From Sphingomonas cavernae (lineage in GTDB: Bacteria > Pseudomonadota > Alphaproteobacteria > Sphingomonadales > Sphingomonadaceae): a stretch of 64,000 nt of DNA. Positions 1-64,000 of this stretch are shown here, in pieces. The translations under genes were made by a program, and so were the position numbers. The stretch is from assembly GCF_003590775.1 (NCBI RefSeq), contig NZ_QYUM01000002.1, positions 1,054,001-1,118,000 of the forward strand, given 5' to 3'. The notes beneath the pieces were generated by a model that made no database searches, was not told where the DNA came from, and saw only the letters and a program-made list of their open reading frames with translations. Within the stretch, counting starts at the first letter, position 1. Each line of letters starts with the position of its first letter.

Positions 1-1
1 C

Positions 2-241
2 GAGCGCGAGATGCTCCAGGCCGCGATCGACCACAGCCAGGACAAGGTGACGGGCACCGTCCGCATGAAGCTCTACAAGGGCGCGGCGCACATCATCGGC
101 CGCAAATCGCCCTATTCGCTCTATTCGGAGAAGGTCGTGACCTTCGAGGACGATCAGGGCGCCTACGACCAGCGCGATGCTGAAGGGTTTATTAAGCTTA
201 ACGCGCTACGGCTTAGACTGTTAGGACGGCGCGAGGGCTGA
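2..241 (+). CDS. argG: Argininosuccinate synthase, C-terminal fragment (partial at window start)
   Basis: This is the last 79 codons of argininosuccinate synthase, which joins citrulline and aspartate with ATP in arginine biosynthesis in the cytoplasm. The tail is highly characteristic: a [12 protein letters not shown] stretch, then [18 protein letters not shown], then the [19 protein letters not shown] ending close to the stop. The frame is open to the window edge, so the gene begins upstream. Its TGA overlaps an ATG at 241 (TGATG), which suggests translational coupling to the next gene. argB of the same pathway lies at 10.3-11.2 kb. Confidence 0.95.
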
Positions 242-250
242 TGAACGTTC

Positions 251-258
251 GGGGGGGG
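251..258 (+). repeat. G8 homopolymer at the 5' end of the following gene
   Basis: Eight consecutive G residues lie 7 bases after the ATG at 241. Read from that ATG, the frame runs out of register with the membrane-protein frame that follows. With nine G residues the ATG frame would join it seamlessly (MNVRGGAEPWWEARSYA...) and supply a first hydrophobic segment. The tract is either a contingency-type slippage site or a sequencing or assembly error. Confidence 0.6.
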
Positions 259-320
259 CAGAGCCGTGGTGGGAAGCGCGATCATACGCGGTCGCGCTCA
301 TCCTGCTGTCCGCCGTCCCC

Positions 321-1817
321 TTGCTTTGGCCCGATATCCCGCCATTGGCGGACCTTCCCGGCCATATGGGTCGCTACCGGGTTGAACTCGACCTTGCTTC
401 CTCGCCCGGGCTCCAGCAATTTTACGACTTCCAATGGCGATTGATCGGCAATCTCGGCGTCGATCTGCTGGTTATTCCGCTCGCCAAGCTCTTCGGACTT
501 GAGCTGGCTGTAAAACTGATCGTGATGGCCATCCCGCCATTAACCGTGACGGGCTTCCTGCTGATCGCGCAGGAGGTGCATGGCCGATTGCCGCCAACCG
601 CCGCGCTCGCGCTGCCGCTCGCGTACGGCTATCCTTTCCAGTTCGGCTTCATCAACTTCGCTCTGTCGATGGCCCTCACATTTCTGGCCTTCGCGCTGTG
701 GCTGAAGCTGACGCGTGCACGCCGCCTGGCGGTCCGCAACTGCATTTTCGTGCCCCTCTCGGTGATCATCTGGACAACGCATGTCTTTGGCTGGGGCGTG
801 CTGGGCCTGCTCGTATTCGCCGCTGAACTCACGCGCCTTCGCGGCGAAGGCAAGAGATGGACTGACGCCGCATTCCACGGCAGCCTCAATTGCCTTCCTT
901 TGGCGCCGCCACTCCTGCTGATGCTCATGTGGCGCTCAGGGGAAGTGACGGGCAGTACGGGAGACTGGTTCAACTGGCCGGCAAAAATCGGTTATTTCGC
1001 CATGATGCTGCTTGATCGGTGGCGTATCCTTGACCTGTTTTCGGTCGCTGTTCTTGCAGTTACCGTTTATGCTGCGGCGCGCGACCGCGAAACCGGATTT
1101 TCCCGCACGATCGGTATCGGCGCGCTGCTTCTTCTCGCTGCCTATGTATTCCTTCCGCGTGTTCTGATCGGCTCGGCCTATGCCGATATGCGGCTGGCGC
1201 CGTTTGTGATGGCGGTCGCGTTGCTTGCGATTCGTTTCGCGCCGGCCTGCCAGCAGAGACACTTGCAGCTGGTTGCTGTCGGCGCACTTGCCTTTTTCCT
1301 GGTGCGGACGACCGCAACAACGATCAGCTTCTGGCTCTACGACAGAGACTATGACCGCGAGCTGGCCGCCGTGCCGCATATCCCGGAACATGCCCGGCTC
1401 GTTTCCTTCGTCGGCACCACATGCAATTTCCCTTATTGGGGGCTGACCAAAATGGAGCACCTGCCTTCCCTTGCACTTGTGCGGCGGGGTGCGTACGCGA
1501 ACGATCAATGGATTATGCCCGGCGCACAGCTTCTGGGCACTCGACACCAAGAGGCCGGATGGTTCTCGCGCGATCCATCCCAACTGACGTCGCGCGAAGC
1601 CTGCAAGCACGAGGCCTGGCTCACATTGAACGATGCGCTGGACAGGCTTCCCAGAAGCGCATTCGACTATCTCTGGTTGATCAATCCGCCGCCATTCGAC
1701 CGAACCAAGCTCGACGGTCTTGAGATGATTTGGCGAGATGGAAACTCAGCCCTGTTTCGCATTCCTCAGAGGGCCAACACCGCTTTCGCCAACGGAGCCA
1801 AGGACGACCAGCCATGA
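321..1817 (+). CDS. Polytopic membrane protein of a surface-glycan locus; N-terminus apparently frameshifted
   Basis: The intact frame from TTG 321 encodes 498 residues with about ten hydrophobic segments up to residue 340 or so, followed by a soluble C-terminal part of about 150 residues. I recognise no catalytic motif. It resembles the GT-C-like hypothetical membrane proteins found beside dolichyl-phosphate-sugar synthases. The frame stays open upstream to 225 and encodes a further hydrophobic helix (YAVALILLSAVPLLW), but there is no ATG, GTG or TTG in it before 321. The natural start is probably ATG 241, overlapping the argG stop and displaced by one base at the G8 tract. Its stop overlaps the next gene (ATGA), so the two are probably co-translated. 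Function is unknown; a role in moving or adding lipid-linked sugars is inferred from neighbours. Confidence 0.6.
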   Translation: MLWPDIPPLADLPGHMGRYRVELDLASSPGLQQFYDFQWRLIGNLGVDLLVIPLAKLFGLELAVKLIVMAIPPLTVTGFLLIAQEVHGRLPPTAALALPLAYGYPFQFGFINFALSMALTFLAFALWLKLTRARRLAVRNCIFVPLSVIIWTTHVFGWGVLGLLVFAAELTRLRGEGKRWTDAAFHGSLNCLPLAPPLLLMLMWRSGEVTGSTGDWFNWPAKIGYFAMMLLDRWRILDLFSVAVLAVTVYAAARDRETGFSRTIGIGALLLLAAYVFLPRVLIGSAYADMRLAPFVMAVALLAIRFAPACQQRHLQLVAVGALAFFLVRTTATTISFWLYDRDYDRELAAVPHIPEHARLVSFVGTTCNFPYWGLTKMEHLPSLALVRRGAYANDQWIMPGAQLLGTRHQEAGWFSRDPSQLTSREACKHEAWLTLNDALDRLPRSAFDYLWLINPPPFDRTKLDGLEMIWRDGNSALFRIPQRANTAFANGAKDDQP

Positions 1818-2845
1818 GCAAGCCGTATCTGTCGATTGTCATCCCCTGCTACAACGAGGAGGGTTGTCTGGGCGAGCTGCATCGTCGCGTGTCTGCCGCG
1901 GCTAGCGCGGTGGCGGGCGAGAATTACGAGATCGTGCTCGTCAACGACGGGTCCCGCGACGAGAGCTGGAAAGTGATGGAAAAGCTCGCAGCCCAGGATC
2001 CAAAAGTGCTCGCCATCAATCTTTCGCGCAATCACGGTCACCAGCTCGCGTTGACGGCCGGGCTCGACCTGTGCTCCGGAGCGCGCATCCTGATCATCGA
2101 TGCTGACCTGCAAGACCCTCCCGAATTGATCGGCGAAATGCTCGAAACAATGCGTGCGGAGCAGGCCGATATCGTCTACGCCGTACGCCGAAAACGGGCC
2201 GGCGAAACCTTCTTTAAAAAGGCGACGGCTGCGCTGTTCTACCGGGCACTTTCCCGCGTAACGGACACGCCGATTCCGCTCGACGCTGGCGATTTTCGCC
2301 TGATGAGCCGGAGGGCGCTCGATGCGCTGCTGGCGCTTCCCGAACAGGCACGTTTCGTTCGCGGAATGGTGGCGTGGATCGGATTTCGACAGGTGCCGTT
2401 TTGCTATGACCGCGCCGAACGCCTAGCGGGTGAAACCAAATATCCCTTGGCCAAAATGATGCGCTTCGCGCTCGACGCGATAACGGGATTCTCGACCGCG
2501 CCGCTCCGCTTCGCCAGCTATGTGGGGCTGGGGCTCGCTGCCGCATCACTGCTGATCATACTCTATGTCGCCTACGGTTGGCTTTCGGGCAGAGCAATTG
2601 AAGGCTGGACATCACTGATGCTGGTCGTCGTCACGCTAGGTTCTGTACAGATGTTCGTGCTTGGGATGATCGGCGAATACATCGGACGACTGTATGTCGA
2701 ATCGAAGCGCCGTCCGCTGTACATCGTTGCCGATATCGTCGGCCGGGCGAGTGGGCGCGCTGCCCTCGGTCATATCGCTCCTCTGACCGACACGACGGCT
2801 ACCAACGAAAGCCCCGGCGGCAGGGGCATCCGCGCAATGAGGTGA
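1814..2845 (+). CDS. GT2 polyprenyl-phosphate glycosyltransferase (DPM1/GtrB type)
   Basis: A 343-residue glycosyltransferase expected to transfer a sugar from a nucleotide donor to a polyprenyl-phosphate carrier on the cytoplasmic face. Residues 6-12 carry the IVIPCYN start of a GT-A fold, VNDGSRD lies near 43-49, and DADLQDPPE (96-104) is the metal/donor-binding motif. Two membrane helices (about 235-257 and 266-289) are followed by GEYIGRLYVESKRRP, the typical end of GtrB/ArnC-like enzymes. I chose ATG 1814, which overlaps the previous stop (ATGA) and leads directly into the conserved N-terminus; an earlier in-frame start adds only non-conserved residues. The last 76 bases overlap the convergent methyltransferase gene, and that tail is not part of the family core. 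Confidence 0.85.
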   Translation: MSKPYLSIVIPCYNEEGCLGELHRRVSAAASAVAGENYEIVLVNDGSRDESWKVMEKLAAQDPKVLAINLSRNHGHQLALTAGLDLCSGARILIIDADLQDPPELIGEMLETMRAEQADIVYAVRRKRAGETFFKKATAALFYRALSRVTDTPIPLDAGDFRLMSRRALDALLALPEQARFVRGMVAWIGFRQVPFCYDRAERLAGETKYPLAKMMRFALDAITGFSTAPLRFASYVGLGLAAASLLIILYVAYGWLSGRAIEGWTSLMLVVVTLGSVQMFVLGMIGEYIGRLYVESKRRPLYIVADIVGRASGRAALGHIAPLTDTTATNESPGGRGIRAMR

Positions 2846-3507
2846 CGCTCCAGCCCGAAGATCGCCTCGAAGAGCCGATTGACGGGCGCCGGCGGCAGTA
2901 CGTCGTCACTTCCCTCGCGGCCGATCGCCTTGGCAAAAAGCCGTGCCCCGACCGCCAGCGGGAACAACAGGCTATTGAACCAACTTAGCATATCGAGGCT
3001 GAGCCCCGCGTCTGCGACCACTAAGCTGAGCGTTCGCCGCGTATAGCGTCGAAAATGGTGGTTTGCTGTGTCATGGCCGCTCCACATCGAGGGAAATGCG
3101 GGCACGGTGATCAAAATCCGGCCTCCCGGCCGCAGTCGCGCCGCAATCGCGCTTAGCGCCTCGCGATCCTTCTCGACATGCTCGAGAACGTCGAGGATGG
3201 CGATCAGATCGTAGCTCTCGGCCGCGATGCCGTCGAGTGCAGGCAGGCAGGCATCGGCTACCGGCCGACCCAGACGCTGCGCAGCAACGGCGCGGGCAGC
3301 AGGATCAATCTCGATCGCGTCCACGCGCCCGAACTGGCCGAGCATCGCGAGATTGTGTCCTGTGCCGCAGCCAATTTCGAGAATGCGAGCATCGGACGGC
3401 AGCGAAATACGAGACGCTATTAGCTTGGCAAGAATGCGCCGTCGCGCCAGATACCACCAATGGCAGCTGTCGTGCTCGGCCATGCGGTCGTAGATGATGC
3501 GTTCCAT
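2770..3507 (-). CDS. Class I SAM-dependent methyltransferase
   Basis: A 245-residue protein with a Rossmann methyltransferase core. Motif I is LEIGCGTG (43-50), the acidic residue of motif II sits in AIEIDP (64-69), LDVLEH is the motif IV region, and RLRPGGRILITVPA is the post-motif strand. It resembles UbiG/Methyltransf_11 proteins in polysaccharide loci; the acceptor is unknown. I chose ATG 3507 because MERIIYDRMAEHDSCHWWY is the conserved opening of these proteins; an in-frame start at 3558 would add 17 unremarkable residues. The 3' end overlaps the convergent GT2 gene by 76 bases, so the two messages are partly antisense. Confidence 0.75.
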   Translation of the reverse strand: MERIIYDRMAEHDSCHWWYLARRRILAKLIASRISLPSDARILEIGCGTGHNLAMLGQFGRVDAIEIDPAARAVAAQRLGRPVADACLPALDGIAAESYDLIAILDVLEHVEKDREALSAIAARLRPGGRILITVPAFPSMWSGHDTANHHFRRYTRRTLSLVVADAGLSLDMLSWFNSLLFPLAVGARLFAKAIGREGSDDVLPPAPVNRLFEAIFGLERHLIARMPLPPGLSLVAVVSVRGAI

Positions 3508-3630
3508 AAACCCAAAACCCGTTTCTGGTTCAGATAAGCGGCTTGCGACGTGTGACACAGGTGCCCTTAATGCGCGCCTAAAATGCTAGTCCTAGCTGGA
3601 TCGCCGCCGCGACTTGCCTCGTGGTCACTA

Positions 3631-4032
3631 TCAGCGCGCAAATGTCCAGAAGCGGTTGAGGACAAATGCGAGCCACGGCGTGATGAGCACCATCGGCACG
3701 ATCGAGAGCGTGACCGACAAGTCGAGCCGGCCGACGAACAGCCAGACCCAGAAGCTGTTGAGCAGAAAGCAGAGCAACGAGACGATCACGTAACGCCCCT
3801 GCACTTTGAGCCCGCCCCCGCTCTGATTGGTGTGGCCGAAGGTCCAGCGACTGTGAAGCGCGTAGCCCGTTGCTCCGACAACGACCGTCGACAACGTATT
3901 GGCAAGATAGGGATCGATCGCGGCCAGCTCCGCCATCACCCAGTAAAGGACTGAATGGAAGGCCGTCATCGCCCCGCCGCCTACGGCATAGGCGGCGATC
4001 TGGCCGATCATGGTCTTGGGCACACGGATCAT
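3631..4032 (-). CDS. GtrA-family membrane protein
   Basis: A 133-residue protein with four predicted membrane helices and the sequence features of GtrA-like proteins: GQIAAYAVGGGAMTAFH at the start, an aromatic-rich YALHSRWTF loop, and a closing VLNRFWTF. GtrA-like proteins are thought to move polyprenyl-phosphate-linked sugars across the inner membrane. A GtrB-type synthase lies 1.2 kb away on the other strand, so the two plausibly supply lipid-linked sugar to the GT-C enzymes here. The start ATG overlaps the end of the GT87 gene by four bases, indicating a two-gene operon. Confidence 0.8.
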   Translation of the reverse strand: MIRVPKTMIGQIAAYAVGGGAMTAFHSVLYWVMAELAAIDPYLANTLSTVVVGATGYALHSRWTFGHTNQSGGGLKVQGRYVIVSLLCFLLNSFWVWLFVGRLDLSVTLSIVPMVLITPWLAFVLNRFWTFAR

Positions 4033-5246
4033 GTCGCCTCCCTATCCGCGTCGCGCCCCATCCGCCAGCCTGCACTGGCCAGAAGCGCTGCGATCGCGAG
4101 CGGTGACAGCCATATCCCCATATGCGCCAGCGGCGCCTGGGCCAGAGGAACAAGAAAAGCGGCGCCATATACGAGCCGCTCGGGCGCATACCAGCCAAGC
4201 CTCCAGCGCACCGCGCATATCAGTGCGACGAGTGAGAAGGCAATCAGGTCGTAATTGAAGAAATAAGGGAGGATCAGCGCGGTCGCGGCGAAGGATAGGA
4301 GCCCGAGATCGCGTATGCCGACGTTGCGCCGCCACGCCCAGACCACCACGCCGATCGCAAAGAGTGCGGAGATCAACTGGCCGAGCGCAATCAATGCGGC
4401 ATCACCGGTCAACGCCTGCAGCGCGCGACCGACGGTCGGCATCATGAAGATGAACTCGCGGCCGGGCGCGTCGGCCATCAGGCTCGCCTGGAAGGCGAGC
4501 GTCGAGCCGAGCCATGTCTGCCAGGCAGAAATCCCGAAGGCGCAGACGGAAAGCAGGGCGAGCGCCAGGACACCAAGCGTGGCCCAGAACATCGTCGCGA
4601 CATCACGCTTCATGGCGAGAATGACCGGCACCAGGATGCCCATATGAGGCTTGACGCTCATCAGCGCGAAACTCAATCCGGCTATCCTCGCATTCGATCC
4701 CGCTGCGCGCCACCCGTAGAGCGCTAGCGCGCTGGTCAGGAACCCGAAATGCGCGGCCCACAGATTGACGATCGTACCCGATAGCAACAGCACGGCCACA
4801 CCCGGCAGCTCGACATCTCTCAACCAGGGTCGGGCTGCGTGCCAGAGCAATATCAGTCCGCCAAGCTGCCAGAGAATGAGCGCCGGCACATAGCCCAGCA
4901 GTCCGAATGGCACGGAAAAGAGCAGCATGTGCGGCGGATAGGAATAGGCATAGATGCCGCGCGCGCCAATCGCCGCCTCAAGCGTGCGCCGGTATTCGGG
5001 GCGGTCGTAGATCCCCGCTGCGCCCGATCTGAGCACCTCAGCACCGCCATGCCAGATATTGACGAAATCGCGGCCGATCACTGTCGACGCATTGATCCGT
5101 ATCCCGTCGAGATTGGCAAGTTCGGCCGCAATCAGATCATAAGCGAGCCACCCCGCTAAGGGCCACATGATCAGTCCATAGATACCGAAGGCACCCAGAA
5201 GGCGCGTCAGCCCCTTCCAGGCGGGCCTCAGCCGATCGGCGATCAT
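4029..5246 (-). CDS. GT87-family (DUF2029) membrane glycosyltransferase
   Basis: A 405-residue polytopic protein with about ten hydrophobic helices. The signature lies in the first periplasmic loop: GRDFVNIWHGGAEVLRSG, followed about 30 residues later by YSYPPHMLLFSVPFGLLGY. This arrangement is typical of GT87 enzymes, which take mannose or arabinose from a polyprenyl-phosphate donor. Donor and acceptor here are unknown. It overlaps the downstream gtrA-like gene by four bases and follows the methyltransferase at 5250-5948 after a 3-base gap, so the three minus-strand genes probably form one transcript. Confidence 0.75.
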   Translation of the reverse strand: MIADRLRPAWKGLTRLLGAFGIYGLIMWPLAGWLAYDLIAAELANLDGIRINASTVIGRDFVNIWHGGAEVLRSGAAGIYDRPEYRRTLEAAIGARGIYAYSYPPHMLLFSVPFGLLGYVPALILWQLGGLILLWHAARPWLRDVELPGVAVLLLSGTIVNLWAAHFGFLTSALALYGWRAAGSNARIAGLSFALMSVKPHMGILVPVILAMKRDVATMFWATLGVLALALLSVCAFGISAWQTWLGSTLAFQASLMADAPGREFIFMMPTVGRALQALTGDAALIALGQLISALFAIGVVVWAWRRNVGIRDLGLLSFAATALILPYFFNYDLIAFSLVALICAVRWRLGWYAPERLVYGAAFLVPLAQAPLAHMGIWLSPLAIAALLASAGWRMGRDADREAT

Positions 5247-5249
5247 GCC

Positions 5250-5948
5250 TCAGCCAACATCCTCGAAGTAGAAGATATCCCGCCCCACACTCTCGATCAC
5301 GTGACCCTCCGGGATCGGGGTCACGTAGCGCAGGAAGCTGTGCGGATAGGGGAAGAAATGGAGGTGCGGGTTGAAGGTGAAGCGGTACTCGCGTTCCTGC
5401 GGCACGACGATGATCAGCCGCTTCGCAGCCACACGACGCAGCTCGGCAAGCGCGGTGCGGAATTCGAGGATGTGCTCGAGAACGTGCGTGCAGATCACCG
5501 TATCGAACGCATTGTCATCGAAAGGCAGCCGCTCGACATGCCCCTCGACAAAACGGATCTCGGGATGACGGCTGCGTGTGCCCTCCTCGATGATGAAATC
5601 GGTGCCCGTAAGTTTAAGTGCGGGCCGGCGCTGCTTGAGCCAGTCGAGCAGATAGCCCGTTCCGCAGCCGACATCGAGCACGGTCTCGCCCTCGATCGCG
5701 TCGACGATCCGCTTGAGGCACGCTTCCGAATTGTCGGTTTCGTCCTGCACGCGTGGCATACGCTCGTAGATCGAGCGATATTCCTCGGCGGTCACGAACG
5801 GGATGCGCTCTCGGAAACGCTCGATATCGTCGACGAGCGGGCCCCAATGGCGACGAAAGAGCCAGCGCATCGCGCCCGAATCGCGAAGGAAGGGCGGTAT
5901 CACCTCTTCGAGCACAGTGCGGATCGCGTTGACTGTTTCGCGCTTCAT
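5250..5948 (-). CDS. Class I SAM-dependent methyltransferase
   Basis: A 232-residue methyltransferase with motif I LDVGCGTG at 91-98 and a later VICTHVLEHI segment, as in Methyltransf_11/25 proteins. An N-terminal part of about 85 residues precedes the core. I chose ATG 5948 (MKRETVNAIRTVL); an upstream in-frame start would add 30 basic, low-complexity residues. It heads the minus-strand set methyltransferase-GT87-GtrA, so its substrate may be a glycan or lipid-linked sugar, though the sequence alone does not show this. It is divergent from the STT3-like gene, whose start lies about 100 bases away. Confidence 0.75.
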   Translation of the reverse strand: MKRETVNAIRTVLEEVIPPFLRDSGAMRWLFRRHWGPLVDDIERFRERIPFVTAEEYRSIYERMPRVQDETDNSEACLKRIVDAIEGETVLDVGCGTGYLLDWLKQRRPALKLTGTDFIIEEGTRSRHPEIRFVEGHVERLPFDDNAFDTVICTHVLEHILEFRTALAELRRVAAKRLIIVVPQEREYRFTFNPHLHFFPYPHSFLRYVTPIPEGHVIESVGRDIFYFEDVG

Positions 5949-6049
5949 GGTGTCTGCCGATTTTCCCTTCGGGCCGCGTCCGCCTTGCCCCAGCCGGCGC
6001 TTGCCCTTTCGGGCCGACGCCTTAAAGCATTCGCACATTCATTCAAGCG

Positions 6050-7852
6050 GTGAGCACAATGGCGTTTTCGGGGGACAGCGCGCGGACCATGGCCTGGCTG
6101 CGCGAGGATCGGTGGCGGTTCTGGACGCTTTTGATCTGGGTCGCCTTCGCCGCGTTCCTGATCGCAAGCCGCTGGGGCGCGATCCACTGGTTCGCGCTGG
6201 GAGACACCGACGACAATCTGCGGATGATGCAGGTTCGCGCCTGGCTCGATGGCCAGGGGTGGTTCGATCTGCGCCAATATCGGCTCAATCCGCCGCAGGG
6301 CTTCAATGTCCACTGGTCACGTCTCGTCGATCTTCCGATCGCCGGGCTCATCCTCGCGACAAAGCCCTTTTTCGGTACCGCGATCGCCGAGCGCATTGCG
6401 GTCACAATCGCACCGCTGCTTCCGCTCGGCGTCGCGATCTTCGCGCTCGGCCTCGCAGTACGGCGCCTGATCGCGCCGTGGAGCTTCGCGCTCGCCGCGC
6501 TGCTGCTGATCGGCGCATCGTCGACGATGAGCATGTTCTCGCCAACGCGGATCGATCATCACAACTGGCAACTGGCGCTGCTCGCCTTGATCGTGGCGGG
6601 ACTGGTCGATCCCGAACGCCGTCGCGGCGGGCTGACGGTGGGCGGCGCCAGTGCGCTCTCGCTCGTCATCGGCTTCGAGATGATGCCCTATCTGGGACTT
6701 GCCGGGGCCGCAGTCACACTGCGCTGGATCTGGGATCAGGCCGAATCGGCGCGGCTCCAGACCTATGCGGTCGCGCTCGCGGCGGGATCCGCACTCGGCT
6801 ATGCGCTGTTCGCCTCCTATGACAACCGGCTGCCGCGCTGCGACGTGCTTTCGCCAGTATGGATGTCGTCGATGGTCCTCGCCGGCGGGCTGTTGCTCGT
6901 CATCGCCCGGCTTCCACTGGCGGCGCGCTGGCAGCGTATCGGCGCCGCGGCCGTCGCCGCCGCGATCCTCGGGGGCTTCTTCGCCGCGTCCTGGCCGCAG
7001 TGCGTCGGGCGGCCCGAGGGGGTGTCGGACGAGCTTCAACGGAGCTGGCTCAACAATATCCGCGAGGTACGCCCCGTCTATCGGCAGGACTGGCGCGTCA
7101 TGGCGACGATGCTCGGGTTGCCCGTCGCCGGACTGATCGGGAGCATGCTGACGCTCTGGTTCAACCGACGCGATCCCGCCAGGCTCGCGGCCTGGGGCGC
7201 GGCGACGTTGCTGTCGGCCTGCGGCTTCGCCCTGCTCTTCTTCCAGAGCCGCGCGGCGCCGGCGGCGCAGCTCCTCGCAGTGCCCGGAGGCGTCTCGCTG
7301 ATCTGGCTGCTCTTCCCGCGGCTCCGCGCCAGCCGCCATATGCTCGTGCGCATACTCGGCGCCGCGATGGTCGTCCTAATCGGATCGGGCTTTGCGGTGC
7401 CCTGGGTCGTCAAGATGGTGCCGAAGGAAGCCGAGACCAGGCACAACACCGTCGTGCGCAAGGCCGGCGCCGCGTGCGGCACGATCCCCGCGATGGCGCC
7501 ACTCGACAAATTCCCGCGCACCGTGATCATGACGATGAACGACCTCGGTCCGCGGCTGATCACGCTGACGCATCACGACGCGATCTCGGGTCCCTATCAC
7601 CGCAACGGCGAGGCGATCCTGGACCTGCACCATGCCTTTGATGGCACACCCGAAAAGGCGCGCGCGATCGCGAAGAAGCATGGCGCGACTCTGCTTATGA
7701 TCTGTCCCGGATTTGCGGAAGGCACGGTCTACAAGGCGCGCAGCCCCAAGGGCTTCTACGCGCAGCTCGAGGCGGGCAAGGTGCCCGTCTGGCTGACCCC
7801 GCTGCCGCTGCCCAAGACGTCGCCCTTCAAGCTGTGGCGGATCGAGGACTGA
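6050..7852 (+). CDS. STT3-like GT-C membrane protein
   Basis: A 600-residue membrane protein with a first helix at about 23-41, then the periplasmic-loop motif GDTDDN (51-56), and further on RIDHHNWQ (167-174) within a run of roughly ten more helices. An acidic motif after helix 1 and a DHH-type motif in a later loop are features of GT-C enzymes related to oligosaccharyltransferase STT3. The C-terminal ~150 residues form a soluble domain. I recall that close relatives are often labelled AcrB/AcrD/AcrF family; nothing here resembles an RND pump. Start: GTG 6050 or ATG 6059; the difference is three residues. The likely role is transfer of a lipid-linked glycan to an unknown acceptor. Confidence 0.6.
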   Translation: MSTMAFSGDSARTMAWLREDRWRFWTLLIWVAFAAFLIASRWGAIHWFALGDTDDNLRMMQVRAWLDGQGWFDLRQYRLNPPQGFNVHWSRLVDLPIAGLILATKPFFGTAIAERIAVTIAPLLPLGVAIFALGLAVRRLIAPWSFALAALLLIGASSTMSMFSPTRIDHHNWQLALLALIVAGLVDPERRRGGLTVGGASALSLVIGFEMMPYLGLAGAAVTLRWIWDQAESARLQTYAVALAAGSALGYALFASYDNRLPRCDVLSPVWMSSMVLAGGLLLVIARLPLAARWQRIGAAAVAAAILGGFFAASWPQCVGRPEGVSDELQRSWLNNIREVRPVYRQDWRVMATMLGLPVAGLIGSMLTLWFNRRDPARLAAWGAATLLSACGFALLFFQSRAAPAAQLLAVPGGVSLIWLLFPRLRASRHMLVRILGAAMVVLIGSGFAVPWVVKMVPKEAETRHNTVVRKAGAACGTIPAMAPLDKFPRTVIMTMNDLGPRLITLTHHDAISGPYHRNGEAILDLHHAFDGTPEKARAIAKKHGATLLMICPGFAEGTVYKARSPKGFYAQLEAGKVPVWLTPLPLPKTSPFKLWRIED

Positions 7853-7989
7853 GCGCGCTTAGTTTCACTTAACTTCGCAAGTTTCTCACAAACAGCCATC
7901 TTGATTCGCCCGCACCGACGCGTGGGCTGAGTGGCGGCCGCACGCAAGCATAGGCCGGGGCGATCATGTAGGACAGCCCGACGGCAGGG

Positions 7990-8610
7990 TCAGGCGAGAT
8001 TGCCCTTGATCCCGTCGATCACGAACTGCGCGGCAAGCGCGGCGAGCAGCACGCCGAGCAGGCGCGTGATGACCGCTTCCACCTTGGGGCCGACCATGCG
8101 CATCAGTGGCCCCGCCGCGATGAGGCAGGCAAGCGTGATGACGAGCACCAGCGCCATCGCGGCGAGCACGACAAAGGTTTCCTCGATCCCCTTGCTTCGC
8201 GCCATCATCAGCATGACCGACGCGATCGAGCCGGGTCCGGCGATCATCGGGATCGCCATCGGGAAGATCGAGACATCCTCGTGCTCGGGGCTCGCCTGTA
8301 CTTCCTTTGCGCGTTCCTCGCGACGCTGGGTGCGCTTTTCGAAGACCATTTCGAGCGCGATCAGGAAGAGCATGATCCCGCCAGCGATGCGGAAGCTGTC
8401 GAGATTGATGCCAAGCGCGCCGAGCAGCTTTTCGCCAAACAGCGCGAAAACGAGCAGGATCAGCGAGGCGACAAAGACCGCGCGGATCGCCATGGCGCGG
8501 CGCGCCTGCACAGCCGCCCCCGTGGTCAGGCTGGCATAGATGGGCGCGCAACCGGGAGGATCGATCACGACGAGGAAGGTGACGAACGCCGAGATGAAGA
8601 GTTCAATCAT
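7990..8610 (-). CDS. MarC-family integral membrane protein
   Basis: A 206-residue protein with six predicted membrane helices. MarC/UPF0056 hallmarks are the VVIDPPGCAPIYASL segment in helix 1 and FPMAIPMIAGPGSIASVM in the middle. The family is widespread and, despite its name, has not been shown to confer antibiotic resistance; the transport function is unknown. I chose ATG 8610 (MIELFISAF), which has an AGGGGG element 12 bases upstream; GTG 8619 is the alternative. It stands alone, with a 137-base gap to the STT3-like gene and about 85 bases to folD. Confidence 0.85.
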   Translation of the reverse strand: MIELFISAFVTFLVVIDPPGCAPIYASLTTGAAVQARRAMAIRAVFVASLILLVFALFGEKLLGALGINLDSFRIAGGIMLFLIALEMVFEKRTQRREERAKEVQASPEHEDVSIFPMAIPMIAGPGSIASVMLMMARSKGIEETFVVLAAMALVLVITLACLIAAGPLMRMVGPKVEAVITRLLGVLLAALAAQFVIDGIKGNLA

Positions 8611-8694
8611 TGCGCGCACATGCCCCCTGTCCCGATAGCCGCACGCTGGATCAGGTGATCGCGCGAATCAAGGCCGCGCGGTTGAAAAGCGGAT

Positions 8695-9585
8695 TCAGAG
8701 TCCTTCGGGCGCGGCGAGGCCGAGACGCGCATGCGCCGCGACCAGCGTGTTGCGCAGCAACACCGCGATCGTCATCGGCCCGACGCCGCCGGGCACGGGC
8801 GTTATTGCGCCCGCGACCTCAGCCGCCTCGGCATAGGCGACATCGCCCACCAGCCGCGTCTTGCCCGGTTCGGTCGAGGGAACGCGGTTGATGCCAACAT
8901 CGATGACCGTTGCGCCCGGCTTGATCCAGCCACCCCTCACCATCTCGGGTCGCCCCACCGCGGCGACGACGATATCGGCGCGGCGGACGACATCGGACAG
9001 GTCTTTTGTGCGGCTGTGCGCGACGGTGACGGTGCAGCTTTCCTTGATGAGCAGTTGCGCCATGGGCTTGCCGACGATGTTCGAGCGGCCGATCACCACC
9101 GCGTCCAGCCCCGAGAGATCGCCGAGCTTGTCCTTGAGCAGCATCAGGCAGCCAAGCGGAGTGCACGGCACCAGCGCGTCCTCGCCCACCGCGAGCCTTC
9201 CCGCATTGACGACATGGAAGCCGTCGACGTCCTTCGCGGGATCGATCGCGGCGATCACCGCCTTTTCGTCGATCTGCGGCGGCAGGGGCAACTGGACGAG
9301 GATTCCGTCGACCATGTCGTCGGCGTTGAGCGCCGCTACCAGCGCAATCAGTTCGTCCTGGCTGACGCTCGGGGGTAGCCTGTGCTCGATGCTCTGCATG
9401 CCCGCGGCGACCGTCGCCTTGCCCTTGGAGCGAACATAGACCTGGCTTGCGGGGTCTTCGCCCACCAGCACGACCGCGAGGCCGGGCGCACGCCCGGAGG
9501 CGCTGTGAAACTCGGGCACCGCCGCCGCGACACGTTCGCGCAGGCCCTCCGCAAAGGCTTTTCCGTTAATGATTTCCGCTGTCAT
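8695..9585 (-). CDS. folD: Bifunctional methylenetetrahydrofolate dehydrogenase / methenyltetrahydrofolate cyclohydrolase
   Basis: A 296-residue cytosolic FolD that interconverts 5,10-methylene-, 5,10-methenyl- and 10-formyl-tetrahydrofolate with NADP. The catalytic Tyr50 and Lys54 lie in [19 protein letters not shown] (about 93-102), a PCTPLG motif, the Rossmann segment [14 protein letters not shown] and the closing [10 protein letters not shown] are all present. Length is normal. Its start overlaps the end of the DUF167 gene by four bases, and yggT lies just upstream, giving a yggT-yggU-folD operon. Confidence 0.97.
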
Positions 9586-9884
9586 GGCGATGCTCTGTAC
9601 AGTCTCTCAAGGGCTTCCGCCAGACGCTCGGGATCGCCCTCGAGCCGGACATGCTTGAGCCGCGCGGCCTCTCCGCTCCGGATCATCACGTCGCGCCGCG
9701 GCAGGTCGAGCGCACTGGCGAGGAAACGAACAAGCGCGCCATTGGCCGCGCCCTCCACCGGCGGCGCGCGCAATCGGACGGGCAGCCAGCCTCCTTTGGG
9801 CTCGAGCACCGCGTCGCGCGACGCGCGGGGGGTGACGCGCACCGAGACGGTGATTCCCTTCGCGTCGGCGCGCCAGACCGCCAA
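9582..9884 (-). CDS. DUF167 (YggU-family) protein
   Basis: A 100-residue soluble protein with the family's [12 protein letters not shown] opening, an [18 protein letters not shown] centre and a basic, helical C-terminus. The biochemical role of YggU proteins is unknown. It lies directly between yggT and folD: the yggT stop is adjacent to its start and its end overlaps folD. The yggT-yggU pairing recurs in many proteobacteria, which supports both calls. Confidence 0.85.
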
Positions 9885-10175
9885 TCAGGCCAGCGACATC
9901 ATAAGATTTGGAATGATGATGTTGCGTATGATGTAGAGGATCAGCAGCACGACGAGCGGCGACAGGTCGAGCGCGCCGAGATCGGGCATGATCCGGCGTA
10001 TGGGCGCATAGATCGGCGCTGTGATGCGATCGAGCGCATAGAGCACCGAGCGCATGAACTCGTTGGTGGTGTTGATGATGTTGAAGGCGACGAGCCAGGA
10101 CAGCACCGCCTGGATGACGATGATCCAGGTGAGCACGGTGGCCAGATAATAGACGATTTCCAACAGGATTTGCAT
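9885..10175 (-). CDS. YggT-family membrane protein
   Basis: A 96-residue protein with two hydrophobic helices flanking the characteristic loop ALDRITAPIYAPIRRIMPDLG. YggT proteins are small inner-membrane proteins linked to osmotic shock tolerance or membrane-protein assembly; no enzymatic role is known. I chose ATG 10175 (MQILLEIVYY), which has a GGGGA element upstream; a start five codons earlier is possible. It is the first gene of the yggT-yggU-folD set. A copy of a dispersed repeat lies just upstream at 10212-10254. Confidence 0.85.
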   Translation of the reverse strand: MQILLEIVYYLATVLTWIIVIQAVLSWLVAFNIINTTNEFMRSVLYALDRITAPIYAPIRRIMPDLGALDLSPLVVLLILYIIRNIIIPNLMMSLA

Positions 10176-10211
10176 GTGCGTCCCCGGCAAAGATTATAGT
10201 TCAGCCCCCTA

Positions 10212-10254
10212 GCGCCTGATCGATTGAGGTGGAAGTGCAAAGCGCTTCCGCCGA
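10212..10254. repeat. Dispersed palindromic repeat, partial copy A
   Basis: The stretch beginning CGCCTGATCGATTGAGGTGG and ending in a CGCTTCCGCCGA arm matches the left two thirds of the element at 47767-47828 with few differences. It contains the hairpin arms GGTGGAAG and CTTCCGCC. The terminal inverted repeat seen in the other copy is damaged here. It lies in the gap between yggT and argB. Confidence 0.7.
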
Positions 10255-10278
10255 AATCGAACCCCGGCGGCAACCGCT

Positions 10279-11175
10279 TCAACGATGCACGAGCGTACCC
10301 GCGCCGCGCCGGGTGAAGATTTCGAGCAGCATCGCATGCGGCACGCGCCCGTCGAGGATGACCGCGGCGTCGACGCCGGCATTGACCGCCCTGACGCAGG
10401 TTTCGAGCTTGGGGATCATGCCTCCCGAGATCGTCCCGTCCTGTTGCAGGCGTGCGATCGCGTGCGGATCGAGATCGGTGAGCAATTGCTTCTGCTTGCC
10501 GAGCACGCCCGGCACATCGGTCAGCAGGAAAAGCCGCGACGCCCCCATCGCGGCCGCCACTGCACCCGCCATCGTGTCGGCATTGATGTTATAGGTATGG
10601 CCGTCCGCCCCTACGCCGATCGGCGCAACGACGGGGATCATGCCTGCGGACGAGATCGTATCGAGAACGGTGCGGTCGACCGAGGCGGGTTCACCGACAA
10701 AGCCCAGGTCGATCACCTGCTCGATATTGCTGTCGGGATCGCGCCGCGTGCGGTTGACCTTCTCGGCGGTGACGAAACCGCCATCCTTGCCCGAGATCCC
10801 GACGGCGCGGCCACCCGCCTGCGCGATCCAGGCGACGATTTCCTTGTTGATCGCGCCCGAAAGCACCATTTCGGCGACCTTCGCGGTTTCGGCATCGGTG
10901 ACGCGCAAGCCATCGACGAACTGCGATTCAACGCCCAATTGCTTGAGCATCGCGCCGATCTGCGGCCCGCCGCCATGGACGACGACGGGGTTGATCCCGA
11001 CCATCTTCATCAGCACGACGTCCTCGGCGAAGTCGCGCGCCAGTTCGGGATCGCCCATCGCATGGCCGCCATATTTCACGACGAAGGTCTTGCCCGCATA
11101 ACGCTGCATATAGGGCAGCGCCTCGGTGAGCGTTTCGGCTTTCGCGAGCAGTGCGGGATCAGGGGCGTGGGACAC
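10279..11175 (-). CDS. argB: Acetylglutamate kinase
   Basis: A 298-residue kinase that phosphorylates N-acetylglutamate in the second step of arginine synthesis. Evidence includes [12 protein letters not shown] near residue 31, the acetylglutamate-binding [14 protein letters not shown] segment, [17 protein letters not shown] in the middle, and the C-terminal [14 protein letters not shown] stretch. The length is that of the hexameric, arginine-sensitive type; I infer feedback inhibition from this only. Three bases separate its start from the end of the next gene on the same strand. Confidence 0.97.
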
Positions 11176-11178
11176 GGT

Positions 11179-11856
11179 TCAGGCTTCCAGTGGCTTGGCG
11201 TCGAGCTTTCGCCCGAGCGCGACGAAGAGGTAGATGAGCGGCGGGACCAGGATCGCGGACAGCAGGATCTTAGAGATCATCTGCCCCATGAGCAGCTCGC
11301 CGATCGGGAACACGCCTGCAAAGGCGATCGTGATGAACAGCAAGGTGTCGACGATCTGGCTGAGCACGCTCGCGATGCCCGCGCGCAGCCAAAGCAGCCT
11401 TTCGCCCTCCTGACCCTTCAATGCCGCGAAGATCGTGACATTCAAGGTCTGCGAAATGCCATAGGCGATGATGCCACCGAGCCAGATGCGCGGCGTTCCG
11501 CCCATCATCATCGCGAAAGCCTCAGCGCGCGCCGGGTCCATTTCGGTTGCGGCGGGTGCAGCGAGCACGATGATCGATAGCAGGATCGAGGCGATCAGCG
11601 GCACGAAGCCGATCTGCACCAGCCGGTTGGCGATGGCGCGTCCATGAAGCTCGGCAACCGCGCTCGACACCACGACGAGGAGGAGGAATGCGAAGATGCC
11701 CGCTTCCACCGCCAGCGGCCCAAGCCCTACCAGGGGCCCTATGCCCGAAAGTGGTCCCAGCGCCACCTGCTTGTTGCCCAGCACGCCCGCGATGCAGACC
11801 ATCCCGCCATAGAAGATCGAGAAGGCGAACAGCGATCGCGGCATTGAAACGGTCAT
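11179..11856 (-). CDS. VUT-family transporter, probable queuosine-precursor transporter (YhhQ-like)
   Basis: A 225-residue protein with six or seven membrane helices. The order of motifs fits the ECF-type VUT/YhhQ family: an N-terminal NKQVALG region, VVSSAVAELHGRAIANRLV after helix 3, then AYGISQTLNVTIFAALK and a SQIVDTLLFITIAF helix. YhhQ homologues import queuosine precursors for tRNA modification; I infer this substrate from the family. I chose ATG 11856 (MTVSMPRSLF); the frame stays open upstream but runs into a non-coding repeat. It sits directly upstream of argB. Confidence 0.75.
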   Translation of the reverse strand: MTVSMPRSLFAFSIFYGGMVCIAGVLGNKQVALGPLSGIGPLVGLGPLAVEAGIFAFLLLVVVSSAVAELHGRAIANRLVQIGFVPLIASILLSIIVLAAPAATEMDPARAEAFAMMMGGTPRIWLGGIIAYGISQTLNVTIFAALKGQEGERLLWLRAGIASVLSQIVDTLLFITIAFAGVFPIGELLMGQMISKILLSAILVPPLIYLFVALGRKLDAKPLEA

Positions 11857-11940
11857 GGCTTTCCCCGGCCCGGTGACGATTGGCCCGCATAGCGCGAAGG
11901 GGACGCGGGCAAAATGGAAAAACGCGTGATCGCCCGTCGC

Positions 11941-12059
11941 TCCCCTCCCTGCAAGGGAGGGGCAGGGGGTGGGTCGCGAGCGAAGCGAGCCCTTCATCCA
12001 CGGAGTTTTGATCGCCTGACGGCGACACCCACCCCTAACCCCTCCCTTGCAGGGAGGGG
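11941..12059. repeat. Large inverted repeat with palindromic arms
   Basis: The left arm (11942-11974) and right arm (12027-12059) are inverted copies of about 33 bases. Each holds a perfect internal palindrome built on CCCCTCCCTGCAAGGGAGGG and a GGGGTGGGT flank. About 50 bases separate the arms. The layout resembles the REP/BIME-like palindromes dispersed through sphingomonad genomes. It lies between the transporter gene and the 3-hydroxyacyl-CoA dehydrogenase gene. Confidence 0.8.
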
Positions 12060-12068
12060 CACGTGCGC

Positions 12069-12938
12069 TCACCGCGTCGGGACGGGCTCGTCCCCCGAAT
12101 AGTCGTAGAAGCCGCGGCCGGTCTTGCGGCCGTACCAGCCCGCCTCGACATATTTCACGAGCAGCGGCGCGGGGCGGAACTTGGGGTCTCCCGTGCCCGA
12201 ATAGAGCACCTTGCAAATCTCGAGGCAGGTATCGAGCCCGATGAAGTCGGCAAGCGTGAGCGGACCCATTGGGTGGTTGAGGCCCATGGTGATGGCGGTG
12301 TCGATGTCGCGGATCGTCGCCACGCCCTCGCCCAGCGCGAAGCACGCCTCGTTGAGCATGGGCAGCAGGATGCGGTTGACGATGAATCCCGGCGCATCAT
12401 TGGCATGAACCACCTTCTTGCCGATGGCGGCGGCATAGGTCTCGACGGTCTTCACGGTCTCGTCGGCGGTGGCAAGGCCGCGGATCAGTTCGATCAGCCC
12501 CATGACGGGCACGGGATTAAAGAAGTGCACACCGACGAAGCGCTTCGGGTCGGGTGTCGCCTGCGCCAGCCGCGTGATCGGGATCGACGAAGTGTTGGAG
12601 GCCAGCACCGCCTGATGGCCGAGCACCTTGCCGACATCCTCGAAGATCGCCCGCTTTACCTCTTCGCGCTCGGTCGCCGCCTCGATGACGAGGCCGGCCG
12701 TCGCCATCGCTGCAAAATCGGCGATCGGCTCGATCCGTTCGAGCGCCTGATCGCGCGCCTCCGCGGCGATCTTCTCCTTTTCGACGAGTCGGCCGAGCTG
12801 ACGCGCGATGCCTTCCTTGGCGCGCTCGGCGATCTCCAGCCGTGCATCGGCGAGCAGCACGCGGTAACCCGCCTGCGCCGAAACCTGGGCAATGCCCGCC
12901 CCCATCTGTCCCGCGCCGATCACGCCAACCGCCTGCAT
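12069..12938 (-). CDS. 3-hydroxybutyryl-CoA dehydrogenase
   Basis: A 289-residue NAD(P)-dependent dehydrogenase interconverting 3-hydroxybutyryl-CoA and acetoacetyl-CoA. The N-terminal dinucleotide fold is [19 protein letters not shown] (residues 5-23). SNTSSIPIT and [14 protein letters not shown] carry the family's active-site Ser and His regions, and [15 protein letters not shown] begins the helical C-terminal domain. Length matches the single-domain PaaH/Hbd type rather than a FadB fusion. A GAGGAGA element precedes ATG 12938. It may serve fatty-acid or polyhydroxybutyrate metabolism; neighbours do not decide this. Confidence 0.92.
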
Positions 12939-13013
12939 TGCGTTTTCTCCTCGAAAGCTGTCGGGGGCGCTCCTATCGACTCTGCGCGAGGTTCGCTAGG
13001 TCGCGAGTTCAGG

Positions 13014-14237
13014 TCAAACGGGCAATCCCTGGAGCAGCCGCGGTAGCGTGCCCGATTCGCCGCGCGCCTCGTCCATGAAGCGGCGCTTGAGCGGCGGGAT
13101 TCGCTGGACCGCGCCGAGGCCGAAGCGGCGGATAGCCGAAGCGCTGCGGCCCGGCAGGCCGAACAGACGCGTGAGGCTGTCGGTCGACGCCGCCACCATG
13201 AAGGTGTCGAGGCCGCGCCAGCGGTCATAACGCGCGAGCAGTTGGGCATCGCCCGGATCGAGCCCGATGCGTACGCCTTCGGCGAGCACTTCGGTGAGCG
13301 CCGCGACGTCGCGGAAGCCGAGATTGAGCCCTTGCCCGGCGATCGGATGGATGCCGTGCGCCGCATCGCCGACCAACGCGAGCCGCTCGCCGGTGATGTG
13401 CGCGGCGTGGTGGAAGCCGAGCGGATAGCTCTGGCGCGGCGCGGCGGCGCTCAATTTGCCCAGAAAGCCACCCATGCGCTTTTCGGCCTCGGCCCAGAAG
13501 GCGCGGTCGGAGAGCTTGAGCATCGCGGGTGCATCCTCCGCCTTCACCGTCCAGACGATCGCGGATCGGTTTCCGGGAAGCAGCGGCAACAGCGCGAAAG
13601 GACCCGCGGGATAGAAGATCTCGTAAGCGACATTGTCGTGCGGCAGTTCATGTTCGAAGGCCGAGATGATCGCGGCGTGATCATATTGCCAGCGCGCGAC
13701 GTTGATCCCGGCTGCGCTGCGCGTCGGCGAGTTGCGACCTTCGCACGCCGCGAGCAGCGACGCCCTGAGCCTGCGCCCGTCCTCGAGCGTGACATGCACG
13801 CCCGTCGCGTCGCGCACCACCTCGGCCGCGCGCGAGGGCATCGTCAGGCGGATATTGGGCTGTGCGAGCGCGGCGTCGCGCAGCGCCGCGCGGAGCAGCC
13901 GGTTCTCGAACATGATGCCGAGCGGACCTTCCTCGTCCCCCGGGGTGAAGTCGAGCACGCCGGGGGCGAGCCCGTCGCTCACATGAATTCGGCGGATCGG
14001 GCAACCCTTGCCCTCCAGATACCCGCCGACGCCGATCGCCTCGAGCATCCGCCAGCTCGCGCTCGCCACCGCTGAGGCGCGGCCGTCGAACCCGGGGGCG
14101 AGCTGCGCGTCGGGATCGGCGGGGTCGATCACGATCGAGGTCACGCCCTGGCTACCTAGCGCAATCGCGAGCGTGAGCCCGACAAGCCCGCCCCCGAGGA
14201 TGATGACGTCGCTGTGCTCGATGGTTTCCGCAGTCAT
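13014..14237 (-). CDS. UbiH/UbiF/COQ6-family FAD-dependent hydroxylase
   Basis: A 407-residue flavoprotein monooxygenase of the ubiquinone-biosynthesis hydroxylase family. The N-terminal FAD-binding motif is [18 protein letters not shown] (10-27), the second motif is [21 protein letters not shown] near residue 300, and [10 protein letters not shown] lies where family members carry the R-A-A-L-type motif. It probably hydroxylates the aromatic ring of a ubiquinone precursor at the inner membrane. Which ring position (C5, C6 or C1) cannot be told from sequence, so no symbol is assigned. It is divergent from ftsK. Confidence 0.88.
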
Positions 14238-14392
14238 ATCCTGTCCTTATCGCACCCACGACGCCCACAAAAGCCCGTAACGGCTCGTCGCGTAAATGCA
14301 GCGATTTGCCGGGGACTCTTGACGCGGAGTCGCCCCGGAGCGCATTGTACATATGCGGAACAACAGGATTTCCGCGCATTTTCGGGGGTGGC

Positions 14393-16720
14393 ATGGCAAG
14401 CCGCATGAGCAAGGGCGTGCCGGTTTGGCGCGAGTCGATGAAGCGCGGCGCGGTTCGCACCAGCGCGGTGATCGGCGGTGCTGCGGTGCTGCTCGCCACG
14501 CTGCTGCTCGTGCTTGCGCTCGCAAGCTACAAACCCGGCGATCCGGCGATGATGACCGCGGCCGAGGGGCCCGCGCGCAATCTGGTGGGTGGCGTCGGCG
14601 CGTGGACCGCAGATTTGCTGCTCTCGGTCTTCGGTCCCGCGATCGCGCTGGTCACGCCGCTGCTGCTGGTATTCGGCATAAGACTGCTGCGCGGGGTTCC
14701 GGTCGGCCATTGGCGGCGGATGCTGCTCGGCGCGCTCATCGGCATCACGCTCGTCGGCGGCGCACTCGCGCTGTTCCGGGCCAATGCGCTGCCCTGGCTG
14801 CCCGGCGGTTTCGGCGGTGCGCTTGGTCTGGCGCTTGCGGGAATCGTCGATTGGGGACTGGGTTTCCTGGGCGAGGTGCCCGCGCGTGGTTGGATCCGCG
14901 CGGCGCTGCTGGTCGGGTTCGCCGGCGCTGGCATCGTGCTGTGGGCGAAGAGCCTCGGGCTCGACGACGAGGAGCGCGCCTGGCTTTTCCGCCGCCGCGA
15001 ACGCGCTGACGGCGATTTCGACGAGGACTATGCAGACGAGGACAGCGGCATTGCGATCGCCGAGCCCGCGCCGCGCCGTGCCGAGCCGCGCAAGGCGGCC
15101 GAGGCCGAGGAACGTCGCGCGCCGATCATCTCGTTGCCCGGCCGCAGGGACCCAGCGCCCGAAAAGAAGCCCCAGGGCGCGGTGCAGACGTCTTTCGACC
15201 TCAAGGACCGCTACACGCTCCCCTCGGCCGAGCTGCTCAAGCCAGCGCCGCCGCCCTCCGGCCAGAAGCTCGACAAGGCCGCGCTCGAGCGCAATGCGCG
15301 GCTGCTCGAGACAGTGCTCGACGATTTCCATGTGAAGGGGCAGATCGTCGAGGTCCGTCCCGGTCCCGTGGTCACAATGTACGAACTCGAGCCCGCGGCG
15401 GGCATCAAGGCGAGCCGCGTCATCCAGCTCGCCGACGACATTGCGCGCAACATGTCGGCGCTGTCGGCGCGCGTCGCGACCATTCCCGGGCGCAGCGTGA
15501 TCGGTATCGAGCTGCCCAACAAGATCCGTGAGGCGGTCTCGTTCCACGAGCTGGTGACGTCGCATGGCTTTGCCGACCAGGGCGGCGCGCTGCCGCTGAT
15601 CCTCGGCAAGAATATCGCGGGCGATCCCGTGATCGCCGATCTTGCGCCGATGCCGCACCTGCTCGTCGCGGGCACCACCGGTTCGGGCAAGTCGGTCGGC
15701 CTCAACGCGATGATCCTGTCGCTGCTCTATCGGCTGAGCCCGGATCAGTGCCGGCTGATCATGATCGATCCCAAACAGCTCGAACTCTCCACCTATGACG
15801 GGATCCCGCATCTGCTTTCCCCGGTCGTCACCGACCCCGCCAAGGCGGTGCGCGCGCTCAAATGGGCGGTCGAGCAGATGGAGGAGCGCTATCGGATGAT
15901 GGCATCGCTCGCGGTCCGCAGCCTCGCGGGCTTCAACGAGAAGGTGAGGACTGCGCGCGCCAAGGGGCAGAAGCTCGGCCGCCGCGTCCAGACAGGCTAT
16001 GACGCCGATACAGGCCAGCCGATCTATGAGGAGGAAGAGCTCGACTATCAGCCGCTGCCCCAGATCGTGATCGTGGTCGACGAGCTTGCCGACCTGATGA
16101 TGACCGCGGGCAAGGAAGTCGAGTTCCTGATCCAGCGGCTCGCGCAAAAGGCGCGCGCCGCGGGCATTCACCTGATCATGGCGACGCAGCGCCCCTCGGT
16201 CGACGTCATCACGGGTGTGATCAAGGCCAACCTGCCGACGCGGATCAGCTTCGCGGTGACCAGCAAGATCGATTCGCGCACGATTCTCGGCGAGCAGGGC
16301 GCAGAACAGCTTCTGGGCAAGGGCGACATGCTCTACATGCCCGGCGGCAAGCAGATCGTGCGCGTCCACGGCCCCTTCGTCTCGGACGAGGAGGTGATCC
16401 GCGTCGCCGATCACTGGCGCGGCCAGGGCACCCCCGAATATATCCAGGCAGTCACCGAAGAGCCCGAGGATGGCGGCTATGCGATCGACGGCGCGCCGAC
16501 CGGCGACGACAGTCCCGAGGACCAGCTCTTCCGTAAGGCCGCGCAGCTCGTCGCCGAAAGCCAGAAGGCCTCGACGAGCTGGCTGCAGCGTCAATTGCGC
16601 ATCGGCTACAACAGCGCCGCGCGGCTGATCGAGCGCATGGAGAAGGAAGGCCTTGTCTCGCGCCCAGACCATGTCGGCCGGCGCGAGGTGCTGATGGACA
16701 CCGACGGCCGGCCGCTCTGA
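14393..16720 (+). CDS. ftsK: DNA translocase FtsK
   Basis: A 775-residue FtsK/SpoIIIE translocase that pumps chromosome ends across the division septum and activates dimer resolution. Four membrane helices occupy about residues 20-185. A short acidic/proline-rich linker follows, then the alpha domain, then the RecA-like motor with Walker [14 protein letters not shown] (about 425-437), Walker [14 protein letters not shown], and the C-terminal winged-helix gamma domain ending near [14 protein letters not shown]. The linker is much shorter than in E. coli FtsK. I chose ATG 14393, preceded by GGGGGTGG. An open frame also extends upstream to 14306 without conserved residues. A small hairpin follows the stop. 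Confidence 0.96.
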
Positions 16721-16726
16721 ACGCTT

Positions 16727-16744
16727 CGACTCGTTTTCGAGTCG
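16727..16744 (+). terminator. Short hairpin after ftsK
   Basis: A 7-bp perfect stem (CGACTCG / CGAGTCG) with a TTTT loop starts 6 bases after the ftsK stop. No T-run follows, so it is not a convincing intrinsic terminator; it may stabilise the 3' end of the message. Confidence 0.35.
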
Positions 16745-16820
16745 GCTCGTCGACGATTCGGAACGCCCTGCCTCTGAATTCGCGCTGGAATATGTTATCG
16801 TCGGTCAAGGGAGAAAAGCG

Positions 16821-17072
16821 ATGGACCGACAGGCTCAAGCGCGCGAAGTTGATGCCAACTACGACTTTTTCCAAAGGCATCTCGCCTCGATCCTGCGCAA
16901 TCACAGACATCAATATGTCTTGATACGCAATCAACGGCTAATCGACTATTTCGACGATGTTGGTGACGCTTATCGCGCGGGATTAAAGCGTTTTGCCGAT
17001 GGTATCTTTTCGATTCAAGAAGTGACCGACGAACCGGTGGATCTCGGCATCTTCTCGCATGCCGGAAATTAA
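16821..17072 (+). CDS. Small conserved-type protein paired with a retropepsin-like protease
   Basis: An 83-residue soluble protein. Its middle, YVLIRNQRLIDYFDDVGDAY followed by RAGLKRFADGIFSIQEV, is the pattern of small proteins that regularly precede bacterial clan AA aspartic proteases. In those, a short beta-hairpin (YVLIx..xRxIxxF) leads to a YxxGxxRFG-like helix. No catalytic motif is seen and the function is unknown. Its 3' end overlaps the protease gene by 14 bases, so the two are very likely translated together. The pair is less GC-rich than ftsK before it. Confidence 0.65.
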   Translation: MDRQAQAREVDANYDFFQRHLASILRNHRHQYVLIRNQRLIDYFDDVGDAYRAGLKRFADGIFSIQEVTDEPVDLGIFSHAGN

Positions 17073-17478
17073 CTGGCATCACGACCGTTCGAAACTAATA
17101 CTTCGAGCCGCAGTGATGCCGCCTGCTGGTGCGCCGAATGAGACGACGCTCATTGAGGTCCAAGCCCTGCTCGACACCGGGGCCACTGCGAGCGGATTGA
17201 CAGCTCGCATCGCCAAAGCACTTGGGCTGACAAGCCTTGGCAAGAAGCCGGTCCAGACCGCGGGAGGAATGATCCAGACCGACCGCTTTGCCTTTCGCGC
17301 GGGATTCTACATGGCAGAACCGGGTTCCGTCCCAGCCTTTCCGCACATGCTGGACGGGACCATATTCGGGATCGGCTTGGCAGATGTGAACAGTTTCGAC
17401 GTCATCATTGGGATGGATGTCATCGGCCGAAACTATCTTGAGCTGCGCCCCGATGGGCTATGCACATTTCGCTTTTAA
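17059..17478 (+). CDS. Retropepsin-like (clan AA) aspartic protease
   Basis: A 139-residue protein with the single-domain retropepsin layout. ALLDTGATASGL contains the catalytic Asp39-Thr40-Gly41, a flap-like segment lies around 65-85, and FDVIIGMDVIGRNYLEL (113-129) is the typical IIG-D strand near the C-terminus. Such proteins act as homodimers, each chain giving one DTG. Bacterial stand-alone members are largely uncharacterised. There is no signal peptide, so it should act in the cytoplasm. It overlaps the small upstream gene, suggesting that protein is a substrate, inhibitor or adaptor; this is inference. Confidence 0.8.
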   Translation: MPEINWHHDRSKLILRAAVMPPAGAPNETTLIEVQALLDTGATASGLTARIAKALGLTSLGKKPVQTAGGMIQTDRFAFRAGFYMAEPGSVPAFPHMLDGTIFGIGLADVNSFDVIIGMDVIGRNYLELRPDGLCTFRF

Positions 17479-17559
17479 GCTAAGCCGGAACAACCGGGTT
17501 CAGTTGGCATTCAATCCCGGCCCCGCATAGCCGCGGTACAAGAACGCAGGAGTTTTCGC

Positions 17560-18186
17560 ATGTTTCGTCGTTTCGCGCTCGCGCTCGCCGCAGTTCCCCT
17601 GGGCCTTGGCGTGCTCGCGGCGCCCGCGGTTGTCGCGGCGCCGGGGGATCTCGACAAGGTTTCGGCGCATCTGCGTAGCGTTTCCAGCATGACCGCGGGG
17701 TTCAGCCAGACCGATCGCGCGGGCAAGACGGTAACGGGCACGCTGACGATGAAACGCCCGGGCAAGATTCGCTTCCAGTATCAAAAGGGCGTGCCGCTGC
17801 TGATCGTGGGCGATGGCAAGGCGCTGACCATGATCGATTATCAGGTCAAGCAGGTGCAGCGCTGGCCGATCGGCAAATCGCCGCTGGCGGTGCTGCTCGA
17901 TCCCGATCCCGATCTTTCACGCGTCGCAAAGATCGTTCCGACCGCTGATGAGCGCATCGTCGTGGTCGAGGCGCGCGATCCGAAGCGCCCCGAATATGGC
18001 ACGCTGACGCTGGCCTTTGTCCGCAATGCCTCTGCGCCCGGCGGCCTGATGCTTCAGGGCTGGGTGGCGCTCGATTCGCAGAACAACCGTACGACGATCC
18101 GGCTCAGCAGCCAGAAATTCAACGTCGCGGTCGCCGATAACGCGTTCCGCTGGAACGATCCGCGCCCCAAGGGACCGCGCGGCTGA
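17560..18186 (+). CDS. LolA-like outer-membrane lipoprotein carrier protein
   Basis: A 208-residue exported protein. An N-terminal signal peptide (MFRRFALALAAVPLGLGVLA, cleavage near residue 26) is followed by VSAHLRSVSSMTAGFSQTD, the characteristic LolA opening, and then a beta-rich body with GTLTMKRPGKIRFQY. LolA carries lipoproteins through the periplasm to the outer membrane. The fold also occurs in other LolA-like lipid carriers (for example hopanoid-related or DUF2092-type proteins), so the exact cargo is uncertain. It is monocistronic and followed by the structured region at 18213-18359. Confidence 0.8.
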   Translation: MFRRFALALAAVPLGLGVLAAPAVVAAPGDLDKVSAHLRSVSSMTAGFSQTDRAGKTVTGTLTMKRPGKIRFQYQKGVPLLIVGDGKALTMIDYQVKQVQRWPIGKSPLAVLLDPDPDLSRVAKIVPTADERIVVVEARDPKRPEYGTLTLAFVRNASAPGGLMLQGWVALDSQNNRTTIRLSSQKFNVAVADNAFRWNDPRPKGPRG

Positions 18187-18212
18187 CGCGGTCATTCATA
18201 TTGGCGACAGGT

Positions 18213-18359
18213 TGGGGCCATTAGATATCAACAGTGCGGCCGTGGGGTCGCTTTCCGGATTTCCCCCTGTTGCCGGAGTGACCCCACGTCCCGCCTCGCG
18301 TGACGAACGCAGGTTGGCCCTCGCTCCAAGCCCCCGGAGCGGGGGCCTTTTCGTTTTTT
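18213..18359 (+). ncRNA. Structured RNA candidate ending in an intrinsic terminator
   Basis: The 317-base gap between the lolA-like gene and xthA holds a strong hairpin (18241-18258 with 18273-18288). Around it is a possible 7-bp closing stem (GGGGCCA at 18214-18220 with TGGCCCT at 18315-18321), and then a GC-rich terminator. The long closing stem, unpaired flanks and terminal hairpin recall 6S-type RNAs, but I see no sequence identity to assign a family. No convincing promoter is visible; it could instead be a structured 3' end of the lolA-like message. The rest of the gap (18360-18503) shows nothing I recognise. Confidence 0.4.
18330..18359 (+). terminator. Intrinsic terminator upstream of xthA
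   Basis: A 7-bp GC stem (GCCCCCG / CGGGGGC, loop GAG) is followed at once by CTTTTCGTTTTTT. It is the best-formed Rho-independent terminator in the window, and ends either the lolA-like message or the RNA candidate before it. Confidence 0.8.
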
Positions 18360-18503
18360 GGTTGCCCTCAGGCGCCGGGCGCGCGCATCCGCGCGATTGA
18401 CCTCCTCACATAAGCTCGGGCGGCCACTCGGCCTTGCGGGCCGTTCGGCCCGGGATTAGCAGTGACTAGCCATCGGATCGAGGCGCCGCTAGAGCGTTGC
18501 TCC

Positions 18504-19298
18504 ATGTCCGACACGCTCAAGATCGCTTCCTGGAACATCAATTCCGTGCGTTTTCGCATGGAAATCGTCGAACGCTTCCTGCGCGAGGAAACACCCGACA
18601 TTTTGTGCCTTCAGGAGACCAAGACGGTCGACGATACCTTTCCCGCCGCCGCATTTCACAAACTCGGTTACACCCATCAAATCCTGCATGGCCAGCCGAT
18701 GCACCACGGCGTTGCGATCGTCTCGAAGATTCCGATTCGCGAGGATGACCGGCTCGACTGGCAAGCCAATGGAGAGGCGCGGCATGTCGGCGTGCGCCTC
18801 GACAACGGGCTGCGGCTGGAGAATGTCTATGTACCCGCGGGCGGCGACGTGCCCGATCGCACTCTCAATCCCAAATTCGGACAGAAGCTAGATTTCCTCG
18901 AACGGATGATCGGCTGGTCGGAAAAACTCTCGGTACCCACGCTGCTCGTCGGCGATTTCAACATCGCACCGCTCGAATCCGATGTGTGGAGTCACAAGCA
19001 GTTGCTCGACGTCGTCAGCCATACGCCGGTGGAGGTCGACACGCTCGGCCGGCTGCAGGCTGCGCATGACTGGATCGATCTCGGACGCCAATTCGTGCCC
19101 GCGCCCGAACGGCTCTATACCTGGTGGAGCTATCGCGCCAAGGACTGGGCGGCATCCGATCGCGGCCGGCGGCTCGACCATATGTGGGCATCGAAGGATG
19201 TGGCCGAACAGGCGGTTGCGCACCGCGTCCACGAGCCGTGCCGGAGCTGGCTCAAGCCCTCTGACCATATCCCGATCGTCACGGAGTTCCGCTTTTGA
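18504..19298 (+). CDS. xthA: Exodeoxyribonuclease III
   Basis: A 264-residue ExoIII/AP-endonuclease-family enzyme of base-excision repair. Motifs in order are IASWNINSVRFR (N-terminus), LCLQETKTVDD with the metal-binding Glu, the VYVPAGGD region, VGDFNIAP with the Asp-Asn pair, and the C-terminal KPSDHIPIV with the catalytic Asp-His. Length and motif spacing are normal. I chose ATG 18504, which leads directly into the conserved N-terminus. The stop overlaps the TTG start of ribA. Confidence 0.94.
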   Translation: MSDTLKIASWNINSVRFRMEIVERFLREETPDILCLQETKTVDDTFPAAAFHKLGYTHQILHGQPMHHGVAIVSKIPIREDDRLDWQANGEARHVGVRLDNGLRLENVYVPAGGDVPDRTLNPKFGQKLDFLERMIGWSEKLSVPTLLVGDFNIAPLESDVWSHKQLLDVVSHTPVEVDTLGRLQAAHDWIDLGRQFVPAPERLYTWWSYRAKDWAASDRGRRLDHMWASKDVAEQAVAHRVHEPCRSWLKPSDHIPIVTEFRF

Positions 19299-20356
19299 GC
19301 GACTCGCGTGCCGTTGCCCGCGCCATAGATGCGCTGCGGCGCGGCTGGCCGATCGCGCTTCGGGACGCGCATGAAACAGTTGCGCTGCTCGCGGTAGAGA
19401 CCGCCGACGATGCACGGCTCAAGGCATTCGACGTCACCGGCGAGGCGAACATATTGATCTCCGCCGCGCGCGCGGCCACGCTCAAGCTCGCCAACCAGAT
19501 CGACGCTGCAGCGCCCGAAAAGCCCGTCATCGTCGCACGCGCGCCGTGGATCGACCTTGCGGGCGCCGTCGCGCTCGCGGACCCGGCGCTCGACCTCGCG
19601 ACGCCGCTAAAGGGTCCCTACCGGACACTACCCTGTCGTGGTTCGGACGCCGCGGGCGCTGCGCTCGAGCTTGCACGACTGGCGGGGCTTCTTCCCGCCT
19701 TCTTCGTTGCCGGGGCCGCGCCCGGGATCGAGGTCACGATCACCCCCGACGACATCGCAGTCTATGACGATTCGCGCGCGCTGGTCATCGCGGCGCGCGC
19801 GCGGCTGCCCGTCGAGGTAGCCGAACATTCCGAAATCGTCGCCTTCCGCAGCCTCGACCAGGCCGGCGAGCATGTCGCGCTGATCATCGGAACGCCCGAC
19901 GGCACCCCGCCGCTGGTGCGGCTCCACAGCGAATGCCTGACCGGCGATGTGCTCGGATCGCTGAAGTGCGATTGCGGACCGCAGCTCCACGGCGCGCTTG
20001 ATGAGATCGCGGCGCAGTGGGGAATCCTGCTCTATCTGCGGCAGGAAGGCCGCGGCATCGGGCTGATCAACAAGCTCAGGGCCTACAGCCTGCAGGATCA
20101 GGGGTTCGACACCGTCGATGCCAATCTGCGTCTGGGCTTTGCGATCGACGCGCGCGATTTCGGCGTGGCGGCACGGATGCTGCGGCTGATCGGACAGGAG
20201 CGCATCCGGCTGCTGACCAACAACCCGAACAAGGTCGAGCGGCTGCAGGCCGAGGGCATCGACGTCCTGGAGCGCGTGCCGCACCAGATGGCGCCCAATC
20301 CGCACAATCAGGGCTATCTCGATACCAAGCGCGACCGCACCGGGCATCAGCTTTAG
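19295..20356 (+). CDS. ribA: GTP cyclohydrolase II with a degenerate N-terminal domain
   Basis: A 353-residue protein. The C-terminal ~190 residues are GTP cyclohydrolase II, which opens GTP in the first step of riboflavin synthesis: RLHSECLTGDVLGS and KCDCG give zinc ligands near Cys214, Cys225 and Cys227, then LRQEGRGIGL, then LLTNNPNKV. The first ~150 residues look like a decayed RibB (DHBP synthase) domain: the opening AIDALRRGWPIALRD is recognisable, but the acidic DDEDRENE metal motif is absent. So it should not make DHBP. TTG 19295, overlapping the xthA stop, is the likely start. Confidence 0.88.
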   Translation: MSDSRAVARAIDALRRGWPIALRDAHETVALLAVETADDARLKAFDVTGEANILISAARAATLKLANQIDAAAPEKPVIVARAPWIDLAGAVALADPALDLATPLKGPYRTLPCRGSDAAGAALELARLAGLLPAFFVAGAAPGIEVTITPDDIAVYDDSRALVIAARARLPVEVAEHSEIVAFRSLDQAGEHVALIIGTPDGTPPLVRLHSECLTGDVLGSLKCDCGPQLHGALDEIAAQWGILLYLRQEGRGIGLINKLRAYSLQDQGFDTVDANLRLGFAIDARDFGVAARMLRLIGQERIRLLTNNPNKVERLQAEGIDVLERVPHQMAPNPHNQGYLDTKRDRTGHQL

Positions 20357-20366
20357 CGGGGTTTGG

Positions 20367-20464
20367 TCATCCCGGACCTGCTCCGGGATCCATGAACACG
20401 GACGTCGGAGAATTTTCGTCGATCGCCGTGTTCATGGATACTGAATCAAGTTCAGCATGACGAC
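20367..20464. repeat. Palindromic repeat element between ribA and the HAD gene
   Basis: Two 12-base arms, CCATGAACACGG (20390-20401) and CCGTGTTCATGG (20426-20437), form a perfect inverted repeat. They are nested inside an outer pair starting GTCATCCCGGACCTG and ending TCAAGTTCAGCATGAC. This is the layout of a miniature palindromic element of sphingomonad type. It lies between convergent genes and could also act as a bidirectional terminator. Confidence 0.75.
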
Positions 20465-20480
20465 GGATGGGTCCCCGCAC

Positions 20481-21143
20481 TCATGCCAGGAATGCGGACA
20501 CCTCGGCATAACTCGCCGCCACATGGTGCGCTCCCGCTTCACGCAATCGTGCGTCCAGGCCCGGACGGCAATGCCTGCCCGCGCAGAGTCCGATCACCGT
20601 CATGCCCGCGGCGACCGCCGCGATAACGCCCGTGGGCGAATCCTCGATCACGACGGTCTTGCCGGGATCGGCGCCGATGGCCGCCGCAGCGTGAAGATAG
20701 ATGTCGGGCGCAGGCTTGGTCCGCGAAACATGCTCGCGACCACTATAGAGATGCCCATTGAAGTACGGCGCGAGGCCGAGCCGGTCGAGATGTCCCTTGA
20801 TCCACTGCGTCGAGCTGGATGAGGCCACCGCGCGGGGCGAGGGAGGCAGCGCCGCGATAAAAACGTCGGCGCCATGCACCATCGGAATCGCGTCATGACC
20901 GCCCATCACGGCGTCGCGAACCATCGTACGAAAGCGGTCGGGGATTGGCCGGCCCCATCGCGCCGCGATCAGCCGATCGGTCTCCTCGCTGCTGTGGCCC
21001 GTGAAATCCGCGATCGCCTGATCGAGCGTCGTCGGCAGTCCCAGCGCGGTCAGCGTCTCGGCAATGGCCCTGTTGACCGCAACCTCGCTGTCGATAAGTA
21101 CGCCATCGCAATCGAAGATGATGGCGTCGAACCTCATGGTCAT
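20481..21143 (-). CDS. HAD-superfamily hydrolase (phosphoglycolate phosphatase / beta-phosphoglucomutase-like)
   Basis: A 220-residue HAD subfamily IA protein. Motif I is FDCDGVLIDSE near the N-terminus (nucleophile and acid/base Asp). A helical cap contains TGHSSEETDRLI. Motif II is ASSSSTQW, the motif III Lys lies in RTKPAPDIYLHAA, and motif IV is VIEDSPTGVIAA. The KPAPDIY and EDSPTG patterns are typical of sugar-phosphate phosphatases and mutases; the substrate cannot be fixed. Start: ATG 21143 or 21137; both give the conserved opening. The yggS gene lies just upstream on the same strand. Confidence 0.85.
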   Translation of the reverse strand: MTMRFDAIIFDCDGVLIDSEVAVNRAIAETLTALGLPTTLDQAIADFTGHSSEETDRLIAARWGRPIPDRFRTMVRDAVMGGHDAIPMVHGADVFIAALPPSPRAVASSSSTQWIKGHLDRLGLAPYFNGHLYSGREHVSRTKPAPDIYLHAAAAIGADPGKTVVIEDSPTGVIAAVAAGMTVIGLCAGRHCRPGLDARLREAGAHHVAASYAEVSAFLA

Positions 21144-21184
21144 CGGTCTGGGGGATCGATGACGGTCGATACCATCGTCGAACC

Positions 21185-21862
21185 TCACCCGCGCCCGCCG
21201 AACAACGCGGTGCCGATGCGCACATGCGTCGCCCCGGTCATAATCGCAGTCTCGAAATCCCCCGACATGCCCATGCTGAGGCGGACAAGCCCGTGGTCGC
21301 GCGCGATCTTGGCGAGCAGCGCGAAATAGGGTGCGGGTTCGACATCAACAGGCGGCACGCACATCAGCCCGCTGACCGGGAGCGCCGCAGCGGCCGACTG
21401 CGCGAGAAGCGCCGGCAGCTCGGCAATCGCGCAACCGCCCTTTTGTGGCTCGTCGCCAATGTTGACCTGTATGAAGCAGTCGGGCCGGCGGTCGGCCTTG
21501 TCCATCGCCTTCGCCAGCGCGGTGACGAGCGACGGTCGATCGACCGAATGGATCGCGTCGAACAGAGCGACCGCATCCTCGGCCTTGTTCGACTGAAGCT
21601 GCCCGACGAGATGAAGCGCTATATCAGGTATCGTCGCGCGCAGCGCTGCCCATTTTTCCTGCGCCTCCTGCACGCGATTTTCGCCGAACACGCGCTGGCC
21701 GGCATCGATCAGCGGACAAATGGCGTCAGCATCGTGCGTCTTGGAAACCGCAATCAACGTCACGCCTTCGGGTTTGCGGCCAGCGAGCTTAGCGGCCTTG
21801 CTCATGGCCGTCAGCACGGCTTCGCGGCGTACGGCCGCATCGAGAATTTCCTGTTCCGACAT
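21185..21862 (-). CDS. yggS: YggS/PROSC-family PLP-binding protein
   Basis: A 225-residue single-domain PLP protein with the fold of alanine racemase's N-terminal barrel. The PLP lysine is Lys41 in LIAVSKTHD. FGENRVQEAQEKW, HLVGQLQSNKA and the C-terminal LSMGMSGDFETAI with HVRIGTALFG are all canonical. The family maintains cellular PLP balance and has no known catalytic reaction. I chose ATG 21862; the frame continues upstream into the divergent gene's promoter. Its start lies only 22 bases from that of the divergent thiE-like gene, so the two share a very compact control region. Confidence 0.93.
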   Translation of the reverse strand: MSEQEILDAAVRREAVLTAMSKAAKLAGRKPEGVTLIAVSKTHDADAICPLIDAGQRVFGENRVQEAQEKWAALRATIPDIALHLVGQLQSNKAEDAVALFDAIHSVDRPSLVTALAKAMDKADRRPDCFIQVNIGDEPQKGGCAIAELPALLAQSAAAALPVSGLMCVPPVDVEPAPYFALLAKIARDHGLVRLSMGMSGDFETAIMTGATHVRIGTALFGGRG

Positions 21863-21884
21863 GGCCGCTGCTATAGGCAGCGCG

Positions 21885-22418
21885 ATGACGCGCCGCCACC
21901 CCTGCTTATGGCTGATGACCGATGAAAGGCTGGGCGACGCGCTCTTCCCCGCGATCACGGCGCTGCCGCGCGGCGCGGGGATCGTCTTTCGCCACTATAC
22001 GCTGGCCGCAGGAGAACGCCGTGCGCTGTTCGAGCGCGTCAGGCGCATCGCGCGGCGCAAGGGGCTGGTGCTCGTGCTCGCCGGGCCCCCAAGCCTCGCG
22101 CGCGCCTGGCGGGCAGACGGCTTTCATGGTCGCGAGCGGGGCGGCGGGAATCTGATCCATACCGCGCCGGCGCATAATGCCGCCGAGCTGGCGCGCGCCG
22201 CACGCAACGGCGCCGACCTGATCTTCGTCTCGCCCGTCCATGCGACACGCTCGCACCCCGGTGCTGCGGCGCTTGGTCCTGCGCGCTTTGCCGCGCTGCT
22301 ACGCCGCGCCGCGCGTCCCGTCATAGCGCTGGGCGGAATGGATCCACGTCGCGCGCGCGCCACGAAAAGGCTTGGGGCTTATGGCTGGGGAGCAATCGAC
22401 GGACTCACGCCCCGCTAG
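21885..22418 (+). CDS. Thiamine-phosphate-synthase-like TIM-barrel protein (ThiE/TenI family)
   Basis: A 177-residue protein, shorter than the usual ~210 of ThiE. Recognisable parts are CLWLMTDERLG at the N-terminus, a DLIFVSPVHATRSHPGAAALG segment equivalent to the VFPTxTKxGAxxLG loop of the family, and ARPVIALGGMD near the C-terminus. The HSR-type diphosphate-binding loops are not clear. It may therefore be a TenI-type regulator or a divergent enzyme rather than a functional ThiE. An ATG at 21861 in the same frame is an alternative start. No other thiamine gene is nearby. Confidence 0.6.
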   Translation: MTRRHPCLWLMTDERLGDALFPAITALPRGAGIVFRHYTLAAGERRALFERVRRIARRKGLVLVLAGPPSLARAWRADGFHGRERGGGNLIHTAPAHNAAELARAARNGADLIFVSPVHATRSHPGAAALGPARFAALLRRAARPVIALGGMDPRRARATKRLGAYGWGAIDGLTPR

Positions 22419-22437
22419 AGCCTGATTCACAGGGTTG

Positions 22438-22487
22438 AGACCTTGATTCACGTTTCAGGCTGCTTCATCCGGAAACGATCAAGGTCT
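22438..22487. terminator. Bidirectional hairpin between convergent genes
   Basis: Nested inverted repeats AGACCTTGAT (22438-22447) / ATCAAGGTCT (22478-22487) and CGTTTC / GAAACG form a long hairpin between two convergent genes. It probably ends both messages. It is preceded by AGAGCCTGATTCA, which resembles the ends of the dispersed repeat found at 47767-47828. Confidence 0.6.
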
Positions 22488-22491
22488 GGAA

Positions 22492-23220
22492 TCAGAACTT
22501 GAAGGCAGTCCCGACATAAACCGCCTGGCTGTCGCGGCGGTTGTCATCGATCGTGCCGAGGCGATCGCGCTCTTCCATGCGATAGCGCACGCCCGCCGTG
22601 ACATCGAGGTTGCGCGTCAGCCTGTAGCTGCCCCCGACGTCGAGCGAATACGTAGCCTCAGGTACGATCAGGCGCGGCTGATGGCCAATGCCGCGATCGG
22701 CGCCGACCTGGACGCGTCCGCTCCAGCGCGGCGCGTTGTAGCTGGCGCCCGCGGTGATCGTCTCGCGGCTACCGGGCGCGAGGCCAGTGTCGATCCGCGC
22801 AACGTCACCCGAAAGCGCGAAACGTTTCCAGCCGATCGAGGCGCCGAGATTATAGGCCGAGGGCTGAATGCCGAGCGATGCGATCGTCGGCGTTTCGCCA
22901 CGAAGCGCGGTCGACTGGCCCTGCTCGCTCGAGCGCGCACGGACCGCGACGGTGACCTGGCGATTCTTGGCCGAGTCGCTCGTCGGCGTGAATCGAAACC
23001 CGGTGCTGGCGAGTTCGCTTTTGGCAAGGATCGCGGCAAGTCTTGGATCGGCAGCGGCGGGCGTGAACGAGCCGATCCCCCCGCGCGCGCTCAAGGAAAC
23101 CCGCGGTTTTTGTACCGTCGGGCTCGCTTCGCGCGCCGCCAAGATCGCGGGCGATAGCAACAGGCCGGTCGCGGCAAGCGCCACGCCACCAATTGCCCAA
23201 CCTGCCCGAATCGCCGTCAT
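22492..23220 (-). CDS. Probable outer-membrane beta-barrel protein
   Basis: A 242-residue protein with a signal peptide (MTAIRAGWAIGGVALAATGL, cleavage near residue 29). Alternating polar/hydrophobic strands follow, including TAGASYNAPRWSGRVQVGA, YSLDVGGSYRL and LDVTAGVRYRM, and it ends in VGTAFKF. A C-terminal phenylalanine after an amphipathic strand is the usual outer-membrane insertion signal. The visible strands would make a small barrel of about 8. I do not recognise a specific family and the function is unknown. It is monocistronic and divergent from the DUF3576 lipoprotein gene. Confidence 0.6.
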   Translation of the reverse strand: MTAIRAGWAIGGVALAATGLLLSPAILAAREASPTVQKPRVSLSARGGIGSFTPAAADPRLAAILAKSELASTGFRFTPTSDSAKNRQVTVAVRARSSEQGQSTALRGETPTIASLGIQPSAYNLGASIGWKRFALSGDVARIDTGLAPGSRETITAGASYNAPRWSGRVQVGADRGIGHQPRLIVPEATYSLDVGGSYRLTRNLDVTAGVRYRMEERDRLGTIDDNRRDSQAVYVGTAFKF

Positions 23221-23358
23221 GATACCCTTGTCAGTCCTCTACCTTCGTTCCGCCCATATCATGATCCCGTCGAGGATTTCCAGCGAACTACCCGAAATTT
23301 CCGCGATATGTTGCACATTACACACAGGGGTAACATGATACCCGCGAAAAACGGGCGC

Positions 23359-23386
23359 TTGGCAAGTGCGCGCGAGCTTCTATAAC
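23359..23386 (+). promoter_or_regulatory. Sigma-70-type promoter of the DUF3576 gene
   Basis: TTGGCA (23359-23364) and TATAAC (23381-23386) are separated by 16 bases and lie 34 bases before the ATG at 23421. This is the clearest housekeeping-type promoter match I saw in the window. It may also drive leuS-lptE-holA, which follow in the same direction. Confidence 0.6.
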
Positions 23387-23420
23387 GGCCCCGACAGAGC
23401 ATATTTCCAAGGATTTCTTC

Positions 23421-23897
23421 ATGGCTCGCAAGACCAGCGCCGTCGCGGCGATCGCCCTTCTATCCGTGCTTGGCGCCTGCGCCGGCACGATGGACTGGGT
23501 GAAGCAGGATCTCGGCATTACCCCGCGCACGAACGACCCCAAGGCCGCCGATCTCGCCGCATCCAAGGTCACGACGATCGGCGTCAACAGCTATCTCTGG
23601 CGCGCGAGCCTCGACACGCTGTCGTTCATGCCGCTTGTCCAGACCGATTCCAACGGCGGCGTGATCGTGACCGACTGGTATGCCAATCCGTCGTCGCCGG
23701 GCGAGCGGATGAAGGTGACCGTCACCATCCTCGACCAGGATCTGCGCGCCGACGCGCTCAAGGTTGCCGCACTTCGCCAGGTCAACCAGAACGGTCAGTG
23801 GGTCGACACCCCCGTCCAGGCCGCAACGGTGCAGAAGCTTGAGGAAATCATCCTGACCAAGGCGCGCGACCTTCGCCGCAGCGCCCTCTACGGTTGA
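23421..23897 (+). CDS. DUF3576 lipoprotein
   Basis: A 158-residue lipoprotein: LLSVLGAC ends in the lipidated Cys20. The rest matches the alphaproteobacterial DUF3576 pattern, with IGVNSYLWRASLDTLSFMPL, then VIVTDWYANPSSPGERMKVTV and a helical C-terminus. The function is unknown. It lies 14 bases before leuS, followed by the LPS-assembly gene lptE, so an outer-membrane assembly or quality role is plausible but unproven. Confidence 0.82.
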   Translation: MARKTSAVAAIALLSVLGACAGTMDWVKQDLGITPRTNDPKAADLAASKVTTIGVNSYLWRASLDTLSFMPLVQTDSNGGVIVTDWYANPSSPGERMKVTVTILDQDLRADALKVAALRQVNQNGQWVDTPVQAATVQKLEEIILTKARDLRRSALYG

Positions 23898-23911
23898 TCC
23901 AGGCCTGACAT

Positions 23912-26419
23912 ATGGCGTCGCGCTTCAATCCGCTCTCGGCTGACGCGCGCTGGCAGAAAATCTGGGACGAGCGCGAAACCTTCCGCGCGTCCGACGCCAG
24001 CGCCAAGCCCAAATCCTATGTGCTCGAGATGTTCCCCTACCCTTCGGGGCGCATCCATATGGGGCACGTGCGCAACTATACGATGGGCGACGTCCTCGCG
24101 CGCTTCAGGCGGATGACGGGGCATGAGGTGCTGCATCCGATGGGCTGGGACGCCTTCGGCATGCCCGCCGAAAATGCCGCGATGGAGAAGAACGTCCATC
24201 CGGGGACATGGACGCGCGCCAATATCGCGGCGATGAAGGCGCAGTTGAAGCGCCTCGGCTTCGCGCTCGACTGGAGCCGCGAGATCGCGACCTGCGAGCC
24301 CGAATATTACGGGCAGGAACAGGCGCTGTTCCTCGACCTGTACGAAGCCGGCCTCGTCTACCGCAAGGAATCGGCGGTCAACTGGGACCCCGTCGACATG
24401 ACGGTGCTCGCCAACGAGCAGGTGATCGACGGCAAGGGCTGGCGCTCGGGCGCGGTGGTCGAAAAGCGCAAGCTCAGCCAGTGGTTCCTCAAGATCACCG
24501 ATTTCGCCGATGATCTGCTGAACGGTCTCGGCGCGCTCGACCAGTGGCCCGAAAAGGTCCGGCTGATGCAGGAAAACTGGATCGGCAAGAGCGTCGGCAT
24601 GCGCTGCACCTTCCACTTCGCCGGCCGCCCCGGCGGGTTCGAGGTGTTCACGACACGCCCCGACACGCTTTACGGGGCAAGCTTCACCGCAATCGCCGCC
24701 GATCACCCGATCGCACAGGAGCTGGCGAAGAACAGCCCCGATCTGCAGGCATTCATTGCCGAATGCCAGCAGAGCGGCACCGCCGCGGCCGATATCGAGA
24801 CCGCGGAAAAGAAGGGCTTCGACACCGGCCTGCGCGTCCAGCATCCCTTCGATCCCAACTGGCACCTGCCGCTCTACGTCGCCAATTTCGTGCTCATGGA
24901 CTACGGCACGGGCGCGATCTTTGGCTGCCCCGCGCACGACCAGCGCGACCTCGACTTCGCGCGCAAATATGGGCTTCCCGTCAATCGCGTCGTCGCACCC
25001 GAGGGTCATGAGAACGAGCCCGTGGGCGGCGAAGCCTATGTCGGGCCGGGCAGGCTCGTCCATTCGCATTTCCTCAACGGAATGGAGATCGAGGCCGCCA
25101 AGCAGGCGGTGATCGCGCGCGCGCAGCACGAAGGCTGGGGCAAGGGCACGACCGTCTGGCGGCTGCGCGACTGGGGCGTTTCGCGCCAGCGTTACTGGGG
25201 CACGCCGATCCCCTTCATCCACTGCGACGATTGCGGCGTCGTGCCCGTCCCCAAGAGCCAGCTTCCCGTGAAGCTGCCCGAGGACGTGAGCTTCGACATT
25301 CCCGGCAATCCGCTCGACCGGCACCCGACATGGAAGCATGTCGACTGCCCCAAATGCGCAAAAGCGTCGCGGCGCGAAACTGACACGCTCGACACCTTCG
25401 TCGATTCAAGCTGGTATTTCATCCGCTTCGCGAGCCAGCCCGACGACAAGCCCTTCGACAGAGCGGTCGCCGAGAGCTGGCTGCCCGTAGGCCAGTATAT
25501 CGGCGGCGTAGAGCACGCGATCCTGCACCTGCTCTATGCGCGCTTCTGGACGCGGGCGCTGAAGAAGATCGGCAAGATCGACGTGGCCGAACCCTTCACC
25601 GGGCTGTTCACCCAAGGCATGGTGACTCACGAAACCTACAAGGCGCCCGACGGCAACTGGCTGTCGCCGCAGGAGGTCGAAGCGCGCGACGGCCAGATCG
25701 TCGCGATCGCGAGCGGAGAGCCCGTCCAGCGCGGACGCGTCGAGAAAATGTCCAAGTCCAAGAAGAACACCGTGGATCCGGGCCCGATCGTCGACCAGTA
25801 CGGCGCCGACGCGGTGCGCTGGTTCATGCTGTCGGACAGCCCGCCCGAGCGCGACCTGCCCTGGTCCGAAGCGGGGATCGAGGGCGCTTGGCGCTTCGTC
25901 AACCGGCTGTGGCGCCTGATCGACGGGCTCGAAGATGCTCAAGGCGAAGACAAGGATCTGGACCGCAAGCTCCACAAGACCATCGCAGGCGTTGCCGAGG
26001 ACATCGAGGATCTCGGCTTCAACAAGGCCGTCGCCAAGCTCTACGAATTGGCCAACGCGATCGAGAAGGCGAAGCCCTCCGCATCGCGCGCGACCGCGAT
26101 CCGCACGGTCCTCCGGCTTGTCGCGCCGATGGTGCCGCACCTCGCCGAGGAAGGCTGGGCGAGGCTGGGCGAGGACGGACTCGTCGCCGACGCCGCCTGG
26201 CCCGACGTCGATCCCGCATTGCTCGTCGATGACGAGGTGACGATCGCGGTGCAGATCAACGGCAAGCTGCGCGACACGCTGATGGTCGCCAAAGGCACGC
26301 CGCGCGAGGAGCTCGAAAAGCTGGCCCTGGCCGCGCCCAATGTCCTGCGCCAGCTCGACGGGGCCGCCCCCAAGAAAGTGATTGTGGTTCCCGACCGTCT
26401 GGTCAATCTGGTGGCATGA
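23912..26419 (+). CDS. leuS: Leucyl-tRNA synthetase
   Basis: An 835-residue class I synthetase that charges tRNA-Leu. The HIGH motif appears as RIHMGHVRN (about 47-55). The editing domain (roughly 220-410) contains [13 protein letters not shown] and the GCPAHDQRD segment. WYFIRFASQ and [18 protein letters not shown] form the catalytic core. The KMSKS loop is EKMSKSKKN near residue 612, and the anticodon-binding helices and C-terminal domain follow. Length is slightly below E. coli (860). Its stop overlaps an ATG of lptE. A tRNA-Leu gene is at 60.7 kb. Confidence 0.97.
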
Positions 26420-27078
26420 AGCGCGCCACCGCCCTGTCTCGTTTCTTAAAGCCCGTTTGGGCTGAGCTTGTCGAAGCCCTTTCCTTCTGTCGAATTGCGG
26501 GAAGGAAGGAAGGCCCTTCGACAAGCTCAGGGCAAACGGTGCGGGCGAGAGCCTCGCATAGAACGACCACGCTCCTCACCGTCGTCACGGCCTCGCTCGC
26601 CCTTTCGGGATGCGGCCTGCGCCCGCTCTATGGCGGCGGGTCAAAGGGTGCGGTGGCGCAATCACTCGGCCAGATCGAAGTTGCGGCGATTCCGGGCAAG
26701 GCCGGCTGGCTGGTGCGCAACGCCGTGACCGACCGGCTCGGCGCGATGCCGCAAGGAGCCGCCACCTACCGTCTCGAGATCGAGCTCGACGACCAGATCA
26801 CAGGCTTCGGCGTTCGCCGCGACGATACCGTGACGCGCGAGCGCCGCACCTTGCGCGCGCGTTACCGCCTGGTCGAAGCCGGCAAGGGCACCGTGGTGCT
26901 CGACGCGACCGCGGGTTCGGATGCGGGCATCGACATCGTCAGTTCCGAATATGCGACGATCGCCGCCGAGAATACCGCGCTCGAGAATCTGTCGCAGGTT
27001 ATCGCCGACCAGATCGTCACGCGGCTCGCGCTCTATGCGCAGAATTCCGGGGATTCGCCGCCCGCGGGAACGCCGTGA
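26416..27078 (+). CDS. lptE: LPS-assembly lipoprotein LptE, with a repeat in its 5' end
   Basis: LptE plugs the LptD barrel that inserts lipopolysaccharide into the outer membrane. The lipobox ALSGC and the following GLRPLYGG are diagnostic; the C-terminal region has [19 protein letters not shown]. Two starts are possible. ATG 26416 overlaps the leuS stop (ATGA) and gives 220 residues, but residues ~13-41 are then translated from a palindromic repeat (26452-26540), leaving the lipobox Cys at position 66, too far in for a normal signal peptide. GTG 26539, at the repeat's right edge and in frame, gives 179 residues with the Cys at position 25, the usual design. I favour GTG 26539 for function. 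Confidence 0.85.
26452..26540. repeat. Palindromic repeat inside the 5' end of lptE
   Basis: The left arm (26452-26488, containing GAGCTTGTCGAAG) and right arm (26500-26539, containing CTTCGACAAGCTCAGG) are imperfect inverted copies of about 36 bases with a short central loop. The length keeps the frame open, so the element is translated as AELVEAL...PSTSSGQT if the ATG start is used. It is of the REP-like type common in sphingomonad intergenic regions; finding it inside a frame recalls the palindromic elements of Rickettsia genes. Confidence 0.85.
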
Positions 27079-28109
27079 AGGCCAATAAGGGCCAGATCGA
27101 GCGTGCGCTCGACGCGCCCTCCCCCGATGTTCGTCTCTATCTGCTCCACGGCCCCGACGAATCGGGCTCGCGCGCGCTCGCCGAACGTCTCGAGCGCGCC
27201 ATGGGCCCCGATGCCGAGCGGATCGAGCTCGATTCCGCCACACTCAAAGGCGATCCCGCGCGACTTGCCGACGAAGCCGCGTCGATTTCGCTGTTCGGCG
27301 GGGCGCGCTATATCCGGCTGACTCTCGCCAATGCCGATGATGCGCTGCCTGCGGTCCAGGCGCTGGTCGAGGCAGCACGGGCGGGCAATCCCGTCGTCGC
27401 GGTCGCAGGCACGCTGCGCGCGACGGGCGCGTTCCTCAAATATGCGCTAGACCAGCAGGCGATCCTCGCCTTTGCGAGCTATGCGCCCGAGGGCCAGGAC
27501 GCCGATCGGCTTGCCGCCGCAATGGCGCGCGATGCGGGGCTGCGCCTCGCCTCCAACGACGTCGCCAGGCGCCTGGCGGCCGCCGCAGCCGGCGATCGCG
27601 CGATCCTGGCGCAGGAAATCCGGAAGTTCGCGCTCTATCTCGACGCCGCGCCCGATCGTCCCGCCGAACTCGACCATGCCGCGATCGACGCGCTCGGCGC
27701 CGATGCCGATGAAGGCGATATGGGCCGGCTCGTGGACGCGGTGATGGGCGGCAGCCCCGATCGCGTCGGCGGCGAGCTCGCCCGCCTCGCCGCGGTTGGC
27801 ATCGAAGGCATCCCGCTAATCCGCGCGGTGCTCAAGCGCGCCCTCCTCCTCGCCCAACTCCGCAGCGACGTAGATCAGGGCAGCAGCATCGACGCCGTCA
27901 TGGCGTCAGGCGCGGGTAAGGCGGTGTTCTGGAAGGAAAAAGCGACGGTGCAGCGCCAGATCGGCCTGTGGCGCGGCGACCGCCTCTCCACCGCCATCAC
28001 CCGGCTGCTCGACGCCGAACGCGCGGTAAAGGCGTCGGGGACGGTTGGTCCGGTGGCGGTGGAGGCGGAGTTCATCGCGATCAGCAGGGCCGCGGCGCGC
28101 GCCCGGTGA
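27075..28109 (+). CDS. holA: DNA polymerase III subunit delta
   Basis: A 344-residue clamp-loader delta subunit, which opens the beta sliding clamp. The N-terminal ATPase-like fold has RLYLLHGPDESGSRALAERL near residues 19-38, where a P-loop is degenerate as expected for delta. The middle and C-terminal helical collar are recognisable (DRAILAQEIRKFALY and WKEKATVQRQIGLW). I chose GTG 27075, which overlaps the lptE stop (GTGA); the frame continues upstream without conserved sequence. It completes the leuS-lptE-holA operon, an order common in alphaproteobacteria. Confidence 0.9.
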   Translation: MKANKGQIERALDAPSPDVRLYLLHGPDESGSRALAERLERAMGPDAERIELDSATLKGDPARLADEAASISLFGGARYIRLTLANADDALPAVQALVEAARAGNPVVAVAGTLRATGAFLKYALDQQAILAFASYAPEGQDADRLAAAMARDAGLRLASNDVARRLAAAAAGDRAILAQEIRKFALYLDAAPDRPAELDHAAIDALGADADEGDMGRLVDAVMGGSPDRVGGELARLAAVGIEGIPLIRAVLKRALLLAQLRSDVDQGSSIDAVMASGAGKAVFWKEKATVQRQIGLWRGDRLSTAITRLLDAERAVKASGTVGPVAVEAEFIAISRAAARAR

Positions 28110-28206
28110 GAGCTCCAAGGTCCGCTATCGCCTTATCTCGGATGCTGAAGGAGAGATTTGGGCACCGCCCAGATTGGAACTACTCTGGGCAGTTGGCGGA
28201 GGCCAA

Positions 28207-28851
28207 ATGAAGGACTTGTTCAAGAAATCCGCCTTTTTGGGCGCAGCCCTGCTAGCGCTCACTTTCGTTACATCGTTGATCCCAGGAAACTTTGGATCAA
28301 CTCTTCAAATTCTTATGTTGCCGGCCCTCCTACTCTTCGCCTGGGCAGCGATGGCGCTTTTCATCATAGCGTTAAGAAAGGCGTACAGCCTATGGCCCGA
28401 TTGGCGCCGAGCGATCTTAGTCGCTTGTGGTGTCCCCGCGATATTGTCCGTGTCCACCGCTCTCATCCTGCCCACGCTATGGGCGGGCAACAAGACTTAC
28501 ATATGGGGCATAATGATCCTCGGACGCGGCTGGCTAGACCGCACCGTGGCGGAAGCGCAGCGCCAGCCCGCCGGCATCGATGATCCCGGTGGCGTTTACG
28601 ACGATCAAGGCATCATCCCGGTCCTTAGGGACAACGGCCCACCAGTGCGCGTGGCCTTCGTGACAAACCCAGGGTTTCTAGATAATTGGTCCGGAATCGT
28701 ATTCGACCCGACAGGTAAGGTCGAGTTGGCACGAGGATGGGACGCTTCCGGCCAGTTTTACGCGCCGACGAACATCACAGGGCTATTCAGCGGGGACGTT
28801 GTCGAATGTAGTCCATTGATTGACGCGTATTACTATTGTTCTTTTACCTGA
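28207..28851 (+). CDS. Orphan membrane protein of unknown function
   Basis: A 214-residue protein with three hydrophobic helices (about 9-27, 36-58 and 68-88), then a soluble domain of ~120 residues rich in Gly, Pro and Asp, ending in CSPLIDAYYYCSFT with two cysteines. I recognise no family. Base composition is clearly lower in GC than holA and parB on either side, suggesting recent acquisition. I chose ATG 28207 because the frame upstream lies in non-coding-looking sequence. It may follow the holA operon but has a 97-base gap. Confidence 0.5.
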   Translation: MKDLFKKSAFLGAALLALTFVTSLIPGNFGSTLQILMLPALLLFAWAAMALFIIALRKAYSLWPDWRRAILVACGVPAILSVSTALILPTLWAGNKTYIWGIMILGRGWLDRTVAEAQRQPAGIDDPGGVYDDQGIIPVLRDNGPPVRVAFVTNPGFLDNWSGIVFDPTGKVELARGWDASGQFYAPTNITGLFSGDVVECSPLIDAYYYCSFT

Positions 28852-28892
28852 AAAACGGCGGCCACCTCGTCCAATAGTGGACACTCTGATGC

Positions 28893-29804
28893 CTAGATCC
28901 GCTCGCCACTCAGCCGCTGGCAGATCATGTCGAGCTGATCGAGCGAGTTATAGGCGAGCGTCAGCGTGCCACTCTTCACGCCGTGGTTGATGCGGACCTT
29001 CAGGCCCAGCAAATCGCCGAGCTGGCGTTCCAGCGCCTCGATATCAGCGTTGTCGCGGCTGCCCTTATATTCGATCGGCGCTTCGGCGGCGGTCTTGGCC
29101 GGCTTCGCCGCGCGCGCGAGCGCCTCGGTCTCGCGCACAGACAAGTCGCGCCGGACGACTTCGTTGGCCAGTGCCTCGGGATCGGTCGCGGTGATCAGCG
29201 CGCGCGCATGGCCCATGCTGATCTTGTCCTCGGCGACAAACTGTCGAACCGCGCCGGGCAGGTCGAGCAGGCGCAGCATGTTGGCGACATGGCTGCGCGA
29301 CTTGTTGACGAGCCGCCCCAGCGCCTCCTGGCTGTGTCCGAATTCGGTCGCGAGCTTCTTGTACGCCTCGGCCTCTTCGATCGCGTTGAGATCCTCGCGC
29401 TGAATATTCTCGATCAGCGCGATTTCCAGCGTCTCGGAATCGCTGAAATCGCGAATGATAACAGGAACTTCGTGGATTCTCGCTTTTTGCGCAGCACGCC
29501 AGCGGCGTTCGCCCGCGACGATCTGGTAGCCGCCGCCAAGCGGTCGTACGACGATGGGCTGGATCAGCCCGCGCTTGGCGATCGATTCAGCGAGTTCGGC
29601 GAGCGCGCCCTCGTCGAAATGCTGGCGCGGCTGATCGGGGTGCGGCTTCATGTCGGCCACCGCGACCATCTGCACCCCGCCCGCGCGCGATGCTGCCGCC
29701 GCGACGGGCTCTTCGCGTGAAACTTCGCCCAGAAGTGCGCTCAGGCCGCGGCCGAGCCCGTGATGCCGTTTGCGCGGCGCGCCCATATCGACGACGTCGC
29801 TCAT
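28893..29804 (-). CDS. parB: Chromosome-partitioning protein ParB
   Basis: A 303-residue ParB that loads at parS, spreads and segregates the origin region. The N-terminal GLGRGLSALLG segment is the part that contacts ParA. MKPHPDQPRQHFDEGALAEL begins the CTP-binding domain, GERRWRAAQKA is the conserved box, the helix-turn-helix region has EFGHSQEALGRLVNKSRS, and the C-terminus dimerises. I chose ATG 29804, overlapping the end of parA by four bases. parS sites recognised by this protein lie at 30.6, 31.2 and 33.1 kb. Confidence 0.96.
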   Translation of the reverse strand: MSDVVDMGAPRKRHHGLGRGLSALLGEVSREEPVAAAASRAGGVQMVAVADMKPHPDQPRQHFDEGALAELAESIAKRGLIQPIVVRPLGGGYQIVAGERRWRAAQKARIHEVPVIIRDFSDSETLEIALIENIQREDLNAIEEAEAYKKLATEFGHSQEALGRLVNKSRSHVANMLRLLDLPGAVRQFVAEDKISMGHARALITATDPEALANEVVRRDLSVRETEALARAAKPAKTAAEAPIEYKGSRDNADIEALERQLGDLLGLKVRINHGVKSGTLTLAYNSLDQLDMICQRLSGERI

Positions 29805-30586
29805 GCCGCCACCGCCTTGGCCTTGAGCGGCAGCCGCCCGATCAGTTCGCGCGCAAGCCCCATATACGCTTCCGAGCCCGCGCAACGGATATCGTAGATC
29901 AAGGCGGGCACGCCATAGCTCGGCGCTTCGGACAGCCTGACATTGCGCGGGATGACGGTGTCGAACACGACATTGCCGAGGCACGCGCGGACGTCCTCCG
30001 CGACCTGTTCGGTCAGGTTGTTGCGGCGATCGTACATAGTCAACGCGACGCCAAGGATCGACAGCTCGGGATTGAAGCGCGCGCGGATGCGTTCGACGGT
30101 GTTGAGAAGCTGGCTCAGCCCCTCAAGCGCGAAGAATTCGCACTGGAGCGGGACGAGCAAGGAGCGCGCGCCGACCATGGCATTGATCGTGAGCAGCCCG
30201 AGCGAGGGCGGACAGTCGATCAGGCAGATGTCCCAGCGCTCCGACGCGCCGTTCAGCGCCTTGTCGAGCCGGTGCGTGCGTTCTTCATATTCGACGAGCT
30301 CGATTTCGGCGCCCGACAGGTCGACCGTCGCCGCGATCAGGTCGAGCCGCGGCACCTTGGTCGCGATGACCGCTTCGTCGAGCGTGCAATCGCCCGTGAG
30401 CAGCTCGTAGCTCGAACGCGCGCGCTCGGATTGATGGACGCCAAGCCCCGTCGAGGCATTGCCTTGCGGGTCGAGGTCGATCAGCAGCACCTTCCAGCCG
30501 GTTGCCGCAAGCGCGGTCGCGAGATTGATCGCGGTGGTGGTCTTCCCCACCCCGCCCTTCTGGTTGGCAACCGCTATTCGGATCAT
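29801..30586 (-). CDS. parA: Chromosome-partitioning ATPase ParA (Soj)
   Basis: A 261-residue deviant-Walker ATPase. The P-loop is KGGVGKTTTAINLA (10-23) with the signature Lys of ParA/MinD proteins; LLIDLDPQGNAS and CLIDCPPSLGLLTINAM are the A' and B motifs. It forms the ATP-dependent gradient that pulls ParB-parS complexes apart. The lack of an N-terminal DNA-binding domain marks it as the chromosomal rather than the long plasmid type. It overlaps parB and rsmG by four bases each. Confidence 0.97.
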   Translation of the reverse strand: MIRIAVANQKGGVGKTTTAINLATALAATGWKVLLIDLDPQGNASTGLGVHQSERARSSYELLTGDCTLDEAVIATKVPRLDLIAATVDLSGAEIELVEYEERTHRLDKALNGASERWDICLIDCPPSLGLLTINAMVGARSLLVPLQCEFFALEGLSQLLNTVERIRARFNPELSILGVALTMYDRRNNLTEQVAEDVRACLGNVVFDTVIPRNVRLSEAPSYGVPALIYDIRCAGSEAYMGLARELIGRLPLKAKAVAA

Positions 30587-31215
30587 GATTTCCCCCGCTT
30601 TACGCCCTGCGCGACGATGATCGACGAGTCAGCGTCGGTGACGCTCTGTTTCACGTGAAACACACCTTGCCACGTGTCGCGCGCCGCTTCCAGTTCGCTT
30701 TGCGCATTCCGTCCCTTGGGGAGCAACCATAGCGTCCCGGAACGGGAAAATCTCGCGCCCAAGGTAAAAAGTCGGTCAAGCGGTGCGAAAGCGCGGGCAC
30801 TGATGACCGCGGCCTGTTGAACAGGCACCGTCTCCACGCGCACGCCCAACACCGACACATGCGCGGCGACGCCCAGCAGCTCGACAGCCTGCTTCAAAAA
30901 CTCGACCCGCTTGCGCCGCGATTCAACAAGCATCATCGGCCGTTCGGTCAGCGCCGCTATGATGAGGCCGGGAAACCCTGCGCCCGATCCGAGGTCGATC
31001 CAGGCCCCCACCCCAGCGTCCTTCGCCAATGGCAGAAGCTGTGCCGAATCGACGATATGTCGCGCCCAGACATGGCCGCGCGTCGACGCGGCGATCAGAT
31101 TCTGCCTTTCGCTCTCGTCGAACAGAAAGCCAATGAAGCGCTCGATCCGCTCCATTGTTTCACGTGAAACACCGATTTCCGATTGGAGCCAGGCCCGCGC
31201 CTCGTCCTCGGTCAT
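30583..31215 (-). CDS. rsmG: 16S rRNA (guanine-N7) methyltransferase RsmG (GidB)
   Basis: A 210-residue SAM methyltransferase that modifies G527 of 16S r[19 protein letters not shown] is the SAM-binding motif [17 protein letters not shown] is motif II, and [11 protein letters not shown] is the GidB signature. It overlaps mnmG upstream and parA downstream by four bases each. Two perfect parS sites are embedded in this coding sequence (30647-30662 and 31156-31171), so parts of the protein (GVFHVKQ and VSRETM) are fixed by ParB binding. Confidence 0.95.
30647..30662. promoter_or_regulatory. parS site 1 (perfect)
   Basis: TGTTTCACGTGAAACA, a perfect 16-base palindrome identical to the canonical chromosomal parS. 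It lies in the 3' part of rsmG, about 10 kb from the oriC candidate and beside parA-parB. Confidence 0.95.
31156..31171. promoter_or_regulatory. parS site 2 (perfect)
   Basis: A second perfect copy of TGTTTCACGTGAAACA, in the 5' part of rsmG, 509 bases from site 1. Confidence 0.95.
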
Positions 31216-33071
31216 GCCGCGCGGCGCCTGGTCTGCACCAATATCGCCGAAAGCGCAGCGGGCGTGATCCCGCGAATGCGCGACGCAGCCGCGAGCGTCT
31301 CAGGCCGCGCCGCTTCCAGCCGTTCCTTCATCTCGTTGGAAAGCCCGGCGATTGCGCGATAATCCAGGCTGGGATCGATCCGCACCGATTCATTGGCGCG
31401 GAGTTCGCGGACCTCCGCCTCTTGCCGCGCCAGATAGGGCGCATAGCGCGCGTCTTCCGCGATCTCGTCCGCGAGGTCATCGGCGACGTCATTGAACGCG
31501 TCCGACACGCGCGCGATCTCGGCGCGGCCTATACCCGGAAAGCGCATCCAGTCGAACAGCGATCGTCGCCCCCCATCGAGCGCCACCGATATGTCCGAGG
31601 CCGCCAGCGTCGCAGCCGTGACCAGTGTCGCCAGCTTGCCAGATACTTCAGCACGCGTTTGTTCGCGCGCTTCGAACCAGGCGCGGCGTTCATCCCCAAC
31701 ACAGCCCATTGCCAGCGCCACCGGCGTCAGCCGCGTCGCGCCATTGTCCGCGCGCAGCCGGAGACGATACTCCGCGCGCGCCGTAAGCATCCGATATGGC
31801 TCGGTGATGCCCTGCAGGACCAGATCGTCGATCATGACACCGATATAGCTCGACGCCCGACCAAGGATCATCGGAGCGCTGCCGCACGCGAATGCCGCAG
31901 CGTTGATTCCTGCGACCAGCCCCTGCGCCGCCGCTTCCTCATACCCCGTGGTGCCGTTGATCTGCCCCGCGCAGTAGAGCCCTTCAACTCCACGGATAGA
32001 TAGCGTGGAGTCCAGCGCGCGCGGGTCAATATGGTCATATTCAACGGCATAGCCGCGCTGCGCAATCTCGGCCCGCTCAAGCCCCTTCATACTGCGCACC
32101 AGCGCAATCTGCGCGTCCTCGGGCAGCGACGTAGAAATCCCGTTGGGATAGACGAGATGATCGTCGAGCCCTTCGGGTTCCAGAAAGACCTGATGACCGT
32201 CCCGGTCACCGAAGCGTACGACCTTGTCCTCGATCGACGGGCAGTAGCGCGGCCCCAGCGCGTCGATCGCGCCGGTGTAAAGCGGTGAGCGGTCAAGTGC
32301 GCCGCGGATGATCTCGTGGGTCCGCGCATTGGTACGGGTGATCCCGCAGAAGAGCTGCGGCGCCACCCGCCCCGGCCCTAGCGGCGACATTGTCCAGCCG
32401 AGATCGTCCGAGGGCTGCTCCTCAAGTGCACCCCAGTCAATTGTGCGCCCATCAAGCCGCGGCGGCGTCCCCGTCTTCAATCGCGCCATCGGCAGTTCAA
32501 GCGCACGAAGCTGGTCGCCAAGGCGCTGCGCCGCCGCCTCGCCGACGCGCCCGCCTGTCGTGATGTCGGGGCCGCAGAACATTCGTCCCTTGAGGAAAGT
32601 ACCCGTTGCGAGCACGACCGCCGCCGCGTGTAGCCTTTCTCCCGTAGCGAGTTCAAGTCCAGCGACGCGGTGGGCATTGCCCTCTGCAAAGACAAGGGCT
32701 GCTGCTTCGCCTTCGACGATCTCGAGATTGGCCTGCGCATCGAGCAACGCGTGGATGGCTGCCTTGTAGCGGCGGCGATCGGCCTGGACGCGCGGGCCCT
32801 GCACCGCTGCGCCCTTGCTCAGATTGAGCATGCGATAATGGATCGCCGCGTGATCGGCCGCACGCGCGATGAGTCCGTCAAACGCATCGACCTCGCGGAC
32901 GAGATGCCCCTTGCCGAGACCGCCGATCGCGGGATTGCACGACATCGCCCCCACCGTTTCGCGCGAAAAGGTGACGAGCGCGGTCGACGCGCCCATGCGT
33001 GCGGCGGCGGCCGCAGCTTCGCAACCCGCATGTCCGCCACCCACGACGATGATGTCGAATGTCCGCGCCAT
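31212..33071 (-). CDS. mnmG: tRNA uridine-5-carboxymethylaminomethyl modification enzyme MnmG (GidA)
   Basis: A 619-residue FAD enzyme that, with MnmE, adds the cmnm5 group to wobble uridine 34 of certain tRNAs. The FAD fold starts [19 protein letters not shown] (9-27). [22 protein letters not shown] is diagnostic, as are [14 protein letters not shown] and the C-terminal region with [14 protein letters not shown]. Length matches the family (~620-630). It overlaps rsmG by four bases. A parS site lies in the 60-base gap to mnmE, its partner gene. Confidence 0.97.
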
Positions 33072-33111
33072 AGCGCGAAACGCCTATGGGAGACGACGCC
33101 CCAAGTCAAAA

Positions 33112-33127
33112 TGTTCCACGTGAAACA
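33112..33127. promoter_or_regulatory. parS site 3 (one mismatch)
   Basis: TGTTCCACGTGAAACA differs from the perfect palindrome by one base. It lies in the intergenic gap between mnmE and mnmG, about 7.5 kb from the oriC candidate. Confidence 0.85.
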
Positions 33128-33131
33128 GGGG

Positions 33132-34421
33132 TCATTTACCGATGCAAAAGCGCCCAAACAGCGCGTCGAGCATATCCTCGGTCCCCGCCCGCCCCGTAAG
33201 TCGGTCGAGTGCACCCCGTGCGCGCCGAAGATTTTCTGCGGTGATCAGCAGGTCGGCATCCCCGACGAGCGATTCGACACAGTCCGCGAGCAGATCGCGC
33301 TGGCGCGTATTGAGCGCAAGCTCACCCGGTCTTGGCAGCAGCGCATCGGCGCGCGCCGTGAGCATTCCCACGAGGCGATCCATCCCCTCTCCCGTTGCCG
33401 CAGACACCGCGAGATCGGCCGAAGACGGCGCCACTTCCCGCCCCGCCACATCCGCACGCGCATGGACCGTTATCGTCCGCTCCGGAGCAGGGCTCGCGCT
33501 CTGCTCGTCAAGCCACAGGATGATATCGCTCTTCGCGATCACCCGCCGCGCGCGTTCCATCCCGATCGCTTCGATCTCGTCCCCGCTCCCCGCATGGAGA
33601 CCCGCGGTATCGACGAACACATAGGGACGTCCGGCGAGCGCCAGCGGAACCTCGATCACGTCGCGCGTCGTTCCCGCACGCGGCGACACGATTGCGGCCT
33701 CGCGCCCGGCAAGCGCATTGAGCAATGTCGACTTGCCCACATTGGGCGGACCAGCGAGCGCGACGCGAATCCCGTCGCGCAGTCGTTCACCCGAGGGACG
33801 CGCAAGGAACGCGCGAACCTCGGCCGCCATTGCGGCGATCTCGGCGGATAGTGCGGTTGCCGCGCCGGCATCCTCGTCCACATCGTCTTCATCCGAAAAG
33901 TCGAGCAGCGCCTCGGTACGCGCCGAAAGACCGAGCAGTTTGTCCTGCCACATCACGACCTGCGTACTCAGTCCGCCTTCGGCCATCGCGATCGCGCTCA
34001 ACCGCTGAAGCTCGGTCTCGGCGAACAGCAGGTCCGCAAGCCCTTCGGCCTCGGCAAGATCTATCCGGCCATTCTCGAACGCGCGGCGGGTAAAGGCGCC
34101 CGGTTCGGCGGGTTTGAGTCCGGGCAACGCCGCAAGCGTCCTCAACACGCGCGCAACCACCGCGCGGCCCCCATGCAGATGAAGTTCCGCCAGATCCTCG
34201 CCAGTCGCGGTCGCCGGTCCGTCGAACCAGAGAGTCAGCGCATGATCGAGCACATCACCCGATGCTGGATCGGTCAGCCGCTGCAAAGTCGCGCGGCGCG
34301 ACTTCGGAACACGGCCCGCGAGCGCCTTCAACGTCGATGCGGCGGCGGGTCCGCTGATCCGGATGATCGCGACCGCCGCGGGCGATTGCCCGCTCGACAG
34401 CGCATAAATCGTATCGGTCAT
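33132..34421 (-). CDS. mnmE: tRNA modification GTPase MnmE (TrmE)
   Basis: A 429-residue GTPase partner of MnmG. The N-terminal folate-binding domain begins DTIYALSSGQSPAAVAIIRI. The G domain has G1 AGPPNVGKSTLLN, G2 AGTTRDVIE and G3 DTAGLH. The protein ends LFGRFCIGK with the conserved C-terminal Cys-Ile-Gly-Lys motif. I chose ATG 34421, directly before the conserved opening; an open frame continues 19 codons upstream. It is slightly shorter than E. coli MnmE (454) but has all domains. Confidence 0.96.
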   Translation of the reverse strand: MTDTIYALSSGQSPAAVAIIRISGPAAASTLKALAGRVPKSRRATLQRLTDPASGDVLDHALTLWFDGPATATGEDLAELHLHGGRAVVARVLRTLAALPGLKPAEPGAFTRRAFENGRIDLAEAEGLADLLFAETELQRLSAIAMAEGGLSTQVVMWQDKLLGLSARTEALLDFSDEDDVDEDAGAATALSAEIAAMAAEVRAFLARPSGERLRDGIRVALAGPPNVGKSTLLNALAGREAAIVSPRAGTTRDVIEVPLALAGRPYVFVDTAGLHAGSGDEIEAIGMERARRVIAKSDIILWLDEQSASPAPERTITVHARADVAGREVAPSSADLAVSAATGEGMDRLVGMLTARADALLPRPGELALNTRQRDLLADCVESLVGDADLLITAENLRRARGALDRLTGRAGTEDMLDALFGRFCIGK

Positions 34422-34435
34422 CGGAAGCCTGGCAC

Positions 34436-34669
34436 CTATTTCCTTGCGCCGCTTACTTGATCGAACATCTGTTTCCACATGCCGAGGCCGGCTTCTCCCA
34501 TCGGTGCCCAGCTTTTAAACATAGTTTCCAGAAGCTCCGGACTTAAGCCTTTGTCCATTGATTCCAAAATGTTGGCGACATATTTCTCATGCACCGGCGT
34601 GAAATCGGGAAGTCCCAGAAAGCGGCGCGCTTCTTCAGGCGTGCAATCGACTTCGACATTGATCTTCAT
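34436..34669 (-). CDS. DUF6489 family protein
   Basis: A 77-residue protein of a small conserved alphaproteobacterial family. It starts with a short beta strand, MKINVEVDCTPEEARRFLGL, in which the Asp-Cys-Thr-Pro-Glu-Glu-Ala stretch is conserved. An amphipathic helical part with MFKSWAPMGEAGLGMWKQMF follows. No enzymatic motif is seen. The hydrophobic helical C-terminus suggests a phasin-like or membrane-surface protein, but this is a guess. It lies 14 bases upstream of mnmE and is less GC-rich than its neighbours. Confidence 0.75.
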   Translation of the reverse strand: MKINVEVDCTPEEARRFLGLPDFTPVHEKYVANILESMDKGLSPELLETMFKSWAPMGEAGLGMWKQMFDQVSGARK

Positions 34670-34718
34670 GGCGCTTCTCCGCTTGAGCAGCCGCGCGGCC
34701 CCCTGCTACGCTTCGGGG

Positions 34719-35186
34719 ATGACTTATGCGCCCGACCCTGCCCGGATCGCAACGCCGATTGGCATTGTGACGATATGCGGCGACGACGCCGCGATCACGA
34801 GCATCACGATCGAAACCGATCCGGCGATTCGCCAGGTCGAATCGCCGGCCGCCGCGTTGCGCGAGGCCGCCGTGCAGTTGCACGCCTATTTCGCGGCACG
34901 GTTGCTTCATTTCGATCTGCCGCTCGCACCCGCCGCTACCACCCGTGGACAAGCACTGCGCGATGGTATCGCGGCAATCCCCTTTGGCGAGACGCTGAGC
35001 TACGGCGCGCTCGCCCGCCAGCTTGGCTCGGCGCCGCGCGCGGTGGGACAGGCCTGCGCGCGCAATCCCTTTCCCATCGTCATCCCGTGCCACCGCGTAT
35101 TGGCCGCTCAGGGGCAGCTAGGCGCGTATAGCGGCGGTCAGGGTCCCAGGACCAAACAGTGGCTCCTCACACACGAACAACGCTGA
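34719..35186 (+). CDS. Methylated-DNA--protein-cysteine methyltransferase
   Basis: A 155-residue O6-alkylguanine-DNA alkyltransferase that repairs alkylated guanine (and thymine) by suicide transfer to its own cysteine. The active site is IPCHRV with Cys124, preceded by RAVGQACARNPFPIV, and the DNA-binding part has GETLSYGALARQLG. The N-terminal half is shortened but present. An Ada-type transcription factor domain is lacking, so it is an Ogt-type protein. It is divergent from the DUF6489 gene and lies 19 bases before the next gene. Confidence 0.93.
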   Translation: MTYAPDPARIATPIGIVTICGDDAAITSITIETDPAIRQVESPAAALREAAVQLHAYFAARLLHFDLPLAPAATTRGQALRDGIAAIPFGETLSYGALARQLGSAPRAVGQACARNPFPIVIPCHRVLAAQGQLGAYSGGQGPRTKQWLLTHEQR

Positions 35187-35205
35187 AAAACAGAAAGGCG
35201 CACCC

Positions 35206-35904
35206 ATGGGCAACATGATCTCGATCGAGACGCTTCACCACGATGGACAATTCTCGACCTATGTTGCCGAGCCCGAGGGCGCACCGCGCGCGGCAATCAT
35301 CGTCATTCAGGAGATCTTTGGCGTAAATCCGGGAATTCGCGCCAAGTGCGACGAATGGGCCAAGGCAGGGTATCTGGCGGTCGCGCCCGATCTGTTCTGG
35401 CGGCTGCGCCCTGGTATCGCGCTTGACCCCGATATTGCCGCTGAGTTCCAGGAAGCAATCGATCTGCTCGGCAAGTTCGATCAGGACAAGGGGATCGAGG
35501 ATATCGAAGCGACAATTCGCTGGGCACGCCAGAAATCAGAGGGCAAGAAGGTGGGCTGCACGGGCTATTGCCTCGGCGGCAGGCTCGCCTTCATGACCGC
35601 CACGCGCACCGATATCGACGCCTCGGTCGGCTATTATGGCGTGGGCATCGACGGATTGCTCGGCGAGAAGCACGCGATCGCGCACCCGGTGCTGCTCCAT
35701 ATCCCGACCGCCGACCATTTCGTCGATCCTGCGGCGCAGAAGCGCATGCATGAAGGGCTTGATGATCATCCCAAGGTGACGCTGTTCGATTATCCAGGGC
35801 TCGATCACGGCTTTGCGACGCAGACGGGCAATCGCAGACATGAAGAGGGCGCACAGCTCGCCGACAATCGTACCGCCACCTTCTTTGCCGAGAATCTGGG
35901 GTGA
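35206..35904 (+). CDS. Dienelactone hydrolase family protein
   Basis: A 232-residue alpha/beta hydrolase. The nucleophile is Cys122 in TGYCLGGRLA, the acid is probably Asp170 or Asp174 in TADHFVD, and the base is His201 in GLDHGFA. The conserved Glu36 in QEIFGVNP that activates the cysteine is present. Cys as nucleophile and these motifs define the dienelactone hydrolase family; many genomic members have no known lactone substrate, and no chlorocatechol genes are nearby. It overlaps the following oxidoreductase gene by four bases. Confidence 0.9.
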   Translation: MGNMISIETLHHDGQFSTYVAEPEGAPRAAIIVIQEIFGVNPGIRAKCDEWAKAGYLAVAPDLFWRLRPGIALDPDIAAEFQEAIDLLGKFDQDKGIEDIEATIRWARQKSEGKKVGCTGYCLGGRLAFMTATRTDIDASVGYYGVGIDGLLGEKHAIAHPVLLHIPTADHFVDPAAQKRMHEGLDDHPKVTLFDYPGLDHGFATQTGNRRHEEGAQLADNRTATFFAENLG

Positions 35905-36884
35905 GCGCGGCCTTTCGGCTGATCGTCCCCGCGCCCGGCGGGCCTGAGGCGATCGAGCGCGAGGCGCTGGACAAGCTTCCCGAACCCGGTGCCGGCGAAG
36001 TCCGCATTCGTACCACCGCGATCGGCCTGAACTATATCGATGTCTATCATCGATCGGGTCTCTATCCGCGTTCCTATCCGAGCGGGCTGGGTTCCGAAGC
36101 CGCGGGCGTTATCGACGCGCTGGGCTCCGATGTCTCAGGCTGGGCAGCAGGCGACCGCGTCGCCTGTCTCTTCGTGCCCGGTGGAACCTATGCCACGCAT
36201 GCGATCGCGCGTGCAGACGCGCTGTTCGCGCTGCCCGATGACGTCGATGATGCGCTCGCTGCCGCGACGATGCTCAAGGGACTGACCGCCTGGATGCTCA
36301 TCGAGAAATGCGCACGCGTGGCGGCGGGCCAGGCAGTGCTGGTCCATGCCGCCGCGGGCGGCGTGGGCAGCATCGCGGTACAATGGCTGAAGGCCATTGG
36401 CGCGGTTGTGATCGGACACGCGGGAAGCCCGGAAAAGGCCAAGCGCGTGCACGCACTGGGTGCGGCGCATGCCTTGTTCACTCCCTTCGAGACACTCGCT
36501 GCCGAAGTTCTCGCGCTGACCGGCGGTGTGGGCGTCGCCGCGGCGCTCGATGGTGTCGGCAAGGATAGCTGGCAGGCCTCGCTTGATTCGCTCGCGCGGC
36601 GAGGCGTCATGGTGACCTATGGCAATGCCAGCGGGCCAGTGCCACCGATTGCGCCGCTCGAGCTCAGCCGCCGGGGATCGCTCATGCTGACCCGGCCCAC
36701 GCTCGGCGATTTCGTCGCCAATCCACAGGAGCGCAAGGAAGGCGCTCAGCGCCTGTTCGCGATGCTCTCAAGCGGGGCAGTGAAGGTAGAGATCGGTCAG
36801 CGTTTCGCGCTTGCTGATGCCGCCGAGGCACACCGCGCGCTCGAGGCGCGGCGTACTACGGGGTCTACGATCCTGCTGCCCTGA
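35901..36884 (+). CDS. NADPH:quinone oxidoreductase (zeta-crystallin type)
   Basis: A 327-residue zinc-free medium-chain dehydrogenase/reductase. The N-terminal GroES-like part has GLNYIDVYHRSGLYP and GSEAAGVI. The nucleotide fold is VLVHAAAGGVGSIAVQWLKAIGA, and LALTGGVGVAAALDGVG follows. Lack of the zinc-binding cysteines and the YIDVYHRSG motif place it with QOR1-type quinone reductases. GTG 35901 overlaps the hydrolase stop (GTGA). Probably part of a small ogt-hydrolase-qor operon with a detoxification flavour, which I infer from context. Confidence 0.9.
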   Translation: MSAAFRLIVPAPGGPEAIEREALDKLPEPGAGEVRIRTTAIGLNYIDVYHRSGLYPRSYPSGLGSEAAGVIDALGSDVSGWAAGDRVACLFVPGGTYATHAIARADALFALPDDVDDALAAATMLKGLTAWMLIEKCARVAAGQAVLVHAAAGGVGSIAVQWLKAIGAVVIGHAGSPEKAKRVHALGAAHALFTPFETLAAEVLALTGGVGVAAALDGVGKDSWQASLDSLARRGVMVTYGNASGPVPPIAPLELSRRGSLMLTRPTLGDFVANPQERKEGAQRLFAMLSSGAVKVEIGQRFALADAAEAHRALEARRTTGSTILLP

Positions 36885-36887
36885 GGC

Positions 36888-37613
36888 TTATGCACCAAAG
36901 AGCTTGAGCACCCCGACATTCGGGTCGACGAGCCCGTCATAGATCATCTTGCCCGCGACATAGACGATCACGACCAGGCCGACATAAGCGATCCAGCGAT
37001 AGCGCTCGATATATTTGGCGATGAGATTCGCCGCCACGCCCATCAGCGCGACCGACAAAATCAGGCCGATGATGAGGATGCCGGGATGCGCGCGCGCAGC
37101 GCCCGCCACCGCGAGCACATTGTCGAGGCTCATCGACACGTCGGCAAGCGCGACCGCCCAGGCGGCGCCCGCAAAGCTCTTGGCGGGACGGATGCCGCTA
37201 TGTTCGTCACCGTGCACCTCAGGCGATCCCGGGCTACCGTTCGCGGGATGAAGTTCGCGATACATCTTCCAGGCCACCCAGAGCAGCAGCAGGCCGCCTG
37301 CGAAGATCAGGCCGATGATGCCGAGCAGCCAGCTCACGACCAACGCAAAGCCGATGCGCAACACCAGTGCGGCGAGGATGCCGATCATGATGACGCGCTG
37401 ACGTTGCTGTGGCGGCAATCCCGCCGCGAGTGCGCCGACCACGATCGCATTGTCGCCGGCGAGCACGATGTCGATCAGCAAAACCTGCGTGAAGGCAGCC
37501 AGCGCCGCTGGCGATCCGATATTGGAGAAATCATGGACGATGCTCGCCCAGATGTCCGCCGGCGATCCAAGCGAAGCCGCAGCGGCCGCGGAAAGAGCGA
37601 GAATTTCGAACAT
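36888..37613 (-). CDS. TerC-family (YjbE-type) integral membrane protein
   Basis: A 241-residue protein with seven membrane helices. TerC/YjbE signatures are LLIDIVLAGDNAIVVG in helix 1 region and ALADVSMSLDNVLAVAG in the middle; both contain the paired acidic residues thought to bind metal. Members have been linked to manganese export and tellurite resistance; the ion is not clear from sequence. A hydrophilic loop with HGDEHSG separates the two halves. It lies 24 bases from the end of rho on the same strand and is convergent with qor with a 3-base gap. Confidence 0.85.
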   Translation of the reverse strand: MFEILALSAAAAASLGSPADIWASIVHDFSNIGSPAALAAFTQVLLIDIVLAGDNAIVVGALAAGLPPQQRQRVIMIGILAALVLRIGFALVVSWLLGIIGLIFAGGLLLLWVAWKMYRELHPANGSPGSPEVHGDEHSGIRPAKSFAGAAWAVALADVSMSLDNVLAVAGAARAHPGILIIGLILSVALMGVAANLIAKYIERYRWIAYVGLVVIVYVAGKMIYDGLVDPNVGVLKLFGA

Positions 37614-37637
37614 GGTACCCCGAACGTCCCGGCCGGC

Positions 37638-38894
37638 TTACTGGTTCATCGATTCGAAGAAGTCCTCGTTGGTCTTCGAATCCTTCATCTTGTCGAGCAG
37701 GAACTCCATCGCGTCGATGGTGCCCATCTGCATGAGGATGCGGCGGAGCACCCACATCTTCGAAAGCTTGCTCTTCTCGACCAGCAGTTCTTCCTTGCGC
37801 GTGCCCGACTTGCCGACGTCGAGCGCGGGGAAAACGCGCTTGTCAGCGACCTTGCGGTCGAGCACGATTTCGGAGTTACCCGTGCCCTTGAACTCTTCGA
37901 AGATGACCTCGTCCATGCGGCTGCCCGTGTCGATCAGCGCGGTGGCGATGATCGAGAGCGAGCCGCCCTCCTCGATGTTGCGCGCCGCGCCGAAGAAGCG
38001 CTTGGGGCGCTGGAGCGCATTGGCGTCGACACCGCCCGTCAGCACCTTGCCAGACGAAGGAACAACGGTGTTGTAGGCACGACCGAGGCGCGTGATCGAA
38101 TCGAGCAGGATGACGACATCCTTCTTGTGTTCGACAAGGCGTTTGGCCTTTTCGATCACCATTTCTGCGACCTGGACGTGCCGCTGCGCGGGTTCGTCGA
38201 AGGTCGAGGAGATCACCTCGCCGTTCACCGAGCGCTGCATGTCGGTCACTTCCTCAGGACGCTCGTCGATGAGCAGCACGATCAGGAAGACTTCGGGGTG
38301 GTTGTCGGTGATTGCCTTGGCAATGTTCTGCAACAACACGGTCTTGCCGACGCGCGGTGGCGCCACGATCAGCGCGCGCTGGCCCTTGCCCTGAGGTGCA
38401 ACGATATCGATCACGCGCGCTGACTTGTCCTTGACCGTAGGGTCGAGCGTATCAAGCGTCAGCTTCTGCTCGGGATAGAGTGGTGTCAGATTGTCGAAAT
38501 TGACGCGGTGGCGCACTGCCTCGGGGTCGTCGAAATTGACCGAGACGAGCTTGGTCAGCGCAAAATAGCGTTCGCCGTCCTTGGGACCGCGAATCTCGCC
38601 CTCGACCGTGTCGCCGGTGCGCAGGCCGAATTTGCGGACCTGATTGGGCGAGACGTAGATGTCGTCGGGGCCGGCGAGATAGTTTGCCTCGGGGCTGCGC
38701 AGGAAGCCGAAGCCGTCCTGCAGCACCTCGATCGTGCCCATGCCCATGATCTGGGTGCCGTTTTCCGCTTCCACCTTGAGGATCGCGAAGAGCAGATCCT
38801 GCTTGCGCAGAGTCGACGCCCCCTCGACGCCCAGCTCTTCGGCCATCTCGACCAGTTCGGCGGGCGATTTTTTCTTGAGTTCTTTCAGATGCAT
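37638..38894 (-). CDS. rho: Transcription termination factor Rho
   Basis: A 418-residue hexameric RNA helicase that ends transcription at Rho-dependent sites. The N-terminal helical part ([22 protein letters not shown]) leads to the RNA-binding domain with GFGFLRS and [18 protein letters not shown]. The motor has [19 protein letters not shown] as P-loop, [14 protein letters not shown] as Walker B, and the Q/R-loop region ending SKMWVLRR. Length is normal. The 172-base gap upstream to hemJ shows nothing I recognise beyond promoter space. rho-hemJ-hemE next to oriC is a known alphaproteobacterial order. Confidence 0.97.
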
Positions 38895-39066
38895 ATAGGA
38901 TTCCGGATGGAGTCTTGACGTTGGCGGGCAGTCCGTAACGGCGGAAAAGCGATACTGGATGCAGGCTCTTGCACGGACGGCAAAAGATGGAAGAACAGGC
39001 GTTAAGCGGCGCCATGCCCCAAGTCAACCGGGTCGTTTACGCAGATTCGCCGCACAACCGCGTGAT

Positions 39067-39510
39067 TTAGAAGGGTCTGACAACCGCCAGGATGACGATT
39101 GCGGCGGTGGCGACCCCGGGTACCTCATTGGCGAGCCTGAGCGCCTTGTCCGAAAGCCTGCGCTCGCCGCGCGCGAGTTTCCTGGCATAGCCCACCATCC
39201 AGCCATGATAACCGCTAAGCGCAAGCACGAGGAGCAGCTTGGCGTGGAACCAACCCTGTGAAAACGCGCCCGTGTTGACCGCCAGCACGAGCCCCAGAAG
39301 CCACACGACTGACATCGAAGGGGTGAGGATAATGCGGCGCAACCGCGTCTCGCGCTCGATCCATGCCTTGTCCTCGGCCGATCCGGGCGTCGTCTGCTGG
39401 TGATAGATGAAGAAGCGCGGCAACATGAACATGCCCGCCATCCAGAAGATGACGAAGATGATGTGCGCCGCCTTCACCCAAAGCCAGGTCGCCCCCAGAA
39501 ATCCTTCCAT
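39067..39510 (-). CDS. hemJ: Protoporphyrinogen IX oxidase HemJ
   Basis: A 147-residue membrane protein with four helices. The first has LWVKAAHIIFVIFWMAGMF with the conserved His16; FYRY-type motifs are replaced by RRIILTPSMSVVWLLG; and WFHAKLLLVLALSGYHGWM carries the conserved His-Ala-Lys. HemJ performs the penultimate haem step in bacteria lacking HemG or HemY. The start overlaps the hemE stop (ATGA), so the two haem genes are co-translated. Confidence 0.9.
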   Translation of the reverse strand: MEGFLGATWLWVKAAHIIFVIFWMAGMFMLPRFFIYHQQTTPGSAEDKAWIERETRLRRIILTPSMSVVWLLGLVLAVNTGAFSQGWFHAKLLLVLALSGYHGWMVGYARKLARGERRLSDKALRLANEVPGVATAAIVILAVVRPF

Positions 39511-40550
39511 CAGGCGCCGCCTCGAACCAGCGTCAGCAATTGCTCAACATGCGCGATCGGCGTGTCGGGCAGGATGCCATGGCCCAGATTGAAGATATGC
39601 GGTCGATCGCCGAAACTGCCAAGGATGCGGCTGACGGCGTCTTCGAGCGCGTCGCCACCCGCGATCAGAGCGAGCGGATCGAGATTCCCCTGAACCGGCA
39701 TGGTTTCAGGTAGATAGGTGCCCGCCCATACGGGATCAACCGTCTCGTCCAGACCAATCGCGTCGATTCCCGTTTCGCGTGCATAGGCGATGAGCTTGCC
39801 GCCCGCGCCCTTCGGAAAGCCGATCACGGGGGTTTCGGGATGGCGAGCCTTGAGTGCAGCCACGATCCGGATGGTGGGCGCGATAACCCAGCGTTCGAAC
39901 TGCGCGGGCGAAAGACTTCCCGACCAACTGTCGAAAAGCTGCACCGCATCGACTCCGGCCACGATCTGTCCCGACAGATAGTCGATCGTGGACTCGACGA
40001 TCGCGTCGATGATCGCCTCGAAGGCTGCGGGATCGCGATAGGCATAGCGCCGCGTCTCACCCTGCTCGCGGCTGCCCTGCCCCGCCACCATATAGGTCGC
40101 AACGGTCCACGGGCTGCCCGCAAAACCGAGAAAGGTCGTCCGGGCGGGAAGATCGGCTCGGACGCGGCGCACAGTCTCATAAACGGGCGTAAGCCGCTCG
40201 GGCGCGCGCTGCAACGCGGCCAGCGCGTGATCGACGAGCGGTGGCGAGAGTCGCGGGCCTTCTCCGGCCTCAAAGCGCAGATCCTGACCCAGCGCGTGCG
40301 GAATCACGAGAATGTCCGAGAACAGGATCGCGCCATCGAAACCAAAGCGGCGGATCGGCTGGAGCGTAATCTCCGCGGCTGCCTCGCTATCGTTGACGAG
40401 CTCCAGGAATCCGCCCTTCTCCGCCCTGAGCGCACGATATTCGGGCAGGTAGCGGCCAGCCTGGCGCATGAGCCAGACAGGGGGCACGGCTTGGCGCTCG
40501 CCGCGGAGTACGGCGAGGAGCGGACGAAATTCAGACGCGGAATCGGACAG
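39510..40550 (-). CDS. hemE: Uroporphyrinogen decarboxylase, apparently with a CTG start
   Basis: A cytosolic enzyme that decarboxylates uroporphyrinogen III to coproporphyrinogen III. WLMRQAGRYLPEYR, GFDGAILFSDILVIPHALG, FAGSPWTVATYMV and the closing FNLGHGILPDTP are canonical. GTG 40487 gives only 325 residues and begins inside the conserved VPPVWLMRQAGR stretch. The frame continues upstream through PLLAVLRGERQA, which is conserved in HemE, to a TAG. The only start-like codon covering this is CTG 40550, preceded by AGAGGGGA at normal spacing and giving 346 residues. I therefore annotate CTG 40550. The gene starts within the oriC gap, as in Caulobacter. Confidence 0.85.
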   Translation of the reverse strand: MSDSASEFRPLLAVLRGERQAVPPVWLMRQAGRYLPEYRALRAEKGGFLELVNDSEAAAEITLQPIRRFGFDGAILFSDILVIPHALGQDLRFEAGEGPRLSPPLVDHALAALQRAPERLTPVYETVRRVRADLPARTTFLGFAGSPWTVATYMVAGQGSREQGETRRYAYRDPAAFEAIIDAIVESTIDYLSGQIVAGVDAVQLFDSWSGSLSPAQFERWVIAPTIRIVAALKARHPETPVIGFPKGAGGKLIAYARETGIDAIGLDETVDPVWAGTYLPETMPVQGNLDPLALIAGGDALEDAVSRILGSFGDRPHIFNLGHGILPDTPIAHVEQLLTLVRGGA

Positions 40551-40708
40551 GACGGGTCCCCTCTACCTTCCAAGAGAGTCCTTCGAAGAAGGAATGTGGT
40601 AGTTGATGGTGGGTCGGATAGCGGGGCTTATCCTTGCTTGCCGGTTTTGCCAACAGCTTGACTCTCGAAGCACCAAGGACTCGTCGGGATTCGAATCCGT
40701 GATCCCCA

Positions 40709-40717
40709 TTATCCACA
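40709..40717 (+). promoter_or_regulatory. DnaA box (perfect)
   Basis: TTATCCACA, identical to the strongest E. coli DnaA box. It lies near the middle of the hemE-ppsR gap, 11 bases right of a 12-base perfect palindrome. Confidence 0.85.
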
Positions 40718-40831
40718 GGGCTTATGTGAATCATGGACAATTGGGGAAAGGCTGTGGACGGAATCGCGGCGAGCGGGGAGGAATCATCCCCTGACGATGG
40801 TGACGCGGCTTTTGCTGGAAAAATCCCGAAC

Positions 40832-40840
40832 TTATCCACA
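40832..40840 (+). promoter_or_regulatory. DnaA box (perfect)
   Basis: A second TTATCCACA in the same orientation, 123 bases from the first and ending 11 bases before the ppsR start codon, so DnaA bound here would also cover the ppsR initiation region. Confidence 0.85.
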
Positions 40841-40851
40841 AAGATGCGCGC

Positions 40852-41676
40852 ATGACCCGGCTCCACCTTCATCTCTTGTCCGATTCCACGGGCGAAACGC
40901 TTGAAAACATCGCAAAAGCGGCGCTTGCCCAGTATGATGGAGTGGAGACGATCAAGCATTTCTGGCCGATGGTGCGCTCCGAGGGACATCTTGACCGAAT
41001 TCTGATCGACATCGCACAAAATCCCGGACTGGTGCTGTTCACGCTCGTCAATCACGATATCCGACGCAAGCTCGAGGGACGCTGTCGCGCATTGGGGCTT
41101 CCGATGGTCGCGGCGCTTGATCCCGTCACCGACGCGCTTTCCAACCTGCTTGGACAGGAAGCCAAGGCGCGTCCGGGACGACAACACACGCTGGACGCGG
41201 CCTATTTCGCGCGTGTCGACGCGATCCAATTCACCATCGCGCATGACGATGGCGTTAATCCGGATAACTGGGAGGAAGCCGATATCGTGCTCGCCGGCGT
41301 GTCGCGCTGTTCCAAGACGCCGACCTCGATCTATCTCGCCAATCGCGGCTACAAGACCGCCAATATCCCGATCGTCGTCGAATCGCCGCCCCCGCCGCAG
41401 CTCTATTCGCTCAGGCATCCCCTCGTCGTCGGGCTCACCACCAGCGCGGACCGGCTGATCCAGGTGCGCCGCAACCGCCTCCTCTCGCTCAATCAGGCGC
41501 CCGAGACCGATTATGTCGATCAGGAGGCGGTGACGCGCGAAGTCGCCTTTGCGCGGCGGATTTTCGCCGACAATGGCTGGCCCGTGATCGACGTCACGCG
41601 CCGTTCGATCGAGGAGACGGCCGCCGCGATCATCAACCTGGTCAACGAACGTAATGCGGGGACTCCGGCTATATGA
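40852..41676 (+). CDS. ppsR: Pyruvate phosphate dikinase regulatory protein (DUF299 kinase/pyrophosphorylase)
   Basis: A 274-residue bifunctional regulator that phosphorylates and dephosphorylates pyruvate,phosphate dikinase or PEP synthase using ADP and phosphate. The N-terminus has LHLLSDSTGETLENIAKAAL; the P-loop-like motif is ADIVLAGVSRCSKTPTSIYL near 141-160, followed by GYKTANIPIV. The family does not distinguish PPDK from PEP synthase targets by sequence alone. It is the first gene right of the oriC candidate and heads ppsR-maf-aroE-coaE-dnaQ, all overlapping or nearly so. Confidence 0.9.
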   Translation: MTRLHLHLLSDSTGETLENIAKAALAQYDGVETIKHFWPMVRSEGHLDRILIDIAQNPGLVLFTLVNHDIRRKLEGRCRALGLPMVAALDPVTDALSNLLGQEAKARPGRQHTLDAAYFARVDAIQFTIAHDDGVNPDNWEEADIVLAGVSRCSKTPTSIYLANRGYKTANIPIVVESPPPPQLYSLRHPLVVGLTTSADRLIQVRRNRLLSLNQAPETDYVDQEAVTREVAFARRIFADNGWPVIDVTRRSIEETAAAIINLVNERNAGTPAI

Positions 41677-42269
41677 ATCTCATCCTTGCTTCGCAGAGCA
41701 GCACGCGTCGCGCGATGCTCGAAGCCGCGGGTGTCACATTCGACGCCATGACGCCGGGGGTCGATGAAGAAAGCGCAAAGGCGAGCTTGCGCGCGCAGGG
41801 TCTGAGTGCGCGCGATCTTGCGGATGCGCTCGCTGAGCTCAAGGCGCTCAGGCTGTCGCAGCGGATTCCGGGCGCGCTGGTTCTCGGCAGCGATCAGACG
41901 CTCGCGCTGGATGACGGCACGATGCTTGACAAGGCGGCCGACCGAGCGACCGCCGCCGAGCAGCTTGGTCAGCTCTCGGGCCGGACGCACAGTCTCTACA
42001 GCGCGGCGGTGATCGCAGAGAATGGCCGCGCGGTGTGGCGCCATGTCGACCGGGCCAGGCTGACGGTGCGGCCGTTGTCGGATGCCTTTATCGACGAATA
42101 TCTCGATGCGGAATTCGCCTCGATCGCGGGGTCGGTCGGCTGTTACCGCGTCGAAGGACGCGGCGGCCAGCTCTTCTCGCGGATCGAGGGCAGCCATTTC
42201 ACGATATTGGGACTGCCGCTATTGCCGTTGCTCGATTATCTGAGGACGCGAGGACTGCTGACGTCATGA
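41673..42269 (+). CDS. Maf-family nucleotide pyrophosphatase
   Basis: A 198-residue Maf protein that hydrolyses non-canonical or modified nucleoside triphosphates. LASQSSTRRAML at the N-terminus is the phosphate-binding signature. VLGSDQTLALDD and the YCVEGRGGQLF-like stretch (here YRVEGRGGQLFSRIEG) are conserved. It belongs to the alphaproteobacterial Maf next to aroE rather than the second Maf that pairs with mreBCD. ATG 41673 overlaps ppsR, and the stop overlaps aroE (ATGA). Confidence 0.9.
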   Translation: MNLILASQSSTRRAMLEAAGVTFDAMTPGVDEESAKASLRAQGLSARDLADALAELKALRLSQRIPGALVLGSDQTLALDDGTMLDKAADRATAAEQLGQLSGRTHSLYSAAVIAENGRAVWRHVDRARLTVRPLSDAFIDEYLDAEFASIAGSVGCYRVEGRGGQLFSRIEGSHFTILGLPLLPLLDYLRTRGLLTS

Positions 42270-43078
42270 CCCTGCCTTATGCCGAGGTGATCGGCGATCC
42301 CGTTGCGCAATCCAAATCGCCGATCATCCACGGATTCTGGCTCGAAAAGCTCGGCCTCGACGGCGAGTATCACAAGACGCACGTTACCACCGAAGGGCTC
42401 GCCGATTTTTTCGCCAGCCGCAAGGACGATGCCAACTGGCGCGGCTGCAATGTCACCGCGCCGCACAAGCAGGCGGTGCTCGAGTTCGTCACCGATCGCG
42501 GCAGAGTCGGCGACAGCATCGGCGCGATGAACACGATCATTCGCGAGCCCGATGGGACGCTGATTGGCACCAACACCGATGCGGCGGGATTCTTCGGGCC
42601 GATCTCGGATCTCGATCTGATCGACAAGAAGGTCGTGGTGATCGGTGCGGGCGGCGCCGCACGCGCGGTGCTGTTCGCGCTTTCGCGTTGCGCGGTGGGC
42701 AACGTCACGGTCATGAACCGCAGACCGCTGCCTGCCGCCGCACTGCTCGCCAAGTTCGGACTAAAGGGCAACGTTGTGGGGCTTGATGCACCGCTGCCCC
42801 CCGCCGCGCTCATCGTCAACGCGAGCACATTGGGCATGGTGGGTGCGCCGCCCTTCGAACCCGATCTTTCGGCGCAGCGCGACGACTGCGTGGTCTATGA
42901 TATCGTCTATTCACCGCTTCAAACGGGGCTGCTCGCTGCCGCCGAGGATCAGGGGCTGGAGACGATAGACGGGCTCGAGATGCTCGTCGGCCAGGCCGCG
43001 GTGGCCTTTGAGTTGTTCTTTGACGCAGAGCCGCCCCGCCAGCACGACGACGAATTGCGGGCGTTGCTGCTCAGATGA
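42266..43078 (+). CDS. aroE: Shikimate dehydrogenase
   Basis: A 270-residue NADPH-dependent enzyme reducing 3-dehydroshikimate in aromatic amino-acid synthesis. The substrate site is AQSKSPIIHGFWL (about 11-23) and NVTAPHKQAV with the catalytic Lys. The nucleotide fold is VIGAGGAARAVLFAL, followed by NRRPLPAA, the NADP-selective region. I chose ATG 42266, which overlaps the maf stop; the open frame upstream is maf in another register. It overlaps coaE by four bases. Confidence 0.94.
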   Translation: MTLPYAEVIGDPVAQSKSPIIHGFWLEKLGLDGEYHKTHVTTEGLADFFASRKDDANWRGCNVTAPHKQAVLEFVTDRGRVGDSIGAMNTIIREPDGTLIGTNTDAAGFFGPISDLDLIDKKVVVIGAGGAARAVLFALSRCAVGNVTVMNRRPLPAAALLAKFGLKGNVVGLDAPLPPAALIVNASTLGMVGAPPFEPDLSAQRDDCVVYDIVYSPLQTGLLAAAEDQGLETIDGLEMLVGQAAVAFELFFDAEPPRQHDDELRALLLR

Positions 43079-43671
43079 TGGTGATAGGGCTCACCGGTTC
43101 GATCGGCATGGGCAAATCCGCGGTGGCCAGAATGTTTGCGGCCGAGGGCGTTCCGGTGTTCGATGCCGATGCTGCGGTTCACGGACTGCAGGGCCCCGGC
43201 GGGCGCCTGCTGGAGTCCATCGAGGCGCTGTTCCCGGGAAGTACCGGACCCGGCGGGATCGACCGCGCGGCGATTGGCCAGGCCGTGTTCGGCAATCCGG
43301 CGGCGCTCGCCGCGCTTGAGAGGATCGTCCACCCCGCAGTGGCGGAGGAACGTCGCGCGTTTCTGCGGCGCAATCGCGCGCGGCCGATGGTGGTGCTCGA
43401 CATTCCGCTGCTCTTCGAAAAGGGTGGGGCCGGCCTGGTTGACCTTATCGTGGTGGCCTCCGCGCCGGGCTGGATGCAGCGCCGTCGGGTGCTCGCGCGG
43501 CCCGGCATGACCTTGGAGAAATTCCGCCGGATCGACAAATTGCAGACCCCCGATCACGTCAAGCGGCAGCGCGCCGACGTCATCGTCGACACGGGCGTTC
43601 AAAAGCATGAGACGCGTGCGCAGATTCGCCATCTGGTCACTTGCCTCCGCGCACAACTGCGCCGATACTAG
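43075..43671 (+). CDS. coaE: Dephospho-CoA kinase
   Basis: A 198-residue P-loop kinase for the last step of coenzyme A synthesis. The P-loop is GLTGSIGMGKSAVARMF (5-21), VFDADAAVH is the acidic substrate motif, and VLDIPLLFEKG is the conserved middle motif. Length is normal. ATG 43075 overlaps the aroE stop. The dnaQ start follows 8 bases after its stop. Confidence 0.94.
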   Translation: MMVIGLTGSIGMGKSAVARMFAAEGVPVFDADAAVHGLQGPGGRLLESIEALFPGSTGPGGIDRAAIGQAVFGNPAALAALERIVHPAVAEERRAFLRRNRARPMVVLDIPLLFEKGGAGLVDLIVVASAPGWMQRRRVLARPGMTLEKFRRIDKLQTPDHVKRQRADVIVDTGVQKHETRAQIRHLVTCLRAQLRRY

Positions 43672-43679
43672 TCCGCGAA

Positions 43680-44381
43680 ATGCGCGAGATTATATTCGAC
43701 ACGGAAACGACCGGATTAAGCGCCCAGAATGGCGACAGGCTTGTCGAGATCGGGTGTGTGGAATTGATCAACCGGGTCGAAACGGGCCGCGTCTTCCATG
43801 CCTATTTCAATCCAGAGCGAAGCATGCCGAGCGAGGCGCAGGCGGTGCACGGCCTGTCCGACGCCTTTCTGTCGGACAAGCCGCTTTTTGCCGATCAAGT
43901 TGAGGGCTTGCTCGAATTCCTCGAGGACAGCCCGCTCGTTGCGCACAATGCGCAATTCGACTTTTCCTTTCTAAACCATGAACTTGGCCAGTGCGGTCGG
44001 CCGATCGTGCTGCCCACGCGCATGATCGACACGCTTGCGATAGCGCGCACCCGGCACCCGGGCGCCAAACACAGCCTTGATGCGCTGTGCACGCGCTACG
44101 GAATCGACCGCAGTCACCGCGTGCTCCATGGCGCATTGCTCGACGCGCAGCTTCTCTCGCAGCTCTATGTCGAGCTGACGGGTGGACGCCAGATCGGGCT
44201 GATGCTCGCTGCCGAGGAAAGCGTCACGGTCAGCGTCGAGTCGCGTACGACGATCATGGTGGCGCGAGTCGCGCGGCCCGCGCGGCCACATGCCGCCAGC
44301 GAGGAGGAGATTCGACGCCACACCGACTTCATCAACCGACTCACCGATCCACTCTGGTCCGAGGGGCTGGCTGCCGGTTGA
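43680..44381 (+). CDS. dnaQ: DNA polymerase III epsilon subunit (proofreading 3'-5' exonuclease)
   Basis: A 233-residue DnaQ. Exo I is IIFDTETTGL (4-13), Exo II is PLVAHNAQFDFSFL, and Exo III-epsilon is HRVLHGALLDAQLL with the catalytic His and Asp. A C-terminal tail of about 55 residues links to the polymerase alpha subunit. I chose ATG 43680, immediately before the conserved strand. It ends the ppsR-maf-aroE-coaE-dnaQ run that stands next to oriC in many alphaproteobacteria. Confidence 0.95.
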   Translation: MREIIFDTETTGLSAQNGDRLVEIGCVELINRVETGRVFHAYFNPERSMPSEAQAVHGLSDAFLSDKPLFADQVEGLLEFLEDSPLVAHNAQFDFSFLNHELGQCGRPIVLPTRMIDTLAIARTRHPGAKHSLDALCTRYGIDRSHRVLHGALLDAQLLSQLYVELTGGRQIGLMLAAEESVTVSVESRTTIMVARVARPARPHAASEEEIRRHTDFINRLTDPLWSEGLAAG

Positions 44382-44434
44382 CGCCAGGGGTGCCGCATCC
44401 CAGATGCGGAGCGTACAGCAATGGAGAAATAGCG

Positions 44435-45028
44435 ATGGACATCCGTGTTTCCGGACATCAGGTCGACACCGGCGATGCGCTCAAGGCGCATGTTTCGGAA
44501 CGACTGAACGCCGTTGCGGACAAGTATTTCTCGCGCGCGCTGTCAGCGCAGGTCACCTTCGGCAAGGGGCCGCATGACTATGGTTTTCGCTGCGACATCG
44601 TCGCGCATGTCATGCAGGGCGTAATTTTGAAGGGCTCGGCCACCGGCCAGGATGCCCACCCGGCCTTTGAAGGCGCCGCCGATCGTATCGAAACCCAGCT
44701 TCGCCGCTACAAGCGCCGTCTCAAGGATCGCGCCGTCATGCAGCAGGCCGCGGCGAACGCGGACCTGATGACGCTCAATGGCGATGCCGGCTACACCGTC
44801 TTCGATGCCGTCGAGGGTGAAGAGGATATTGCCGAGAATCCGCTGATCATCGCGGAGACGCGTGTCGACGTGCCCGACGCCAGCGTTTCAGATGCCGTGA
44901 TGATGCTCGACCTGCGAAACACCAACGCGCTGCTTTTCAAAAACAGTGGCACGGGCGCTTATAATATGGTCTACCGCCGCGATGATGGCACCATCGGCTG
45001 GGTAGAGCCGCAGCGCGCTGCTTCCTGA
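44435..45028 (+). CDS. hpf: Ribosome hibernation promoting factor, long form
   Basis: A 197-residue long HPF that dimerises and stores ribosomes in stationary phase. The N-terminal domain (MDIRVSGHQVDTGDALKAHV, then GFRCDIVAHVMQGVILKG) binds the decoding centre of 30S. The C-terminal domain (from about 130) has VDVPDASVSDAVMMLDL and YNMVYRRDDGTIGWVEP, the dimerisation part absent from short YfiA/HPF proteins. GGAGAA precedes ATG 44435. An intrinsic-terminator-like hairpin follows, before ptsN, a pairing also seen next to rpoN in other proteobacteria. Confidence 0.92.
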   Translation: MDIRVSGHQVDTGDALKAHVSERLNAVADKYFSRALSAQVTFGKGPHDYGFRCDIVAHVMQGVILKGSATGQDAHPAFEGAADRIETQLRRYKRRLKDRAVMQQAAANADLMTLNGDAGYTVFDAVEGEEDIAENPLIIAETRVDVPDASVSDAVMMLDLRNTNALLFKNSGTGAYNMVYRRDDGTIGWVEPQRAAS

Positions 45029-45070
45029 GATGGTTCGAGCGGGGCCTTAACAGACGGATCTATAAGGGGT

Positions 45071-45105
45071 CTACGGCGGACCAAATTCCGCCGTAGCGGG
45101 TTTTT
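45071..45105 (+). terminator. Terminator/attenuator-like hairpin abutting the ptsN start
   Basis: A perfect 10-bp stem (CTACGGCGGA 45071-45080 with TCCGCCGTAG 45087-45096, loop CCAAAT) is followed by CGGGTTTTT, which ends three bases before the ptsN ATG. It has the form of an intrinsic terminator for hpf, and its position would let it attenuate or occlude ptsN. Confidence 0.75.
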
Positions 45106-45107
45106 AT

Positions 45108-45575
45108 ATGAGCGATTTCAGTGATATCCTTACGCCCGACGCGATTGTTGCCGGGCTGCCGGTCACGGCAAAGAAAGCCCTTTTCCAACAGCTCGCTACG
45201 ATCGCCGAACGCGAAACGGGTATCGAATCGCGGCTCGTAATCGAGCGGCTGGGCGAGCGCGAACGGCTTGGCTCGACCGGATTCGGCGGCGGCGTCGCGA
45301 TTCCCCATGGCAAGATCGAGGGGCTGGAACGGGTTGTCGGCGTGTTCGCGCGGCTCGTCGAACCCATAGACTTCCAGGCGATCGACGATATGCCCGTCGA
45401 TATCGTCTTCATGCTGCTTTCGCCCCCCGATGCGGGCGCCGAGCACCTGAAGGCGCTCGCGCGCGTCAGCCGCGCGCTTCGGGATCGGCCTTTCCTGGCC
45501 AAGCTGCGCGGCGCGGGTTCGCAGGATGCGCTCTACGCGCTGCTCGCCACCGCCGAAGCGCGTGATGCGGCCTGA
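45108..45575 (+). CDS. ptsN: PTS IIA-Ntr regulatory protein PtsN
   Basis: A 155-residue EIIA-Ntr protein of the nitrogen-related phosphotransferase system, a regulatory phosphorelay with no sugar transport. The phosphorylated His67 lies in GGVAIPHGKI. MSDFSDILTPDAIVAGL is the usual N-terminus and DIVFMLLSPPDAGAEHLKALARVSRAL is conserved. ATG 45108 has no convincing Shine-Dalgarno: the upstream bases are the T-run and tail of a hairpin. It overlaps the following thioesterase gene by 11 bases. Confidence 0.9.
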   Translation: MSDFSDILTPDAIVAGLPVTAKKALFQQLATIAERETGIESRLVIERLGERERLGSTGFGGGVAIPHGKIEGLERVVGVFARLVEPIDFQAIDDMPVDIVFMLLSPPDAGAEHLKALARVSRALRDRPFLAKLRGAGSQDALYALLATAEARDAA

Positions 45576-46050
45576 GGCCGAAGCAGGCGAGGCGATTTCG
45601 GGCGAGGCCGCCCATTTCCGCGCGCTGGAATCGCTCTATCGCAGCGCGCCGATCAACGGGCTGTTCGCCTCGTCGCTCGAGATTCCCGATGCAGGGACGG
45701 CGCGGATCCGCTTCGCCGTGGGCGAACAATATTATCACGCAGCGGGCGCCGTTCATGGCACCGCCTATTTCAAGATGCTCGACGACGCAGCCTTTTATGC
45801 GGCGAACAGTCTGGTCACCGACTATTTCCTGCTGACCACCGCATTCAACCTGCTCTTCACGCGGCCGATCAAATCGGGCCCGATCGTCGCCGAGGGGCGC
45901 TGGATCAGCGGCAAGCGCCGCGTCTATGTCGCCGATGCGCGGCTGATCGACGCGGAGGGCGAGGAAGTCGCCCGCGGCACGGGCACATTCATGCGGTCGC
46001 GCATCCCGCTCGCCTCGTTGCCCGGCTATGCCGGCACAACCACCGAGTGA
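45565..46050 (+). CDS. PaaI-family hotdog thioesterase
   Basis: A 161-residue hotdog-fold protein. The active-site helix region GAVHGTAYFKMLDDAAFYAAN matches the PaaI/YiiD type, in which the Gly and acidic residue of HGGxxxxLxD act in catalysis. TTAFNLLFTRPIKSGPIVAEGRW is the long hydrophobic strand pair. The probable substrate is an acyl-CoA; which one is unknown. I chose ATG 45565 (GTG 45562 is adjacent). It overlaps ptsN by 11 bases and the DUF1491 gene by four. Confidence 0.82.
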   Translation: MRPEAEAGEAISGEAAHFRALESLYRSAPINGLFASSLEIPDAGTARIRFAVGEQYYHAAGAVHGTAYFKMLDDAAFYAANSLVTDYFLLTTAFNLLFTRPIKSGPIVAEGRWISGKRRVYVADARLIDAEGEEVARGTGTFMRSRIPLASLPGYAGTTTE

Positions 46051-46379
46051 GTTCGCGGCTTTCGAGCGACCTGATGGTGTCCGCGCTGATTCGCCGCGTC
46101 GAGGGCGCGGGCGGGCACGCCATGGTGCTTGCGCGCGGCGACCGCGGAGGCGGTGCGATTTTGATCGCCTGTGCCGAAAAGGGACGTGTCGAAAAGCTGC
46201 TCGAACGCACGCTCGATTTCGACGGCGGCTATGTATGGACCGCGTGCGGACCCGAGGCAGGCGAGGAATCCCAGAAATTTCAGGACTATCTGGATCGGCG
46301 TCGTGCGCGCGATCCCGATTTGTGGATTGTCGAACTGGATATCGCACAGGCCGAACGGTTCGCCGCTGAAACGATCTGA
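46047..46379 (+). CDS. DUF1491 family protein
   Basis: A 110-residue protein of a family found mainly in alphaproteobacteria. SSDLMVSALIRRVEGAGGHAMVLARGD at the N-terminus and a C-terminal RARDPDLWIVELDIAQAERF are typical. The family usually sits next to ptsN or a lipoprotein gene; no function is known. GTG 46047 overlaps the thioesterase stop. A 171-base gap with no recognised element follows. Confidence 0.82.
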   Translation: MSSRLSSDLMVSALIRRVEGAGGHAMVLARGDRGGGAILIACAEKGRVEKLLERTLDFDGGYVWTACGPEAGEESQKFQDYLDRRRARDPDLWIVELDIAQAERFAAETI

Positions 46380-46550
46380 CACGGTTGACACTGCTGCGCT
46401 GCAATAACAAATGGCATCCAGCACCAACGCGTCAGGCCGATTTCCAGGAAAAGAGGGGGAACACGGCAGCGCAGTCGGGGGGCGATCAGGGATGCCGCAG
46501 TATCTGGCATCCTGTGTTTCGATCAGCCAACCGCAATTTGATCTGAGTAA

Positions 46551-47198
46551 ATGAGTCCAACCCTACGCGCCGCGTCTTTCGCGGCTGTGGCATTTTGCGT
46601 TTTTGCGGCGGCGGTTGAAGCTGCGCCGTCCATCGCTTCGGCAGCGGATGTATCCGTGCCGACGACTTCGGAGATCACGATCTCCGATCCCGCTATCATC
46701 AGCGCGCCTTCAACGGCGCAGGTTCCGGCCCTGACCGACGCTGCGGAGAAATCCGCGCCCGAGGCTGTCGAACCGAGCAGGAAATTCGCCTCGCTGCGCG
46801 ACCTTGTCGACAATGTCGACACCGAAACCGCGCTGAATCGCGACGAAGAATGCCTTGCCGGCGCAATCTATTTCGAATCCAAGAGCGAATCGCTCGAAGG
46901 CCAGCACGCCGTGGCCGAGGTGATCATCAATCGCTCTGAATCGGGCCGTTTCCCCGGCTCGATCTGCGGTGTCGTCTATCAGCCGAGCCAGTTTTCCTTC
47001 GTCCGCGGCGGGCGGATGCCTGCGATCAACCGTGACAGCCGCGACTGGCACGAAGCCGTTGCGGTCGCGCGCGTCGCGATGGACGAGGCATGGGAAACGT
47101 CCGCTTCCGATGCGCTCTTCTTCCATGCAACGCGCGTTTCGCCGCGCTGGAAGCTGAAGCGCGTCGCCACGATCGGCAACCACGTCTTCTATCGCTGA
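46551..47198 (+). CDS. SleB/CwlJ-type cell-wall hydrolase
   Basis: A 215-residue exported protein. The first ~30 residues form a signal peptide (PTLRAASFAAVAFCVFAAA), then a disordered Ala/Ser/Pro-rich linker runs to about residue 85. The Hydrolase_2 domain starts at EECLAGAIYFESKSESLEGQ, in which the Glu of IYFES is the likely catalytic acid, and contains VVYQPSQFSF and DALFFHATRV. Family members cleave peptidoglycan in spore-formers; in non-sporulating alphaproteobacteria they are presumed wall-remodelling enzymes. A strong hairpin follows the stop. Confidence 0.85.
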   Translation: MSPTLRAASFAAVAFCVFAAAVEAAPSIASAADVSVPTTSEITISDPAIISAPSTAQVPALTDAAEKSAPEAVEPSRKFASLRDLVDNVDTETALNRDEECLAGAIYFESKSESLEGQHAVAEVIINRSESGRFPGSICGVVYQPSQFSFVRGGRMPAINRDSRDWHEAVAVARVAMDEAWETSASDALFFHATRVSPRWKLKRVATIGNHVFYR

Positions 47199-47216
47199 TC
47201 GTCGACTCATGAATTG

Positions 47217-47251
47217 AAAAGGGGCGTGGCACCGGATGCCGCGCCCCTTTT
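47217..47251 (+). terminator. Intrinsic terminator after the cell-wall hydrolase gene
   Basis: A perfect 10-bp stem, AAAAGGGGCG (47217-47226) with CGCCCCTTTT (47242-47251), encloses a small inner GGCA/TGCC stem. The T-run forms the 3' side of the stem, giving a bidirectional-looking terminator. The next gene starts 33 bases later. Confidence 0.75.
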
Positions 47252-47283
47252 CATTTGTTCCTTATTCGTTCTATATCGGGGCG

Positions 47284-47760
47284 ATGGACCGCATACCGAT
47301 CTCGCCTGTAACCGCCATCGATATATGCCGTGGCGTCGCGCGGCTGTTCCTTCAGCACGATATGGTCGCGCTGGCCGAGGTGCCGCTGGGCAATGGACGC
47401 CGCGCCGATCTCATGGCGTTGGATTCGTCAGGGCGCGTGACGATCGTCGAGATCAAGGTCGCCCGCGGCGACCTTTTGGGTGATATGAAATGGCCCGAAT
47501 ATCTCGACTATTGCGACCGCTTCTTCTGGGCGGTGCCGCCCGGGTTCGACGCATCGCCGCTTGATACCGAATTTTTCCAGCCCGAGCGTACCGGCGTGAT
47601 TGTCGCCGATCGCTATGCGGGCGCGATCCTGCGCGAGGCCCGCTCGACGGCGCTGGCAGGCGCGCGTCGCAAGGCCGAGACGCTGAGATTCGCGCGCCGC
47701 GCGGCGGCGCGGCTATTGGGAACGCTTGATCCCGATCTCGTGATTCCGGAAGGGGGCTGA
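47284..47760 (+). CDS. MmcB-family DNA repair protein (DUF1052)
   Basis: A 158-residue protein with a restriction-endonuclease-like core: DMVALAEVPLGNGRRADLMAL then VTIVEIKVARGDLLGD. The spaced Asp and Glu-x-Lys form a PD-(D/E)XK motif. In Caulobacter, MmcB is a DNA-damage-induced protein needed for resistance to cross-linking; the nuclease activity is predicted from this fold. I chose ATG 47284; a start at 47236 would lie inside the terminator. No LexA box was identified upstream. Confidence 0.82.
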   Translation: MDRIPISPVTAIDICRGVARLFLQHDMVALAEVPLGNGRRADLMALDSSGRVTIVEIKVARGDLLGDMKWPEYLDYCDRFFWAVPPGFDASPLDTEFFQPERTGVIVADRYAGAILREARSTALAGARRKAETLRFARRAAARLLGTLDPDLVIPEGG

Positions 47761-47766
47761 CCCGTC

Positions 47767-47828
47767 AGAGCCTGATCGATTGAGGTGGAAGCGCGACGCG
47801 CTTCCGCCGAGAGCGTGAATCAGGCTCT
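47767..47828. repeat. Dispersed palindromic element, complete copy B
   Basis: A 62-base element with perfect 10-base terminal inverted repeats AGAGCCTGAT (47767-47776) and ATCAGGCTCT (47819-47828). It encloses a hairpin with arms GGTGGAAGCGC and GCGCTTCCGCC. Its left two thirds recur at 10212-10254. The layout is that of a miniature inverted-repeat element with no coding capacity. It lies between convergent genes and may serve as a terminator. Confidence 0.8.
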
Positions 47829-47837
47829 ATTCAAGGT

Positions 47838-48446
47838 CTACGGCCCCATAACATTGGTTGGCTTGGCCTTGCCCCGGTCCTCGATCAGCTTGAGTACGAC
47901 CGAGGCGCGGGGATCACGCTTGGCGTAATCGCGCGCTGACATGCCCGCGAGTGTGTCGGTGCGATCGGGATTGGCTCCTGCCTCCAGCAGAAGCCGGGTC
48001 ATCCGGACGTCGCGGTTCTGGACTGCGCGGATCAGCGGAGTCTCGCCCTGCGCATTGGGGGCGTCGACACGCGCCCTGCGGCCGATCAACAGTTGCGCGC
48101 CCTCGACGAATCCGAGCTGCGCCGCGATCATCAGCGGGGTATTGCCCTGCCTGTCGGTCACGTCGGTCTTTGCGCCCTTGCTCAGCATCAGCGCCACCCA
48201 GCCCAGATCGCGCCTTTGTGTCACGATATGCAACGCCGTTTCACCCGTCGCTCGGTCCTTGGTGTCGACAATGGTAGAGCCTGGTTCGTTGAGAAACTCA
48301 TGCGCCTTGGCGGCGTTGGCGTCGCGCACCGCCTTGAGGAAGCTGTAGCTGTCCGAAAACTGCGCATGCGCGATTCCCGGCAGCATCAGCGCGGCGGCGA
48401 GCGCGGGCAGGAGCGTCTTTGCGGCAGCACGTTTCGGAAATTGCAT
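47838..48446 (-). CDS. Periplasmic ankyrin-repeat protein
   Basis: A 202-residue exported protein. After a signal peptide (KTLLPALAAALMLPGIAHA, cleavage near residue 28), four ankyrin repeats can be seen: GETALHIVTQRRDLGWVALM, then NTPLMIAAQLGFVEGAQLLI, ETPLIRAVQNRDVRMTRLLL and a final DTLAGMSARDYAKRD unit. Ankyrin repeats bind proteins; the partner is unknown. I chose ATG 48446, before the signal peptide; the frame stays open far upstream, antisense to the SCO1 gene. It is divergent from that gene with a 45-base gap. Confidence 0.85.
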   Translation of the reverse strand: MQFPKRAAAKTLLPALAAALMLPGIAHAQFSDSYSFLKAVRDANAAKAHEFLNEPGSTIVDTKDRATGETALHIVTQRRDLGWVALMLSKGAKTDVTDRQGNTPLMIAAQLGFVEGAQLLIGRRARVDAPNAQGETPLIRAVQNRDVRMTRLLLEAGANPDRTDTLAGMSARDYAKRDPRASVVLKLIEDRGKAKPTNVMGP

Positions 48447-48491
48447 CGCGTTTGGATCCCTGTTGTCTTGCACTCGAGCGCATAGCAAAGC

Positions 48492-49112
48492 ATGGCTGGC
48501 GCTGCCATGAACGAAATTCTTCGCGCCCTCGCGCCTTGCCTTGCACCGCTCCTGCTGCTCGCAGCCTGCGGATCGCAGCCCGCAGCCACCCCGCCCGGCG
48601 AAGCGCCGCTCGCCGGCGCAAGGATCGGCGGGCCCTTCAACCTTGTCGATCAGGACGGAAAATCGGTCAAAGACAGCGATTTTGCGGGCAAATACCGGCT
48701 GATGTATTTCGGCTATGCCTATTGCCCCGATGTCTGTCCGGTCGACGTGCAGAAACTGATGCAGGGGCTCAAGACCTTCGAAAAGACAAATCCGCAGGCG
48801 GCCGGCCGGCTGCAGCCGATCTTCATCAGCGTCGATCCCGAGCGGGACACGCCCGAGGTGCTCAAGCAGTTCGTCGGCAATTTCCACCCGCGGCTGATCG
48901 GGCTTACCGGCAGTCCGCAAGCGATTGCCGCGGTCGCCAAGGATTATGCGGTCTATTATCGTAAGGCGGGCGATCCCAAGGCGAGCGACTATCTTGTCGA
49001 TCACAGCCGCCAGACCTATCTGATGGGACCTGACGGCAAGCCGATCGCGCTGGTGCCGCAGGATGGAACGCCGCAGGAAATTGCGGCGGTGCTCGCACAA
49101 TGGGTCAGGTGA
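48492..49112 (+). CDS. SCO1/SenC-family copper chaperone lipoprotein
   Basis: A 206-residue lipoprotein: LLLAAC ends in a lipidated Cys. The thioredoxin-like domain has the copper ligands in YCPDVCPVD (CxxxC) and the His in LVDHSRQTYLMGPDG, about 120 residues later, as expected for SCO1 proteins that load CuA of cytochrome oxidase. FISVDPERDTPEVLKQFV is also canonical. ATG 48492 or ATG 48507 may be used. No oxidase genes are in the window. Its 3' end overlaps the YcgN-family gene by 13 bases. Confidence 0.92.
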   Translation: MAGAAMNEILRALAPCLAPLLLLAACGSQPAATPPGEAPLAGARIGGPFNLVDQDGKSVKDSDFAGKYRLMYFGYAYCPDVCPVDVQKLMQGLKTFEKTNPQAAGRLQPIFISVDPERDTPEVLKQFVGNFHPRLIGLTGSPQAIAAVAKDYAVYYRKAGDPKASDYLVDHSRQTYLMGPDGKPIALVPQDGTPQEIAAVLAQWVR

Positions 49113-49543
49113 ACAAGCCTTTCTGGGAAAGCAAGACGCTCGACGCGATGAGCCGCGCGGAGTGGGAAAGCCTCTGCGACGGCTGCGGCAAATGCTGCAT
49201 CCACAAGCTCGAAGACGAAGAAACGGGCGAACTTCACCCCACCAATGTGGCGTGCAAGCTTCTCGACCGGCACAGCGGACAATGCACCAACTACAAGCAT
49301 CGCCGCGCCTTCGTTCCCGAGTGTGTCAGGCTCACGCCCGCGCGATTGCGCGAGATCGACTGGCTTCCCGACACCTGCGCCTATCGCCTGCTCGACGAAG
49401 GCAAGCCGCTTCCCGAATGGCATCCGCTGATTACGGGCGATCCCGAAAGCGTCCACAAGGCGGGGATCTCGGTGCGCGGCTGGACCGTCTCCGAAACCGA
49501 AGCCGGCGAGCTGGAGCTCCATATTGTCGACCGGCCGCTCTGA
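49100..49543 (+). CDS. YcgN/UPF0260-family cysteine-cluster protein
   Basis: A 147-residue protein. The cysteines lie in ESLCDGCGKCCIHKLED, then ACKLLDRHSGQCTNYKHR, VPECVRL and DTCAYRLL. The pattern CxxCxxCC plus three further cysteines is typical of UPF0260/YkgJ-like proteins that may bind a zinc or Fe-S site. The function is unknown. It overlaps genes on both sides (SCO1 by 13 bases, the metallopeptidase by 20), suggesting coupled translation. Confidence 0.9.
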   Translation: MGQVNKPFWESKTLDAMSRAEWESLCDGCGKCCIHKLEDEETGELHPTNVACKLLDRHSGQCTNYKHRRAFVPECVRLTPARLREIDWLPDTCAYRLLDEGKPLPEWHPLITGDPESVHKAGISVRGWTVSETEAGELELHIVDRPL

Positions 49544-50243
49544 TCTGAGCTTTGGGCCGGAGGGGAGTGAGCGTCCTCTTATCGTTCGACGCAGCCGACA
49601 GGCGCGCCGCATGCGCCTCAGCGTCGATCCGCGCAACGGCGCGGTAACGCTCTCGCTTCCGTGGCGCGCCGCGCTTGGCGCGGCGCTGGAATGGGCCGAC
49701 GGCCAGCGGCGCTGGGTGGACTCGGCGCTCGCCAACATTCCGCAGGCGCGCCCGATTTGCCCCGGCGGCACCTTCCCGTTCGAGGGCGAGGATCTTATCG
49801 TCGACTGGCGGCAGGGGTTGCCGCGTACAGTACGCCGCGAGCCCGGGCGACTGGTCTTCGGCGGCCCACGTGACGCGGTGGCATCACGCCTGATCGGCTG
49901 GGCGAAACGGGAAGCGTTGGCGACGCTGGAGCGCGAGACGCGTGAGATTGCGGCGCATGCGGGCGTGACCGTGGGTCGGGTCGGTGTGGGGGATCCCCGT
50001 GCGCGCTGGGGCAGTTGCGCGGCCAACGGCGATATCCGCTATAGCTGGCGGCTGATCATGGCGCCCGTCTTCGTTCGCCGTTCGACCGTGGCGCACGAGG
50101 TGGCGCACCGGGTCCATATGGACCACAGCCCCGCCTTCCACGCGCTCGCGGCAAGGCTTTATGGCGGCGATCCCGACGTGGCGCGCGCCTGGTTGCGCGC
50201 CCACGGGAGTGCGCTTCACTGGGTTGGCCGCGAAGGCTCCTGA
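49524..50243 (+). CDS. YgjP/DUF45-family zinc metallopeptidase
   Basis: A 239-residue protein with the zinc-binding HEVAHRVHMDHSPAFH segment near residue 191, in which HExxH and a later His match DUF45 (WLM/SprT-like) peptidases. RARWGSCAANGDIRYSWRLIM upstream of it is the family signature. The N-terminal ~90 residues are a beta-rich domain. The only in-frame start before the conserved region is TTG 49524, which overlaps the preceding gene by 20 bases. The 3' end overlaps the convergent PBP1A gene by 28 bases. Confidence 0.87.
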   Translation: MSTGRSDLSFGPEGSERPLIVRRSRQARRMRLSVDPRNGAVTLSLPWRAALGAALEWADGQRRWVDSALANIPQARPICPGGTFPFEGEDLIVDWRQGLPRTVRREPGRLVFGGPRDAVASRLIGWAKREALATLERETREIAAHAGVTVGRVGVGDPRARWGSCAANGDIRYSWRLIMAPVFVRRSTVAHEVAHRVHMDHSPAFHALAARLYGGDPDVARAWLRAHGSALHWVGREGS

Positions 50244-52363
50244 GGTCGCGGTGTGGGTTGCGTCCGTTGACCCTGTGGCGGGGCGACGGGTTGGCGCGCG
50301 CCGTCCTGCGGGCGCGGAGCGGGCTGACGTTGCGGACGCTGCTCGCGTCCAAGCACATCGTCGAGCCATTGCTGGTCGAGTCTCGGCGGCGCGGTGACGT
50401 CCTCACCCTGCGGCTCCGCGCCGGGCTCGTCGGGGGCCAGCCCTTCTTCGGGCGGCGCGACCGGATTGCCGTTCTCGTCGACGAACATGCCCGGATCGGG
50501 CTCGCCATAATAGGCTTCCTCATCGGGCTCGAGCTGCCATTCGGGCAACGTCACCTCGGTCTCGAAATTCTCGACGGGTCGGCGTGCGGTTGCAACCTTC
50601 ATGAAGCTCGCAAAAGCGCGCGCGGGAGCCGCGCCGCCCTGAAGCGATCCCACCGACCTGGCGTCGTCGCGCCCCATCCAGACACCCGTGGTCAGTCCGC
50701 TCGAAAAGCCGAGGAACCAACCATCCTTGTTGGAGCTGGTGGTACCCGTCTTGCCCGCGACGGGGCGTCCGATCTGCGCCGCCTTGCCGGTGCCGGCATT
50801 GACCGCGGTCTGAAGCAGATCGGTCATCTGCGCGGCGACCCACGGCGCCACCAGCACGCGCGATTCGTCGGTCTGGTGCTGGTACAGCAACTCGCCATTC
50901 TCGGTCGTTACCTTGGTGACGCCATAAGGCGTGACCGCTACGCCCTTGCGCGCAACCGCCGCATAGGCGCGCGTCATGTCGATCAGTCGAACGTCGCCCG
51001 TTCCAAGCACGATCGACGGGTGCGCGGTCAGCGGGGTGGTGATGCCAAAGCGCCGCGCCATGTCTGCGACCGAGGAAAAGCCCACCTCCTGACCGAGCTT
51101 TGCGGCCACCGTGTTGACCGAATAGGTGAAGGCCGTACGGATCGTCATTTCGCCCGAATAGCGGCGCGAACTGTTGCGCGGGCTCCAGCCGGCAATGCTG
51201 ATCGGCTCGTCGACCACCGTGTCGTTCGGGGTGTGCCCCGCCTCGAGCGCGGCGAGATAGACGAACAGTTTGAATGCCGATCCCGGCTGGCGCTGCGCCT
51301 GCGTCGCGCGGTTGTAGATCGAGGAGACATAATCCTTGCCTCCGACCATCGCGCGGACGGCGCCGTCGCGGTCCAGCGATACCAGCGCGCCCTGCAGTCC
51401 GCTCGGGGTGTTGGCGCGGATCGACGCATCGGCAGCGCGCTGCATTCCGGGATCGAGCGTTGTCCACACATCGATCGGGCGCTCAGTTTCGTCGATCAGC
51501 GTCTCGAGCTGCGGCAGCGCCCAGTCGGTGAAATAGCGGACGCTGTTCTGGCGCGGCTCGGGCGCAAGCTTGACCGTCGACGGATCGGCCGCAGCCGCCT
51601 CGGCCGCGGTGATCGCGCCGGCATCTTTCATCACTTCGAGCACGACGCCCGCGCGGCTGATCGCGGCCTCTGCGTCTGCGGTGGGCGAATAGCGGGAGGG
51701 GGCCTTGACCAGGCCCGCGATGACCGCGGCCTCGGCCAATGAGAGCGTCCTGGCGTCATGGCCGAAGAATTTGCGGCTGGCGGCGTCGATGCCATAGGCG
51801 CCGCCGCCGAAATAGACCTTGTTGAGATAGAGTTCGAGTATCTCGTCCTTGGAGAATTTGCGCTCCATTGCGAGCGCGAGGATCATCTCGCGAAACTTGC
51901 GGCTGACCGTGTAGCTGTTGTTCAGGAAGACGTTGCGCGCGAGCTGCTGCGTGATCGTCGAGCCGCCTTCGGTGCGCCGGCCCGTGCCGCGATTTTGAAA
52001 CGCGCGCCACTGGCCACGCACGATGCCGATGGGATCGACCCCGGGATGGTAGCGAAAGCGCCGGTCCTCGACCGCCACCATCGCATCGATCATCGGCTTC
52101 GGGATCTCCTCATAGTCGAGCCACTCCCCATAGCTCGGCCCGAGCGAGACGAGGATCGAGCCGTCGGCCGCGCGCACCTGGATCATCTGGCCATTGGGAT
52201 CGCGCTTCAGTTCGCCGAAGCTCGGGATGCTCGACATGGCGATGGCGACCGCAACGACGAGCGCGATCAGCGCGGCAATGCCGACGAAAAACCCGACCTT
52301 CACGATCCTGAACAGGACTCGTTTGGTGGAGCGTGGTGATTTTTTGGAGGATGCAGCGGCCAT
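50216..52363 (-). CDS. Penicillin-binding protein 1A (bifunctional transglycosylase/transpeptidase)
   Basis: A 715-residue class A PBP that polymerises and cross-links peptidoglycan. One N-terminal membrane helix (about 20-43) precedes the glycosyltransferase domain, with VEDRRFRYHPGVD (catalytic Glu) and EGGSTITQQLARN. The transpeptidase domain carries SxxK in RQPGSAFKLF, SxN in TYSVNTVA and the KTG motif in VAGKTGTTSSNKDGW. A C-terminal tail of about 90 residues is Pro/Gln/Arg-rich and disordered. The family's OB-domain insertion of longer PBP1A proteins appears reduced, giving 715 rather than ~850 residues. ATG 52363 is close to the msrB gene. Confidence 0.93.
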   Translation of the reverse strand: MAAASSKKSPRSTKRVLFRIVKVGFFVGIAALIALVVAVAIAMSSIPSFGELKRDPNGQMIQVRAADGSILVSLGPSYGEWLDYEEIPKPMIDAMVAVEDRRFRYHPGVDPIGIVRGQWRAFQNRGTGRRTEGGSTITQQLARNVFLNNSYTVSRKFREMILALAMERKFSKDEILELYLNKVYFGGGAYGIDAASRKFFGHDARTLSLAEAAVIAGLVKAPSRYSPTADAEAAISRAGVVLEVMKDAGAITAAEAAAADPSTVKLAPEPRQNSVRYFTDWALPQLETLIDETERPIDVWTTLDPGMQRAADASIRANTPSGLQGALVSLDRDGAVRAMVGGKDYVSSIYNRATQAQRQPGSAFKLFVYLAALEAGHTPNDTVVDEPISIAGWSPRNSSRRYSGEMTIRTAFTYSVNTVAAKLGQEVGFSSVADMARRFGITTPLTAHPSIVLGTGDVRLIDMTRAYAAVARKGVAVTPYGVTKVTTENGELLYQHQTDESRVLVAPWVAAQMTDLLQTAVNAGTGKAAQIGRPVAGKTGTTSSNKDGWFLGFSSGLTTGVWMGRDDARSVGSLQGGAAPARAFASFMKVATARRPVENFETEVTLPEWQLEPDEEAYYGEPDPGMFVDENGNPVAPPEEGLAPDEPGAEPQGEDVTAPPRLDQQWLDDVLGREQRPQRQPAPRPQDGARQPVAPPQGQRTQPTPRPQEPSRPTQ

Positions 52364-52422
52364 TGGTCGGGCGATGATGTACGATCAATCGCAGCGTGTG
52401 CCAAGCAGGACTTGGCAGCGCG

Positions 52423-52827
52423 TCAATCGGCGTCGACGCGCGCGTCGAAATCGAGCGCCGTGCTGTTCATGCAATACCGCAGACCCGCCGGGCCGGGCCC
52501 GTCGGGAAAGAGGTGCCCCAAATGCCCGTCACAGCGCGCGCAACGCACCTCGACGCGACGCATCCCATGGCTGGCGTCGGCATGTTCGGTGACCGCATCG
52601 ATGCTCGCAGGCGCGATGAAGCTCGGCCAGCCCGAGCCCGAATCATATTTCTCGTCGGACCGGAACAGTTCGGCGCCGCAGCCGGCGCAGCGATAGAGGC
52701 CCGATACCTTGTTGTCGGTGTAGATTCCCGTGAAGGCGCGTTCGGTCCCTGCTTCGCGCAGCACATGATATTGTTCGGGGGTCAGGCGCTTGCGCCATTC
52801 TTCTTCGGAAAGATCGAGCCGGTCCAT
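52423..52827 (-). CDS. msrB: Peptide-methionine (R)-S-oxide reductase
   Basis: A 134-residue MsrB that reduces methionine-R-sulfoxide. The catalytic Cys119 lies in [11 protein letters not shown]. Structural zinc is held by two CxxC pairs, Cys47/Cys50 in RCAGCGAEL and Cys96/Cys99 in [19 protein letters not shown] is the substrate pocket. There is no signal peptide, so it acts in the cytoplasm. It lies between PBP1A and the polyketide operon on the same strand. Confidence 0.95.
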
Positions 52828-52866
52828 ATCCGAAATCTGTGCTCAGGCGGCGATTCGGTCAATGGT

Positions 52867-53958
52867 TCAAAGCGCGATCCGGGTAAGTTGCGCGATTGCT
52901 GCGCCGAGCGTCGGGAAGGCGGCGAGCAGCCTTGGGGCAGCGAGCCTGCCACGGCGCGTTGCTGCCAGCGCCCCCAACGCGCCAGCGGACATCATGGGAA
53001 TGCGAGTCCGTTGTGCCAGCGCAGCCTGAAAGGCCTTGGCGGCCCCACGACCCCCCGCCAGATGATATCGTGCCGCCATGACGCCGCTTGCCAGCGCGAT
53101 ACCCATCCCCTCGCCCGCCAGCGATGGAATCACCGCAGCCTGATCGCCCAGCCGGAACAGTCCCGCCTCGCTGGTCCGCACGCGCCAGCCATAGGGCACC
53201 GCGCCGATCGCGTCGATGGAACCAGCGATATCGCCGAGCGCGAGCCGTTCGCTCAGCGCGCGCGACTCATCGCCCAGCTCGGCAAGCAGCCTGCGCGGGT
53301 CGCCGCCCGCCTCGGCCAGCCGCGCTTTCCCGACCGCCATGCACAGATTGCCCGACCCGTCCTCCTGCAGCAGCAGCCCGGCATAGCCGCCGCGAAACAG
53401 ATGGAGCTCGATCGCAGCGCCCAGCATCTTGGTCAGCGCCGGCGATGCCGGCAGCCTGATCCTGAGCCCTAGCATCGGGTCGCCATGGCCATGCGGACGC
53501 GCGAGACCGCGGCAATCGTGCTTGCCGGTGGCGAGAAACAGGGTTTCGCAAGCGATCACAGCGCTGTCGGCCAGAATGGCGCGTCCCCGCTCGGCGCGTC
53601 GTGCTGCCACGCCGCGCTCGACGCACGCACCCTGCGCCACGGCGCGCGCGAGCAGCAGCGTATCGAGTTTGCGCCGCGACACGCCCACTGCCCTCCCCGG
53701 TAGGGGGACTTCGCCCCGCTTGGTCCCCGCGAAAATCCGCACCCGTTCGATCGCATGGCCTCCAAGAGCGTCGCGCGACACGCCAAGCGTTTCGAGCCTG
53801 TCGATAGAGCGCCAGCTCAGAAAGCCGCCGCACAGCGCGTCGCCTGTCTCCCGGGCGCGCTCGATGAGTAGCGGAGCCGCGCCGTGCCGCGCGAGCGTGA
53901 TCGCGGCCGCAGCGCCCGCGGGCCCGCCGCCCAGAATCAGCGTATTTGTTCTGCGCAT
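52867..53958 (-). CDS. FAD-dependent oxidoreductase of the polyketide operon (geranylgeranyl-reductase-like)
   Basis: A 363-residue flavoprotein. The N-terminal FAD motif is ILGGGPAGAAAAITLA (8-23); a GG-doublet Arg motif and the second FAD motif (GLFRLGDQAAVIPSLAGEGMGIALASG) follow. It resembles geranylgeranyl reductases and SrsC/MhpA-type monooxygenases. In Streptomyces, the SrsA-SrsB-SrsC set pairs a type III PKS with a methyltransferase and a flavin hydroxylase that yield methylated phenolic lipid quinones; by analogy it may oxidise the PKS product. ATG 53958 overlaps the methyltransferase gene by 22 bases. Confidence 0.75.
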   Translation of the reverse strand: MRRTNTLILGGGPAGAAAAITLARHGAAPLLIERARETGDALCGGFLSWRSIDRLETLGVSRDALGGHAIERVRIFAGTKRGEVPLPGRAVGVSRRKLDTLLLARAVAQGACVERGVAARRAERGRAILADSAVIACETLFLATGKHDCRGLARPHGHGDPMLGLRIRLPASPALTKMLGAAIELHLFRGGYAGLLLQEDGSGNLCMAVGKARLAEAGGDPRRLLAELGDESRALSERLALGDIAGSIDAIGAVPYGWRVRTSEAGLFRLGDQAAVIPSLAGEGMGIALASGVMAARYHLAGGRGAAKAFQAALAQRTRIPMMSAGALGALAATRRGRLAAPRLLAAFPTLGAAIAQLTRIAL

Positions 53959-54635
53959 AGCCTGAAGGGAAAGGCGCGAAAGACGCGCGCGGCGTCGGGT
54001 GCGATTCCCGCCTCGTGAAGGATCGGGGGCCATTCGTGCGGGCGATAGGCGCGCGCGATCGACAGCGCGCCGTCGTGGCGCACGATGGGATGCCAGCGCA
54101 TCAGCGCGGCGAGCGCCGGGAAGCCGAGCGCGGCAAGACGGTGGCGATGAAGGTCGTTGACCAGCCATCCGATGCGCGCTTCGCGCGTCATGAAACGCAG
54201 AAACGCCACGAGCTGGCCATGCGTCATATGGTGCGCGACGAGGCTGGACACGATGATGTCGAATCCCCCCCCCGCCAGATCGGCATAGTCGCCCGTGCGC
54301 CAGTCGATCCGCATGTCGGGCGGCGTATGCGCGCGCGCCGAGGGCGCGCTGTGCGGATTGAGGTCGATACCGACGAGATCCGCCGTCAGATCGCGCCGAT
54401 TCGCCCAGCGCGCAATGCTTCGCAGCATGTCGCCGTCGCCAAAGCCGACGTCGAGCAGCTTGAAGCTTCGCCGTCCCGTCAGCGCGCGTTCGAGAAAGGC
54501 GAGCGTCGGGCGTCGCGCCAGCGTCAGGCTGTTCACCTGCGCAAGATCGCCGAGCACTGCAGTATAGGTGCCAGGCGCGAGATCGGGGGCGTCCATCAGC
54601 TCGTCCTCGAGCGCGCGAGTCGCGAGGCTCCTCAT
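53937..54635 (-). CDS. SAM-dependent methyltransferase of the polyketide operon
   Basis: A 232-residue class I methyltransferase. Motif I is LLDVGFGDGDMLRS (60-73), motif II contains VGIDLNP, and FDIIVSSLVAHHMTHGQL is the motif IV-V region. It lies between the PKS and the oxidoreductase, overlapping both, and so probably methylates their shared phenolic product at oxygen or carbon. I chose ATG 54635, which overlaps the PKS end by four bases; the frame is open further upstream but antisense to nothing conserved. Confidence 0.78.
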   Translation of the reverse strand: MRSLATRALEDELMDAPDLAPGTYTAVLGDLAQVNSLTLARRPTLAFLERALTGRRSFKLLDVGFGDGDMLRSIARWANRRDLTADLVGIDLNPHSAPSARAHTPPDMRIDWRTGDYADLAGGGFDIIVSSLVAHHMTHGQLVAFLRFMTREARIGWLVNDLHRHRLAALGFPALAALMRWHPIVRHDGALSIARAYRPHEWPPILHEAGIAPDAARVFRAFPFRLCAEQIR

Positions 54636-55714
54636 GCGACGGGCCCGAAGCGCAATCCCTCGGCGGCGAGGCCAGGGCCGAAGGCGAGCGCGACGCCGGG
54701 GCCCGTAATGCCGTGTTCGAGCATGCGCGCCAGCACGAACATCAGCGTTGCCGAAGACATGTTGCCGCACGCGCGCAGCACCGCGCGCGAATCCTCAAGG
54801 CTGTGCGGCGCGAGCCCCAGCCCGTGTTCGACCGCATCGAGAATCGAGCGCCCCCCGGCATGTACCGCCCAATGCGCGACCGTCTCCACGCCCGTGCCCC
54901 CGGTGAGCGCCGCGCGCATATCCGGATCGCCCAGCGCGGCGCCGATTCGGCCCGGCACCTCACCCGACAGATGCATCAGGAAGCCTTGATCGCCGATCGT
55001 CCATCCGATCAGTTGGGCCGAATCGGGAAGCGTCTGGGCAAAGCCGTCGCCGAGCACAAAGCCGCGAGGATCGGCACTCACAAGCGCCGCGGAGGCGCCA
55101 TCGCCGAACTGCAGCATCGCGAGCAGCGGCTCGATCCGGTCTTCGGCGGCAAGATGCAGCGTCGAAAGCTCCACCGTGACGACGAGCACCCGCGCTCGGC
55201 GGTCGGAGCGAACGATGTGGCGCGCGCTGCGAAGCGCGGTGACCGCGGCATAGCAGCCCATGAATCCGATCAGCAGCCGCTCGACCGAGGGAGAAAGCCC
55301 GATCCGCGCGGCGATGATCTGGTCGACGCCGGGCGCAACGAAGCCCGTGCAAGACGCGACGATGAGGTGCGATATCGTCGCGGGATCGAAATCGAGTCTT
55401 GAAATCGCGTCGAGCGCGAGCGCGGGCGCAGCCTCCGCATAGAGCTGCATTCGCGACGATGTGGTGGGCTGTGCGCCATTTTCGTAGAAGCCGCCGGCGC
55501 CGACGGGCGAGCGCGCATGAACCGACCAGCGATGCGCGATGTCCGATCGTTCGACCATCCGGCGGAACAGCTTGCGCTCGCGCGGCGGCAGCCGCGGCTC
55601 TGCCCAGTCGACGAAAGCCTGGTGGATATCGCGGCCCGGCACGGCGGTGGCGATCGCGTTGACGCAGGCGGCGGGCGGGGCGGCATCGATCAGCAAACGG
55701 ATCGCTCTCCTCAT
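54632..55714 (-). CDS. Type III polyketide synthase
   Basis: A 360-residue chalcone-synthase-like homodimeric enzyme that condenses malonyl-CoA on an acyl-CoA starter. The catalytic triad is visible: Cys154 in IGFMGCYAAV, His285 in HWAVHAGGRSI and Asn318 in ACGNMSSATLMF. GFGPGL-like closing sequence is LAFGPGLAAEG. Sequence features (a bacterial N-terminus and the DGA-containing QFGDGASAAL strand) fit the alkylresorcinol/alkylpyrone-forming group, but starter and product cannot be assigned. It is first in a three-gene operon with methyltransferase and flavoprotein. Confidence 0.93.
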   Translation of the reverse strand: MRRAIRLLIDAAPPAACVNAIATAVPGRDIHQAFVDWAEPRLPPRERKLFRRMVERSDIAHRWSVHARSPVGAGGFYENGAQPTTSSRMQLYAEAAPALALDAISRLDFDPATISHLIVASCTGFVAPGVDQIIAARIGLSPSVERLLIGFMGCYAAVTALRSARHIVRSDRRARVLVVTVELSTLHLAAEDRIEPLLAMLQFGDGASAALVSADPRGFVLGDGFAQTLPDSAQLIGWTIGDQGFLMHLSGEVPGRIGAALGDPDMRAALTGGTGVETVAHWAVHAGGRSILDAVEHGLGLAPHSLEDSRAVLRACGNMSSATLMFVLARMLEHGITGPGVALAFGPGLAAEGLRFGPVA

Positions 55715-55753
55715 CCACGTCCGATCGGGCGGCGTTTTCGCGCGAAGACGTGG

Positions 55754-55768
55754 TTAACGATATGTTGA
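55754..55768. promoter_or_regulatory. CtrA-box-like site between the PKS operon and the pilus locus
   Basis: TTAA-CGATATG-TTGA matches the CtrA consensus TTAA-N7-TTAA with one mismatch. It lies in the 79-base divergent gap between the PKS start and the first DUF4402 gene. A TTAACCAT half-site occurs at 56344-56351, upstream of the second DUF4402 gene. Confidence 0.4.
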
Positions 55769-55793
55769 ACGGTCATATCGTACATGCCGCTTT

Positions 55794-56324
55794 ATGAAGC
55801 ATTGCTGGACATATGCCAGCCCCGGCGCTGCGCTCGCGTTGCTGCTTGCCGCAGCCACGCCGCCGGTCGCCCGCGCGCAGTGCCAGCTCTGCGCGCCCGC
55901 GGATGCGCGCAGCACCGCGGAACCCGCGCGCCCGCTCACCATAGATGTCGAAACGGGGATCGATTTCAGCCGCGTCGCGATTATGTCGGCGGCGGGCGGC
56001 ATGGTCGAGGTCGATGCCACGAGCGGTCAGCGTCGCGTGAGCGGGGGACTGGTCGATCTCGGCGGGCTCGGACTCAGCGGCACGGTGCGCCTTACGGGCG
56101 AGCCAGGCCGCAGCGTGCGCATCAGTCTGCCCAATCGCGTGCGGCTGGTTACACCGGAAGGCGGGACTGCCGAGTTGAGCGAGATCGTAACCGATCTGCC
56201 TCCGACGCCGCGGCTCGGTCCCGACGGTCGCCTGCGCTTCGCCTTTGGCGGGCGACTTTCGGTCGATGGCCGCGCGACGGGCAATTTCCGCGGACGCATC
56301 GCGATCGTCGCGGACTACGAATAG
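55794..56324 (+). CDS. DUF4402 protein, probable pilus-like subunit 1
   Basis: A 176-residue exported protein with a signal peptide (GAALALLLAAATPPVARA, cleavage near residue 28). The body is all beta, with VETGIDFSRVAIMS near the start of the mature part and GRLSVDGRATGNFRGRIAIVADYE at the end. The mature protein follows the DUF4402 plan: an Ig-like strand arrangement that begins with a D-F-x-x-x-V strand and ends with a G-x-(Y/F)-x-G-x-x-x-V-x-V strand. Two cysteines just after the signal (CQLC) are unusual for the family. Encoded immediately upstream of a second DUF4402 gene, chaperone and usher. Confidence 0.75.
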   Translation: MKHCWTYASPGAALALLLAAATPPVARAQCQLCAPADARSTAEPARPLTIDVETGIDFSRVAIMSAAGGMVEVDATSGQRRVSGGLVDLGGLGLSGTVRLTGEPGRSVRISLPNRVRLVTPEGGTAELSEIVTDLPPTPRLGPDGRLRFAFGGRLSVDGRATGNFRGRIAIVADYE

Positions 56325-56445
56325 TCCATCCCCAAAGCTCTTGTTAACCATAACCGTAGCAACTTCCTGAACCTTGATCGTCTAGAGCAGGGGATGCGGG
56401 CCGTGGGGAATTGGCCCGAAAGCTAATTCGATGGGGACCAGACAT

Positions 56446-56943
56446 ATGAAGATTCAGCTCGCCAAGGCCGCATTGTGCGGCTCGATGCTTATCGCCGCCA
56501 GCTTTGGCGCGAACAGCGCGCATGCCGCCACCGCCAATGCCGACGCCAAGGCACGCATCATCACCCAGGTCAGCGTCGCGAAGGTCGCGGGCCAGGATCT
56601 CGATTTCGGTGCGATCGTGCCGGGCGCATCCAGCGGCACCGTTACGATCGCGTCCACTGGCGTCCGCACCTGTGCTGCCGCGCTCACCTGCTCGGGGACG
56701 ACCAGCGCGGCGGGCTTTAGCATTTCGGGCGCGTCGGGTGAAACCGTCCTGATTTCTTCGGCGCCCAGCGTGACGCTCACCGGCGGCGCGGGCAGCATGA
56801 CCGCGACGCTCAGCCCAAGCATCAGCACGCTGGTCCTTGACGGTACCGACGGTTTCACCGTTGGAGGCGTGCTCACCGTGCCGAGCAGCGTCGCCGCGGG
56901 CAGCTATTCGGGCCAGTTCAACGTCACGGTGAACTACCAGTAA
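56446..56943 (+). CDS. DUF4402 protein, probable major pilus-like subunit 2
   Basis: A 165-residue exported protein with a signal peptide (KAALCGSMLIAASFGANSAHA, cleavage near 27). The mature part has ATANADAKARIITQVSVAKV, GQDLDFGAIVPGASSGTVTI, a likely disulfide pair in VRTCAAALTCSG, and the closing GSYSGQFNVTVNYQ. This is a typical DUF4402 subunit. The last strand, with alternating hydrophobic residues and a C-terminal Tyr-Gln, is what chaperone-usher subunits use for donor-strand exchange. I chose ATG 56446, with GGGGA upstream. The 196-base gap that follows shows nothing I recognise. Confidence 0.85.
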   Translation: MKIQLAKAALCGSMLIAASFGANSAHAATANADAKARIITQVSVAKVAGQDLDFGAIVPGASSGTVTIASTGVRTCAAALTCSGTTSAAGFSISGASGETVLISSAPSVTLTGGAGSMTATLSPSISTLVLDGTDGFTVGGVLTVPSSVAAGSYSGQFNVTVNYQ

Positions 56944-57139
56944 GCCGCTCGGCTGAACGATTGGACTAGCGGAGGCGGTTGACCGCCTCCCGCGCACAGG
57001 GCTCGCCGGCAATGGTGTCGGCGGGCCCTTTACGTGCGTCATGGCGTCATGATTAGCAAAAAATAAACCATGTTCGGTCAATCTGTCTGACGGGGATGCC
57101 GGTGCTGGGGAGCAGCGGCAAAATGACCGGAGACCAGAC

Positions 57140-57970
57140 ATGTTCACGGCTTCATGCCGCTCGTCGCGCATTGTCGCGGCGTTTTCCGCTTTCATGCTCT
57201 TCATGGGCGGCCCGTCCGCAGCCATCGCCGCGGGCGACCTGCTCGTCGCGCCGACGCGCGTCGTTCTCGATGGACCGCGCGGCACAGAGGTGATCCTCAA
57301 CAATATCGGATCCGCGCCCGCCACCTACCGGATCTCGCTCGAGCTGCGTCGCATGAAGTCGGATGGCTCGCTCGAAGACATCGCGCCCGAAAGCGCCAAT
57401 GTCGCAGAGGCGGCGGCGCTCCAGATGATCTCCTATGCGCCCCGCCGGATCACGTTGCCGCCCAACCAGCCCCAGGCGATCCGCATCGGAGTGCGTGCGC
57501 CCCAAGCGTTGCCAGACGGTGAATATCGCGCGCACATGCTGTTCCGCGCGATACCCGAGGCCACCCCGGTCACCGAGCAGGCGCCGCCGGGCAACGGCCT
57601 CTCGATCGCGATTACCCCTATCTACGGCGTTACCATCCCGATCATCGTGCGCCGCGGTGCGCTGGCCGCAACCGCCGCGATTTCAGACGCGCATCTGACG
57701 ACGGCGGAGGGTCGCGCCGCACTTGTCTTCACGCTGGCGCGGAGTGGCACCCGCTCGGTTTATGGCGAGGTGCGTGTGCTCAAGCCCGGGATCGACAAGC
57801 CCGTGGTGGTTGCGCGCGGCATTGCGGTCTATCCCGAGCGCAACGAGCGCGCGGTCACGCTGCCGCTGCCAGAGGGCACCGAACTGCGCGGGTCCGCCAC
57901 CATCCAATATTTCGAGGATAGTGAATCGGGCGGGCGACTGATCACAGAAGCGCGCGTGGAACTGCGCTAA
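57140..57970 (+). CDS. PapD-like fimbrial chaperone
   Basis: A 276-residue periplasmic chaperone with a signal peptide ending near residue 30. The N-terminal Ig domain starts LLVAPTRVVLDGPRGTEVILNN; the conserved Arg of the family lies there. ISYAPRRITLPPNQPQAIRIGVRAP is the G1/F1 donor-strand region, and DGEYRAHMLFRAIP follows. The second domain ends in a beta strand. It folds pilus subunits by lending a beta strand. It lies between the DUF4402 subunit gene and the usher gene, in the normal order for chaperone-usher loci. Confidence 0.85.
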   Translation: MFTASCRSSRIVAAFSAFMLFMGGPSAAIAAGDLLVAPTRVVLDGPRGTEVILNNIGSAPATYRISLELRRMKSDGSLEDIAPESANVAEAAALQMISYAPRRITLPPNQPQAIRIGVRAPQALPDGEYRAHMLFRAIPEATPVTEQAPPGNGLSIAITPIYGVTIPIIVRRGALAATAAISDAHLTTAEGRAALVFTLARSGTRSVYGEVRVLKPGIDKPVVVARGIAVYPERNERAVTLPLPEGTELRGSATIQYFEDSESGGRLITEARVELR

Positions 57971-57994
57971 ACGCGCCCCGCGCCCGAGCGCGCC

Positions 57995-60682
57995 ATGCGT
58001 TCGTATCCGCCCTCCTTGTTCAAGCGGCTTGCCGCCTGGGGTGCCGCAATCTGTGCGGCGCTGCTGACCCCGTCGGCATATGCGCAGGCGGCATGGGCGC
58101 CCAATGACGATGATGCGCTGCTGCTCGACCTGCGCCTTGGGCGGCTAAGCCTGGGCGACGGTGTCCGCGGTTATCGCACGCCCGAGGGCGTCTGCGTCGA
58201 TCTGGCTGATGTCATCCTTGCGCTCGATCTTCCCATGCGCCTCGACAAGCCCGCGCGCCGCGCTTCGGGCTGGGCTTTCGACGAGCGCAACCAGATTACC
58301 GTCGATCGCGCACAGAATTCCGTGCAGATCGGCGCAAATGTCGAAAAGCTCGATGAAGCGGCGATCCGCGACGTCCCCGATGGCTGGTGCATAGCGGTCA
58401 AACCGCTGTCGCGCTGGATTGGCGTCGAATTCATCCCCGATCTCGGCAATGCCCTGTTGCTCGTCAAATCGACCGCCAGACTGCCCGTCGAGCTTGCCGC
58501 CGAGCGCCGTGCGCGCGCGGCCGCTATCCCGCCACAGCGTGGATTTGATCTCAAGGCTATGCCGAAGGCCGACGCGCCCTTCCGGTTATGGCGAACACCC
58601 TCGGTCGATGTCGTCGCGACACTTGCCGCCATCGAGGACAAGCGTACCGGCAGCCGTTTCGATGCGACTTATGAGCTCTATGTTGCGGGCGAGGTCGGCA
58701 AGGCGTCGTTCGATGCACGGCTGGCTTCGGACCAGAACGGCGTCCCCGCCAATCTGAGGCTGCGCGCCTATCGTACCGATCCCGACGGAGGGCTGCTCGG
58801 CGCGCTTGGAGCGACGCATTTCGCGCTGGGCGACGTCGCTGGACTGTCGACGCCGCTGGTTGCGCAGAGTGCGGTGGGGCGCGGTGCGGTGGTCACCAAT
58901 CGCCCCATCGACCGTCCCGACAGCTTCGATCGGACCGATTTTCACGGTGAGCTTCCCATGGGCTGGGATGCCGAGCTGTACCGCAATGGCCAGCTCCTCG
59001 CCTTTGCCAATGACCGGGCCGACGGCCGCTACGCCTTTCTGAGCGTGCCGCTGCTCTACGGACAGAACCGCTTCGAGGTCGTGCTCTATGGCCCACAGGG
59101 ACAGGTGCGTCGCGAGGAGCGGCTGGTCGCGGTGGGCGTCGACAGCATTCCCCCGCGCGAGACCTGGTACTGGGCGGGGATCAACGAGGCGAATACCGAT
59201 CTGATCATGCTCAAGGACTATCGCGATCCGCGCAACCGCGGCTGGCGCGGCAGTGTTGGGCTCGAACGCGGGATCGATACCTATACCTCGACGGGCGCGC
59301 AGCTCCACAGCCTCGTTCTTGAGGATGTTCGCCATAATTACGCTGAAGCATTCGTACGTCGTGCGATCGGACCGGCGCTCGTTGAAGTCTCGGGCGCCTA
59401 TGAGGACACAGGCGGCTACGCGCTGCGCGCACAGATGCTCGGCCAGTTTGGCCGCAGCTATCTCACCGTCGAATCGGTGCTGGCGCATGACTATCGATCG
59501 GACCGAATCGAGCCTGGCGTGACGGGCTGGCACGGCATTGCGCTCGATCACAGCCTCAATGTCGGGCGAACTATTCTCCCAGTCCATCTCGAGGCACGAT
59601 ACGAGACGCGTGCGCGCAGCATAGACACGCTCGAGCTCGCCGCGCGCGCATCGGCCAATGTCAGCGGTCTCGTGCTGACCGGACAGCTCGACTATCGCGC
59701 CGACATGGTCCCGACAGGGCCCGATCCTCCGGCCCGGATCGAAGCCTCGCTGCTCGCCAATGCACGGCTCGGGCGCGTCCGTCTTCGGGGCGAGACGCGC
59801 TTTCGTCTGTCCAGGGGCGCCGGCCTCGAAACCGCGACCGTGGTTGGCGAATGGGCGGCGGGCGAGCGCGCCGACTGGCGCGCCGAACTCGGTTATGATC
59901 GCAGCTATGACCGTGCGCGGCTGGGCTTCGGCTATAGCCGCCGCTTCGATCGTTTCGCGGTGACCGCCTCGGTCGAGGGCGCGAGCGACGGTTCGGTCGC
60001 GGCGGGGTTCAATCTCGCCTTTGCGTTCGGCCCCGATCCGCGCGGCCGTGGGATACGGATGTCCGCAACCAAGCTCGCAAGCCATGGACAGGTTTTTGCG
60101 CGCGTCTGGCGCGACAGCAACAATGACGGGGTGCGTCAGCGGAGTGAACCGCTGGAGCGCGAGGTGCAGCTCGCGGCCGGTCAGATCGCGGTAGAACGGC
60201 TGACCGATTCGCAGGGCAGCACGGTGATCGACGGGCTCGTACCCTTTCGTCCCGTGCTGATCGGGATAGACGCGGCCTCGCTGCCCGATCCCCTCGTACA
60301 GCCCGCGAGCCCCGGCGTGGTGGTTACCCCGCGCCCCGGCATCGCGATTGCTATCGAACTGCCGCTCTCCAGCGCGGGAGAGATCCACGGCACGCTGGTG
60401 CGCGGCGGCGGCGGCGCTATCGAGGGTGTCGATCTCGAGCTGGTCGATGACGAGGGTCGAGTGCTCCGCGTCACGCGCACCGAGTTTGACGGCTATTTCC
60501 TGTTCGAGGGCGTCCCCTATGGCCGATATGCCATCCGCATCGCACAGATTTCGGCGGATGCAGCGCGGTTGCGCGCGGCGCTGGGGCTGAGCGTCGTCGT
60601 GGGTGAGGCGCGCCCGAGCGTCGCGCTCGGCACCATCGCCGCTGAAGCGAGCGCGTCACGAAGCGCCGAGGCGCTTCGATGA
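57995..60682 (+). CDS. Non-classical fimbrial usher-like outer-membrane protein
   Basis: An 895-residue outer-membrane protein. After a signal peptide (ending near 31), an N-terminal domain of about 130 residues is followed by a long beta-strand region. HGELPMGWDAELYRNGQLLAF and RYAFLSVPLLYGQNRFEVV (about 312-360) match the plug-adjacent domain of ushers. The C-terminal ~200 residues carry a Ca-binding-type DSNNDGVRQRSEP and a carboxypeptidase-regulatory-like Ig domain (EIHGTLV ... FEGVPYGRYAIRI). It probably secretes the DUF4402 subunits. It is divergent from classical FimD/PapC ushers. Confidence 0.75.
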   Translation: MRSYPPSLFKRLAAWGAAICAALLTPSAYAQAAWAPNDDDALLLDLRLGRLSLGDGVRGYRTPEGVCVDLADVILALDLPMRLDKPARRASGWAFDERNQITVDRAQNSVQIGANVEKLDEAAIRDVPDGWCIAVKPLSRWIGVEFIPDLGNALLLVKSTARLPVELAAERRARAAAIPPQRGFDLKAMPKADAPFRLWRTPSVDVVATLAAIEDKRTGSRFDATYELYVAGEVGKASFDARLASDQNGVPANLRLRAYRTDPDGGLLGALGATHFALGDVAGLSTPLVAQSAVGRGAVVTNRPIDRPDSFDRTDFHGELPMGWDAELYRNGQLLAFANDRADGRYAFLSVPLLYGQNRFEVVLYGPQGQVRREERLVAVGVDSIPPRETWYWAGINEANTDLIMLKDYRDPRNRGWRGSVGLERGIDTYTSTGAQLHSLVLEDVRHNYAEAFVRRAIGPALVEVSGAYEDTGGYALRAQMLGQFGRSYLTVESVLAHDYRSDRIEPGVTGWHGIALDHSLNVGRTILPVHLEARYETRARSIDTLELAARASANVSGLVLTGQLDYRADMVPTGPDPPARIEASLLANARLGRVRLRGETRFRLSRGAGLETATVVGEWAAGERADWRAELGYDRSYDRARLGFGYSRRFDRFAVTASVEGASDGSVAAGFNLAFAFGPDPRGRGIRMSATKLASHGQVFARVWRDSNNDGVRQRSEPLEREVQLAAGQIAVERLTDSQGSTVIDGLVPFRPVLIGIDAASLPDPLVQPASPGVVVTPRPGIAIAIELPLSSAGEIHGTLVRGGGGAIEGVDLELVDDEGRVLRVTRTEFDGYFLFEGVPYGRYAIRIAQISADAARLRAALGLSVVVGEARPSVALGTIAAEASASRSAEALR

Positions 60683-60725
60683 AGTCGTCTGGGACGACTT
60701 CGATCACGAAGGACTTCAGGAAAGT

Positions 60726-60812
60726 TGGTGCGGTCGAGAAGACTCGAACTTCCACGGGCTTTCGCCCACAACGACCTCAACGTTGCGCGTCTACCAGTTC
60801 CGCCACGACCGC
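60726..60812 (-). tRNA. tRNA-Leu (anticodon GAG)
   Basis: An 87-base tRNA on the minus strand. The acceptor stem GCGGTCG pairs with CGACCGC, followed by A and an encoded CCA. The anticodon arm CAACG-TTGAGGT-CGTTG places GAG at positions 34-36, reading CUC and CUU. The long variable arm with GGGCGAAAGCCC and the T-loop TTCGAGT fit class II tRNA-Leu. The remaining 305-base gap around it (60683-60987) holds only an imperfect GTTTCACGTG sequence at 60921. Confidence 0.95.
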
Positions 60813-60987
60813 ACTGAATCTTGTCCGCCGGATCGACCGGCGGCTGGTAAGGCGCGTGCCTCTAGCAAAGCCAAACCCGCTTGGGAAGCCCCAAGCGCGC
60901 GAAAGCGTGAAAGCAGAGACGTTTCACGTGCGAAAGCCCGATTTTTTGCGCGTTTGGCGGCGTGACGCGGGGCGTTACCGGCAATGG

Positions 60988-61749
60988 CTAATTGAGCGCC
61001 GCGCCCGAAAAACTCAGATTCAGCTCCTTGGCGCTCTTCGGCACGTCCATCTCGGCGCTGTCGAATTCGGCCGCACCCTGCGGCGGCAGCTTGCGCACCG
61101 GCGGGATGATCCGCCAGCCATAGACGACGCGGCCCGAGGAATCGCGCAGTTCGGCGAGGATGTCTGGCACCGACTGCGCCTTGTCGGTCGGATTGATGAT
61201 CCGGCCCGATACCGTGAACAGCTCGTTCCCGCTCGGCTGGGTATAGCGCTCGGGCTTGCGTGCGATGTCGATCTTGAGCGGCACGTCGACCTGCTCGGGC
61301 TGGAGGCCCAGCCAGGCCGCGAGACCGGGCGTGCCGAAATACTGGATCGCGCCCAGGGCCGCGACCATCACCAGCGCAGCCCCGGCCGCCGCGATCGTCC
61401 AGCGCCGCGCGGGGTTGCGGCGCGGGCGGAAGGGGGGCGCATGCGCATAGGGGTCATAATCCGCATCGACGGGTTCGGCCGCCGATGGCTCGACAAAGCT
61501 CGACGGGGGTGCCGCCGCAACCATCGGCTCGGGCGCCGGTGGTGGAGGTGGTGGCGTTTCTATAACGGGCCGGGGCGCAGGTTCGGCTGGCGGCGGTGGC
61601 GCGACGGCCTGTGCCGTCACGGCGGCAACGGCAGATGCTTCGAACCAGCTATGTTTGCACGATGCGCAACGCACCGTGCGTCCCGCCGCCCCGATCGCGG
61701 TGTCGGGGACCAGATATCGCGTCCGGCATTCGGGGCAGGTCAGGATCAT
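60988..61749 (-). CDS. Zinc-ribbon (MJ0042-type) membrane protein
   Basis: A 253-residue protein. The N-terminal zinc ribbon [16 protein letters not shown] and [11 protein letters not shown] has two CxxC pairs. A long Pro/Ala-rich linker follows to about residue 100, then a basic patch [10 protein letters not shown] and a single membrane helix (about 118-138), then a ~110-residue extracytoplasmic domain with a DUF3426-like strand pattern ([19 protein letters not shown]). Zinc-ribbon DUF3426 proteins are common near ftsEX in alphaproteobacteria; function is unknown. The intervening 230-base gap to ftsE shows only the ftsE ribosome-binding site. Confidence 0.82.
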
Positions 61750-61979
61750 CTGGTCTCGGGAAATCCGTTATTTGCGCTGCTTCTCGTCCGGCAGTGTAAA
61801 CACACTCGCGAATCAACTTGCAAGCATGTTGGCGCGCCGGTTCGGATTTGGCGTCAACAACGCGCTTTACGCGGCGCGCGGCTCTGTGCGATGGCGAGGG
61901 CCGGGGCAAGAGCACGGGATCTGCTCCAACTAATTGGTGAGCCTTCAGGCAAGGCTTTGGGGAGCAGCAGCGGGGCGCG

Positions 61980-62693
61980 ATGAACAACATCGTCCAGTTC
62001 GAGAATGTCGGGCTGCGCTATGGCACGGGCGCGGAGACGCTGTCCGATGTCAGCTTCACGCTGGCGCGCGGCGCATTTTACGTTCTTACCGGCCCCTCGG
62101 GCGCGGGCAAGACCTCGCTTCTGAAGCTGCTTTATCTTGCGCAGCGCCCGAGCCGCGGGTTGATCCGGCTGTTCGGCGATGACGTCGTGACGCTCCCGCG
62201 CGACCGGCTGCCCGTGCTGCGCCGCCGGATCGGTGTGGTTTTTCAGGATTTCCGGCTGGTGCCGCACCTGTCGGCCTATGACAATGTCGCGCTGCCGCTG
62301 CGCGTGATGGGGCATGAGGAGCGCGACATCGAGGCACCGGTGAGCGAGATGCTCGCCTGGGTCGGGCTTTCCGACCGCGCGAGCGCGCGTCCCGCCACGC
62401 TTTCGGGCGGCGAGCAGCAGCGCGTGGCGATTGCGCGCGCGGTAATCGGCCGTCCCGACGTGCTTGTCGCCGACGAACCCACCGGCAACGTCGATCCCGA
62501 CATGGCCGAGCGGCTGCTCCTGCTCTTCGAGGGCCTGAACAAGCTGGGCACGACCATCGTCGTCGCCACGCATGACATCCATCTTCTGAGCCGGATTCCC
62601 AACGCCAACCTCATGCGGCTCGATCGCGGGCGGCTCTCCGATCCGACGGGTGCGCTGCGCTATCCGCCGCTGGGCGAAGGCGGGGCGTTGTGA
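61980..62693 (+). CDS. ftsE: Cell-division ABC transporter ATP-binding protein FtsE
   Basis: A 237-residue ABC ATPase. Walker A is [16 protein letters not shown] (36-51), the Q-loop is [17 protein letters not shown], the signature is [14 protein letters not shown], and Walker B is [12 protein letters not shown]. With FtsX it controls peptidoglycan hydrolases at the division site. Length and motifs are as in E. coli FtsE. It overlaps ftsX by four bases. Confidence 0.95.
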
Positions 62694-63586
62694 GTTTCGG
62701 CTGGGCGCCCTCGGTCGCCGATCGGCGGTTGCTGCCCGAAGGACGCTTCGCGGGGCCAATGCCATGGGTGATCGCGATCATGATGTTCCTGACCGCGCTC
62801 GCAGCGGCCGCGGGTCTTGGTTTGAGCGCTGCGGCGCGCGGGCTGGGCGACGATCTTGCGGGGCGGCTGACGGTCCAGATCGTCGAGGCCAATCCCGATA
62901 CGCGCAAGGTGCGCGCAGAGATCGTCGAGCGCGCACTGGCGCGCGCGCCGGGCGTGGTGGCGGTCAAGCGCTTTACCGATCAGGAAATTGCGGGGCTGCT
63001 TGAGCCGTGGCTCGGCGGCGAGGGGCTGTCGGGGCAGGATCTTCCGATCCCGGCGCTGATCGACGTCAGCCTCGCCGATGGTTCGATCGCGGGCATCCGG
63101 GCCGCTGAGCAGGCTGTGCGCGCGGTCGCGCCGGCCGCCAGGATCGACCGTCACGCGCGCTGGCTCGCGCCGCTCGCAGGGCTGATCGCCTCGCTCAAGT
63201 GGCTCGCGGCCGTTCTCGTCATCCTGATGGCCGCCGCGACAGCCAGCGCGGTGGTTCTGGCGGCGCGCGCCGCGCTCAACACGCACCGAGCGACGATCGA
63301 CGTGCTGCATCTGATGGGCGCAACCGATGTCCAGATCGCGCGACTCTTCCAGCGCCGTATCGCGCTCGATGCGTTATTCGGCGGGTTCGTCGGGCTGTTG
63401 TCGGCGATCGCCGTGCTGCTGCTGCTGGGGTCGCATATCGCCGCGATCGGTTCCGAACTGCTCGGATCGGTCGGGCTTTCCTGGATCGATTGGGCGATTA
63501 TAGTGTCGCTGCCGTTCGCAGGCGCGCTGCTCGCTACGCTTGCCGCACGGATCACGGTGCTCAAGACCTTGCGGAAGATGTTGTGA
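62690..63586 (+). CDS. ftsX: Cell-division protein FtsX
   Basis: A 298-residue membrane partner of FtsE. The order of helices is right: one at about 25-43, a ~115-residue periplasmic loop (which contacts hydrolase activators), then three more (around 165-200, 215-250 and 265-290), with the segment ATIDVLHLMGATDVQIARLFQRR between them as the typical FtsX coupling helix. The N-terminus lacks the long cytoplasmic extension of E. coli FtsX. GTG 62690 overlaps the ftsE stop, and its own stop overlaps the next gene. Confidence 0.93.
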   Translation: MSFGWAPSVADRRLLPEGRFAGPMPWVIAIMMFLTALAAAAGLGLSAAARGLGDDLAGRLTVQIVEANPDTRKVRAEIVERALARAPGVVAVKRFTDQEIAGLLEPWLGGEGLSGQDLPIPALIDVSLADGSIAGIRAAEQAVRAVAPAARIDRHARWLAPLAGLIASLKWLAAVLVILMAAATASAVVLAARAALNTHRATIDVLHLMGATDVQIARLFQRRIALDALFGGFVGLLSAIAVLLLLGSHIAAIGSELLGSVGLSWIDWAIIVSLPFAGALLATLAARITVLKTLRKML

Positions 63587-64000
63587 TCAAGCGTATCCTG
63601 TCGATCGTTCCGCTGCTCTGGGCGCTGGGTTTTGCAGCCTTCGTCATCTGGTTGCCGCGGCCCATGGACGGCCAGACCACCGACGCGATCGTCGTGCTCA
63701 CCGGCGGCCCCGGCCGCATCGAGCGGGGGCTTTCGGTGCTTCAGCAGAAACGGGCCAAACGCATGTTCGTCTCGGGCGTCTATCGTGACGTCAGGCCGCA
63801 CGAGCTCGCGCTTGCGCAGCGGGCGCCGATGGCGCTGTTCGATTGCTGCGTTGATCTCGGCCGCGAGGCGGTCGATACCCGTTCCAATGCGCAGGAGACC
63901 GCCGCCTGGCTCAAGGAGCACGACTATCGCAGCGTCCGGCTCGTCACCACTGACTGGCACATGCGCCGTGCGCGCCACGAGCTCGCACGCGCGGTCGATG
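63583..64000 (+). CDS. YdcF-like DUF218 protein, truncated at window end
   Basis: The first 139 residues of a membrane-anchored DUF218 protein. One N-terminal helix (SIVPLLWALGFAAFVIWLP) is followed by AIVVLTGGPGRIERGLSVLQQ, RMFVSGVY, DTRSNAQETAAWL and VRLVTTDWHMRRARHEL, all hallmarks of the YdcF/SanA-like fold. SanA-type members influence envelope permeability to large antibiotics; the reaction is unknown. GTG 63583 overlaps the ftsX stop, so it is probably co-translated with ftsEX. The 3' end lies beyond the window. Confidence 0.88.
   Translation, partial: MIKRILSIVPLLWALGFAAFVIWLPRPMDGQTTDAIVVLTGGPGRIERGLSVLQQKRAKRMFVSGVYRDVRPHELALAQRAPMALFDCCVDLGREAVDTRSNAQETAAWLKEHDYRSVRLVTTDWHMRRARHELARAVD

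Follow-up and report, generated by a model that had tools for sequence, protein, structure and literature searches.

The 301-bp intergenic gap between the divergent hemE and ppsR genes of a Sphingomonas chromosome combines DnaA boxes at conserved places, a weakly paired segment and a crowd of GANTC sites, the sites of the CcrM methylase. The most plausible reading, to which a probability of approximately 0.55 is assigned, is that the gap is a DnaA-dependent origin whose replication state would be marked by CcrM methylation, a mark that perhaps is read by GcrA. The analysis centered on a 64-kb window (C2:1054001-1118000) of a five-contig, 4.24 Mb genome. Positions are those of the window unless a contig or locus is named.

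The hemE-ppsR gap is the probable chromosomal origin

The genes and parS sites that place the gap are as follows.

28893-29984, minus strand: parB (Pfam ParB_N, 6.7e-35)
29801-30586, minus strand: parA (Pfam AAA_31, 6.3e-62)
30647-30662: parS, perfect
31156-31171: parS, perfect
33112-33127: parS, one mismatch
39510-40487, minus strand: hemE (uroporphyrinogen decarboxylase; Pfam URO-D, 2.3e-111), coding probably extending upstream, perhaps to ~40550
40852-41676, plus strand: ppsR (DUF299/COG1806 kinase-pyrophosphorylase; Pfam Kinase-PPPase, 2.6e-93)

The initial annotation had placed divergent hemE and ppsR genes around a gap at 40551-40851, and the URO-D and Kinase-PPPase matches confirm this arrangement. 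The gap thereby occupies the position of hemE-type origins, between hemE and a COG1806/DUF299 gene. The listed hemE frame begins with GTG at 40487 on the minus strand, coding-like conserved columns continue to ~40525, and a CTG at 40550 fits as the start codon when the minus strand is read by hand across 40487-40550. In the family counts below the gap was measured from the initial residue of a hemE query with the GTG start, which gives 364 bp here rather than the earlier 301.

Among the best 80 of 570 PpsR loci the closest named relative was Sphingomonas sp. LaA6.9 (99% identical), and divergent hemE was present in 79 of the 81 sequences comprising these loci and the window; hemE was not matched in L036 or L071, which were left out. 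The resulting set of 79 loci includes the window and is mostly Sphingomonas or close genera by label, with one locus (L020) labelled as a Brevundimonas MAG. Addition of 27 further genera (28 loci, of which L240 was dropped for want of hemE) produced 106 family gaps, five of them exact repeats of another gap. A family member of 2.1 Mb (G306) gave no PpsR match. Across the class, PpsR matches were found in 203 of 289 genomes. Seventy-eight loci were drawn from the genomes with a match, mostly one per family; hemE was divergent from ppsR in 72 of these and the other six gave no hemE match.

Only three parS sites were found in the genome at up to two mismatches. All lie 7.6-10 kb from the gap and adjoin parA, parB, rsmG, mnmG and mnmE, as expected near a hemE-type origin, and the reversed control pattern had no genome match. 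Cumulative GC skew within the window was lowest at 35308, ~5 kb from the gap. The chromosome-wide skew check that the initial annotation proposed gave a weak signal: among 20-kb samples of C2, skew was negative in 15/20 to the left of the gap (mean -0.0116) and in 7/13 to the right (mean -0.0025; one-sided P = 0.15). As a strand-skewed motif, GGGNAGGG occurred 272 times forward and 309 times in reverse among the matches listed and did not place the skew switch; for trained 5-mers the noise close to the window was too great. An origin at dnaA, the case that the initial annotation had set against the gap, was not seen. The dnaA gene lies on C3, where skew was positive in 9/9 sampled stretches and hence does not change at the gene. 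Similarly, dnaA has been reported, in the part of a review available, not to be kept near the origin in Sphingomonadales (PMC8116508).

Gene context, the nearby parS sites, the skew minimum within the window and the conserved places of the DnaA boxes support the proposal of the initial annotation that the gap is oriC of the Sphingomonas chromosome, which is almost certainly correct. If the gap instead were a conserved regulatory region separating hemE from ppsR, and replication began at another place, the weak skew and the displaced in-window minimum would follow readily; set against parS, the DnaA boxes, class-wide synteny and the absence of a skew change at dnaA in the sampled stretches, that explanation is scarcely credible.

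DnaA boxes and other conserved elements

The elements of the gap other than GANTC sites are listed in order.

40561-40610: least stable 50-mer, candidate unwinding element (stacking energy z = -2.99, 0.22 percentile of the window)
40623-40631, plus strand: conserved GGGGCTTAT, from family alignment columns
40647-40662, plus strand: conserved block TTGCCAACAGCTTGAC, with 13 of 16 columns at 92-104 of 106 and three lower (62, 85, 57)
40700-40708, plus strand: degenerate DnaA box TGATCCCCA, two mismatches
40709-40717, plus strand: left DnaA box TTATCCACA, perfect, position conserved in relatives
40725-40733, minus strand: degenerate DnaA box TGATTCACA, two mismatches
40753-40758, minus strand: TGTGGA core, possible reversed weak box, conserved alignment columns
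40832-40840, plus strand: right DnaA box TTATCCACA, perfect, just ahead of the ppsR start, position conserved

The two perfect boxes described initially are present in the same orientation, 123 bp apart from start to start, and the partial boxes correspond to the two with two mismatches; several DnaA boxes are typical of hemE-type origins. The entire genome contains 11 copies of TTATCCACA, and from this count the chance of two in one given 301-bp stretch is ~3e-7. The box is not enriched genome-wide, as the reversed control pattern gave 17 matches against 11. One other close pair, at C2:1374949 and 1375390, is inside an open reading frame. Perfect copies were absent from 40 of the 79 gaps, single in 30, and two or more in nine; the boxes nonetheless hold their places across these relatives, often with one mismatch, and two forward boxes with at most one mismatch were spaced by 121-125 bp in 40/79 gaps. 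The family alignment resolves into blocks comprising GGGGCTTAT, TTGCCAACAGCTTGAC, a GANTC, the left box with its reversed weak partner, TGTGGA cores and the right box. Gaps of the Sphingomonas trueperi/azotifigens group (L061, L063, L065, L068, L080) possess 11-13 GANTC and no perfect DnaA box, with only TTATGCACA at the right place.

The initial annotation had reported no clear AT-rich unwinding region, which is not supported: among all 50-mers of the window, the segment at 40561-40610 falls in the lowest 0.22% for stability, and hemE-type origins characteristically include such a weakly paired segment. A second weakly paired stretch is located at 40701-40750 (z = -2.89). Relatives share the position of the first: in 100 of 106 family gaps the start of the weakest 50-mer falls into one of two alignment bins on the hemE side (67 and 33).

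Around GGGGCTTAT, family conservation extends over window positions 40619-40634. The 16-base TTGCCAACAGCTTGAC block was exact in 17/79 gaps and within one mismatch in 54/79, the corresponding values in the 27 more distant genera being 6 and 11. An IHF site is among the features of hemE-type origins, and the block is a candidate for one, differing from the IHF consensus at one position. A strict IHF motif was detected in 3/68 other class gaps, and a looser form was not enriched there over the flanks. The YAACA of the block is separated from the conserved GANTC described below by 37 bases in 66 and by 38 in 14 of 83 gaps measured. A rightward promoter with -35 element TTGAC at 40658 was considered and rejected when inspection by hand gave no fitting -10 element.

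CtrA sites accompany the hemE-type origins of Caulobacter and Rickettsia. The absence of TTAA-N7-TTAA here, as pointed out initially, is supported, with no TTAA at 40401-41000. The full motif occurs in 3/106 family gaps and 9/72 class gaps and TTAACCAT in 0/106, and certain hemE-type origins have been described as devoid of CtrA sites (PMC1914354, seen in part). These searches cover the motifs named, such that CtrA acting via another sequence may escape them. CtrA influences replication in Sphingomonas melonis according to the available part of a review (PMC8116508), and a single TTAA is found somewhere in 56/106 family gaps, which would accommodate an origin controlled by CtrA through a divergent or single half-site. 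In view of the motif counts and of the missing TTAA in this gap, such control is judged very improbable.

CcrM sites are crowded at the probable origin

The gap contains eight GANTC sites, two of which overlap.

40576-40580: GANTC (CcrM) site
40660-40664: GANTC (CcrM) site, with GANTC at the same column in 49/106 family gaps
40678-40682: GANTC (CcrM) site
40687-40698: palindrome GGATTCGAATCC, two overlapping GANTC (CcrM) sites
40688-40692, plus strand: conserved CcrM site GAKTC, candidate GcrA site, in 95/106 family gaps and followed by G in 80/95
40693-40697: GANTC (CcrM) site, forming the palindrome's right half
40728-40732: GANTC (CcrM) site within a degenerate DnaA box
40761-40765: GANTC (CcrM) site
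40781-40785: GANTC (CcrM) site

The 12-base palindrome noted initially is real and ends 10 bases clear of the left DnaA box; that it consists of CcrM sites is a feature absent from the earlier description. The window holds 179 GANTC in total, and eight in the gap has a Poisson P of ~3e-6. Within 860 kb sampled (~a fifth of the genome), to which the ranking applies and in which the dnaA and ccrM stretches were included on purpose, the densest 301-bp GANTC stretch falls here, with nine sites including one at 40540 outside the gap. It is followed by a stretch upstream of dnaA (seven) and by three stretches with six, one upstream of ccrM and one tRNA-like.

Conservation of the crowding was assessed in relatives. 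Over the 79 loci, GANTC density was 15.0/kb in the gap and 2.54/kb in the flanks, a ratio of 5.9, and the gap exceeded the flank in 79/79. Seven control palindromes gave ratios of 0.48-3.44 in the same loci, the highest being AGNCT. In 68 loci of other families the GANTC ratio was 3.45 and the gap exceeded the flank in 56/68. The gap was strictly the densest 301-bp stretch of its ~12-kb locus in 55/79 cases (11 ties, 13 lost), compared to 15/79 for AGNCT, and was strictly densest in 24/27 further family genera (three ties) and in 37/68 class loci (11 ties, 20 lost). Crowding of methylation sites at oriC, a feature of methylation-sequestered origins of the Dam/SeqA type, is evident. The most crowded gap observed has 19 GANTC in 388 bp (G324, L251).

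Clusters elsewhere were recorded also. Eight GANTC lie between -400 and +100 of dnaA (L101 8340-8840; C3:948340-948840), and the stretch upstream of dnaA was denser in GANTC than the rest of the locus in 25 of 28 family genomes; of 30 loci, two were excluded in which dnaA begins too close to the locus end. Across 26 genomes the densities at oriC and dnaA showed no supported co-variation (Spearman 0.27, P = 0.18). Six GANTC occupy ~240 bp around the ccrM start (L201 3878-4124; C3:743878-744124). The cluster in the tRNA-like stretch, so judged from its translation, is at L096 2711-3281 (C2:1282711). GAATC is frequent in tRNA T-arms. Because the palindrome looks like such an arm, a tRNA remnant was considered as its source; this was rejected as ARAGORN finds only a tRNA-Leu at 60726 in the window.

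Helical phasing of the sites was examined and rejected as a product of shared ancestry. The P value was 0.003 for both the 79 loci and the 27 family genera, the minimum for 300 draws, and phasing was absent in 62 class gaps (P = 0.68) and disappeared once each homologous pair was allowed a single count (201 pairs, P = 0.65). A GANTC within 30 bp 5' of a box was found in 23/60 class gaps, which by estimate approximates the expectation from site density. Genomes with no RAMA match (9/72) served as a control for the methylase and had a GANTC gap/flank ratio of 2.70, compared to 3.59 in the positives of other families. The six smallest, a subgroup chosen after the RAMA results were seen, gave 1.64; the remaining three are fragmented and GANTC-rich. 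This control is suggestive only.

A conserved GAKTC site beside the left DnaA box

One GANTC site, located 21 bp left of the left DnaA box, is conserved as GAKTC in 76/79 and 19/27 gaps. Eight of the 11 family gaps without the site belong to the 27 more distant genera. The site reads GATTC in 52 and GAGTC in 43 of the 95 gaps and its N is never A or C, compared to A 191, C 114, T 112 and G 90 at the other GANTC sites of the 106 gaps. On one ppsR tree of the 95 there were at least 14 T/G switches (31.5 with shuffled labels), so that the site itself was retained as the base at N changed, only within K. Its distance to the DnaA core TCCACA was 24 bases in 50, 25 in 13 and 15 in nine of 83 gaps measured.

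For Caulobacter, the portion of the source consulted gives the extended GcrA motif as YGAKTCG or YGAKTCK (PMC7987155). The K and the 3' G fit this motif and the 5' Y is not kept (48/95), so that the conserved site matches it in part and is a candidate GcrA site. The match is a lead only, because GcrA of Brevundimonas has been reported in the same portion to have no extended motif (PMC7987155).

Methylation machinery and a model for the origin

Both a CcrM-like methylase and GcrA (88.4 bits) are encoded in the genome; the methylase possesses a RAMA domain (74.3 bits), with a DPPY motif in its reading frame. SeqA was not found in the genome. Partial accounts from other species bear on how these proteins may act. 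In Sphingomonas sp. AAP5, GANTC was the most abundant m6A motif by PacBio sequencing (PMC8067484). Caulobacter has several GANTC in its origin and loss of CcrM leaves initiation control unchanged (PMC3973325), and in Agrobacterium CcrM alters firing at ori2 but not clearly at ori1 (PMC11514494). These Caulobacter and Agrobacterium results speak against transferring the methylation model directly. GANTC sites were counted upstream of cell-cycle genes by Brilli et al., with no conclusion drawn in the part of that study seen (PMC2877005).

In the model favored here, DnaA would assemble on the two perfect boxes, left and right, which have weak reversed boxes between them. Probably with the aid of a bending protein at 40647-40662, it would open the weakly paired hemE-end segment (40561-40610). 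Passage of the replication fork would convert all eight GANTC, if methylated in this strain, from the fully methylated to the hemimethylated state at once. GcrA or another reader may recognize this state at the conserved GAKTC next to the left box, and firing or origin transcription would be altered until CcrM remethylates the sites. A methylation role is opposed by the intact initiation control of Caulobacter without CcrM, by the common abundance of GANTC between genes and by the 13/79 loci that are denser in the flanks. The skew value (P = 0.15), the unconserved 5' Y, the lack of SeqA, the 11/106 gaps without the conserved site and the 40/79 without a perfect box also weigh against the mechanism.

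In a rival explanation, the gap is oriC and the GANTC cluster would act through GcrA and CcrM on transcription of hemE and ppsR, or of an origin-internal promoter, without affecting replication directly. GcrA has been described, in the sources as available, as a cofactor of sigma70 at promoters that carry methylation, and intergenic regions of Alphaproteobacteria as rich in GANTC. The cluster sits between two divergent genes, CcrM-less Caulobacter initiates normally (PMC3973325, in part), and the second densest sampled cluster and one of those tied for third are upstream of dnaA and ccrM, respectively, namely at promoters. This explanation accounts less readily for a gap that is strictly the densest GANTC stretch in 55/79 loci, with 11 ties, or for a GAKTC that holds a distance of 24 or 25 bases to TCCACA in 63/83 gaps, and hand reading identified no good -10 element with suitable spacing. 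It is considered tenable, if somewhat doubtful. A DnaA origin marked by CcrM methylation remains the preferred reading.

A stronger form of the preferred reading is a CcrM-dependent timer at sphingomonad origins, in which the hemimethylated GANTC crowd, read by GcrA or another protein at the conserved GAKTC, would block or license the firing of fresh origins and replace CtrA in this role. This proposal is rather unlikely. If true, the timer would perform the task of Dam and SeqA in E. coli by means of other proteins, and the GANTC marks found also upstream of dnaA and ccrM would couple both the supply of initiator and remethylation to that same event. The matter bears on how replication is limited to once per cycle in Alphaproteobacteria that have no CtrA sites at the origin. 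In Caulobacter the answer as to whether CcrM is needed for initiation control was no, in the part of the report seen (PMC3973325); the sphingomonad origin gives sequence signs of such a role. With these signs and one conserved site, a role in initiation is testable by one or a few point changes. The conserved blocks also provide an anchor for marking oriC in draft genomes of sphingomonads.

Comparison with known origins

A sphingomonad origin near hemE is already in print: that of Sphingopyxis granuli TFA, from the same family, resembles the present region in its location, conserved DnaA boxes and putative unwinding element (PMC4741004). It differs in that the published account, in the part available, makes no mention of GANTC sites or GcrA (PMC4741004). 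Neither GANTC crowding nor a conserved GAKTC at a sphingomonad oriC was found in the open-licence literature searched, as far as its accessible text extends. The origins of Caulobacter crescentus (Cori) and Rickettsia prowazekii share the flanking genes and DnaA boxes, as partly consulted descriptions indicate, and several GANTC sites have been reported at the former (PMC3973325). By motif content, the Sphingomonas gap differs from these origins in the absence of the CtrA motif and in having one GAKTC whose spacing to the left box is kept.

In the Dam/SeqA system of E. coli, sites for adenine methylation are crowded at oriC, with another crowd upstream of dnaA. The 11 GATC in 245 bp of E. coli oriC are similar in density to the 19 GANTC in 388 bp of the most crowded family gap. 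The systems are unlike in that Dam and GATC operate there and CcrM and GANTC would operate here, with no SeqA found in this genome; CcrM of Caulobacter moreover acts late in the cell cycle according to the partial accounts available, a further departure from the E. coli comparison. The repABC chromid origins of Alphaproteobacteria are GANTC-rich and are thought to be timed by CcrM, in the excerpts available, and are driven by RepC, in contrast to the DnaA/hemE type encountered here. The crowd of CcrM sites and the conserved GAKTC set this hemE-type origin apart as a distinct variant.
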